Assembly (NCBI GenBank): GCA_040881685.1
Contig: JBBECS010000032.1
Span: 45,959 to 78,674 of the forward strand
Direction: 5' to 3'
Length of the DNA stretch: 32,716 nucleotides
Source of the DNA: Acidimicrobiia bacterium
GTDB taxonomy: Bacteria; Actinomycetota; Acidimicrobiia; IMCC26256; PALSA-555
Under the pieces are notes generated by a model. That model made no database searches. It was not told the origin of the DNA and saw only the letters and a program-made list of their open reading frames with translations. The position numbers and the translations under genes were made by a program. Of the stretch, positions 1-32,716 are shown in pieces. Within the stretch, counting starts at the first letter, position 1. Each line of letters opens with the position of its first letter.

Positions 1-17
1 CGTGCGATGCTAGAGGG

Positions 18-55
18 GCGGATGGGCACCGCAGATGCGGATGGGCACCGCAGAT
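18..55. repeat. Perfect 19-bp tandem duplication
   Basis: Two exact head-to-tail copies of a 19-base unit (18-36 and 37-55, beginning GCGGATGGGC and ending CGCAGAT) lie directly upstream of the first gene. The second copy ends about 15 bases before the ATG, so the duplication sits in the leader or promoter zone. The unit is not a multiple of three bases. It looks like a recent slippage or duplication event; no function is evident. Confidence 0.9.
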
Positions 56-69
56 AGGGGTTGGGGCAA

Positions 70-753
70 ATGGGCGGCGACGACATCGAGATCGATCTGA
101 CCGCGGCCGATCGTGCTGACGGTCTCCTGCCGATCCGCTGGGTCCGACCGGGCGCAACCGGGTCGAACGGCAACAGCCCCTCGAACGGGAACGGGAACGG
201 CCACGCCAACGGCGACCGGAACGGGGACGCGGATCCCCACCTGAGGGTCACGGCGGTCGCACCTCGCGTCGTCACCTTGGCTGCGTTCAGCCCTCTGGCA
301 CCACCGATGCCCGTGCCGGACGCCGACGCGCCGGTGATCACGGTCCTCGATGCCGACGAGTGGTGGGACGTGCCGGAGCCGGTCACGCTCCGACGGGTCA
401 TGGCGTCACGCGGCGCGCGAGTGCTCACGGTGGTCGTGGTCGCGGTCTTCACTGCCCTGCTGGCTGCAACCGTGCTGCTCTGGCAGCGCGTCGAGGAGGC
501 GCGTGTGCCGCCGGAACCGGTCCTACCGAAGGTCGAGACCGTGACCCCAGATCAGCTGCTCGCGGTCGAGAATCGGCTGAACAGCATCGAGACGAAGCTC
601 GCGTCGATGGTCGACGCTGCGGGAACGATGGTCACCGCCGCTCCCACCGAGCTTCAGTCGGAGCTGGTCGCGCTCCGCAGCTGTTTGTCCGCCTTCCAGC
701 GGGCGATCGACGACGGCAGCGTTCGCGGTGGCCGGTTCGCCTACTGCGGCTGA
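70..753 (+). CDS. Single-pass membrane protein with Asn/Gly-rich segment and periplasmic coiled coil
   Basis: About 227 residues; I do not recognise the family. The acidic N-terminal part carries a low-complexity Asn-Gly stretch around residues 30-55. A short basic segment (RRVMASRGAR) then precedes one strong transmembrane helix at about residues 117-138, which suggests a type II topology with the C-terminus outside. The outer part has a heptad-like segment (about 155-205) and two cysteines close to the end (LRSC, AYCG) that could form a disulfide. ATG 70 is chosen because AGGGG lies nine bases upstream; TTG 61 is an alternative. The 3' end overlaps the convergent SRPBCC gene by 13 bases. 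It could be a cell-envelope or anti-sigma-like protein, but nothing in the sequence proves this. Confidence 0.7.
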   Translation: MGGDDIEIDLTAADRADGLLPIRWVRPGATGSNGNSPSNGNGNGHANGDRNGDADPHLRVTAVAPRVVTLAAFSPLAPPMPVPDADAPVITVLDADEWWDVPEPVTLRRVMASRGARVLTVVVVAVFTALLAATVLLWQRVEEARVPPEPVLPKVETVTPDQLLAVENRLNSIETKLASMVDAAGTMVTAAPTELQSELVALRSCLSAFQRAIDDGSVRGGRFAYCG

Positions 754-1196
754 TCTCCGCGCACGACCAGCGCCTCGAGATCACGAAGCTCCTTGCGCAT
801 GCTCCACCGGAGGTACAGCGTGACGAGTAGGCGCAACGGCCGGAAGTAGATCGGGAGCCGGTACTGCTCGTAGTGCGTGACCACACACGCGTCGTCGGGC
901 GCAGGCTCCACGACGAATCCCCCCGAGATGGTCGTGCCCTTGCGCGGATGCGGCGAGTTCGTGCTGTGGAAGCCCTTCGGATGCAGCTCGTAGAAGAACT
1001 GGCCGCGCCACGGTAGGCCGGCGAAACGACCGCGGACCCGGTACGACCCTCGGGTGTCGGACTCCTTCGTGACCACGACGGAGTCCGCCTTCACTTCACA
1101 CCGTTCGATGTTCTGGATCTCCCACACCGCCGGGAGCACGCGAGCGGGTTCCAACGGGATCGTCCGCGTGCTGGCGACGGCGACGACGCCTCGCAT
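741..1196 (-). CDS. SRPBCC-fold (polyketide cyclase/START-like) protein
   Basis: 151 residues. The pattern is that of a small helix-grip hydrophobic-ligand-binding protein: an N-terminal strand with 'RTIPLEPARVLPAVWEIQNIE', a run of beta strands (SYRVRGRF, WRGQFFYELH, TTISGGFVVEP, ACVVTHYEQY) and a long basic C-terminal helix (LYLRWSMRKELRDLEAL). ATG 1196 lies two bases after the stop of the amidohydrolase, so the two genes form one transcript and this start is favoured over much longer upstream readings. SRPBCC proteins bind or cyclise lipids, polyketides and steroids. Pairing with an ACMSD-like amidohydrolase suggests an accessory role on the same substrate, which is inference. The family call is by pattern only. 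Confidence 0.65.
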   Translation of the reverse strand: MRGVVAVASTRTIPLEPARVLPAVWEIQNIERCEVKADSVVVTKESDTRGSYRVRGRFAGLPWRGQFFYELHPKGFHSTNSPHPRKGTTISGGFVVEPAPDDACVVTHYEQYRLPIYFRPLRLLVTLYLRWSMRKELRDLEALVVRGDQPQ

Positions 1197-1198
1197 TG

Positions 1199-2428
1199 CT
1201 ACCCGATGCCGTAGAGCGCGCGTGCACTCTCGCTGGTGATCTGGCGCTGCTGTGCTTCGTCGAGCGGAGCGATCGCCTCGCTGAGCTCCTCGGTGACACC
1301 GGGGAACTTGGCGTCGGGGTGCGGATAGTCCGACGCCCAGATGATGCGATCGGCGCCCACGAGCGGCGACGACGCGGTGAACGCGAGCATCGCCTCGTCG
1401 GGGTCGAAGCTGATCCAGCACTGCCGGCGGAAGTACTCGGACGGCAGCATCTTCAGCCATGGCACGTCCCATTGGAACTTCTTGGCGTGGTGATCCAGGC
1501 GTTCGAGCCATGGCACCAGCCAACCGCCGTTCGCCTCGAGGAAGATGAACTTGGCGCCGGGGAACCGCTCGCACACGCCGCCAGCGGTCAAGTAACAGAT
1601 CGCCTGCATGACGTCGACGGGATTACCGATCGCCTGGGTGAAGTACACGTTCGTGAGCATGTTCTGCCCCTCGACCATCTCGTCGAGCGGCACGTAGCTG
1701 CCGCTGGCGTCACGCGCCCGGTCGAGCTTGAGGCCGCGCACGGCGCCGGGGAGATCGGGCATGAGGAACGGATGGAAGCCGAGTGGGATGCCGGTCTCCT
1801 GCGCTGCAGTCCAGATCGGGTCGTAGACCGGGTCGTTGAACTGGCGCCAGTCGACAACCGGGTTGGGGCGCAGGAAGACGCCGACCATGCCCGGCAGCTC
1901 CGCGACACGGCGGATCTCGGCTGCGACTGTGTCGACGCCCGACGCGTCCGACATCGGCGGCACCGCGCCCGCGGCGAACAGCCGGCCCTCCCCCTCTTGA
2001 GTGTGGTCCGACACCCAGTCGTTGTACGCGCGGCATTGCACGCCCGCGAACTCCACGTCGGGGTTGGCCTGGATCCCGAGCATCGTGGTCGGGTACAGGA
2101 CCGCGAGATCGATGCCGTCCTCGTCCATGTCCTGAAGGCGGGCCTTGGCGTTGTATGCCGCTGGCCGGACCTCGGTGTACCGGAGCTCGCCGCGCATTGC
2201 GCGCTCGCGGTCTTCATCACTCATGCCCGCCGTTCCCGCTAGGGCGAGCTGGTTGGCCAGCGTGCGCTGACCGTTGAACACAGCCCACTCCGTGCCGTCG
2301 GCATCGGTCTCGATGTGCCAGATGCGCTCGCGAAACTCCGCCGGTGCGTAGTCGGGCATCGCGGTCGGGTGCTCGAGGATGTGCCCGTCGGAGTCGATGA
2401 ATCGCAGCCCGTTCTTCGTCTGCGCCAT
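1199..2428 (-). CDS. Amidohydrolase family 2 (ACMSD/decarboxylase-like) metalloenzyme
   Basis: 409 residues, the usual length for PF04909 proteins related to 2-amino-3-carboxymuconate-semialdehyde decarboxylase and gamma-resorcylate decarboxylase. The N-terminal metal motif is DSDGH (residues 12-16), the D-x-H variant common in actinobacterial members instead of HxH. A central GFHPF supplies the next histidine, a 'LEANGGW' strand follows, and the C-terminal WASDYPHPD gives the conserved aspartate. The family performs non-oxidative decarboxylation or hydrolysis on a TIM barrel with one divalent metal. ATG 2428 (GTG 2431 is also in frame) lies six bases after a TAGTTT -10 box on the same strand, consistent with a leaderless start. 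The SRPBCC gene follows by two bases. The substrate is unknown. Confidence 0.85.
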   Translation of the reverse strand: MAQTKNGLRFIDSDGHILEHPTAMPDYAPAEFRERIWHIETDADGTEWAVFNGQRTLANQLALAGTAGMSDEDRERAMRGELRYTEVRPAAYNAKARLQDMDEDGIDLAVLYPTTMLGIQANPDVEFAGVQCRAYNDWVSDHTQEGEGRLFAAGAVPPMSDASGVDTVAAEIRRVAELPGMVGVFLRPNPVVDWRQFNDPVYDPIWTAAQETGIPLGFHPFLMPDLPGAVRGLKLDRARDASGSYVPLDEMVEGQNMLTNVYFTQAIGNPVDVMQAICYLTAGGVCERFPGAKFIFLEANGGWLVPWLERLDHHAKKFQWDVPWLKMLPSEYFRRQCWISFDPDEAMLAFTASSPLVGADRIIWASDYPHPDAKFPGVTEELSEAIAPLDEAQQRQITSESARALYGIG

Positions 2429-2434
2429 CACACG

Positions 2435-2444
2435 AAACTATCGT
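2435..2444. promoter_or_regulatory. Overlapping divergent -10 boxes for leaderless starts
   Basis: Only 23 bases separate ATG 2428 (reverse) from GTG 2452 (forward). The reverse strand reads TAGTTT (2440-2435) six bases before ATG; the forward strand reads TATCGT (2439-2444) seven bases before GTG. Both fit the TANNNT -10 pattern at the distance expected for leaderless actinobacterial transcripts. Neither has a convincing -35 box, and no SD sequence fits in the gap. Confidence 0.5.
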
Positions 2445-2451
2445 CTGTCCG

Positions 2452-2997
2452 GTGACGATGCCCTGGCGACTGGCGGCAGCCGCCGTCGCTTGCGCCGCGC
2501 TCACCTCGGCGTGCGTCGACCTCTGGGCAGAGCCGATCACCGAGCCGCTCCAGAACGGGCGCTTCCCCGCTGGGGCCCTCACGCTCATCACCGCGGAATG
2601 TCGTGTGCTCACAGACATCGCGCCGCGACTGCGCTCGCTGCTCGCGGCCGCCCAGGCCGACGGGGCCGGACTGTCTCCGGAGAAGAGCAGCTTCCTGCCG
2701 CCAGGCGTCCCCGGACCGCCGCAGATCGAGTCGTGCTATCGCAGCTACGACGGCCAGGTGTGGTGGCGCAACTACTACTGCTCGATCGGCAAGTGCCAGA
2801 ACGCCGCAGTCCCGGGAACGAGCAAGCACGGATGGGGCCGCGCCGTGGACTTCCAGGATCAGCTCGGCGAACTCACCTTCGAGTCACCCGGGTACCTCTG
2901 GCTCGCCATGCACGCGGCTGAGTACAGCTTCTTCCAGCCCGCCAATCAACAACAAGGTTCGCCCGGTGAAGAGGCGTGGCACTGGGAAGCCTCGTAG
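2452..2997 (+). CDS. Exported M15 (VanY-like) D,D-carboxypeptidase, putative lipoprotein
   Basis: 181 residues from GTG 2452 (ATG 2458 is an alternative). A short N-terminal hydrophobic segment ends in LTSAC with Cys21, an acceptable though not ideal lipobox. The catalytic core has the M15 zinc signatures: SKHGWGRAVD with His126 and Asp133, then EAWHWE with Glu174 as general base and His177 as third zinc ligand. The family cleaves the terminal D-Ala from peptidoglycan stems or related peptides outside the membrane. Five further cysteines (in AEC, ESC, YYC, GKC and near the N-terminus) suggest disulfides after export. The SnoaL-like gene starts four bases after the stop, so they share a transcript, although their functions do not obviously match. 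Confidence 0.85.
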   Translation: MTMPWRLAAAAVACAALTSACVDLWAEPITEPLQNGRFPAGALTLITAECRVLTDIAPRLRSLLAAAQADGAGLSPEKSSFLPPGVPGPPQIESCYRSYDGQVWWRNYYCSIGKCQNAAVPGTSKHGWGRAVDFQDQLGELTFESPGYLWLAMHAAEYSFFQPANQQQGSPGEEAWHWEAS

Positions 2998-3001
2998 CCA
3001 G

Positions 3002-3451
3002 ATGGATGACGTCGAGCGACTCGCCGCGATCGAGGCCATCAAGGCGCTCAAAGCGCGCTACTTCCGCTGCATGGACACCAAGGACTGGGACGGCTTCAGC
3101 GAGCAGTTCGCGACCGACGCGGTGATGGACGTGTCGGGTGAGATGGGTGACGGTGCTGGCGATACAGGCATCATCCACGGAAATCGTCAGATCGCCGACT
3201 TCGTGCGCAGCGTCGTCGGAGAGGTCGTCACCGTCCACCACGGGCACATGCCCGAGATCGCCGTGACCTCACCCACGGCCGCCAGCGGGATCTGGGCGAT
3301 GGAGGACACGCTGCGTTGGCCCGAGGGTGCACCGATGCGTGACATGCACGGCTACGGCCACTACTACGAGACCTACGAGAAGCGCGACGGCCGATGGCTC
3401 ATCACGTCGCTGAAGCTCACACGACTGCGCATCGACGTCACGCCGAGCTGA
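3002..3451 (+). CDS. SnoaL-like / NTF2-fold protein
   Basis: 149 residues. The start has the usual SnoaL_4-type pattern (ERLAAIEAIKALKARYFRCMD, then 'KDWDGFSEQFATDAVMD'), a central GNRQIADFVR segment, HHGHMPEI, and a C-terminal strand 'YEKRDGRWLITSLKLTRLRI'. This is the cone-shaped NTF2 fold used by small cyclases, dehydratases and ring-hydroxylating dioxygenase beta-like proteins. The typical His/Asp pair of SnoaL-type acid-base catalysis could be supplied by HHGH and DMHGYGH. Many actinobacterial catabolic regions carry such proteins with unknown substrate. The gene ends one base before the stop codon of the convergent GlsB-like gene. Confidence 0.8.
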   Translation: MDDVERLAAIEAIKALKARYFRCMDTKDWDGFSEQFATDAVMDVSGEMGDGAGDTGIIHGNRQIADFVRSVVGEVVTVHHGHMPEIAVTSPTAASGIWAMEDTLRWPEGAPMRDMHGYGHYYETYEKRDGRWLITSLKLTRLRIDVTPS

Positions 3452-3739
3452 TCAGCGCGAAGCCCCTTCGCGTGACCGCGTGCCGTTCATCGCCCGGTAG
3501 ACGAGCAAGGCGATCACCGACCCCACGATCGAACCGATGATGCCCGAAGCTTGGATGGCGCCTTCACCGAAGTCTTCGTTGAAGAGCACGTACCCGAGAA
3601 ACCCGCCGACGAACGATCCCACGGCTCCGAGCAGCACGGTCCCCCAGAAACCAAGGGAGTCGCGCCCGGGCACGAGCAACCGGGCAACAAAGCCCGCGAT
3701 CACGCCGACCAGCAGCATGTACAGCAAGAAGCCGAGCAT
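3452..3739 (-). CDS. GlsB/YeaQ/YmgE-family stress-response membrane protein
   Basis: 95 residues, the normal size for the transglycosylase-associated family (PF04226). Three hydrophobic helices are clear: residues 1-20, about 30-52 (GTVLLGAVGSFVGGFLGY) and about 62-83 (ASGIIGSIVGSVIALLVY), with the family's 'ARLLVPGRD' loop after helix 1. The protein sits in the inner membrane and family members are induced by stress; the biochemical role is not known. A strong SD, GGAGGT (3750-3745), stands five bases before ATG 3739. A SigF/SigB-type promoter (GTTT-N16-GGGTAG, 3791-3766) lies just upstream, divergent from the same type of promoter driving the micropeptide at 3865. Confidence 0.92.
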   Translation of the reverse strand: MLGFLLYMLLVGVIAGFVARLLVPGRDSLGFWGTVLLGAVGSFVGGFLGYVLFNEDFGEGAIQASGIIGSIVGSVIALLVYRAMNGTRSREGASR

Positions 3740-3765
3740 TGAACACCTCCGTTGTCACGGAAGAA

Positions 3766-3791
3766 CTACCCGCCTACGGACCTTTCGAAAC
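3766..3791 (-). promoter_or_regulatory. SigF/SigB-type promoter for the GlsB-like gene
   Basis: The reverse strand reads GTTT (3791-3788), 16 bases, then GGGTAG (3771-3766). This matches the general-stress sigma pattern (GTTT ... GGGTAN). The predicted start site is near 3759, leaving a leader of about 20 bases that contains the SD GGAGGT. Confidence 0.65.
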
Positions 3792-3798
3792 GGCGCGA

Positions 3799-3824
3799 GT
3801 TTCGCGACCGGAGTGGTGGGGTAC
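3799..3824 (+). promoter_or_regulatory. SigF/SigB-type promoter for the 19-residue micropeptide
   Basis: The forward strand reads GTTT (3799-3802), 16 bases, then GGGTAC (3819-3824), the same architecture and spacer as the divergent promoter for the GlsB-like gene. ATG 3865 begins 41 bases after the -10 box. Confidence 0.7.
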
Positions 3825-3864
3825 ACCCTGTGCATCGCAACGTCGACACGGAGAGGAACGCGCG

Positions 3865-3924
3865 ATGTACATCGGAGTTGGAACGCTTGTCTTGATCATC
3901 GTCCTGGTCTTGCTGTTTGCCTGA
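3865..3924 (+). CDS. 19-residue membrane micropeptide
   Basis: The reading frame is ATG plus 18 codons and TGA. The product MYIGVGTLVLIIVLVLLFA is almost entirely hydrophobic after the first five residues and would make one short membrane helix. It is preceded by a very good SD, GGAGAGGAA (3850-3858), six bases before ATG, and by a stress-type promoter at 3799-3824. These two signals support a real gene despite its length. The divergent neighbour encodes a GlsB-family stress membrane protein under the same type of promoter, so the two may be co-induced and could act together in the membrane (inference). No family is named here. Confidence 0.7.
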   Translation: MYIGVGTLVLIIVLVLLFA

Positions 3925-3945
3925 CCTGAGGACCAGTGAAGTGGA

Positions 3946-5016
3946 TCAAGTGACGCGGGCTGCGCCGCTCGGGTTCCCCCAGATCGGACGTTCCGTGACC
4001 GCGTTCTTACTGCTCGACGCGTCGATGATCATGCCTCCGCCCACATAGAGCGCGACATGGCTCGAGCCGCCGGGGCCCCAGAAGATGAGGTCGCCGGGCT
4101 GGATCGCGTTGAGCGGTACGTGCGGGAGGCCCGCATATTGTGTGTTGGAGACCGTCGGGATGACCACGCCGGCGGCTTTCCATGCCATGTGCGTGAGACC
4201 CGAGCAGTCGTACGTAGGGCCCATCCGGGGGTTCTTGGAGTAGCCCGCACCCTTCACACCGCGAGCGAACGCAATCGCTTGTGCCGCACTGCCGTTCGGC
4301 GCACCCACATCGGGATACGACACCGGACCGGCTGAGTACTGCGCGCGTACCGCGGCTTCGCGCCGTGCTTGCTCCGCGGCGATCGCCGCCGCGAGCTCGC
4401 CCTTGGTCTTGTCGAGGAGCGCCTGCTGCTGGGCGCGTGCCTCTTCCACGTCGATTTTGGCTGCATTGATGGCTTCGCTCTCCGCGGCGGCTTCGTCGCG
4501 GGCACGCGCGGCCTCACCTCGCCTGACGTTCAGATCTTCTTCCGCCGCGGCGAGCTCCTGGAGCAGCCCGTCATTGCGCTTCGCCGCAACCTCGGCATAC
4601 TGGGTGCGTCGGTTCAGGTCCTCGGTGTCGGCGAAATCGAGATCGTCAATCGCGTTCCCACTCATGGATCGCCGGTACAGCGACGCCGCGTTCTTGCGCA
4701 CGAGACGCTTGATCCGCTTCACCTCTTGCTTCGCGAGCTCGATCTTGGCTTCAGCTTCGGTCACGGCCAGTGCGGCCGCGTCGCGTCGTGCCTGCGCGAC
4801 GGTGAGCTCCTGATCGAGCTCGCTGATCTGGAGATCGGTGGCCTCGATCTGGTCCTGGAGCGCGGCCGCCTCGGCGCGCTTGTCGTCGATCGACTGCGCA
4901 CCCGCAACGGGCGCGAGCCCGACCGTGACCGAAGCGGCGCACAACACGGTGGTCGCCACGAGACGCCGGCGCGCACCGCGGGGGGCGGGTCGGGGCGGCG
5001 TGGGGTGGATGCGCAT
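3946..5016 (-). CDS. Secreted NlpC/P60 peptidoglycan endopeptidase with N-terminal coiled coil (RipA-like)
   Basis: 356 residues. An Arg-rich n-region and a hydrophobic core end in VAGA-QS, a signal peptidase I site near residue 40. Residues about 43-235 form long Ala/Glu/Arg heptads (coiled coil) with a 'YRRSMSGNAIDDLDFADTED' break, as in RipA/RipC-type hydrolases. The C-terminal NlpC/P60 domain has DCSG (Cys271), SSHVALY (His320) and IDASS (Asp332). The spacings of 49 and 12 residues equal those of the mycobacterial RipA triad, with Asp in place of Glu. The enzyme should cleave stem peptides during cell separation, with the coiled coil restraining or localising it. ATG 5016 has no clear SD; an upstream GTG is possible. 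Confidence 0.88.
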   Translation of the reverse strand: MRIHPTPPRPAPRGARRRLVATTVLCAASVTVGLAPVAGAQSIDDKRAEAAALQDQIEATDLQISELDQELTVAQARRDAAALAVTEAEAKIELAKQEVKRIKRLVRKNAASLYRRSMSGNAIDDLDFADTEDLNRRTQYAEVAAKRNDGLLQELAAAEEDLNVRRGEAARARDEAAAESEAINAAKIDVEEARAQQQALLDKTKGELAAAIAAEQARREAAVRAQYSAGPVSYPDVGAPNGSAAQAIAFARGVKGAGYSKNPRMGPTYDCSGLTHMAWKAAGVVIPTVSNTQYAGLPHVPLNAIQPGDLIFWGPGGSSHVALYVGGGMIIDASSSKNAVTERPIWGNPSGAARVT

Positions 5017-5126
5017 GAGGGAGGAGTGGCGAATGTGCCCATCACGAAGCACGGGGGTACTTCGGCCGGCGAGCGCCAAGGATAGGCCGGGGTAACCGCC
5101 GGGTCGAGATCTGTCCGAAATACCCC

Positions 5127-5867
5127 TTATGCCCAACCTGTGAGGGCGCCACGGATCATCGTGTACGGCCCGGTGGGCCACCCGAAGCAGTCGATCATGA
5201 GCTGATCGACCTGCTCGGGCGTCGCCACACCCTCATCCACCACTCGCTTGGCCTCGTCCATGGCCGCCGCGTACACGCGGTTGGCGACGAAGCCCCATTT
5301 CGTGTCGGTGTCGTTGATCACCACGGGGTTCTTCCCGCACGCTGACGCGACCGCCTGGATCCGCTCCACGGTGGCGTCGGAGGTGGCGCGGGTGCGGACG
5401 ATCTCGGCGAAGCGCATGACGGGTGCCGGCGATGCCCAGTGCCATCCGATCACCCGATCGGGCCGGTCGGTCGCGGCCGCGATCGCCGCGATTGAGAAAC
5501 CCGACGTGTTGGACGCGAGGATCGTCGCCTCGGCGGCCGCGCGGTCGAGATCCCTGAACACCCGGATCTTGAGGTCGAGGCGCTCGGGAACGGCCTCGAT
5601 CACGACGTCAGCGGCGGCGGCAGCCTCGAACGACGTAGAGAGCTCGAGCCGGCCGAGCGCCGCGTCGGCATCAGCGCGGGTGAGCTTGTTCCGCTCCACG
5701 GCTCGGTCGAACCCGTAGCGCCCGGTGGTGACGTGCTCGTGGGCGCGCTCGACGGCCGCCGCATCGACGTCGAAGCACACGGTCTCGTAGCCCGCCGTAG
5801 CGGTCACCTGCGCGATGCCGCTTCCCATCACACCGGCACCGATCACGCCGATCCGCAGGTCGCTCAT
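5127..5867 (-). CDS. 3-hydroxyacyl-CoA dehydrogenase, C-terminally short
   Basis: 246 residues against about 280-290 for the family. It oxidises 3-hydroxyacyl-CoA to 3-ketoacyl-CoA with NAD+. The N-terminal Rossmann motif is GVIGAGVMGSG (residues 7-17). The catalytic region is intact: SNTSGFS near 119-125, His143 in GWHWASPAPVM, Glu155 and VANRV (Asn196). The all-helical C-terminal domain begins normally (GVATPEQVDQLM, GWPTGPYTMI) but stops at TGWA, where homologues continue through a GRKTGRGFY-type tail. I found no obvious continuation in another frame in the 110 bases before the NlpC/P60 gene. A GGAGGT SD lies nine bases before ATG 5867. It may be a natural short variant or a decayed enzyme. 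Confidence 0.82.
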   Translation of the reverse strand: MSDLRIGVIGAGVMGSGIAQVTATAGYETVCFDVDAAAVERAHEHVTTGRYGFDRAVERNKLTRADADAALGRLELSTSFEAAAAADVVIEAVPERLDLKIRVFRDLDRAAAEATILASNTSGFSIAAIAAATDRPDRVIGWHWASPAPVMRFAEIVRTRATSDATVERIQAVASACGKNPVVINDTDTKWGFVANRVYAAAMDEAKRVVDEGVATPEQVDQLMIDCFGWPTGPYTMIRGALTGWA

Positions 5868-5907
5868 GGTCGGGGCACCTCCACGGTGTCGGAATAGGTT
5901 GACGAGG

Positions 5908-6861
5908 ATGATGGCCGACCGGGGGGGTCCCGCGCGACGCGTGTTGCACGTCTGCTACTGCTGCGACGACGTGGACGGCCCCGCCTCGGCATTCGTACGT
6001 GGGCTGGGGATGCGCGAGGCGATGCGGACGACCGGCGAGCCGACGAGCGGTGCGATCCTCGGGATGGATCGCGAAGTCCAGGGAGTCGCGGCCTTTGTCT
6101 ACGACCACCGCGGTCCGCGCGTGGGCGCGGCGATCGAGGTGCAGAGTTGGATCAGCCCGGGTCTCGAGGGGCAGCCGTTCGCGGAACCGAACCACATCGG
6201 TGTGCAGGCGCTCGGCTTCGCGGTCCCCGACCTCAAGGCGTCGGTGGCCGCGCTCGACTCGTTCGGCGCGCGGGTGAGCGGCCGAGGCGACTCGCCACTC
6301 TTCCGACTCCCGGTGGCAACGCTCGCGGACGGGAGTGGCGTGGCCCTCGACCTCGTGGAACGCAGTGACGTTCCCGATGACAGGAGCCGCATGCATCACG
6401 TGCGGATCACGTGCTCGGACCTCGAACGCTCGGCGGCGTGGTACGCGGGGCTCGGGTTCGAGGCGGTCGGCGCGCCCGAGCAGGTCACCGACGGCGCGAC
6501 GCTCGGGCATTCCGGGCTGGTCGACGTGGTCGCGCAGCGGCTCCGGCTGCCCGACGAGCCGATGGAGATTGTGCTCACACAGTGGCGGAACCCTGCTTCC
6601 TTCGGGCGGCACTACGAGGAACCAAACCACGCGGGCTGGTACCGCATCGCGCTCGGTGTCGACGACATACGTGAGGTGTACTCGACGATGTCCGCCGCGG
6701 GCTGGACGTTCGATCGCGCACCCATGCTCGTCTCGCTCGACGGAACCAATGTGCCCGACATGTGGATCACCTTCACGACCGATCCGGACGGTGTGCCGTT
6801 CGAACTGGTCCAGCGGCCTCGCGACGCCTTCGCAGAACCCGTAACGTCATTGCATGCCTGA
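5908..6861 (+). CDS. Two-domain VOC (glyoxalase/dioxygenase fold) protein
   Basis: 317 residues with two vicinal-oxygen-chelate modules. The first (about 10-150) has RVLHVCYCCDDVDGPASAFVR and NHIGVQALGFAVPDL; the second (about 152-310) has 'MHHVRITCSDLERSAAWYAG' and ends with GWYRIALGVDDI and 'DPDGVPFELVQRP'. Candidate metal ligands are the histidines opening each module and the late glutamate in FELVQ. VOC enzymes include extradiol dioxygenases, glyoxalases and epimerases. The length and tandem layout resemble extradiol-type or lyase-type members, but the reaction cannot be assigned. ATG 5908 or 5911 is preceded by GAGG. The gene overlaps the start of the enoyl-CoA hydratase by 8 bases, so the two are co-translated. 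Confidence 0.8.
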   Translation: MMADRGGPARRVLHVCYCCDDVDGPASAFVRGLGMREAMRTTGEPTSGAILGMDREVQGVAAFVYDHRGPRVGAAIEVQSWISPGLEGQPFAEPNHIGVQALGFAVPDLKASVAALDSFGARVSGRGDSPLFRLPVATLADGSGVALDLVERSDVPDDRSRMHHVRITCSDLERSAAWYAGLGFEAVGAPEQVTDGATLGHSGLVDVVAQRLRLPDEPMEIVLTQWRNPASFGRHYEEPNHAGWYRIALGVDDIREVYSTMSAAGWTFDRAPMLVSLDGTNVPDMWITFTTDPDGVPFELVQRPRDAFAEPVTSLHA

Positions 6862-7630
6862 ACTCGTGCACTGCCAGCGCCGTGATGACGGCGTTGCCAT
6901 CGTCCGCCTCGACCGACCGCCGGTGAACGCGCTCTCGCGCGACCTCCTGAACGAGCTGGCCGAGGTCGCGCGATCACTGACGGACGATGCCGCGGTTCGG
7001 TCGGTGGTCGTTACCGGTGAGGGCAAGGCGTTTGCCGCGGGGGCCGACATCGGCGAGTTCGGCGATCAGGACGTGGCCCGTGAGATCGGCGCGCGCTTTC
7101 GGACGGCCTTCGACACGGTCGCCGCGATCCCGCGCCCGGTCATCGCCGCGATCCACGGCGTCGCGCTCGGCGGCGGACTCGAGCTGGCGCTGGCTTGTGA
7201 TCTGCGCGTCGTCGCCCACACCGCGCGCCTGGGTCAGCCCGAGACCCTGCTCGGGATCATCCCCGGTGCGGGCGCGACCCAGCGCCTCGTCCGTCTGGTC
7301 GGGCCAGCCCGGGCCAAGGACCTCATCTGGACTGGGCGCCAGATCCGAGCCGACGAGGCCCTTGCGATGGGGCTCGTCGATCGGGTCGTACCGGCCGACG
7401 ACCTGCTCGAGGCCGCGCTCGAGCTAGCCGCGACGCTGGCTGCCGGTCCGACGGTCGCATTTGCGCTCGCGAAGCGCGTCATCGACGCGGGGCTCGACGG
7501 GCCACTCGAGCGAGGGCTCGACCTCGAGTTCGAAGCGTTCATCGAGGTGTTCGCGTCGGACGATGCGCAGACCGGGGTCCGCAGCTTTCTGGAGGACGGG
7601 CCGGGGAAGGCCACGTTCTCAGGGCGCTGA
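6854..7630 (+). CDS. Enoyl-CoA hydratase, canonical catalytic pair
   Basis: 258 residues, standard crotonase length. Both catalytic glutamates of true hydratases are present: Glu110 in GGGLELALACD and Glu130 in GQPETLLGIIPGAG, spaced 20 residues apart as in the mitochondrial enzyme (144/164). The oxyanion-hole segments FAAGADI and HGVALGGG are also typical. It should hydrate trans-2-enoyl-CoA to 3-hydroxyacyl-CoA in beta-oxidation. The gene overlaps the VOC gene upstream by 8 bases. Its stop codon lies in the loop of a 6-bp hairpin at 7622-7636 that separates it from the convergent DUF2889 gene. Confidence 0.93.
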   Translation: MPELVHCQRRDDGVAIVRLDRPPVNALSRDLLNELAEVARSLTDDAAVRSVVVTGEGKAFAAGADIGEFGDQDVAREIGARFRTAFDTVAAIPRPVIAAIHGVALGGGLELALACDLRVVAHTARLGQPETLLGIIPGAGATQRLVRLVGPARAKDLIWTGRQIRADEALAMGLVDRVVPADDLLEAALELAATLAAGPTVAFALAKRVIDAGLDGPLERGLDLEFEAFIEVFASDDAQTGVRSFLEDGPGKATFSGR

Positions 7631-7636
7631 GCGCCC
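7622..7636. terminator. Hairpin between convergent genes, stop codon in the loop
   Basis: GGGCGC (7622-7627), TGA (7628-7630) and GCGCCC (7631-7636) form a perfect 6-bp stem with a 3-base loop. The loop is the stop codon of the enoyl-CoA hydratase, and the stop of the convergent DUF2889 gene follows at 7637-7639. It has no U-tract, as is usual in high-GC actinobacteria. It could end transcription from both sides. Confidence 0.5.
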
Positions 7637-8659
7637 CTATCTCTTCGCGGCGGTCAGCTCGTCGAGAAGCACGCCGACGTCCGAGAGCCCGCGCAACACG
7701 TCGTTGAGGTGCGTGCACGTCGTGGTGCCGACGAACGTCTCGCGCACCCACGGGCGCAGATCCGCGAGGGGGTGACCCACCAGGCGGCTCGCGCTGCCGA
7801 CGGCAGCCGGACACTCCATCCAGGGGAGCACATCGGCCGTCGCGTCGATGTCGACGACTGTGCGCGTGGCGTCATCCACCTCCGCGGAGACTTGGTACTC
7901 GTGCACCACGGTCTCGGCACCTTCGGCATCCGCGTAGCTGTCGCGGAAGAACACGTCGACTCGGTGCGGCTCGGTCGCGGCGGTGGGCGGAAGCACGTCG
8001 ATGCGCCGGATGCGACGCATGCCGGTCGGCGGCAGCGGCGCGATCTCGTGCCAGCCGTCAGGATCGTCCGCGCGCGGGATGTCGGGCGCGGGCGGGCCGA
8101 GCGGCGTCGGGTTCTGCCCGTGCTCGCGGATCATGACCATCATCGAGCCGTCGCTCGTCCATCCCGCGCACAGGTCGGATCGGGCGAAGAGGTACTCGTC
8201 GGGCCGCCGCGCCTTGGGGACGGCGTCGGCCTGAAGCATGGCATAGCCCGACACGAGCCCGGCGCCGGGCAGGTCGTCGAGCAAGAGGTAGAGGAGGCTG
8301 TGCGCCTCGCGCTCCCCCGCGACGACGCCATCCACCTTGGCGCGGAACCCTGGTCCGACCACGGTCCCGATCAGGTCCTGGACCGCCGCGACCTTCGGTG
8401 AGCTCCGGAACGCTTGGAGCTCGCGTGACGCACCGTCAACGGTGGCGAGCACATCGGCCGCGCCGATCGTGACGGCCTCCCCGTCGACTGGCGTGAACAC
8501 GTCGCGCGCGCGGCCGTCCATAACCATCTGCCCGCCGATGCCATCGGGTCGCGTGGTGTCGATGCTGCTCGTTCGCCGGATCGAACCCGGCGCTCGGCGT
8601 GGGGTCGATGCCACCGGGTCATGAGGACCGCGGGCATCGAGGTTGTGAAGTGGCGGCAC
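7637..8659 (-). CDS. DUF2889 domain protein
   Basis: 340 residues. The N-terminal part (IRRTSSIDTTRPDG, GRARDV) and the C-terminal segment with VHEYQVSAEVDD, ADVLPWMECPAA and the diagnostic CTHLNDVLRGL match my memory of the DUF2889 family (PF11136). That family is common in actinobacteria and proteobacteria near catabolic genes, and its function is not established. The central part (AEREAHSLLYLLLDDLPGAGL, DEYLFARSDLCAGW) is also conserved in style. The conserved Cys, His and Asn in CTHLND suggest a metal or catalytic site (inference). GTG 8659 follows the DUF305 gene by nine bases, with no clear SD, so translation is probably coupled. Confidence 0.8.
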   Translation of the reverse strand: MPPLHNLDARGPHDPVASTPRRAPGSIRRTSSIDTTRPDGIGGQMVMDGRARDVFTPVDGEAVTIGAADVLATVDGASRELQAFRSSPKVAAVQDLIGTVVGPGFRAKVDGVVAGEREAHSLLYLLLDDLPGAGLVSGYAMLQADAVPKARRPDEYLFARSDLCAGWTSDGSMMVMIREHGQNPTPLGPPAPDIPRADDPDGWHEIAPLPPTGMRRIRRIDVLPPTAATEPHRVDVFFRDSYADAEGAETVVHEYQVSAEVDDATRTVVDIDATADVLPWMECPAAVGSASRLVGHPLADLRPWVRETFVGTTTCTHLNDVLRGLSDVGVLLDELTAAKR

Positions 8660-8668
8660 GGGGCCACT

Positions 8669-9346
8669 CTAGGTGTGCTCGCTGTGTGAACCCGCGTCCG
8701 TGTCGACGCGCTCGAGGCCAAGCGCGAGGCGGCGGCGGTTCATCTCGCGGATCTCGATGCGCTGCACCCGGGCCATCGCGCGCGCCAGTGCGCGAACCGT
8801 TTCGTTCTCGCCATGCTTGGCTTCGAAGTCGGCCATCTCAACACCTGCGGCGTGGTGCTCGATCATGAGCTGCGTGAACAGCTCGTCCGCGTCGTTCCCC
8901 GAAGCCGCATCGAGCTCGTCGAAGGCGGCTGCGGTTGCCATACCCGGCATTGTCAGCGGGTCGGACGGCTGATCCATCCAGTCCATCGCGATGTCGTCGT
9001 CGAGCACGGCGTCGGCCACATCGCCCGCGTCCCCCAACAAGACGGTCATCGCGTTGATCTCCACGGATTGGTCCCTGATGATCTCGCGGGCGAAATGGCT
9101 GACCACAGCGTCGTGCTGGCGCGGGAGATAGGCGAAGCCGAGAGCAAGCGCACCCTCATGGTGGGTCGACATGTCGGCGAGGAACCCTGCGTCGACCTCG
9201 TTGAACGAGCCGCGGTCCGGCCGTCCGATCCGCCAGCCGATGACGCCGACGAGGAACGCGATCGCCGCAATCAGCGTCACCGTGCGCCACAGACCCAACG
9301 GCCACGCCGTCTCCCAGCCGGCGTCGTCTTCCGGCTCATCACCCAT
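8669..9346 (-). CDS. DUF305 membrane-anchored, His-rich protein
   Basis: 225 residues. One N-terminal transmembrane helix (about 20-40: RTVTLIAAIAFLVGVIGW) anchors a DUF305 domain (PF03713, ferritin-like four-helix fold). Both DUF305 half-repeats are visible: DAGFLADMSTHHEGAL and LFTQLMIEHHAAGVEMA, each with an HH pair in a Met-rich helix. DUF305 proteins are often linked to copper or other metal handling, and the His/Met clusters fit that. It lies in a reverse operon between a VOC gene (12 bases upstream) and the DUF2889 gene (9 bases downstream). Confidence 0.9.
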   Translation of the reverse strand: MGDEPEDDAGWETAWPLGLWRTVTLIAAIAFLVGVIGWRIGRPDRGSFNEVDAGFLADMSTHHEGALALGFAYLPRQHDAVVSHFAREIIRDQSVEINAMTVLLGDAGDVADAVLDDDIAMDWMDQPSDPLTMPGMATAAAFDELDAASGNDADELFTQLMIEHHAAGVEMADFEAKHGENETVRALARAMARVQRIEIREMNRRRLALGLERVDTDAGSHSEHT

Positions 9347-9358
9347 CGGACCGAGGTC

Positions 9359-9730
9359 TCATTCGGGGGCGTGGCAGACGGCTTCGACGTTGTTGCCATC
9401 GGGGTCGCGCACGAAGGCTCCGAAGTAGCTCGGGTGGTACTCGGGCCACACTCGCGGCTCGTGAAGCACCTCCGCGCCCGCGTTTATTGCGGCCTCGAGA
9501 AAGGCGTGCACTACGGATCGGTCCGGGGCCGTGAATGCGATGTGCGACTCACGAAAACCCTCGCCCGTCGTTCGCGGTCCGAGCCAGAAATCGGGCATCG
9601 GCGGGACCCCGAACCCGATGACGGTCCCGAAGTCGAAGATCCGCCCGCCGCCGAGCGGGGCGAGCACCGAGTCGTAGAACGCCGCGCTGACCGCGACGTC
9701 CTCGCATTGGATCGCCAGATGGTCGAGCAC
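9359..9730 (-). CDS. Single-domain VOC (glyoxalase/bleomycin-resistance) protein
   Basis: 123 residues from GTG 9730, the usual size of one VOC module. It opens with VLDHLAIQCEDVAVSAAFYDSVL, has SHIAFTAPDRSVVHAFLEAA in the middle and closes with 'FVRDPDGNNVEAVCH', the standard glyoxalase_2-like ending with a Glu ligand. His4, His73 or nearby and the late Glu are likely metal ligands. GTG 9730 is chosen because GGAGAGG lies upstream at suitable distance and the domain begins exactly there; longer readings run into the hemerythrin promoter. It is the first gene of the operon with the DUF305 and DUF2889 genes. The substrate is unknown. Confidence 0.85.
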   Translation of the reverse strand: MLDHLAIQCEDVAVSAAFYDSVLAPLGGGRIFDFGTVIGFGVPPMPDFWLGPRTTGEGFRESHIAFTAPDRSVVHAFLEAAINAGAEVLHEPRVWPEYHPSYFGAFVRDPDGNNVEAVCHAPE

Positions 9731-9753
9731 CCGAACATCTTCGCACCTCTCCA

Positions 9754-9780
9754 GGTTTGACGCCGGTTCGCGCCGGGAAC
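9754..9780 (+). promoter_or_regulatory. SigF/SigB-type promoter for hemerythrin
   Basis: GGTTT (9754-9758), 16 bases, then GGGAAC (9775-9780). The -35 box is a full match and the -10 box has one change from GGGTAC. Spacer length and distance to ATG (42 bases) are nearly identical to the micropeptide promoter at 3799-3824. Confidence 0.55.
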
Positions 9781-9821
9781 ATCCATCGACAACCATCCCC
9801 GAGCTGAGGACGAAGGAGCCC

Positions 9822-10280
9822 ATGGACGCGATCACCCTGCTGAAGAAGGACCATCAAGAGGTCTCGAAGCTCTTCAAGGAGTTCGAGAATCTCGGTGACC
9901 GAGCGACGAAGTCCAAGCAGGACATCGTCGGGACGATCACCGAGGAGTTGAGCAAGCACGCATACGTCGAGGAGACCGTCTTCTACCCCTTCGCCGCAGA
10001 GCAGGTACCCGACGTCAAGGAGCACGTGCTCGAGGGCGTCGAAGAGCACCACGTGTTGAAGATCACGTTGGCCGAACTCGCCGGAATGGAGCCGGGTGAC
10101 GAGTACGACGCGAAAGTCAAAGTCCTCAAGGACGTCGTGGAGCACCACGTCGATGAAGAGGAAAACGACTGGTTCCCGAAGGTGCGCGAGGCGGTCGGCC
10201 GCAACGACTTGGCCGAGGTCGGCGACCGGATGGAAGCCGCTAAGGCCACCGCGCCTACACAGCCCGACCCGTCGGAGTAG
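9822..10280 (+). CDS. Hemerythrin HHE-domain protein
   Basis: 152 residues. The four-helix HHE pattern is complete: His11 (KKDHQEV), His46 and Glu50 (HAYVEETVFYP), His76/77 (EEHHVLK), His108/109 and Glu113 (EHHVDEEENDWFP). These would bind a non-heme di-iron centre that binds oxygen or responds to oxidative or nitrosative stress in the cytoplasm; there is no signal peptide. The tail after residue 125 is Lys/Ala-rich and disordered. AAGGAG stands six bases before ATG. The upstream GGTTT-N16-GGGAAC promoter suggests control by a general-stress sigma factor, and a strong hairpin follows the stop. Confidence 0.95.
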   Translation: MDAITLLKKDHQEVSKLFKEFENLGDRATKSKQDIVGTITEELSKHAYVEETVFYPFAAEQVPDVKEHVLEGVEEHHVLKITLAELAGMEPGDEYDAKVKVLKDVVEHHVDEEENDWFPKVREAVGRNDLAEVGDRMEAAKATAPTQPDPSE

Positions 10281-10296
10281 CCGGGCGCCATTTCGG

Positions 10297-10327
10297 CGCG
10301 CGTCACTCTCGATCGGAGTGGCGCGCG
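10297..10327. terminator. Strong GC hairpin after hemerythrin, likely bidirectional
   Basis: Arms 10297-10308 (CGCGCGTCACTC) and 10316-10327 (GAGTGGCGCGCG) pair over 12 bp with a single G-U wobble and a 7-base loop. It starts 16 bases after the hemerythrin stop and overlaps the stop codon of the small reverse-strand gene. It has no U-tract, as is typical for actinobacteria. Confidence 0.75.
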
Positions 10328-10449
10328 TCGACCCGGCCTTCGAGGCCAGTGAAAGCAATCGCGATCAGGAGCAGCAGCAACGCTCCCCAGAAACCGACAC
10401 CGATGGAGACGTAGTCAGTCGCCGACTTCCCCTTCAACCGGCTCAGCAC
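10303..10449 (-). CDS. Small membrane protein, 48 residues
   Basis: A frame from GTG 10449 to TGA 10303 encodes a basic N-terminus (MLSRLKGKSATDY), one hydrophobic helix (VSIGVGFWGALLLLLIAIAF, about residues 14-33) and a charged tail ending RHSDRE. This positive-inside layout is that of a real single-pass membrane peptide. It begins 33 bases after the stop of the FxsA-like gene on the same strand, so the two could be co-transcribed. No good SD is visible, which lowers confidence. Confidence 0.5.
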   Translation of the reverse strand: MLSRLKGKSATDYVSIGVGFWGALLLLLIAIAFTGLEGRVDARHSDRE

Positions 10450-10482
10450 ACCTGGATCTGATCAGGGGAGGAGCTTGGGACG

Positions 10483-10899
10483 TCAGGCGTCGATGTCTGG
10501 AGGTCGCCTACGAATGTGCCGTTCTTCGCCACCAAGAACGTCGACCCGCCCCAGGTACCACCGCCGCACAGTGCGGCGCACGAGGGCACGGGCGGGTGAA
10601 ATCAAGAGGACAATCGCGAGCACATCGGTGACGAACCCCGGCGTCAACAGCAACGCGCCCGCGAGCAGGATGAGGAAGGCATCAACGAGGTCGGCGCCCG
10701 GCACCTTCCCCGCGCCTACCTGCTGTTTGATGCGCCGCCATACGCCGAGCCCCTCGCGTTTGGCCAAGCATGCGCCAACAACGGAGATGACCAGCAGCAG
10801 GCCGATCGTGTTGAGCGCGCCGATCTCCTCACCCACCTGGATCAGGACGTAAAGCTCGACGATCGGGACCACGAGGAACAGCAGCACAAGAATTGGCAT
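10483..10899 (-). CDS. FxsA-family membrane protein
   Basis: 138 residues. The protein begins with a hydrophobic helix containing the FxsA hallmark 'VVPIVELYVLIQVGEEIG', then 'TIGLLLVISVVGACLAKREGL', and a third helix LVDAFLILLAGALLLTPGFVTDVLA with the conserved LTPGFVTD motif. The C-terminus is Arg-rich and cytoplasmic. FxsA family members are inner-membrane proteins; the E. coli one relieves F-plasmid phage T7 exclusion when overproduced, and the normal role is unknown. ATG 10899 is preferred because FxsA proteins start at this hydrophobic helix; ATG 10917 is in frame upstream. Confidence 0.9.
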   Translation of the reverse strand: MPILVLLFLVVPIVELYVLIQVGEEIGALNTIGLLLVISVVGACLAKREGLGVWRRIKQQVGAGKVPGADLVDAFLILLAGALLLTPGFVTDVLAIVLLISPARALVRRTVRRWYLGRVDVLGGEERHIRRRPPDIDA

Positions 10900-11009
10900 C
10901 GAGCCGACCGTACCCATTTCATAAGGATTGGATGCGCCACATCGAGCCGAGCGGTGGTCGTGAGTCGGGCGTACGCGGGACCCGCGGGAACGCACGGCAT
11001 TGTGACCTC

Positions 11010-11275
11010 CTACGGCAAGGAGGGCGAGTTCTCGATGGCGGCACAGACGCCGCCGTCGACCAGCACATCCGGTGACGAACGAAGCCTCGTCCGAAAGAAG
11101 GAACGACACGACGGCGGCGAGCTCGTCTGCCGTGCCGTGCCGGCTCAGGGGCGTCTTCTCCAACAGCGTCGCCATGAACGGCTGAGCGGCGGCTTCTTGA
11201 CGGCCTTGGGGGGCATCGATGATTCCCGGCGAGACCGCCTGCGCCGGTGACGACTCCGATCTCTGGACCGCTCAC
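11010..11275 (-). pseudogene. Short-chain dehydrogenase remnant, internally deleted and frameshifted
   Basis: Read on the reverse strand, GTG 11275 opens with SGPEIGVVTGAGG, an SDR nucleotide-binding start. It jumps at once to a piece like the late SDR segment (VSPGIIDAPKAVK). After a frame change it gives FMATLLEKTPLSRHGTADELA and VVSFLLSDEASFVTG. After another frame change it gives DVLVDGGVCAAIENSPSLP and a TAG stop at 11010-11012, the normal SDR ending. About 265 bases remain of roughly 750, and the catalytic YxxxK region is gone. The GTGA overlap with the upstream reductase gene shows it was once the last gene of that operon. Confidence 0.8.
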
Positions 11276-12318
11276 GATGGTCGCGGCCCGGCGGGCGTGA
11301 TCGGAGGCAGATCGGCGGTCGAGAGGATCCCGGGCGCCGCGGCACAGACGTACGGGATCGCGTTCACCGGGCGGTTCGCCGTGTACGCAGGTGTGAACGA
11401 CCCGAGATCGTCGAGCGGGATCGGGAAAGGGAGCTCCACGTCGAAGGGAGCGTCCCCACGGACACGGACGCGCCAGCCGGTCGCCCCCAGATCCCACACG
11501 GGTTCGAGGTCCTCGGTGCAGTACCAGGTGGGTGTCATCCGCACGACTTCTGTGCCGTTGCTGCGCCCGATCATCACCGTCCGCTGCGCTGCGACGGTCC
11601 CCGCCTCGATCGTGCCCGCGGCGATTGTGGTCGTCCGGCGCGCCGCCGCGACCTCACCCGTGCACGTCCAGTCGTCGACGGGCCGACCGGCGGCCTCGGC
11701 GAGTACGGAGAGCGGTGGCCCGAACTCGGCGAGCAGGTACCCCGACCGCTTCGGGTCGAACGACTCGAGCGACTTGCCGAAGCCCATGATCTCGAAGAGC
11801 AGGTGCGGCGAGTCGCGTTGACACAGGTTCGCGAACTCCTCGATCTCGATCGAGTCGACGTGCCGTTGCATCGAGAGCAACGCGAACGGAAGCGCGTCGG
11901 TGATGAAGCCGGGGCTGCTTCCCGTCGCGTAGATCGATGTTCCGCCTCGAGCGCACGCGTCGAGCACTCGCGCGCGGCTTTCCCCAAGCCGTTCCCCGCC
12001 AGCAAAGAGCTCGCCGCGGGTCGTGACGACGTTCTTCCCCGACTCCAGCAAGCTCACGACGTCATCGAGCACGAGGGCGCTCGGCATGTACAGCACGCAG
12101 TCGGCGTCGAGCGCGTGGATGGCCACCGGATCGATCGTCGCCGCCACACCGACCTCCGCTTCGCCACACAGCGCGCCGGCGTCCACGCCGTCCTTCTCGG
12201 GGTCGTACACCAGCACCCCGACGAGCTCCATCGCGGGGTGCCGGATGACCTCGCGCAACGCGCGTCCACCGATGTTGCCGGTGGCCCACTGGACGATGCG
12301 GTACGGCACGGCGCTCAT
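11272..12318 (-). CDS. Dihydrodipicolinate-reductase-like NAD(P)-dependent oxidoreductase
   Basis: 348 residues. The N-terminal Rossmann motif is IVQWATGNIGGRAL (G-x-x-G-x-x-G), followed by 'HPAMELVGVLVYDPEKDGVDAG', the pattern of the large actinobacterial group annotated as DapB-like or 2,4-diaminopentanoate dehydrogenase-like. It is longer than true DapB (about 245-270 residues), and it lies in a lipid or steroid catabolic setting, so lysine biosynthesis is unlikely. Other conserved-looking segments are TTRGELF, GSSPGFITDALP and 'IEEFANLCQRDSPHLLFEIMGFG'. ATG 12318 shares one base with the thiolase stop (TGATG), so translation is coupled. The real substrate is unknown. Confidence 0.78.
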   Translation of the reverse strand: MSAVPYRIVQWATGNIGGRALREVIRHPAMELVGVLVYDPEKDGVDAGALCGEAEVGVAATIDPVAIHALDADCVLYMPSALVLDDVVSLLESGKNVVTTRGELFAGGERLGESRARVLDACARGGTSIYATGSSPGFITDALPFALLSMQRHVDSIEIEEFANLCQRDSPHLLFEIMGFGKSLESFDPKRSGYLLAEFGPPLSVLAEAAGRPVDDWTCTGEVAAARRTTTIAAGTIEAGTVAAQRTVMIGRSNGTEVVRMTPTWYCTEDLEPVWDLGATGWRVRVRGDAPFDVELPFPIPLDDLGSFTPAYTANRPVNAIPYVCAAAPGILSTADLPPITPAGPRPS

Positions 12319-13466
12319 CACGTGCTGACGATGCTCACGCCCGCGGTGCCGGGCGCGCCATAGAGCTGCGCGTAGCCGACCATCGGCGAGCCAGGCACCT
12401 GCCGGTCACCGGCGGTTCCCCGCAGCTGGTGCACGAGCTCGTGCACCTGCCGGAGCCCGGACGCGCCGATCGGCTCGCCGTTGGCGATGAGACCACCGTC
12501 GGTGTTCACAGGCAACGAACCGCTGATCTCGGTCGCACCCTTCGCGATCAATGCCTCCTGCTCACCGTCGGCGCAGAAGCCGTTCTCGGCCATGTGGATC
12601 ACCTCGGCGCCCGCGTCGGTGTCCTGGAGCTGCACGACGTCGACGTCTTCGGGCCCGATACCTGCCATCTCGTACGCGGCTCGGCTCGCATGCACCGTCG
12701 GCCCGTCCGTCGACTCGAGTGGCAGCCACGGGCTGTGGACCTCGAAGGCGCCGAAGCGGCGCGTGCGCACCGCCGTCGCGCGCAGGTAGACGGGATGCGA
12801 GGAGTACGTCGACGCCAGCTCCGCCCGGCAGAGCAGCACCGCGGCCGCTCCCTCGTCGGGACTGCAGAACATGTATTGCCTCAGCGGGTAGTTGAGCACG
12901 GGTGAGGCGAGGATCTCCTCCTCGCTCAAAGGCTTGCGTCGGAACGCGTGCGGGTTGATCGATCCGTTCCGGTAGTTCTTCGCGGCGACTCGCGCAAGCG
13001 TCTCGTTGGAGATCCCGTGCTCGTGCATGTACCGGTTGATCTTCATCCCGAAGAACTTCGTCGTGATGAAATGCCCGAGCATCCCGTACCAGGACGGGCA
13101 TCCGTAGTCCACGGGGTCAGCGGAGAACGCACCGGACGGGTGCTTGTCCATGCCGATCGCCAACGCGACGTCGTGCGCGCCGAGGCGAATCATGTTCGCG
13201 GCCATATCGAGCGCGCTCGCGGCGGTCGCGCAGCCGTTGTAGACGTCGGTGAACGGTATGCCCGTCAACCCGAGCAGGCTCACGACGGCGTCGGGGTTGT
13301 CGACTTCGTAACTTCCGCCGAAGGCAACCTGCACGTCGCTCCACACCATGCCGGCATCGGCGAGCGCCGTGCGCACCGCGTCGGCGCCCATCTCGAGTGC
13401 GGACACACCGGGGAAGCGCCCGAATGCATGCAGGCCGACACCGACGATCGCCACGTCACTGCTCAT
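12318..13466 (-). CDS. Thiolase/SCP-X-like lipid-transfer protein (possible Ltp2-type retro-aldolase)
   Basis: 382 residues, thiolase-fold of the SCP-2 thiolase/Ltp type. The nucleophile-position cysteine is Cys79 in YNGCATAAS. The C-terminal half has VQLQDTDAGAEVIHMAENG and NTDGGLIANGEPIGASGL, the loop of this subfamily with its GEPIG histidine-equivalent region. The last segment 'GYAQLYGAPGTAGVSIVS' lacks the second catalytic cysteine of degradative thiolases. The DUF35 gene overlaps its start (ATGA). In cholesterol side-chain degradation Ltp2 with the DUF35 protein ChsH2 acts as an aldolase, so this pair could either thiolytically cleave or retro-aldol cleave a CoA ester. Sequence alone does not decide. 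Confidence 0.85.
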   Translation of the reverse strand: MSSDVAIVGVGLHAFGRFPGVSALEMGADAVRTALADAGMVWSDVQVAFGGSYEVDNPDAVVSLLGLTGIPFTDVYNGCATAASALDMAANMIRLGAHDVALAIGMDKHPSGAFSADPVDYGCPSWYGMLGHFITTKFFGMKINRYMHEHGISNETLARVAAKNYRNGSINPHAFRRKPLSEEEILASPVLNYPLRQYMFCSPDEGAAAVLLCRAELASTYSSHPVYLRATAVRTRRFGAFEVHSPWLPLESTDGPTVHASRAAYEMAGIGPEDVDVVQLQDTDAGAEVIHMAENGFCADGEQEALIAKGATEISGSLPVNTDGGLIANGEPIGASGLRQVHELVHQLRGTAGDRQVPGSPMVGYAQLYGAPGTAGVSIVST

Positions 13467-13906
13467 CCGGCCGCTCCTGCCTCGTCGACCGGACGGAACG
13501 CGAAGGTCACGAGCTCGCTCCCCGCCTCGTCTGTGCCGAACGGGACGATCACCAGCTCCATCTCCATGCCGATGCGCAGGTGCTCGGGGCGGTGCTCCGT
13601 GAGGCGCGTCTCGACCCGCAGCTCTCCGGGCAGCTCCACGTATCCCACGCCGAACGGCTCGAAGTCACGACCGCCCGCGCCGGCAAAGGGCGGGGCGGGG
13701 GGCGGGAAGTCCTGGGTCGTCCACGCCCACAGTCGGCCCCGCGTTGCGAGCAAGTGCTCGTCGAGCGGCTGGGCACCACACTTCGGGCACCCACTCTGCT
13801 GGGGGAACGTGATCGTGCCGCAGTCGCGGCAGCGCCCACCGAGGAGGCGAGGCTCGTCGGCCGGCCACGTGAACAGACCGTCCACGATCGGCGCGCTGGC
13901 GCCCAT
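13463..13906 (-). CDS. DUF35 zinc-ribbon/OB-fold acyl-CoA-binding partner of the thiolase
   Basis: 147 residues. An N-terminal helix leads into a rubredoxin-like zinc ribbon with Cys26-x2-Cys29 and Cys40-x2-Cys43 (CRDCG and CPKCG), then an OB fold (GRLWAWTT, FGVGYVELPGELRVETRL, GMEMELVIVPF, FAFRPV). DUF35 proteins bind acyl-CoA and form complexes with thiolases, aldolases or MaoC-like hydratases. ATG 13906 is chosen because GGGAG lies five bases upstream; ATG 13921 is in frame. The gene is first in the operon with the thiolase, the reductase-like gene and the SDR remnant. Its promoter probably is TTGCCT-N16-TAATAT at 13980-13953. Confidence 0.9.
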   Translation of the reverse strand: MGASAPIVDGLFTWPADEPRLLGGRCRDCGTITFPQQSGCPKCGAQPLDEHLLATRGRLWAWTTQDFPPPAPPFAGAGGRDFEPFGVGYVELPGELRVETRLTEHRPEHLRIGMEMELVIVPFGTDEAGSELVTFAFRPVDEAGAAG

Positions 13907-13952
13907 TCGCTCTCCCGTCATCGAGCGGACAAGTGGTTTGCTCTCGGCGAGA

Positions 13953-13980
13953 ATATTATTTACAGATTACGGAAAGGCAA
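13953..13980 (-). promoter_or_regulatory. Promoter of the DUF35-thiolase operon in an AT-rich divergent gap
   Basis: On the reverse strand TTGCCT (13980-13975), 16 bases, then TAATAT (13958-13953). The expected start site near 13946 falls inside a perfect 11-base palindrome TCTCG-G-CGAGA (13942-13952), which could be an operator. The same AT-rich stretch probably also holds the promoter of the forward acyl-CoA dehydrogenase pair, where TTGCTC (13938-13943) with a TACAGA box (13961-13966) is a weaker candidate. Confidence 0.5.
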
Positions 13981-14015
13981 CTCTTGCGCCGGACCAGTGC
14001 GTGAGAAGACCGCCG

Positions 14016-15149
14016 ATGGAGATGGCCGAGTTTCGTACCGAGCTGCATCGCTGGCTCGACGCGCACGCTGACGAGCTCGAGCCGGCGTTCTCCCCGCCCG
14101 GGACACTCGACGAGCAGATCGCGCAGATGCAACGCGTGAAGGCGATCCTCTTCGAGGCTGACTGGATACGGTACGGGTGGCCGGAGCGCGTCGGCGGGCT
14201 CGGCGGATCACCGATGCTGCGCACCGAGCTCGGCGCGGCACTCGCGGCGCGCGACCTCGCCGATCCGGGGCTCTTCTCCCTCATCGAGGTGCTCGCGCCG
14301 ACGCTCATCGACTTCGCGCCTGCTGAGCTCGCCGCGGAGGTAGTTCCCCGGTTGCTCTCGGGCGCGGAGATCTGGTGTCAGGGGTTCTCCGAGCCCGGCA
14401 CGGGCAGCGACCTCGCGTCGTTGACCTGCCGGGCCGAGCCTGAAGGCGACGCGACGTGGGTGATCAACGGACAGAAGGTCTGGACGAGCTTGGCCCAGTA
14501 CTCCGATCGCTGCGTCCTCCTCACCCGGACGGGTCCGGTCGATGCACGCCATCGGGGCATCACCGCCTTCTTCGTCGACATGGACACTCCCGGGGTAAGC
14601 GTTGCTCCGCTCGAGATGATCAATGGTCAGCACGAGTTCGCCGAGGTGTTCTTCGACAACGTCGCGGTTCCGGCCGACCGGATGCTCGGCGATCTCCACG
14701 GCGGATGGGCGGTTGCGATGAGCATCCTCCCGTACGAGCGCTCGTCGTGCTTCTGGCAACGGATCGCGTACCTCTACCGCCGGCTCGAGAAGCTGGTCGA
14801 GGTCGCGCCGGACGACGACCGGGCCGCAGAGGTCATCGGCAACGCCTTCGTCCAGCTCCACGCGTTGCGCGCCCGGTCGCGCGTCACCCAGCACCGACTC
14901 GCGGATGGCCAGGCGCTCGGCGCGGAGACGTCGATCGACAAGGTGCTCGTGGCCACGGCCGAGCACGCAACGTACGACGCAGCTCGACGGCTGCTTCCCG
15001 GCGTGGTGGAGATGGACGACAGCGCGACCGGAGCGGCCTGGCGCAGCGAGTACCTGTACTCGCGCGCCGCCACGATCTACGGGGGCACCGCAGAAGTGCA
15101 GCGCAACATCATCGCCCGTCGGCTGCTCGACCTCGGAAGCGACGAATGA
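14016..15149 (+). CDS. Acyl-CoA dehydrogenase, subunit A of a pair
   Basis: 377 residues, normal length. FAD/substrate loop CQGFSEPGTGSDLAS (121-135), GQKVWTS (152-158) and the C-terminal YGGTAEVQRNIIARRLL signature are clear. The residue that is Glu in medium-chain enzymes (YEGT) is Gly here. The base is probably Glu241 in PYERSS, the helix-G position used by isovaleryl-CoA and long-chain enzymes. It oxidises an acyl-CoA to the 2-enoyl-CoA, passing electrons to ETF. The stop overlaps the next gene's ATG (ATGA), and that gene encodes a shorter acyl-CoA dehydrogenase. This resembles the obligate heterotetramers ChsE1-ChsE2 and FadE28-FadE29 of steroid side-chain degradation. ATG 14016 is chosen; 14022 and GTG 14001 are in frame. 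Confidence 0.9.
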   Translation: MEMAEFRTELHRWLDAHADELEPAFSPPGTLDEQIAQMQRVKAILFEADWIRYGWPERVGGLGGSPMLRTELGAALAARDLADPGLFSLIEVLAPTLIDFAPAELAAEVVPRLLSGAEIWCQGFSEPGTGSDLASLTCRAEPEGDATWVINGQKVWTSLAQYSDRCVLLTRTGPVDARHRGITAFFVDMDTPGVSVAPLEMINGQHEFAEVFFDNVAVPADRMLGDLHGGWAVAMSILPYERSSCFWQRIAYLYRRLEKLVEVAPDDDRAAEVIGNAFVQLHALRARSRVTQHRLADGQALGAETSIDKVLVATAEHATYDAARRLLPGVVEMDDSATGAAWRSEYLYSRAATIYGGTAEVQRNIIARRLLDLGSDE

Positions 15150-16108
15150 TGGACGCGACGGAGCGAGACCTGCTCCAGCAGACAGTCAGGGACGCCTTCG
15201 TCTCGGCAGACACCACGACCTCCCTCGACAGCGTCCTCGTCGACCTCGGTTGGCTGGAGATGCTCGGTACCGCGCGACGCGACGCGGTCGACATCGTGTT
15301 CCGATCACTCGGCGCTGTGAACGGAACGTCCTCGGTGCTCGACGACGTCGTCGTCTCCGCGCTCGGCATCGAGCCCCGCGCCGACCTCGCGGTTCTCCTG
15401 CCGTCGTTCGCCACCTGGCATGCACCGGGCACGACCGACGGCACCGACGTCTCGGCGATGGGCGTCGCCACGGCTCGCGTCGCCACCGCCGCCGACCTCC
15501 TCATCGCGTGTGGCACCGGAGCGGAGCTCTCGGCCGTCACGGTCCCGCGGTCGGCTGTGGAGCAGCGCGTCATAGAAGGGGTTGATCCCGATGGCGGCTT
15601 CCGCGTCGTGCGGGTGGACCGTGCAGCAATCGGGAGCTCGCTCGGCCGGTGCGAGTGGGACGCCGCGATCACATGGGGCCGGATCGCCGCCGCGCACCAG
15701 ATCGAGGGCGCCTGCCGATCGATGCTCGAACTCGCTCGGACCCACGCGTTGGAACGCGTGCAGTTCGGTCGCGTGATCGCGGGGTTCCAAGCCGTTCGTC
15801 ACCGACTGGCCGAAGCACTCGTCGCGGTCGAGGCACTCGACGCCACGTTGACCGCGGCGATGGACGAGGTGGGCCCGCTGACGGCGGCGCTCGCCAAGGC
15901 GACCGCCGGTCGCACGGGGCAGATCGTGGGCGCGCACGCACAGCAGGTGCTCGCCGGCATCGGCTTCACGACCGATCACCCCTTCCACCGGTTCCTCAAG
16001 CGCTCGCTGGTGCTCGAGGGCCTCTTCGGTTCGGCGGACGAGATCGCGACCGAAATCGGACACCAGCTGCTCGCGACCCGGTGCGTCCCCACACTGATCG
16101 AGCTCTGA
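15146..16108 (+). CDS. Acyl-CoA dehydrogenase-like subunit B of a pair
   Basis: 320 residues, about 60 shorter than a full acyl-CoA dehydrogenase. The middle beta domain is degenerate, with no WxxS/T FAD loop like that of its partner. The C-terminal helical domain is readable: AAAHQIEGACRSMLELARTHALERVQFGRVIAGFQAVRH, 'KATAGRTGQIVGAHAQQVLAGIGFTTDHPFHRFLKR' and a hydrophobic end. These features match the beta partner of alpha2beta2 acyl-CoA dehydrogenases, where both chains build the FAD sites. ATG 15146 overlaps the stop of subunit A by four bases, giving equal translation. The reverse-strand pair at 25340-27512 has the same organisation. Confidence 0.85.
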   Translation: MMDATERDLLQQTVRDAFVSADTTTSLDSVLVDLGWLEMLGTARRDAVDIVFRSLGAVNGTSSVLDDVVVSALGIEPRADLAVLLPSFATWHAPGTTDGTDVSAMGVATARVATAADLLIACGTGAELSAVTVPRSAVEQRVIEGVDPDGGFRVVRVDRAAIGSSLGRCEWDAAITWGRIAAAHQIEGACRSMLELARTHALERVQFGRVIAGFQAVRHRLAEALVAVEALDATLTAAMDEVGPLTAALAKATAGRTGQIVGAHAQQVLAGIGFTTDHPFHRFLKRSLVLEGLFGSADEIATEIGHQLLATRCVPTLIEL

Positions 16109-16125
16109 GCAGCCCTTCGCCGCCG

Positions 16126-16154
16126 TTGCGGCGGAAACTGCGCTCTCTTAGGCT
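16126..16154 (+). promoter_or_regulatory. Promoter of the CoA-transferase/P450/Rieske operon
   Basis: TTGCGG (16126-16131), 17 bases, then TAGGCT (16149-16154), a good fit to TTGNNN-N17-TANNNT. A small hairpin CCGCCG-TTG-CGGCGG (16120-16134) follows the acyl-CoA dehydrogenase stop, and its loop is part of the -35 box. Predicted start near 16161, giving a leader of about 64 bases. Confidence 0.5.
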
Positions 16155-16224
16155 GTGAATCCAGTATCCGCTCCGCACTCTCCGGCTGGCGCGCACGCCC
16201 TCCGGTGATCTCTTGGGAGGTCGC

Positions 16225-17439
16225 ATGCACGACGTGCTCGCGGGCATCCGTGTCGTCGAGGTCGCGTCGTGGACGTTCGTCCCGATCTCGGGAGCTGTCC
16301 TCGCGGAGTGGGGTGCCGACGTCATCAAGATCGAGCACCCGGAAAGTGGCGACCCGCAGCGTGGTCTGATCTCCTCGGGCCTGATCCCGGGCGGCAACGA
16401 CGTCAACTTCATGTTCGAGATCCCCAACCGGGGGAAGCGTTCCGTGGGTCTCGACATCTCCACCGACGACGGACGCGAGCTGTTGTATCGACTGGTGGAG
16501 ACGGCCGACGTGTTCGTCACGAACTATCTGCCTGATGTGCGCAAGCGCCTGGGGATCGACATCGACGACATCCGGGCGCGCAACCCGAACGTCGTCTACG
16601 TGCGGGGCACGGGCCAAGGATCACGCGGTCCCCACGCCGAGAAGGGTGGCTTCGACGGGGCGTCGTTCTGGGCCCGCGCCGGGTTGGCCATGGGCTTCAA
16701 GGAGCCCGCCGCCGAGTGGCCGGTCGATCAGCGCCCCGCGTTCGGCGACGTCATGGGCGGCCTGACGATCGCCGGCGGCATCGCCGCCGCGTTGCTGCGG
16801 CGCGAGCGCACGGGTACACCGTCGGTCGTCGACGTGTCACTCCTCAACATGGGCATGTGGACCCTCGCACCGGACATCACCATGGCGAAGGTCCTCGAGA
16901 ACGTCGACATCCCCGCGTTCAACCGCGACTCGCTCCCGAACCCGCTCGTCGGCACGTTCCCCACCAAGGACGGTCGCTTCATCATCTTGGTGCTGCTCCA
17001 GGCCGACCGATACTTTCCCGACCTGTGCGCGCACCTCGAGCGTCCGGACCTGCTCGAGGACCCGCGCTTCAAGGACGCCGCCGCGCGATACGAGCACCGC
17101 GAGGAGTGCATCAAGGTGCTGCGTGACGTTTTCCGGACGAAGACCTACGACGAGTGGTGTGAGCGACTTCAGACCCTCGAAGGAGTGTGGGCGCCGCTGC
17201 AGACCCCGCTCGAGCTGCACGACGACCCGCAGGCCATCGCCAACGGCTACCTCGAACAGATCACCGCGTCGAGCGGTGCAGAGTTCACGCTTCCCGCGAA
17301 CCCCGTGCAGTTCGACGAGACGCCGCCGTCGGTCCGCCACGCGCCTGATCACGGCGAGCACACCGACGAGGTGCTCCTCGAGCTCGGGCTCACCTACGAC
17401 GAGATCATCGAGCACAAGGTGAGCGGAGCCGTGCTGTGA
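16225..17439 (+). CDS. Family III CoA-transferase (CaiB/BaiF)
   Basis: 404 residues, standard length. The N-terminus 'MHDVLAGIRVVEVASWTFVPISGAVLAEWGADVIKIEHPE' without its first residues is the family's opening. The intertwined fold continues with NRGKRSVGLDI, ADVFVTNYLP and 'PNVVYVRGTGQGSRGP'. Asp175 in PAFGDVMGG is the catalytic nucleophile position (Asp169 in formyl-CoA transferase). It would move CoA from a donor thioester to a carboxylic acid. GGGAGG lies four bases before ATG 16225. It opens a five-gene operon, so CoA activation is probably the first step for the operon's substrate. The stop overlaps the P450 GTG by four bases. Confidence 0.92.
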   Translation: MHDVLAGIRVVEVASWTFVPISGAVLAEWGADVIKIEHPESGDPQRGLISSGLIPGGNDVNFMFEIPNRGKRSVGLDISTDDGRELLYRLVETADVFVTNYLPDVRKRLGIDIDDIRARNPNVVYVRGTGQGSRGPHAEKGGFDGASFWARAGLAMGFKEPAAEWPVDQRPAFGDVMGGLTIAGGIAAALLRRERTGTPSVVDVSLLNMGMWTLAPDITMAKVLENVDIPAFNRDSLPNPLVGTFPTKDGRFIILVLLQADRYFPDLCAHLERPDLLEDPRFKDAAARYEHREECIKVLRDVFRTKTYDEWCERLQTLEGVWAPLQTPLELHDDPQAIANGYLEQITASSGAEFTLPANPVQFDETPPSVRHAPDHGEHTDEVLLELGLTYDEIIEHKVSGAVL

Positions 17440-18749
17440 CGGACTACCAGGCCACCGACTTCTTCCGCGACAACGACGCGCTCGTCCCCGACCCGTACCC
17501 GTACTTCGACCATCTCCGCACGAAGTGCCCGGTGCAGTCCGAGCCACATCACGACGTGGTCATGGTGACGGGGTACGAAGAGGCCATCGAGGTGTTCCAC
17601 GACAACGCCACGTTCTCGTCGTGCAACGCCGTGACCGGTCCGTTCCCTGGCTTCCCGGTCCCGCTCGAGGGTGACGACGTGAGCGCACTCATCGAGCAGC
17701 ACCGCGACGAGCTGCCGTTCAGCGACCAGATCACGACGATGGATCCACCCAAGCACACGGACCACCGCGGCCTGCTGATGCGACTGATCACCCCGAAGCG
17801 CCTCAAGGAGAACGAAGACTTCATGTGGCGTCTCGCGGATCGCCAGATGGACGAGTTCCATGCGCGGGGTGACTGCGAGTTCATCCGCCACTACGCCAAG
17901 CCCTTCGCCATGCTCGTCATCGCCGACTTGCTCGGCGTGCCCGATGCAGATCACGAGGAGTTTCAGCGGGAGCTCGGCACGAGCGCGATCGGGAGCACCG
18001 AGCGCGACGAGATGGCGCACAGCCCGCTCGAGTTCCTCTACGACCGGTTCACCGCATACGTCGAGGACCGGCGCCGAGAGCCCCGGGGCGACGTGCTCAC
18101 CGGTCTCGCGGCCGCGACATTCCCCGACGGCTCCTTGCCCGAGCCCGGTGACGTTGCTCGGATCGCAGCCAACCTGTTCGCGGCCGGCCAGGAGACGACC
18201 GTGCGCTTGCTCGCCACCGCGCTCCAGCTCATTGCCAAACGCCCCGAGCTCCAGCAGCTCCTGCGAGACGACCGCAGTCGCATCTCCAACTTCATCGAAG
18301 AGACACTGCGCTTCGACGGTCCGATCAAGGGCGACTTCCGGCTGTCACGCACCCCGACCACGATTGGTGGCGTCGACCTCCCCGCGGGCGCCACGGTGAT
18401 GGTGGTGAACGGAGCCGCCAATCGGGACCCGCGCAAGTTCGAGAACCCCAACGAGTTCGTCATCGACCGCGCCAACGCGCGCAATCACATCGCGTTCGGG
18501 TTCGGCGTCCACACCTGCCCCGGCGCTCCACTCGCGCGGGCCGAGACCGTCGTCAGCCTTGAACGGGTCCTCGACCGCATGGCCGACATCAAGATCTCGG
18601 AGGCGCACCACGGGCCTGCCGACGCCCGCCGTTACGAGTATGCACCGACGTACATCCTCCGTGGGCTGCAACGCCTCCACCTGGAGTTCACGCCGATCGA
18701 CGCCCGCCGAGAGAGCGGAAACGGGCTTCTCATTTTTCGAGATCGGTGA
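17436..18749 (+). CDS. Cytochrome P450 (bacterial soluble type)
   Basis: 437 residues, slightly long. The I-helix oxygen motif is AGQETT (250-255), the K-helix ExxR is Glu289-Arg292, and the heme loop is FGFGVHTCPGAP with Cys361 as iron ligand. There is no membrane anchor. It hydroxylates a substrate using electrons from ferredoxin, but no ferredoxin gene is adjacent. The family is CYP125/CYP142-like in general layout, but no subfamily can be given from sequence reading. GTG 17436 overlaps the CoA-transferase stop (GTGA). The last 12 codons are unusually AT-rich and seem to hold a promoter for the next gene (18727-18755). Confidence 0.93.
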   Translation: MTDYQATDFFRDNDALVPDPYPYFDHLRTKCPVQSEPHHDVVMVTGYEEAIEVFHDNATFSSCNAVTGPFPGFPVPLEGDDVSALIEQHRDELPFSDQITTMDPPKHTDHRGLLMRLITPKRLKENEDFMWRLADRQMDEFHARGDCEFIRHYAKPFAMLVIADLLGVPDADHEEFQRELGTSAIGSTERDEMAHSPLEFLYDRFTAYVEDRRREPRGDVLTGLAAATFPDGSLPEPGDVARIAANLFAAGQETTVRLLATALQLIAKRPELQQLLRDDRSRISNFIEETLRFDGPIKGDFRLSRTPTTIGGVDLPAGATVMVVNGAANRDPRKFENPNEFVIDRANARNHIAFGFGVHTCPGAPLARAETVVSLERVLDRMADIKISEAHHGPADARRYEYAPTYILRGLQRLHLEFTPIDARRESGNGLLIFRDR

Positions 18750-18755
18750 TATCGT
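18727..18755 (+). promoter_or_regulatory. Possible internal promoter before the Rieske gene
   Basis: TTCTCA (18727-18732), 17 bases including a T5 run, then TATCGT (18750-18755) overlap the 3' end of the P450 gene. This is an AT-rich island in GC-rich coding sequence. Expected start near 18762, 26 bases before the Rieske ATG, leaving room for its SD GAGGGGG. Confidence 0.4.
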
Positions 18756-18787
18756 CCCGCGTGTCGACCTGATCGAGGGGGACCGCC

Positions 18788-20068
18788 ATGCCGCACTTCG
18801 CCAAGCCTGCGGAAGGATCCTGGACCGAGCACTACCCCGAGCTCGGCACCGAGGACGTCTCGTACCACGACTCCACCTCGCCGGAGCACTACGAGCTCGA
18901 GAAGCAGGCCATCTTCGGCCGCACGTGGCTGAACGTCGGTCGCATCGAGCAGCTCCCCAAGGTCGGGAGCTACTTCTCCAAGGGGATCGATGCCGTCGAC
19001 ACCTCGATCATCGTCGTGCGCTCGTCGAAGGACGAGGTGCGCGCCTTCCACAACATCTGTCGCCACCGCGGCAACAAGCTCGTGTGGCATGACTATCCCG
19101 GCGAGGAGACCAGCGGGACGTGCCGGCAGTTCACCTGCAAGTACCACGCGTGGCGCTACAGCCTCGAGGGCGAGTGCACCTTCGTGCAGCAGGAGCAGGA
19201 GTTCTTCAACCTCGACAAGAGCGAGTACGGCCTCGCGTCCATCCAGTGCGAGATGTGGGAGGGGTTCATCTTCGTGAACTTCGATCCTGCGAACACGACG
19301 CCGCTCAGGGACTACATGGGGGAGCTCGGCAAGGGCCTCGAGGGCTACCCATTCGGTGAGCTCACGCAGGTGCACAAGTACCGCGCGGAGGTCGGAGCGA
19401 ACTGGAAGCTCTTCATCGACGCGTTCGCGGAATTCTACCACGCACCGATCCTGCACGCGAAGCAGTCGGTCTCCGAGGAGTCGCGCAAGCTCGTCGAAGT
19501 CGGCTACGAGGCACTCGCCTACCAGCTCGACGGACCGCACGGCATGGTGTCGTCGTGGGGTGGCCAGTCGCCGCCGAAAGACCTCAGCATGGTCAAGCCG
19601 ATCGAGCAGAAGCTGCGCAGCGGGCTCTTCGGTCCGTGGGAAGGCCCCGACTTCGGTGAGCTGCCCCCCGGCATCAACCCCGCGCGCCACAAGGCGTGGG
19701 GCATCGACTCCTTCGTCTTCTTCCCGAACTTCATGGTGCTGATCTGGAAGCCGAACTGGGTGCTCACGTACCACTACTGGCCGACGTCCTACAACACGCA
19801 CATCTTCGAAGGCACGTGCTACTTCGTGCCCCCGAAGAACGCGCGTGAGCGGCTCGCCCAAGAGATCGCGGTCGTGACGTTCAAGGAGTACGCACTCCAG
19901 GACGGCAACACGCTCGAGGCCACGCAGACGATGCTCGAGTCCAACACCCCGGTGAAGCAGTTCCCGCTGGGTGACCAGGAGGTCCTGCTCCGCCAGCTGC
20001 ACGTCACGGCGCGGCGCTACGTGAGCGAGTTCCAGCAGCAGTCAGCCAAGACCCCAGCCAACGCCTGA
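18788..20068 (+). CDS. Rieske non-heme iron oxygenase, alpha subunit
   Basis: 426 residues. The Rieske [2Fe-2S] ligands are Cys91-x-His93 (CRHRGN) and Cys117-x2-His120 (CKYH). The 23-residue gap between them is longer than the usual 15-17, caused by an insert around YPGEETSG. The catalytic domain has the bridging Asp211 and mononuclear iron ligands His218 and His223 (EFYHAPILH), with a late Asp in YALQDGNT as third ligand. It would hydroxylate or demethylate an aromatic or steroid substrate with electrons from a separate reductase, which is not encoded nearby. No dioxygenase beta subunit follows; a 108-residue orphan does. SD GAGGGGG precedes ATG 18788. The reading ends in a Gln/Ala-rich tail. 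Confidence 0.93.
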   Translation: MPHFAKPAEGSWTEHYPELGTEDVSYHDSTSPEHYELEKQAIFGRTWLNVGRIEQLPKVGSYFSKGIDAVDTSIIVVRSSKDEVRAFHNICRHRGNKLVWHDYPGEETSGTCRQFTCKYHAWRYSLEGECTFVQQEQEFFNLDKSEYGLASIQCEMWEGFIFVNFDPANTTPLRDYMGELGKGLEGYPFGELTQVHKYRAEVGANWKLFIDAFAEFYHAPILHAKQSVSEESRKLVEVGYEALAYQLDGPHGMVSSWGGQSPPKDLSMVKPIEQKLRSGLFGPWEGPDFGELPPGINPARHKAWGIDSFVFFPNFMVLIWKPNWVLTYHYWPTSYNTHIFEGTCYFVPPKNARERLAQEIAVVTFKEYALQDGNTLEATQTMLESNTPVKQFPLGDQEVLLRQLHVTARRYVSEFQQQSAKTPANA

Positions 20069-20083
20069 GTCGAGGAGAGCCAC

Positions 20084-20410
20084 GTGGCAACTTTGCCTTC
20101 CGACTTCGCCGATCTCGAGCCGTTCGCCGAGTGGGCGATCCCCACCGAGCGCGCCCGGTACGACAAGCGAGTTGGCAGCACGATGGACGAGCTCCAGGCG
20201 TTCTACGACACCGCGTTCCCCCGCATGGAGGACGCGCTGGTGTACCTCGAGCAGTACTCGATGGACGACCTGCCCGAAGACGCGAAGCGCCTGCTCTGGC
20301 TCTACTGCGCGCTCGTGACCGTCTCGTTCCCCATCGAGGTCTGGAGTCAGCCGCGCGTGCCCGACAGCGGTGCATCGACCTTCGACGCGGTCCTCGAGCC
20401 CTCGGTCTGA
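20084..20410 (+). CDS. Conserved orphan protein encoded after the Rieske oxygenase
   Basis: 108 residues, acidic and mostly helical, with no transmembrane helix or metal motif. Readable segments are FADLEPFAEWAIPTE, 'MDELQAFYDTAFPRMEDALVYLEQY', DLPEDAKRLLWLYCALVTVSFPIEVW and PRVPDSGASTFD. I do not know a named family; I have the impression that similar proteins follow Rieske genes in other actinobacteria. It starts with GTG 20084 after a clear GAGGAGAG SD and sits 15 bases after the oxygenase stop. The place usually taken by a small dioxygenase beta subunit suggests a stabilising or assembly partner, but its length and helices do not match the NTF2-fold beta subunit. Function is unknown. Confidence 0.8.
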   Translation: MATLPSDFADLEPFAEWAIPTERARYDKRVGSTMDELQAFYDTAFPRMEDALVYLEQYSMDDLPEDAKRLLWLYCALVTVSFPIEVWSQPRVPDSGASTFDAVLEPSV

Positions 20411-20416
20411 CCAGGC

Positions 20417-21670
20417 ATGGCGCGCCCTCGCACCCCCCAGCCGCCGGTCCATCTCCGGAGCGCGCGGTTCGTCGACGTCGCCGCCGGCGAGCTCGTCGAA
20501 CCGGCGGAGCTGCTGATCAAGGACGACCGGATCATCGACGTCGCGCCGACGTCAGTGCCTGCGGATGCGGTCGAGGTGAACCTCGGCGACCTGACGCTCC
20601 TCCCGGGGCTGATGGACATGGAGGTCAACCTCCTGCTGGGCGGCCCCAACCACGAGAGCCCGCTCAACCCCGTCCAGGACGACCCGGCGTTGCGCACGCT
20701 GCGCGCCGTCGCCAATGCCCGGCGCACACTGCGCGCCGGGTTCACGACGGTCCGCAACCTTGGGCTCTTCGTGCAGACCGGCGGCCTGCTGCTCGACGTG
20801 GCGTTGAAGAAGGCCATCGACTTCGGGTGGTTCGAGGGCCCGCGCATCGTGCCCGCCGGTCACGCGATCACCCCAACGGGTGGGCATCTCGACCCGACGA
20901 TGTTCCAGGCGTTCGCCCCGCACATCATGCCGCTCACCCTCGAGGAGGGCATCGCGAACGGCGTCGACGAAGTGCGCAAGGCGGTTCGGTATCAGATCAA
21001 GCACGGCGCCGAGGTCATCAAGGTCTGCGCGTCGGGCGGGGTGATGTCGCACACCGGCCCCGCGGGCGCGCAGCAGTACTCGAACGAAGAGCTGGCCGCG
21101 ATCGCCGACGAAGCACACCGCGCCGGGCTCAAGGTCGCGGCGCACGCGCATGGCGACGACGGCATCCGCGCCGCAATCGACGCCGGGTTCGACTGCATCG
21201 AGCACGGATCGCTCATGAGCGACGAGACGCTCGAGCTCTTCATCCAGCGCGGCACGTTCCTCGTGGCGACGACGTATCTCGCCGATGGCATGGACGTGTC
21301 GCGCGCGGCGCCCGAGCTCCAGGCCAAGGCAGCCGAGGTGTTCCCGCGTGCACGGGAGACCATCAAGAAGGCGATCGAGCGCGGTGCCCGCGTCGCGTGC
21401 GGCACCGATGCGCCGGCAATCCCCCACGGCAAGAACGCCAAGGAGCTGCTCGCGCTCGTGGATCGAGGGATGACCCCGCTCCAAGCGATCCGCGCCGCGA
21501 CGACCGTGTCGGCCGAGCTCATCGACAAGGACGACCGCGGCCGTCTCGAGTCTGGGCTCCTTGCCGACATAATCGGCGTGCCCGGCACTCCATTGACCGA
21601 CATCGGTGTGACCGAGGACGTCAGGTTCGTGATGAAGGGCGGCCAGGTCTACCGGAACGACCTCAACTGA
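20417..21670 (+). CDS. Amidohydrolase-superfamily protein lacking the HxH metal motif
   Basis: 417 residues, like imidazolonepropionase or Xaa-Pro dipeptidase-type amidohydrolases. Other metal-site residues are in place: Lys202 in VIKVCASGG, His243 in AAHAH, His263 in CIEHGS and Asp331 in CGTDAP. The N-terminal PGLxDxHxH motif, which binds the alpha metal, reads PGLMDMEVN (63-71), so the two histidines are Glu69 and Asn71. That should weaken or change metal binding. It might use a single metal at the Lys/His/Asp side or have a new role. ATG 20417 lies six bases after the stop of the orphan gene, so it is the last gene of the five-gene operon; it overlaps the convergent isomerase-like gene by 8 bases. 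Confidence 0.88.
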   Translation: MARPRTPQPPVHLRSARFVDVAAGELVEPAELLIKDDRIIDVAPTSVPADAVEVNLGDLTLLPGLMDMEVNLLLGGPNHESPLNPVQDDPALRTLRAVANARRTLRAGFTTVRNLGLFVQTGGLLLDVALKKAIDFGWFEGPRIVPAGHAITPTGGHLDPTMFQAFAPHIMPLTLEEGIANGVDEVRKAVRYQIKHGAEVIKVCASGGVMSHTGPAGAQQYSNEELAAIADEAHRAGLKVAAHAHGDDGIRAAIDAGFDCIEHGSLMSDETLELFIQRGTFLVATTYLADGMDVSRAAPELQAKAAEVFPRARETIKKAIERGARVACGTDAPAIPHGKNAKELLALVDRGMTPLQAIRAATTVSAELIDKDDRGRLESGLLADIIGVPGTPLTDIGVTEDVRFVMKGGQVYRNDLN

Positions 21671-22478
21671 GGTCCAGCGCCTCGAACCACTCGCGCGACG
21701 CGCGCAGCATGTCGAGCCGTTGGTTGCGTGGGATTCGGACGAGAGTCTCGTTCTCGTACCAGCCTCGATAGCCCGCGGCTTCGAGGAGTCGGACAAGCGA
21801 TCCAACCGGCACGTCACCGATGTCGAGTGGCGCCCGCTCGTAGCGGATGTCCTCGAGTGCGGCTGTGTCCACATTCGTCACCTGTACCGACACGATGTCG
21901 TCCACGTGATCGGCGAGCAACACGTCGAGCCCGTCCTCCCACCAGACGTGTCCGAAGTCGACGACGACGCCGGCACCGGCGACGTCTTCCACGAACGTCA
22001 GCGCATGACGCAGCGTGTGCACGAATGACCACCGCCGCATCAACGGGTGCATCGGCTCGAGCATGATCCGCAGCGCACGATCCGCTGCGAGCGGGGCGGC
22101 ACGGACGAGCCAGTCGCGGCAGATCGCGTTGGCTTGTGCCTCTGGGAGAGCGCGCAGCGGACCCGTTCCCACGAGCGCGCCCGGCGCGCCGAGATGCGCC
22201 GCGACGTCCAGGCGGCGGGCGACTTCGTCGAGTGCCGCCGTACCACCGTCTGCCTGGAGGATGTCGTCGAGACCCATGTAGCTCGACGCTCGAGCTCCTT
22301 CGCCGTCGAGGATGCGTTGCGCCTCGTCGACGCCCACGTCGTCCACGGAGGCTTGGTCGACCCCGACCGCGCGGATGCCAGCCGCGACCGCGAGCGCAAC
22401 GTCGCCGGCGAACGACCCTTCACGCAGGACCCGTTCACACACGGCGTACCGAGCGCCCGGGCTCAACGCTTCGACCAC
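21663..22478 (-). CDS. Xylose-isomerase-like TIM-barrel (sugar phosphate isomerase/epimerase family)
   Basis: 271 residues from GTG 22478. The PF01261 pattern is present: an N-terminal strand with VGVDQASVDDVG, IMLEPMHP (first metal Glu), VVVDFGHVWWE (Asp/His), SVQVTNVD, an APLDIGDVP loop, and a C-terminal 'YENETLV' (last Glu). Such enzymes isomerise or epimerise sugars or hydroxy acids with two metals. A place at the end of a crotonase/P450/acyl-CoA dehydrogenase operon suggests a different substrate, possibly a ring compound. The start overlaps the upstream crotonase by 16 bases. TTG 22466, giving a 4-base TTGA overlap, is also possible, and the SD GGGAGAA lies close to the GTG. Confidence 0.82.
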   Translation of the reverse strand: MVEALSPGARYAVCERVLREGSFAGDVALAVAAGIRAVGVDQASVDDVGVDEAQRILDGEGARASSYMGLDDILQADGGTAALDEVARRLDVAAHLGAPGALVGTGPLRALPEAQANAICRDWLVRAAPLAADRALRIMLEPMHPLMRRWSFVHTLRHALTFVEDVAGAGVVVDFGHVWWEDGLDVLLADHVDDIVSVQVTNVDTAALEDIRYERAPLDIGDVPVGSLVRLLEAAGYRGWYENETLVRIPRNQRLDMLRASREWFEALDLS

Positions 22479-23251
22479 TTCTCCCGCGCTTCGCCCGCCT
22501 CGTCGGTCGCATGGGAGATGACCTGGTTGCGGTTCTCCAGGTCGAGCGCCGCGGCAAGGTCAGGCGCGTCGGTGTTGGCCTGGAGTGCCCACTTCGTCAT
22601 CTGGACGCCGAGCTGCGAGTTGGCCGCGATCTGCCCAGCGAGCTCGAGGGCACGGTCCATCAGGCAGTCATCGTCCACCACCTCGCTGACGAGCCCGCGG
22701 CGGCATGCCTCGTCAGCCGACACGGTGCGACCCGTGAGCATCCAGTCGGCCGCGACGCTCGTGCCGACGATGCGCGGCAGGAGGTAGCTCATGCCCATCT
22801 CCCCGCCGGAGAGCCCCACGAGGATTGCCCCGTTGGCAAACGACGCCGAGGCCGCGCACAGGCGCACATCCGCGGCGAGGCACAGCGCAAGGCCGCCACC
22901 AACTGCGGGACCGTTGACCGCGGCGATGACCGGCTGCGGCAGCGCCCGCAGCGCGACCGGCAGCGCGGCCATCCGCTCTTGATGCCGAAGCCGGTCGACG
23001 ACGGGATCGACAGCGTCGGGCATGCTCGGGCCGAAGTCACGCATGTCGACACCGGAGCAGAAGCCGCGGCCGGCGCCGGTGAGCACTACGACACGAACCA
23101 CCTGATCGATGCCGAGAGCCGCGCAGGCTTCCTGCAGCTCACGGACCATGACCTCGTCGAGAGCGTTGAGCCGCTCCGGACGGTTGAGCCGCAGCACCGC
23201 AATGCCGGGATACGAAGTGTCGAGGTCAAGCGTGCTCGGCACGGTGATCAC
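22463..23251 (-). CDS. Crotonase-fold protein without the hydratase glutamates
   Basis: 262 residues. The fold is clear: RLNRPERLNAL, FCSGVDMRDF (oxyanion strand) and NGPAVGGGLALCLAADV. Neither canonical Glu is present: position 144-equivalent is Ala122, and position 164-equivalent is Ala142. Instead a Glu151 stands in LSGGEMGMSYLLPR, a subgroup pattern (GLSGxxxGxSYLLPR) seen in crotonases with other chemistry such as isomerases, lyases or ring-opening hydrolases. It should bind an acyl-CoA and stabilise an enolate, but it is not a simple hydratase. GTG 23251 lies 21 bases after the P450 stop; GTG 23242 is an alternative with a better SD distance. Confidence 0.85.
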   Translation of the reverse strand: MITVPSTLDLDTSYPGIAVLRLNRPERLNALDEVMVRELQEACAALGIDQVVRVVVLTGAGRGFCSGVDMRDFGPSMPDAVDPVVDRLRHQERMAALPVALRALPQPVIAAVNGPAVGGGLALCLAADVRLCAASASFANGAILVGLSGGEMGMSYLLPRIVGTSVAADWMLTGRTVSADEACRRGLVSEVVDDDCLMDRALELAGQIAANSQLGVQMTKWALQANTDAPDLAAALDLENRNQVISHATDEAGEAREKWSKR

Positions 23252-23272
23252 ACTCTCAGTCGCGCTACTCGA

Positions 23273-24469
23273 TCATGCAGTGAAGACCGGGAGCTTCTCC
23301 CACCCGCGCACGGTCGACGTGCGGCCCTGGACCGCGTGCTCGTAGTCGACGTCCCAGTCGGTCCAGCGGTTGAGCACCTCGTCGAGAGCGACGCGTCCCT
23401 CGAGGCGCGCCAGCGCGGCGCCGAGGCAGAAGTGCAGTCCATAGCCGAAGCTCAGGTGGTGACCGATCTCGCGGTGGATGTCGAAGCTGTCACCATTCGG
23501 GAAGCGCCTGTCGTCGCGGTTGCCTGAGCCGTTGATCAGCACCATGACGCTGCCCTCGGGGACCGTCCGTCCGTAGTACTCGATGTCGCGCGCGACGTAG
23601 CGCGACTGGATCGGTGACGGGGCTTCAAATCGGAGGAGCTCTTCGATCGCGTTCGGGATCAGCGAGCGGTCGGCTGCAATCTCGCGTCGCTGGTCGGGGT
23701 GCTCGGCGAGCACCTTCCCGGTGAAGCCGATCAGGCGGGTGGTCGTCTCGTTCCCGGCGCCGGCCAGCAGGTTCACGCTGAGCAGGACCTCGTCGCGAGT
23801 GAGCCGGCGAGTCGTTCCGATCGTGTCCTCGAACTCCACCGTCAGGAGCTCGGTCATGAGATCGTCCGACGGGTGATCCTTGCGCCAGTCGATGTAGTCG
23901 CCGAACACCTCGGTCGCTTCAACGACGTCTCTCGCGTCGGCTGCTTGGCCTTCTTCCAAGCGCAGGCCCTCGTCGATCTGGTCGCGGATCGCCTCCTGGT
24001 CCTCTTCCGGGATGCCGAGCAGCATGCCGATGGTCCGCATCGGCATCTGCGCGCCGAGGTCACGGACGAAGTCGAAGCCCGGCCCACCAACGAGTGGGTC
24101 GAGCGACCGCGCACAGAACTCACGAATCTTGAGTTCGATCGCGTTCATCTTCTTCGGTGTGAACACACGCGAGAGCACGCCGCGGTGGAGGTCGTGGTCG
24201 GGCGGGTCCTCGAAGATGAACATGCCCGGCGGCATCTGTATGTCGGCGCGAATGAGCTCGAGGACCGAGCCGCGACCCGAGGGGAACGTCTCCCAGTCGA
24301 TGAGCGCCTTCTCGACGTCGTCGAAGCGGCTCAGCGCGAAGAAGTCGTACTTCTCGTTGTAGTAGAGCGGCGCCTCCTCCCGCATCCGTCGCCAGATCGG
24401 ATAGGGATCAGCGTCGATCTCGAAGTCGTACGGGTCGTAGTAGAGGTCGGCGTCGCTCGTCGTCGTCAT
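23273..24469 (-). CDS. Cytochrome P450 (CYP125-like general type)
   Basis: 398 residues, typical of soluble bacterial P450s. It has AGAGNETT in the I-helix (236-243), ExxR at Glu277-Arg280, and heme loop FGYGLHFCLGAA with Cys348 as iron ligand. It hydroxylates a carbon skeleton; a terminal or ring substrate cannot be told apart. ATG 24469 is chosen because GAGAGG stands five bases upstream; GTG 24475 would give a 4-base GTGA overlap with the upstream crotonase. It sits between two crotonase genes in the reverse operon. No ferredoxin or ferredoxin reductase is adjacent, so electrons come from elsewhere. Confidence 0.93.
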   Translation of the reverse strand: MTTTSDADLYYDPYDFEIDADPYPIWRRMREEAPLYYNEKYDFFALSRFDDVEKALIDWETFPSGRGSVLELIRADIQMPPGMFIFEDPPDHDLHRGVLSRVFTPKKMNAIELKIREFCARSLDPLVGGPGFDFVRDLGAQMPMRTIGMLLGIPEEDQEAIRDQIDEGLRLEEGQAADARDVVEATEVFGDYIDWRKDHPSDDLMTELLTVEFEDTIGTTRRLTRDEVLLSVNLLAGAGNETTTRLIGFTGKVLAEHPDQRREIAADRSLIPNAIEELLRFEAPSPIQSRYVARDIEYYGRTVPEGSVMVLINGSGNRDDRRFPNGDSFDIHREIGHHLSFGYGLHFCLGAALARLEGRVALDEVLNRWTDWDVDYEHAVQGRTSTVRGWEKLPVFTA

Positions 24470-24471
24470 GT

Positions 24472-25245
24472 TCACCTCTCGAGGAAGCGCTCAATGTTCG
24501 CGCGTAGCTCCGGTGTGTCGAAAGACTCCGTCTCCGATGCCATCGCGAAGTCGATGGTGGCGAGAACTGCCCGCTCGAGGTGGAGGTTCAGCACCCGCTT
24601 CGTGGCTTCAACCGCTTGCTGTGGGAGCGCGGCGATCTTGTGAGCGGTCGCGAGTGCGGACGCGAGCACCTCGTCGTCCGGGCAGACGTGATTGGCGAGG
24701 CCCATCTCGGCGGCGCGCGATGCGGTGATGCGATCCCCCGTAAAGGCGTACTCCTTCGCGAGGAGCAGGCTGGTGTGCAGCGGCCACGTCAGAGGACCGC
24801 CGTCGGCGGCGACGAGCCCTACCGTCACGTGCGGATCGGACAAGTACGCCGACTCGGCCATGTACACCACGTCGGACAATGCGATCACGCTGCATCCGAG
24901 CCCGACGGCTGGCCCGTTGACCGCGGCGACGACTGGCACGCGGCACCGGATCATGTTGAGCACGAGCTCGCGCCCTTCTGCGATCACGTCGTGACGCAGC
25001 GCGCGGTCCTTGGCCATCCGATCCAACAAGTCGAAGTCGCCGCCGGCCGAGAACGCGCGTCCCTCTCCCGTGATCACGGCCACGCGCGCGTCGGTATCCG
25101 CACTGAGCTGCGGAAAGACGTTGGCGAGCGCGAAGTGAAGGTCGTCGTTGATCGCGTTCAGGTGGTCTGGTCGCGCCAATGTGACGATCCGGACCGGGCC
25201 GTCGGCCTCGACGCGGATGACGTCGGGGAGCTCGTACTTCATCAT
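24472..25245 (-). CDS. Crotonase-fold enoyl-CoA hydratase/isomerase family protein, atypical site
   Basis: 257 residues from ATG 25245. Signatures are TLARPDHLNAIND, FSAGGDFDLL (oxyanion) and NGPAVGLGCSVIALSD. The first catalytic Glu position is Ser119 and the second is His139 (DPHVTVGLV). Asp148 in AADGG is a candidate catalytic acid. This resembles actinobacterial subgroups whose reactions are not hydration. The gene is followed after two bases by the P450 ATG. The 94-base spacer toward the upstream acyl-CoA dehydrogenase contains an iterated CCGCTTC sequence. ATG 25242 is also in frame. Confidence 0.83.
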   Translation of the reverse strand: MMKYELPDVIRVEADGPVRIVTLARPDHLNAINDDLHFALANVFPQLSADTDARVAVITGEGRAFSAGGDFDLLDRMAKDRALRHDVIAEGRELVLNMIRCRVPVVAAVNGPAVGLGCSVIALSDVVYMAESAYLSDPHVTVGLVAADGGPLTWPLHTSLLLAKEYAFTGDRITASRAAEMGLANHVCPDDEVLASALATAHKIAALPQQAVEATKRVLNLHLERAVLATIDFAMASETESFDTPELRANIERFLER

Positions 25246-25249
25246 CCTT

Positions 25250-25320
25250 GTTCCGCTTCCGATCCGCTGCTTCCGCTTCGCTTCATACGCTCCGCTCGCT
25301 TCGCGGCGAGCTCCCTCCGC
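25250..25320. repeat. Pyrimidine-rich spacer with iterated CCGCTTC/CGCTTCG units and a small hairpin
   Basis: Between the acyl-CoA dehydrogenase and crotonase genes of the reverse operon the forward strand repeats TCCGCTTC, GCTTCCGCTTCGCTTC and GCTCCGCTCGCTTCG with few purines. GCTCGC (25294-25299) pairs with GCGAGC (25306-25311) over a TTCGCG loop. This is the only long gap inside the operon. It may be an intergenic repeat or an RNA-processing or attenuation site; nothing shows which. Confidence 0.5.
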
Positions 25321-25339
25321 CTTGGCTCCGGTCGCCGCA

Positions 25340-26473
25340 TCATGACTGAGGGAGGCCGAGAATCCGGGTCGCGATGATGTTCTTCTGGATCTGGGACGTG
25401 CCACCCATGACGCTCTGGGCGCGGCTGTAGAGGTAGATCTTCAACGCGACGTCATCTTGGTCGGTGACGGCCTGTGGTCCGGACACGTCCAGGGCAGCGG
25501 CCCCGACCGTCTGCTCGACCCAGGTCATCAGCAGCTTGTCGATCGACCCGCCCGGCCCGTGGTCGACACCGTCGAGCCGCTCCGAGAGCCGTCGGCACAC
25601 GTGCAGTCGCAGCATCTCCGCCTGGACGTTTGCCCACGCCACACTGGCACGCTGGTCGCTGCGGAAGGCACCCGGTTCGGCACGCACCGTCGCTTCAAGA
25701 TCCTTGACCGTCTTCTTGTAGCGCGCGACGTAGCCGAGCTCACCCGGTTCGCGCTCGTGGCTGACGATCGTCATCGCGAGGCGCCACCCCTCCCCCGGCG
25801 CGCCGATCATGTTCGCCGCGGGTACGCGCGCGTCGTCGAACAGCACCTGTCCGAACTCGCTCGTGATGCCGTTGATCATCCGGAGCGGTCGCTGCTCGAT
25901 GCCGGGCTGGTCCATCGGGACTGCGAAGGCAGACAGGCCCTTGTGCTTCGGCACGTCCGGGTCAGTCCGAGCGAGCAGGATGCACCAGTCCGCGACGTCT
26001 GAGTAGCTGGTCCACACCTTGTGGCCGTCGATCACGAAGTCGTCGCCGTCGCGCGTCGCCGTCGTGCGCAGTGACGCGAGGTCGGATCCGGCGTCGGGCT
26101 CGCTGAAGCCTTGACACCAGCGCTCGCGCCCGCTGATGAGGCCAGGGAGGAACCGATCCTTGACGTCGTCGCTGGCGTGCACCGTGATGCCCTGCACGAG
26201 GTACCCGAGGCTCGGGCGCGGCGGCGCGCCGGCAGATGCGAGCTCGTCGTCGAGGATCACGTCGAAGACCGTGGGGAGGTCGTGCCCTCCGTACCGGGCG
26301 GGCCAGCTCAGCCCGAAGAAGCCGGCGTCGTACAGCGAGGTGTGCCATTCGGCTTGTCGCGCCCAGTACTCGTCATCGGTCGACGAGGTCGGCAGCCCGG
26401 GGTTGTTGTCGGCGAGCCACGCTCGAAGGCGCGCCCGGAACTCCGCCTCGGCGGGCGAGTCACGAAAGTCCAT
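25340..26473 (-). CDS. Acyl-CoA dehydrogenase, subunit A of the second pair
   Basis: 377 residues. CQGFSEPDAGSDLAS (120-134), GHKVWTS (150-156) and the C-terminal GGTSQIQKNIIATRILGLP signature are typical. As in the 14016 gene, the YEGT Glu is replaced by Gly (VMGGT), and the likely base is Glu240 in SHEREPG, the same position as Glu241 there. It should be an FAD enzyme forming a heteromer with the product of the upstream gene, whose 3' end overlaps this start by 14 bases. ATG 26473 has GGGAG seven bases upstream. The two A subunits in the window are clearly paralogous. Confidence 0.9.
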   Translation of the reverse strand: MDFRDSPAEAEFRARLRAWLADNNPGLPTSSTDDEYWARQAEWHTSLYDAGFFGLSWPARYGGHDLPTVFDVILDDELASAGAPPRPSLGYLVQGITVHASDDVKDRFLPGLISGRERWCQGFSEPDAGSDLASLRTTATRDGDDFVIDGHKVWTSYSDVADWCILLARTDPDVPKHKGLSAFAVPMDQPGIEQRPLRMINGITSEFGQVLFDDARVPAANMIGAPGEGWRLAMTIVSHEREPGELGYVARYKKTVKDLEATVRAEPGAFRSDQRASVAWANVQAEMLRLHVCRRLSERLDGVDHGPGGSIDKLLMTWVEQTVGAAALDVSGPQAVTDQDDVALKIYLYSRAQSVMGGTSQIQKNIIATRILGLPQS

Positions 26474-27512
26474 CGACCGCTCCCAGCCGTGCACGCTCCA
26501 GCTGGCAGAGCTGCTCACCGTCGTCACCGAACCACTGCGACGACAACAGCGCCCGACGGAGGTACACGTGGACGCTGCACTCCCAGGTGTTTCCGATGCC
26601 ACCGTGCACCTGGATCGCGGTCTCGCACACGGTGCGAGCGGCGCGTGCGCAATACGCCTTGGCCACCTGTCCCGCCATGCAGGCCTCTTGGGGCGCGAGG
26701 TTGTCGACGGCCCACGACGCATGCAGCGCGACACTGACGGAGCCCTCCATCAGGCAACGAGCGTCGGCGAGGAGGTGCTGCACCGCCTGGAACGACCCGA
26801 CCGGCACGCCGTACTGACGCCGCTCGACCGCGTAGGCGACCGTCACGTCGAGCACACCGCGCATGACGCCCACGAGGTCGGCGCTCGTGACCGCGAGGCC
26901 GAGCGCCGCCCACCGCGCGAGGTCGTCGCGCGTGATGCCGCGATCCTGGTCGGGCACGAGCTCGACCGACGCGCCGGGCTGGATGGTGTGGACGACGCGC
27001 GTCAGATCGGACCCATCGCTCGGCGCGCCATGCGCGCCGTCGATGCGAACCTGCCCAAGCCGGTGATCCGATCCTTCGGGGACGAGCACGTACGCCGCGT
27101 CGAGCTCGCCGCCACTGTCGACGGCGTGAATGGTCGCGGTCGTGACGGAACCAGGCACCACCGCAGCGTCGAGCAGTGAGGACGCGAAGCCCACCACCGG
27201 TCCATCTCCTGCGGGCACGCCGGCGCGGCGCGCAAGGTCAGCTGCGAGCACGGGCCCCGCGAACGCAACGTCGGCGACTGCGCCACCGAGCGCGTCGGCG
27301 ACGATTGCCGCCTCGACGCCGCTCGCAAGCGGCGCCCCGTCCCCTCCGTCGTCCCGGAGCGAGAGCCATCCTGCGTCGCGCACCGCGCCGGCCAGGCGCT
27401 TGGCGCGCGCAGCATCGTCGAGGTCGGCGACCGTGGACGGCCCGAGCTCCCGCGCGAGCTGGCGCGCCGAGCGTCGGAGCTCCGCCTGCTCCGCAGTGTC
27501 GCGGGTGTCCAC
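26460..27512 (-). CDS. Acyl-CoA dehydrogenase-like subunit B of the second pair
   Basis: 350 residues. N-terminal helices are weakly conserved (ELRRSARQLARELG), the middle is degenerate, and the C-terminal domain has LVGVMRGVLDVTVAYAVERRQYGVPVGSFQAVQH and 'CETAIQVHGGIGNTWECSVHVYLRR', typical of the beta partner in heteromeric enzymes. It opens the six-gene reverse operon. GTG 27512 has no SD. A promoter with TTGCAC, 17 bases and TAGGTT ends exactly six bases before the GTG, so this gene is probably translated from a leaderless mRNA. That supports the GTG start. Confidence 0.87.
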   Translation of the reverse strand: MDTRDTAEQAELRRSARQLARELGPSTVADLDDAARAKRLAGAVRDAGWLSLRDDGGDGAPLASGVEAAIVADALGGAVADVAFAGPVLAADLARRAGVPAGDGPVVGFASSLLDAAVVPGSVTTATIHAVDSGGELDAAYVLVPEGSDHRLGQVRIDGAHGAPSDGSDLTRVVHTIQPGASVELVPDQDRGITRDDLARWAALGLAVTSADLVGVMRGVLDVTVAYAVERRQYGVPVGSFQAVQHLLADARCLMEGSVSVALHASWAVDNLAPQEACMAGQVAKAYCARAARTVCETAIQVHGGIGNTWECSVHVYLRRALLSSQWFGDDGEQLCQLERARLGAVDGLS

Positions 27513-27518
27513 AGGTAG

Positions 27519-27547
27519 AACCTAGTTTTCGCTATTTGAGAGTGCAA
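27519..27547 (-). promoter_or_regulatory. Leaderless promoter of the reverse catabolic operon
   Basis: The reverse strand has TTGCAC (27547-27542), a 17-base spacer and TAGGTT (27524-27519), then CTACCT and the GTG start codon at 27512. Transcription should begin at the G of GTG. The six-base gap matches typical leaderless actinobacterial genes. Confidence 0.7.
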
Positions 27548-27560
27548 TGCTCACGCGCGA

Positions 27561-27572
27561 GGGTCGCGACCC
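27561..27572. promoter_or_regulatory. Perfect 12-bp palindrome upstream of the -35 box
   Basis: GGGTCGCGACCC reads the same on both strands and ends 14 bases before the -35 box of the leaderless promoter. It could be a repressor or activator site, or a weak terminator for the LVIVD gene that ends at 27599. GC-rich palindromes arise easily by chance in this genome. Confidence 0.3.
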
Positions 27573-27598
27573 GGCCGCGCATACCGGGACCGGAGCAG

Positions 27599-29007
27599 CT
27601 ATTCATCGAGGCCGAGGTGCTCGCTGACCTGCGGTTGGATCTCGAGCACCTTGAACCCGTCGGCGCTGGGCACGTAGAGGAGCCCCCTTGAGGCGTCGTA
27701 GTGGGCAATCCCGGCGTGCACGAGACCGCCGTGGTTGAAGTAGGCCACTTCGATCGGCTTCTTGGGGTTGCGGATGTCGAAGACGCGCAGCCCGGCGCTT
27801 CCAAACGACACCGCCGCGAACTTCACGTCGTCCGGGTTGGCGACCATTTGGTGGGCGATTGAGCTGTCGGCCCCCGAGGCGACCTTGGCCTCGCAGAACT
27901 TCGGCGTGTTGATGGCCAGCTCCAGCTTCGACACCCTCTTCGCCTTGTCGCGGGTGACTTCGGTGATGACCGCGTCGAAGGCCCAACCCAGCGCTTCCGG
28001 CCGGTTGCGCTTGCAGGTGTCGCCAATGCCGGCCTCGTTGGCGTGCAGCACGAACTCGCGGCCGTCGGCAGTCCGGAACCAGTCGACGCTATGGCCCGAA
28101 CCGGGGGCCTTGGCCAGGACCCGCGGCGGGTCCTGCGTCAGATCGATGACGCGCAGGAAGGGCTTCGGTTCCCAATTCGCGGAAGTACCCCCAGACTGAT
28201 CACCGACGTACAGCCGTGTGTCGGCCTCGTTCGTGTCAGGCGAATGGGACATCGGCGGCCACAACAGCGACGCCTGGAGCGGGTTCGCCCCGAGCGTGAA
28301 GGTCCCGGTATCACCTTGATCGCACAGGCTGAGATCGGCAGCGGCTACCTGCTTGTGTATCGGGTTGTACTGCGCGAGCACGTCGCACCAGTGGTTCGTG
28401 ATCGTCCAGGTACTGGGGTCGTCGAGATCGGTGATGTCGACCTCCCAGACACCGAACGACGCGTAGACCTTGTTGCCCCCGTGGTCGATCCTGATGTCGT
28501 GGGGGAGCAAGTTCACGTTTATCCCGGTCAACCCGACGCTCGGCCACAGGATCTGGCCCTTCACCGCGGGATTCTCGCAGTCACTGATGTCGTAGACACC
28601 GCTGCCGGAGACCAGCACCGCCCGATCGTCGGTGACGACCGCACGCATGGTCTCCGATGCACCAAACGTCGGCACGCTCCCCACCTCTGTGGGGTTCAGT
28701 CGCTCACATCGATGACCAAGATCCTGTCGCCAGTCCGCACGTAGGCGCAGTGGTCGGCTCCCTGCAGGGCCCCGACGCTTGGGATCTCGGCGAGCAGCGT
28801 GAGGCCGCAGTTGAAGTTCGCCGTCTCCCCAGCCGGGACCTCACCCTGGATGCCTGGCTCCGGGGTGTCATCCGGGCCGCACAACGCCGGCGAGCGCCCC
28901 TCGTCAGCACGGTCGTTGTCTTGGGCGTGCACGGGCATCGCCGCCCCGACAACCAGCAACACGATCACCGAAGACAAAGCGATCGTCGTTCTCCAACGCA
29001 AGGACAT
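27599..29007 (-). pseudogene. Secreted LVIVD-repeat (beta-propeller-like) protein, broken by a frameshift
   Basis: The 5' part (29007-28696) encodes a signal peptide (VIVLLVVGAAMPVHAQ), an acidic segment and the start of a propeller (GADHCAYVRTGDRILVIDVSD), then TGA. The next frame continues without a gap as NPTEVGSVPTFGASETMRAVV, then YDISD, VWEVDITDLDD, FLRVIDLTQDP and 'LRVFDIRNPKKPIEVAYF', the LVIVD-type repeats, for 365 residues. One missing base near 28696-28702 restores a protein of about 468 residues. ATG 29007 has a GGGGGA SD. The family's role is poorly known; such proteins are cell-surface or periplasmic. The break may be real decay or a sequencing error, since the downstream frame is otherwise intact. 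Confidence 0.78.
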
Positions 29008-29038
29008 CGATTCCCCCACTGCCGCCTGTTGACAGCTT

Positions 29039-29054
29039 CTGCCATTACTGGCAG
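29039..29054. promoter_or_regulatory. CTGCCA-N4-TGGCAG palindrome, possible operator
   Basis: CTGCCA (29039-29044), TTAC, TGGCAG (29049-29054) is a perfect 6+6 inverted repeat between the divergent LVIVD and His-rich genes. It lies exactly at the predicted start site of the reverse promoter. The TetR gene begins 800 bases away, so it may be this regulator's site (inference). Confidence 0.45.
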
Positions 29055-29061
29055 GCCGTGT

Positions 29062-29090
29062 AAACTACGAATCCGGCGGGATGCTGTCAA
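29062..29090 (-). promoter_or_regulatory. Promoter of the LVIVD gene within an 8-bp inverted repeat
   Basis: On the reverse strand TTGACA (29090-29085), 17 bases, then TAGTTT (29067-29062) form a near-consensus promoter. TTGACAGC also occurs on the forward strand at 29029-29036, making a 46-base-separated inverted repeat (GCTGTCAA at 29083-29090). The predicted start is near 29055. A weaker forward promoter, TAAACT at 29061-29066, may serve the His-rich gene. Confidence 0.6.
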
Positions 29091-29131
29091 GATCCAGGCG
29101 GGACGGGGGGAACCATGCGGGTTCGGGCTCG

Positions 29132-29857
29132 ATGACGAGGAAGCGCCGTGAGCGGGGTGCCGCGCCCGTGCGCTGGCTGTCCGTGCTCGTCCTGGGGTTC
29201 GTGGCCGGAGCAGGCACGGTGATGCTCGCTGATCCGGGCACATCGACGAAGCGACTCGTCTTGAGCGCCGACACGTCGGCCGCCGGACACACCCACACCG
29301 AGAGCGACATCACCTACGACAAGCTGCCCAAGGCAACCAAGGCCGACGTCGACCAGGTGATCGCGCAGTGGGCGACCAAGTACGCGACCGCCGCCGACGC
29401 GGCCGAGGACGGCTGGTTCTTGGGCAGTCGAAGCCTGTACGGCATCGGCGCGCACTACGTCAAGGAAGTCCGCGGCCTGAGCGTCGCGACGCCCTTCGAC
29501 CTCCCCAATCCGCCCGTCCTCCTCTTCGACGGCGACGGACCCGACGCGAAGTTCGCCGGCGTCAGCTACATCGTGGCCGAGTCGTCACCCGAAGGCTTCA
29601 CCGGCAACTACGACTCCTGGCACTTCCATCCGTCGGTGTGCTCTCGCGGCGGCAGCATCGTGTCGTTGAGCGAAGAGGGCTCGGAGGTCTGGTACAGCGA
29701 GAGCGAATGCGTCGCCGCAGGCGGACAGGTGAGGCCGCTTGTCGCCGACAACATGATGCACTTGTGGATCGGACCGGAGTACATCGACAGCGCGCCGATC
29801 TTCGCTCACGACCACCCGAAGCTGTTCGACGGCTACAACCCCAAACGCGACGGCTGA
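29132..29857 (+). CDS. Secreted or membrane-anchored His-rich protein of unknown function
   Basis: 241 residues from ATG 29132. A basic n-region and one hydrophobic helix (about 15-36) anchor or export the protein. The outer domain has histidine clusters in AAGHTHTES, SWHFHPSVCS, MMHLWIGPEY and FAHDHPKLF, with two cysteines near CSRGG and ESECVAAGG. His positions suggest a metal site such as a cupin-type or copper site, but no known family is recognised. YGIGAHYVKEV and SYIVAESSPEGFTGNYDSWHFHP are good markers for a search. The gene is divergent from the LVIVD gene, with a palindromic intergenic region between them, and is followed after five bases by a TetR gene, so the two are probably co-transcribed. 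Confidence 0.78.
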   Translation: MTRKRRERGAAPVRWLSVLVLGFVAGAGTVMLADPGTSTKRLVLSADTSAAGHTHTESDITYDKLPKATKADVDQVIAQWATKYATAADAAEDGWFLGSRSLYGIGAHYVKEVRGLSVATPFDLPNPPVLLFDGDGPDAKFAGVSYIVAESSPEGFTGNYDSWHFHPSVCSRGGSIVSLSEEGSEVWYSESECVAAGGQVRPLVADNMMHLWIGPEYIDSAPIFAHDHPKLFDGYNPKRDG

Positions 29858-29862
29858 CCCCG

Positions 29863-30474
29863 TTGGCAACCCAGTCGCTGGCGACGCAGCTGAGGGTCAA
29901 GCGCTCGGAGATGATGATCTCGGAGCTCGAGGATGTTGCGCTCCGGCTGTTCGAGAAGCGCGGGTTCGACGAAGTCACGGTCGACGAGATCGCCTCTGAA
30001 GCGCGCATCTCGGCGCGAACGTTCTACCGCTACTTTCCGGCCAAAGAAGACGTGCTGCAGGTGAAGATCAACCAGCGCACCGAAGCATTGCGAGCCGCGC
30101 TGGCGGCGCGGCCCCCCCACGAGCCTCCGCTGCACTCGATCCGCCTCGCGCTCGAGGAAGCGGTCGGGCTGGAGGACACGACCCAGCTGAGACGATGGAC
30201 TGCCGTGGTCGCGGCCACTCCGAGCGTGTTGCGGGCAGTGCTCGGCGGCATCCAGATGAAGAGCCAACGAGTGCTTTCGGAGTTCCTCGGTGCCCGCCTC
30301 GACATGCCGAGTGACGCACTGGTGCCGACGATGCTGGCGGCTGCAACCGACGGCATGATCCGCGCAGCCCAGACGCAGTGGTTCCTGCAAGGTGGAGACC
30401 TGGCCACGAAGGTCTCCGATGCCCTGGAGGTCCTCGAACGCGGGATCGGTGCTGATCCCAAGACCTGGTCGTGA
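29863..30474 (+). CDS. TetR-family transcriptional regulator
   Basis: 203 residues. The N-terminal helix-turn-helix reads ELEDVALRLFEKRGFDEVTVDEIASEARISARTFYRYFPAKEDVL without exceeding the normal TetR pattern: helix 1, VTVDEIA recognition lead and 'ARTFYRYFPAKED' (about residues 51-63). The rest is a helical ligand and dimer domain, with RWTAVVAATPSVLRAVL and TMLAAATDGMIRAAQ. It probably represses the local genes and releases on binding a small, perhaps acyl-CoA-like, ligand. TTG 29863 is chosen because it follows the previous stop by five bases; ATG 29911 is a shorter alternative that would still keep the HTH. The candidate target is the palindrome at 29039-29054. Confidence 0.9.
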   Translation: MATQSLATQLRVKRSEMMISELEDVALRLFEKRGFDEVTVDEIASEARISARTFYRYFPAKEDVLQVKINQRTEALRAALAARPPHEPPLHSIRLALEEAVGLEDTTQLRRWTAVVAATPSVLRAVLGGIQMKSQRVLSEFLGARLDMPSDALVPTMLAAATDGMIRAAQTQWFLQGGDLATKVSDALEVLERGIGADPKTWS

Positions 30475-31010
30475 GCATCCCGGAGACGACCGCAGTGCTC
30501 GAAGGTCCGATCCGCCAGATCGGCTACATCGTGCGCGATCTCGACGCGGCGGTGCAGTCGTGGTGTGCGCTGGGTGTCGGCCCGTGGTTCACGGTGCGCA
30601 ACATGGAGCAGAAGGACTGCCGGTACCGAGGCGAGCTCTGCGAGCCAACGATCTCGATCGCGCTCGCGAACTCGGGCGCCATGCAGGTCGAGCTGATCCA
30701 ACAGCACGACGACACCCCGAGCATCTACCGCGAGTTCATCGACGCGCGAGGCGAGGGCTACCACCAGCTCGCCTGGTGGGCCACCGACTTCGACGCCGTG
30801 ATGCAGAAGGCGGCCGCCGCAGGGTGGCCCGCCGTCTGGTCGGGCGACGGCGGCGCGGTGCGGTTCGCCTACTTCGAGCCCAACCCCGAGATCAGTACCG
30901 TGTTCGAGGTGATGGAGCTCAACGACACCAGTCGAGGCATGGTCGATCTGGTCGCGATCGCCGCGGCGCACTGGGACGGGGTCAGCGATCCAGTCCGATC
31001 ACTCGTCTGA
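30471..31010 (+). CDS. VOC (glyoxalase_4-type) protein
   Basis: 179 residues. It opens with GPIRQIGYIVRDLDAAVQSW, has 'MQVELIQQHDDTPSIYREFID' and 'GEGYHQLAWWATDFDAVMQ', and ends with FAYFEPNPEISTVFEVMEL. This matches the methylmalonyl-CoA-epimerase-like or glyoxalase_4 group (PF13669), with Glu and His as metal ligands. In catabolic clusters such proteins act on acyl-CoA or lactone intermediates; the reaction here is not known. GTG 30471 overlaps the TetR stop (GTGA), and the crotonase ATG follows five bases after the stop, so the gene is part of a continuous forward operon from 29132 to the window edge. Confidence 0.85.
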   Translation: MSIPETTAVLEGPIRQIGYIVRDLDAAVQSWCALGVGPWFTVRNMEQKDCRYRGELCEPTISIALANSGAMQVELIQQHDDTPSIYREFIDARGEGYHQLAWWATDFDAVMQKAAAAGWPAVWSGDGGAVRFAYFEPNPEISTVFEVMELNDTSRGMVDLVAIAAAHWDGVSDPVRSLV

Positions 31011-31015
31011 GTCCG

Positions 31016-31786
31016 ATGAGCGACGAGCTGGTGCGCGAGCGGCGGGGTGCCGTGCTGGTGGCCCGCCTCAATCGGCCCGACGCGCGGAACGCGCTCTCCC
31101 CCGAGATCATCCGCGGCATCAGTGCGGCGGTCGTCGACGCCGAGACGGATGCCGAGATCCGCGCGGTCGTGCTCACCGGAACCGGCGACAAGGCGTTCTG
31201 CGCGGGCATGGACCTGCGCGCCTTCGCCGCTGGTGGCGAGACGTCCCTGGACGAAGATGCGTCGCGCGGCTTCTTCCGGTTGCTCGAGGGCGACGTGGGC
31301 GTCCCCGTCGTGGGTGCCGCCAACGCCACCGCGGTGGCCGGCGGCTTCGAATTGCTGCTCGGCTGCGACATGATCGTCGCGTCGTCAGAGGCCGAGTTCG
31401 GCCTGCCCGAGGTGAAGCGTGGGCTCTTCCCAGCCGGGAACGGAACATCGCTCGGCACCAGGATCCCACTCGCCGTCGCGTTGGAGATGGCGCTCACCGG
31501 CGATGCGATCACCGCCGCGCGCGCCCATGACCTCGGCTTGGTGAACGCAGTGGTGCCACCCGATGAGGTGATGCCGCGCGCGGTGGCGCTTGCAGATCGG
31601 ATCGCCGCGAACGGGCCCCTCGGTGTGAAGGCGGTGAAGGAGCTCGTCCGTATGAGCATCTCGGATCCGGCGCGCGCCCTCGATCGTCGCCGCGAATGGC
31701 AGGAGATCGTGTTCGCCAGCGAGGACGCCAAGGAAGGCGCGACCGCATTCGTCGAGAAACGAGCACCGGTGTGGAAGGGTCGCTGA
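31016..31786 (+). CDS. Enoyl-CoA hydratase, both catalytic glutamates present
   Basis: 256 residues. RLNRPDARNAL, FCAGMDLRAF (oxyanion) and NATAVAGGFELLLGCD are typical. The catalytic pair is Glu112 in GGFELLLG and Glu132 in FGLPEVKRG, spaced 20 residues as in the 6854 gene. It should hydrate 2-enoyl-CoA esters in the pathway encoded by this operon. ATG 31016 follows the VOC stop by five bases. The alcohol dehydrogenase GTG is one base after its stop, which points to a shared transcript. Confidence 0.92.
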   Translation: MSDELVRERRGAVLVARLNRPDARNALSPEIIRGISAAVVDAETDAEIRAVVLTGTGDKAFCAGMDLRAFAAGGETSLDEDASRGFFRLLEGDVGVPVVGAANATAVAGGFELLLGCDMIVASSEAEFGLPEVKRGLFPAGNGTSLGTRIPLAVALEMALTGDAITAARAHDLGLVNAVVPPDEVMPRAVALADRIAANGPLGVKAVKELVRMSISDPARALDRRREWQEIVFASEDAKEGATAFVEKRAPVWKGR

Positions 31787-31787
31787 C

Positions 31788-32716
31788 GTGAAGGCGGTGC
31801 GGGGCACTGAGGGTGGCGTCGATGTCGTCGACGTCGACGAGCCGCCGGGCACGGGCGAGCTCCTCGAGATGCGGTCGACGAGCGTGTGCGCGTCGGACTT
31901 GATGTACATCGACTTGGGCAGCCGGCAGATCCTTGGTCACGAGCTCGCCGGCGTCCGCGAGGACGGCACCGCGGTCGTCGTCGAAGCCATCTACGGGTGC
32001 ATGGAGTGCGAGCAGTGTCTGCGCGGGGCCTACAACCTCTGCCCCACGCACGGGCAGCGCGCACTCGGCATCTCCGCCGACGGCGGGATGGCCGAGCAGT
32101 TCCGCGCCCCCGCAGCACGTCTGGTTCCATTGCCATCCGGCATCGATGTCGCCGACGCGTCGATTGTCGAGCCGACGAGCGTCTCGTGGCACGCGCTGCG
32201 CCTCGCCGAGACGGGTCCGGGAATGCGGGTCGCGGTTGTTGGCGCGGGCGCGCTCGGCCTGCTCGCCGTCGCCGGGGCCCGCCGCATGGGCGCCGAGGAT
32301 GTGAGCCTCGAGGCGCGCCACCCGCATCAGCGGGAAGCGGGCGAGCGCCTGGGCGCGAGCGTTGGCACGAAGGGTGCGTACGACGTGGTCGTCGAGGCTG
32401 CCGGCTCCACCGAGAGTCTCGCCCGGTCGATCGAGCTGGCCGCGCCCGGAGGCACGGTCGTCGTGCTCGGTGTCCACCTCGGCACGGTCGAGGTGGACTG
32501 GATGCCGCTGTTCAACCGGGAAGCACGCATCATCCCGTCACTCGGGTACTGCCGCCACGACGAGAGGCGCGAGATGGAAGACGCCGCCGCGATGATCGCC
32601 GACGATCCGGAGATCGCCCGGACGGTCATCACGCACCGGTTCCCCATCGAAGACTCTGCCGAGGCGTTTCGTGTCGCCGGCGACAAGGCATCCGGTGCGA
32701 TCCGGGTCGTCATCGA
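31788..32716 (+). CDS. Zinc-dependent medium-chain alcohol dehydrogenase, truncated by the window end
   Basis: About 309 residues are visible and the frame stays open to the last base, so the C-terminus lies outside the window. The catalytic zinc ligand Cys34 (VCASD) and the GHE motif (His51-Glu52) are present. The structural zinc site is Cys71, Cys74, Cys77 and Cys85 (C-x2-C-x2-C-x7-C). The cofactor domain has VVGAGALGLLAVAG, the GxGxxG dinucleotide motif. It oxidises an alcohol or reduces an aldehyde with NAD(P). GTG 31788 is one base after the crotonase stop. No product-specific residues are evident. Confidence 0.9.
   Translation, partial: MKAVRGTEGGVDVVDVDEPPGTGELLEMRSTSVCASDLMYIDLGSRQILGHELAGVREDGTAVVVEAIYGCMECEQCLRGAYNLCPTHGQRALGISADGGMAEQFRAPAARLVPLPSGIDVADASIVEPTSVSWHALRLAETGPGMRVAVVGAGALGLLAVAGARRMGAEDVSLEARHPHQREAGERLGASVGTKGAYDVVVEAAGSTESLARSIELAAPGGTVVVLGVHLGTVEVDWMPLFNREARIIPSLGYCRHDERREMEDAAAMIADDPEIARTVITHRFPIEDSAEAFRVAGDKASGAIRVVI

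Follow-up and report, generated by a model that had tools for sequence, protein, structure and literature searches.

Short hydrophobic micropeptides associated with SigB-type promoters and general-stress genes in Actinomycetota and other phyla

TisB and Ibs of E. coli are stress-induced membrane micropeptides and toxins, each a single hydrophobic helix in a size range of about 19–29 residues. The micropeptide family described here resembles them in length, in its one hydrophobic helix and in its link to stress. Unlike them, it extends across several phyla and adjoins general-stress genes; no common motif was noted, and searches with Rfam and for sigma-70-type promoters found no antisense partner at the locus under study. 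A second group of comparable systems comprises CsbD, GlsB/YeaQ (PF04226, Transgly_assoc) and other small proteins of SigB/SigF regulons, which as a group are frequent neighbors of the micropeptide; at the locus under study, GlsB shares its promoter type. In contrast to the micropeptide, CsbD and GlsB already have Pfam models, and they are longer (58 residues for the CsbD of locus L047, 95 for the GlsB-family protein considered below) and unrelated to it in sequence.

Among existing models, the nearest is GG_III-CTERM (NCBIfam NF041738), scanned against nine family members, the 19-residue peptide of our locus being too short for the scan. All nine matched over nearly the whole peptide (best E 0.0022), yet the member shown scored 16.4 bits against a curated cut-off of 22, and the name of the model denotes a C-terminal segment of longer proteins. 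TatA (PF02416 TatA_B_E, PRK14861), whose N-terminal membrane helix was weakly matched, was likewise rejected (6.7 bits for the member shown against a cut-off of 21; best member E 0.13); the micropeptide stops at the end of the helix and lacks the amphipathic helix of TatA. No model in Pfam, NCBIfam or PHROGs covers the family at cut-off, in agreement with an earlier note, made from the sequence alone, that standard annotation would miss the gene. A text search of open papers for MYIGIGT, MYIGVGT and MYIGLGT returned no occurrence, and a tblastn search of plasmids returned no match, a result that is uninformative since low-complexity filtering probably hides sequences of this kind. The family is thus previously unmodelled in the libraries searched, and was probably missed because its members are so small, too short for gene callers.

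The window, a stretch of 32,716 nt from the genome of an Acidimicrobiia bacterium (GCA_040881685.1), contains at 3865–3924 on the forward strand a frame running from ATG to TGA, 19 codons plus the stop, which reads MYIGVGTLVLIIVLVLLFA. This peptide has no charged residues and a GRAVY of 2.79, as expected for the hydrophobic micropeptide that the earlier note had proposed. A Shine-Dalgarno-like run, GGAGAGGAA (3850–3858, forward strand), ends 6 nt before the ATG, at exactly the spacing claimed; for its AGGA core the distance is 7 nt. Further upstream, a promoter motif of the SigB/SigF-regulon type GTTT-N14-17-GGGWA is present at 3799–3824 (GTTTCG-N14-GGGTAC, forward strand), separated from the ATG by 40 nt. 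Facing it, a second motif (GTTTCG-N14-GGGTAG, 3766–3791, reverse strand) precedes the divergent gene for a 95-residue GlsB/YeaQ-family membrane protein at 3452–3739 on the reverse strand (PF04226, 32.9 bits, cut-off 25.3), so that the stress-type promoter and the divergence from a stress-linked membrane gene both held on inspection. Downstream, and convergent on the micropeptide, lies the gene for an NlpC/P60 protein (3946–5181, reverse strand). A second stretch of the source genome (contig C13, 27045–27174) matches the 3' portion of this NlpC/P60 gene at 82% identity and has no micropeptide match.

Searching 61 genomes (the source genome and 60 relatives) with the 19 residues gave matches in nine, including the source genome, all with weak E-values. 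On inspection of their complete sequences, the foreign matches proved to be short ORFs that start with ATG-TAY-ATH-GG and stop after 19–26 codons. Further rounds, first with an 11-peptide profile and next with one of 37 peptides, added members from the order, class and phylum; against the 11-row profile, of which it is itself one row, the window peptide scored E 5e-7 and 32 bits over positions 1–19. A degenerate DNA pattern recovered 40 stretches from a collection with one genome per species, and removal of duplicates left 66 distinct peptides, mostly starting with MYIGxGT and with stops after 19–28 codons. We define the family by a complete ORF of this length that starts with MYIGxGT or a close variant and has a hydrophobic core, a description that the window peptide fits. 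The invariance of MYIGxGT arises partly by construction in the DNA-pattern subset, because the pattern fixes the first codons; the protein searches carried no such constraint and gave MYIG in most members, with MTIG, MEIG, VYIG and MYIGGG as variants. Exactly 19 residues are found in 19 of the 66 peptides, among them the window peptide, MYIGIGTLVLIIILLIVLT (L004) and VYIGLGTLVLIIILILLFA (L133), while the others mostly have 21–28, and the longer class frequently closes with RR and a single further residue. One open frame in a Candidatus Microthrix MAG (L058, 3534–3962, reverse strand) contains both a CsbD domain and the micropeptide with no intervening stop, possibly a fusion of CsbD to a membrane anchor, possibly a sequence error.

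Nineteen codons easily arise by chance, and the frame of the window also extends in the upstream direction, giving a 61-codon ORF that starts at a TTG. The frame could be a chance one, encode a leader peptide or belong to a non-coding RNA, in each case with no function for the peptide. Against this, the comparative data speak strongly: pN/pS is 0.34 in the class of 19–20 residues and 0.32 in that of 22–26, pointing to purifying selection on amino acids, and mean entropy at codon positions 1, 2 and 3 is 1.06, 0.08 and 1.46 bits. The near-fixed second position is due in part to composition, the peptide being made up of I, L, V and F, whose codons all have T there, and pN/pS is therefore the better measure. 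This combination of amino-acid conservation and third-position change is the one that the earlier note had suggested looking for in relatives. The length classes are exact, Shine-Dalgarno cores precede 50 of the 66 family members (12% of random positions), and folding of the local RNA does not exceed that of shuffled sequences (z −0.21). We therefore consider a frame without peptide function very improbable, and the window frame is, as judged from these comparisons, very probably a genuine gene.

The family reaches several bacterial phyla, with relatives in Bacteroidota, betaproteobacteria, Chloroflexota and phages, and its distribution is patchy. At E 0.001, a threshold at which search sensitivity is limited for peptides this short, matches occur in 26 of 395 genomes of the class and 11 of 396 of the phylum, and in none of the genus and family relatives. 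Carriers include the named isolates Streptomyces sp. AcH 505 (7 of 150 genomes of its genus match at E 0.001), Trebonia kvetii, Actinomadura sp. DC4 and Flavitalea sp. BT771. A sister species (genome G001, contig C7, 41058–44195) retains the NlpC gene and, after it, a GlsB remnant truncated at the 5' end, and has neither the micropeptide nor the two promoters; this piece seems to have been lost there by deletion. The expectation that relatives would conserve the frame thus held in dozens of other genomes, mostly with a Shine-Dalgarno sequence, but not within the genus and family. Given this patchiness, the micropeptide is dispensable for the stress response.

The promoter type would connect the gene to a general-stress sigma factor. 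The window contains three SigB-type sites where 0.3 are expected, and the whole genome has 25 occurrences of GTTT-N14-17-GGGWA, compared with 11 of the reversed control. Two of the 25 are the divergent pair of the window and five lie on contig C6 around a SigBFG gene, the only one in the genome over the cut-off (TIGR02980, 271.8 bits, cut-off 234.35). This gene stands in an apparent rsb-type order (L107, contig C6, 5500–19000), preceded by the gene for an ATPase-like protein and followed by genes for a short antagonist-like protein and then a large PAS/GAF-sensor-like protein, where the identities other than the sigma factor come from sequence reading, with local HMM support for the ATPase. 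One motif site lies just upstream, and the several GTTTCG-N14-GGGWA sites in and around this apparent operon suggest autoregulation.

The same type recurs upstream of the homologues. Among the 65 loci with enough upstream DNA, 19 have a SigB-type motif within 150 nt, compared with 1.5% of random control windows, and nine of these motifs start at −57 to −62; the other 46 have no recognizable site. The copy of Trebonia kvetii has a GTTT...GGGTAG site. An unbiased count of every 4-mer/5-mer pair at spacings of 14–18 over 60 upstream regions placed GTTT/GGGTA at the top with 12 occurrences, the next pair reaching 6 and the best pairs in random windows 5–8. Promoters of SigB homologues in S. coelicolor agree with this consensus, for example SCO3557p, GTTTGC-N14-GGGTAC (PMC8346170).

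Gene neighborhood leads to the same association. In 21 of the 66 loci, a CsbD, PRC-barrel, DUF6458, GlsB, RsbW-type or SigB-type gene lies within 1 kb of the micropeptide, a count that is somewhat favorable because distances were measured to stop-to-stop frames and because the same neighbors had served to build the local HMMs. The families were picked after inspection of the neighbors, and representatives were confirmed with Pfam. Only two further loci have a stress gene solely beyond 1 kb, even though more DNA was scanned far (182 kb) than near (132 kb). Together with the promoter counts, these neighbors support the stress link that had been proposed for the micropeptide. The idea that relatives would carry the frame beside GlsB-family genes stands for general-stress genes as a group; GlsB as a universal partner was rejected, being a neighbor only in the window among the 66 loci.

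Micropeptides often regulate a neighboring membrane protein, and membrane or stress genes are adjacent or on the same strand in several loci. The peptide might accordingly be a small subunit or regulator of one membrane protein next door, GlsB in the window and DUF6458 or PRC-barrel proteins elsewhere. Since the neighbor varies between loci and is often soluble (CsbD, RsbW-type, SigB-type), no single fixed partner fits, and we hold this explanation to be improbable.

The main rival explanation is a small membrane-active toxin of the TisB, Ibs or Hok kind, which would lower membrane potential on stress and promote dormancy, perhaps restrained by antisense RNA or by occlusion of the start codon. 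The size and hydrophobicity of the micropeptide suit such peptides, a stress-type promoter is present in the window, and the start codon there can pair with the 5' leader in a hairpin of 9–10 bp (3829–3872, forward strand). Across the family, however, such hairpins are not enriched (15 of 65 homologues, against 31% of control positions). Rfam gave no match at the locus, and no sigma-70-type promoter for an antisense RNA was found on either strand of 3400–4300, a search that other promoter types would escape. The micropeptide is usually single copy, tandem arrays are absent, and its steady company consists of protective stress genes. Full MYIGxGT micropeptides also occur on seven viral contigs (L134–L140, IMG/VR). 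Two of these placements would suit a toxin, one copy lying 13 nt after an endolysin gene (L135) and another immediately behind a holin-like gene (L140). On a further contig (L139), the micropeptide directly follows the terminase small subunit gene. A purely protective role in the host leaves the viral copies unexplained, which counts against our preferred explanation; a toxin nevertheless appears unlikely to us.

We consider it likely, with some reserve, that the window encodes a real micropeptide under SigB/SigF-type control, which would form one membrane helix and stabilize or tune the membrane during stress. Coding conservation, promoter motif and gene association are computed results, from which we infer translation, sigma dependence, membrane insertion, topology and the protective role. 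On stress, a SigB/SigF-type sigma factor would transcribe the micropeptide and also, from the facing promoter, the divergent GlsB-family gene. The product would be one hydrophobic helix inserted in the cytoplasmic membrane, a span made feasible by its charge-free character and length, and by the positive-inside rule the terminal RR of the longer class would place the C-terminus on the inside. The conserved GxG suggests helix packing, and the head Y-I-G-x-G-T probably packs on the helices of a partner or is located at the lipid interface. Because of the SigB-type control and the stress neighbors, the most likely role is to stabilize or adjust the membrane, or one of its proteins, during stress, alongside CsbD, GlsB, PRC-barrel and DUF6458 proteins.

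A broader proposition, for which we see the case as evenly balanced, is that this unrecognized family forms a recurring component of the bacterial general stress response in Actinomycetota, works by one shared membrane mechanism that its Y-I-G-x-G-T head determines, and has relatives in Bacteroidota, betaproteobacteria, Chloroflexota and phages. A gene family conserved across phyla is without a model in the libraries searched, probably by reason of a length too short for gene callers, and would represent a probable stress gene family overlooked through its small size. Since named isolates are among the carriers, the question is open to bench testing. The micropeptide is one more candidate effector for the SigB-type response, in which the roles of its neighbors CsbD, GlsB and DUF6458 are themselves poorly understood.
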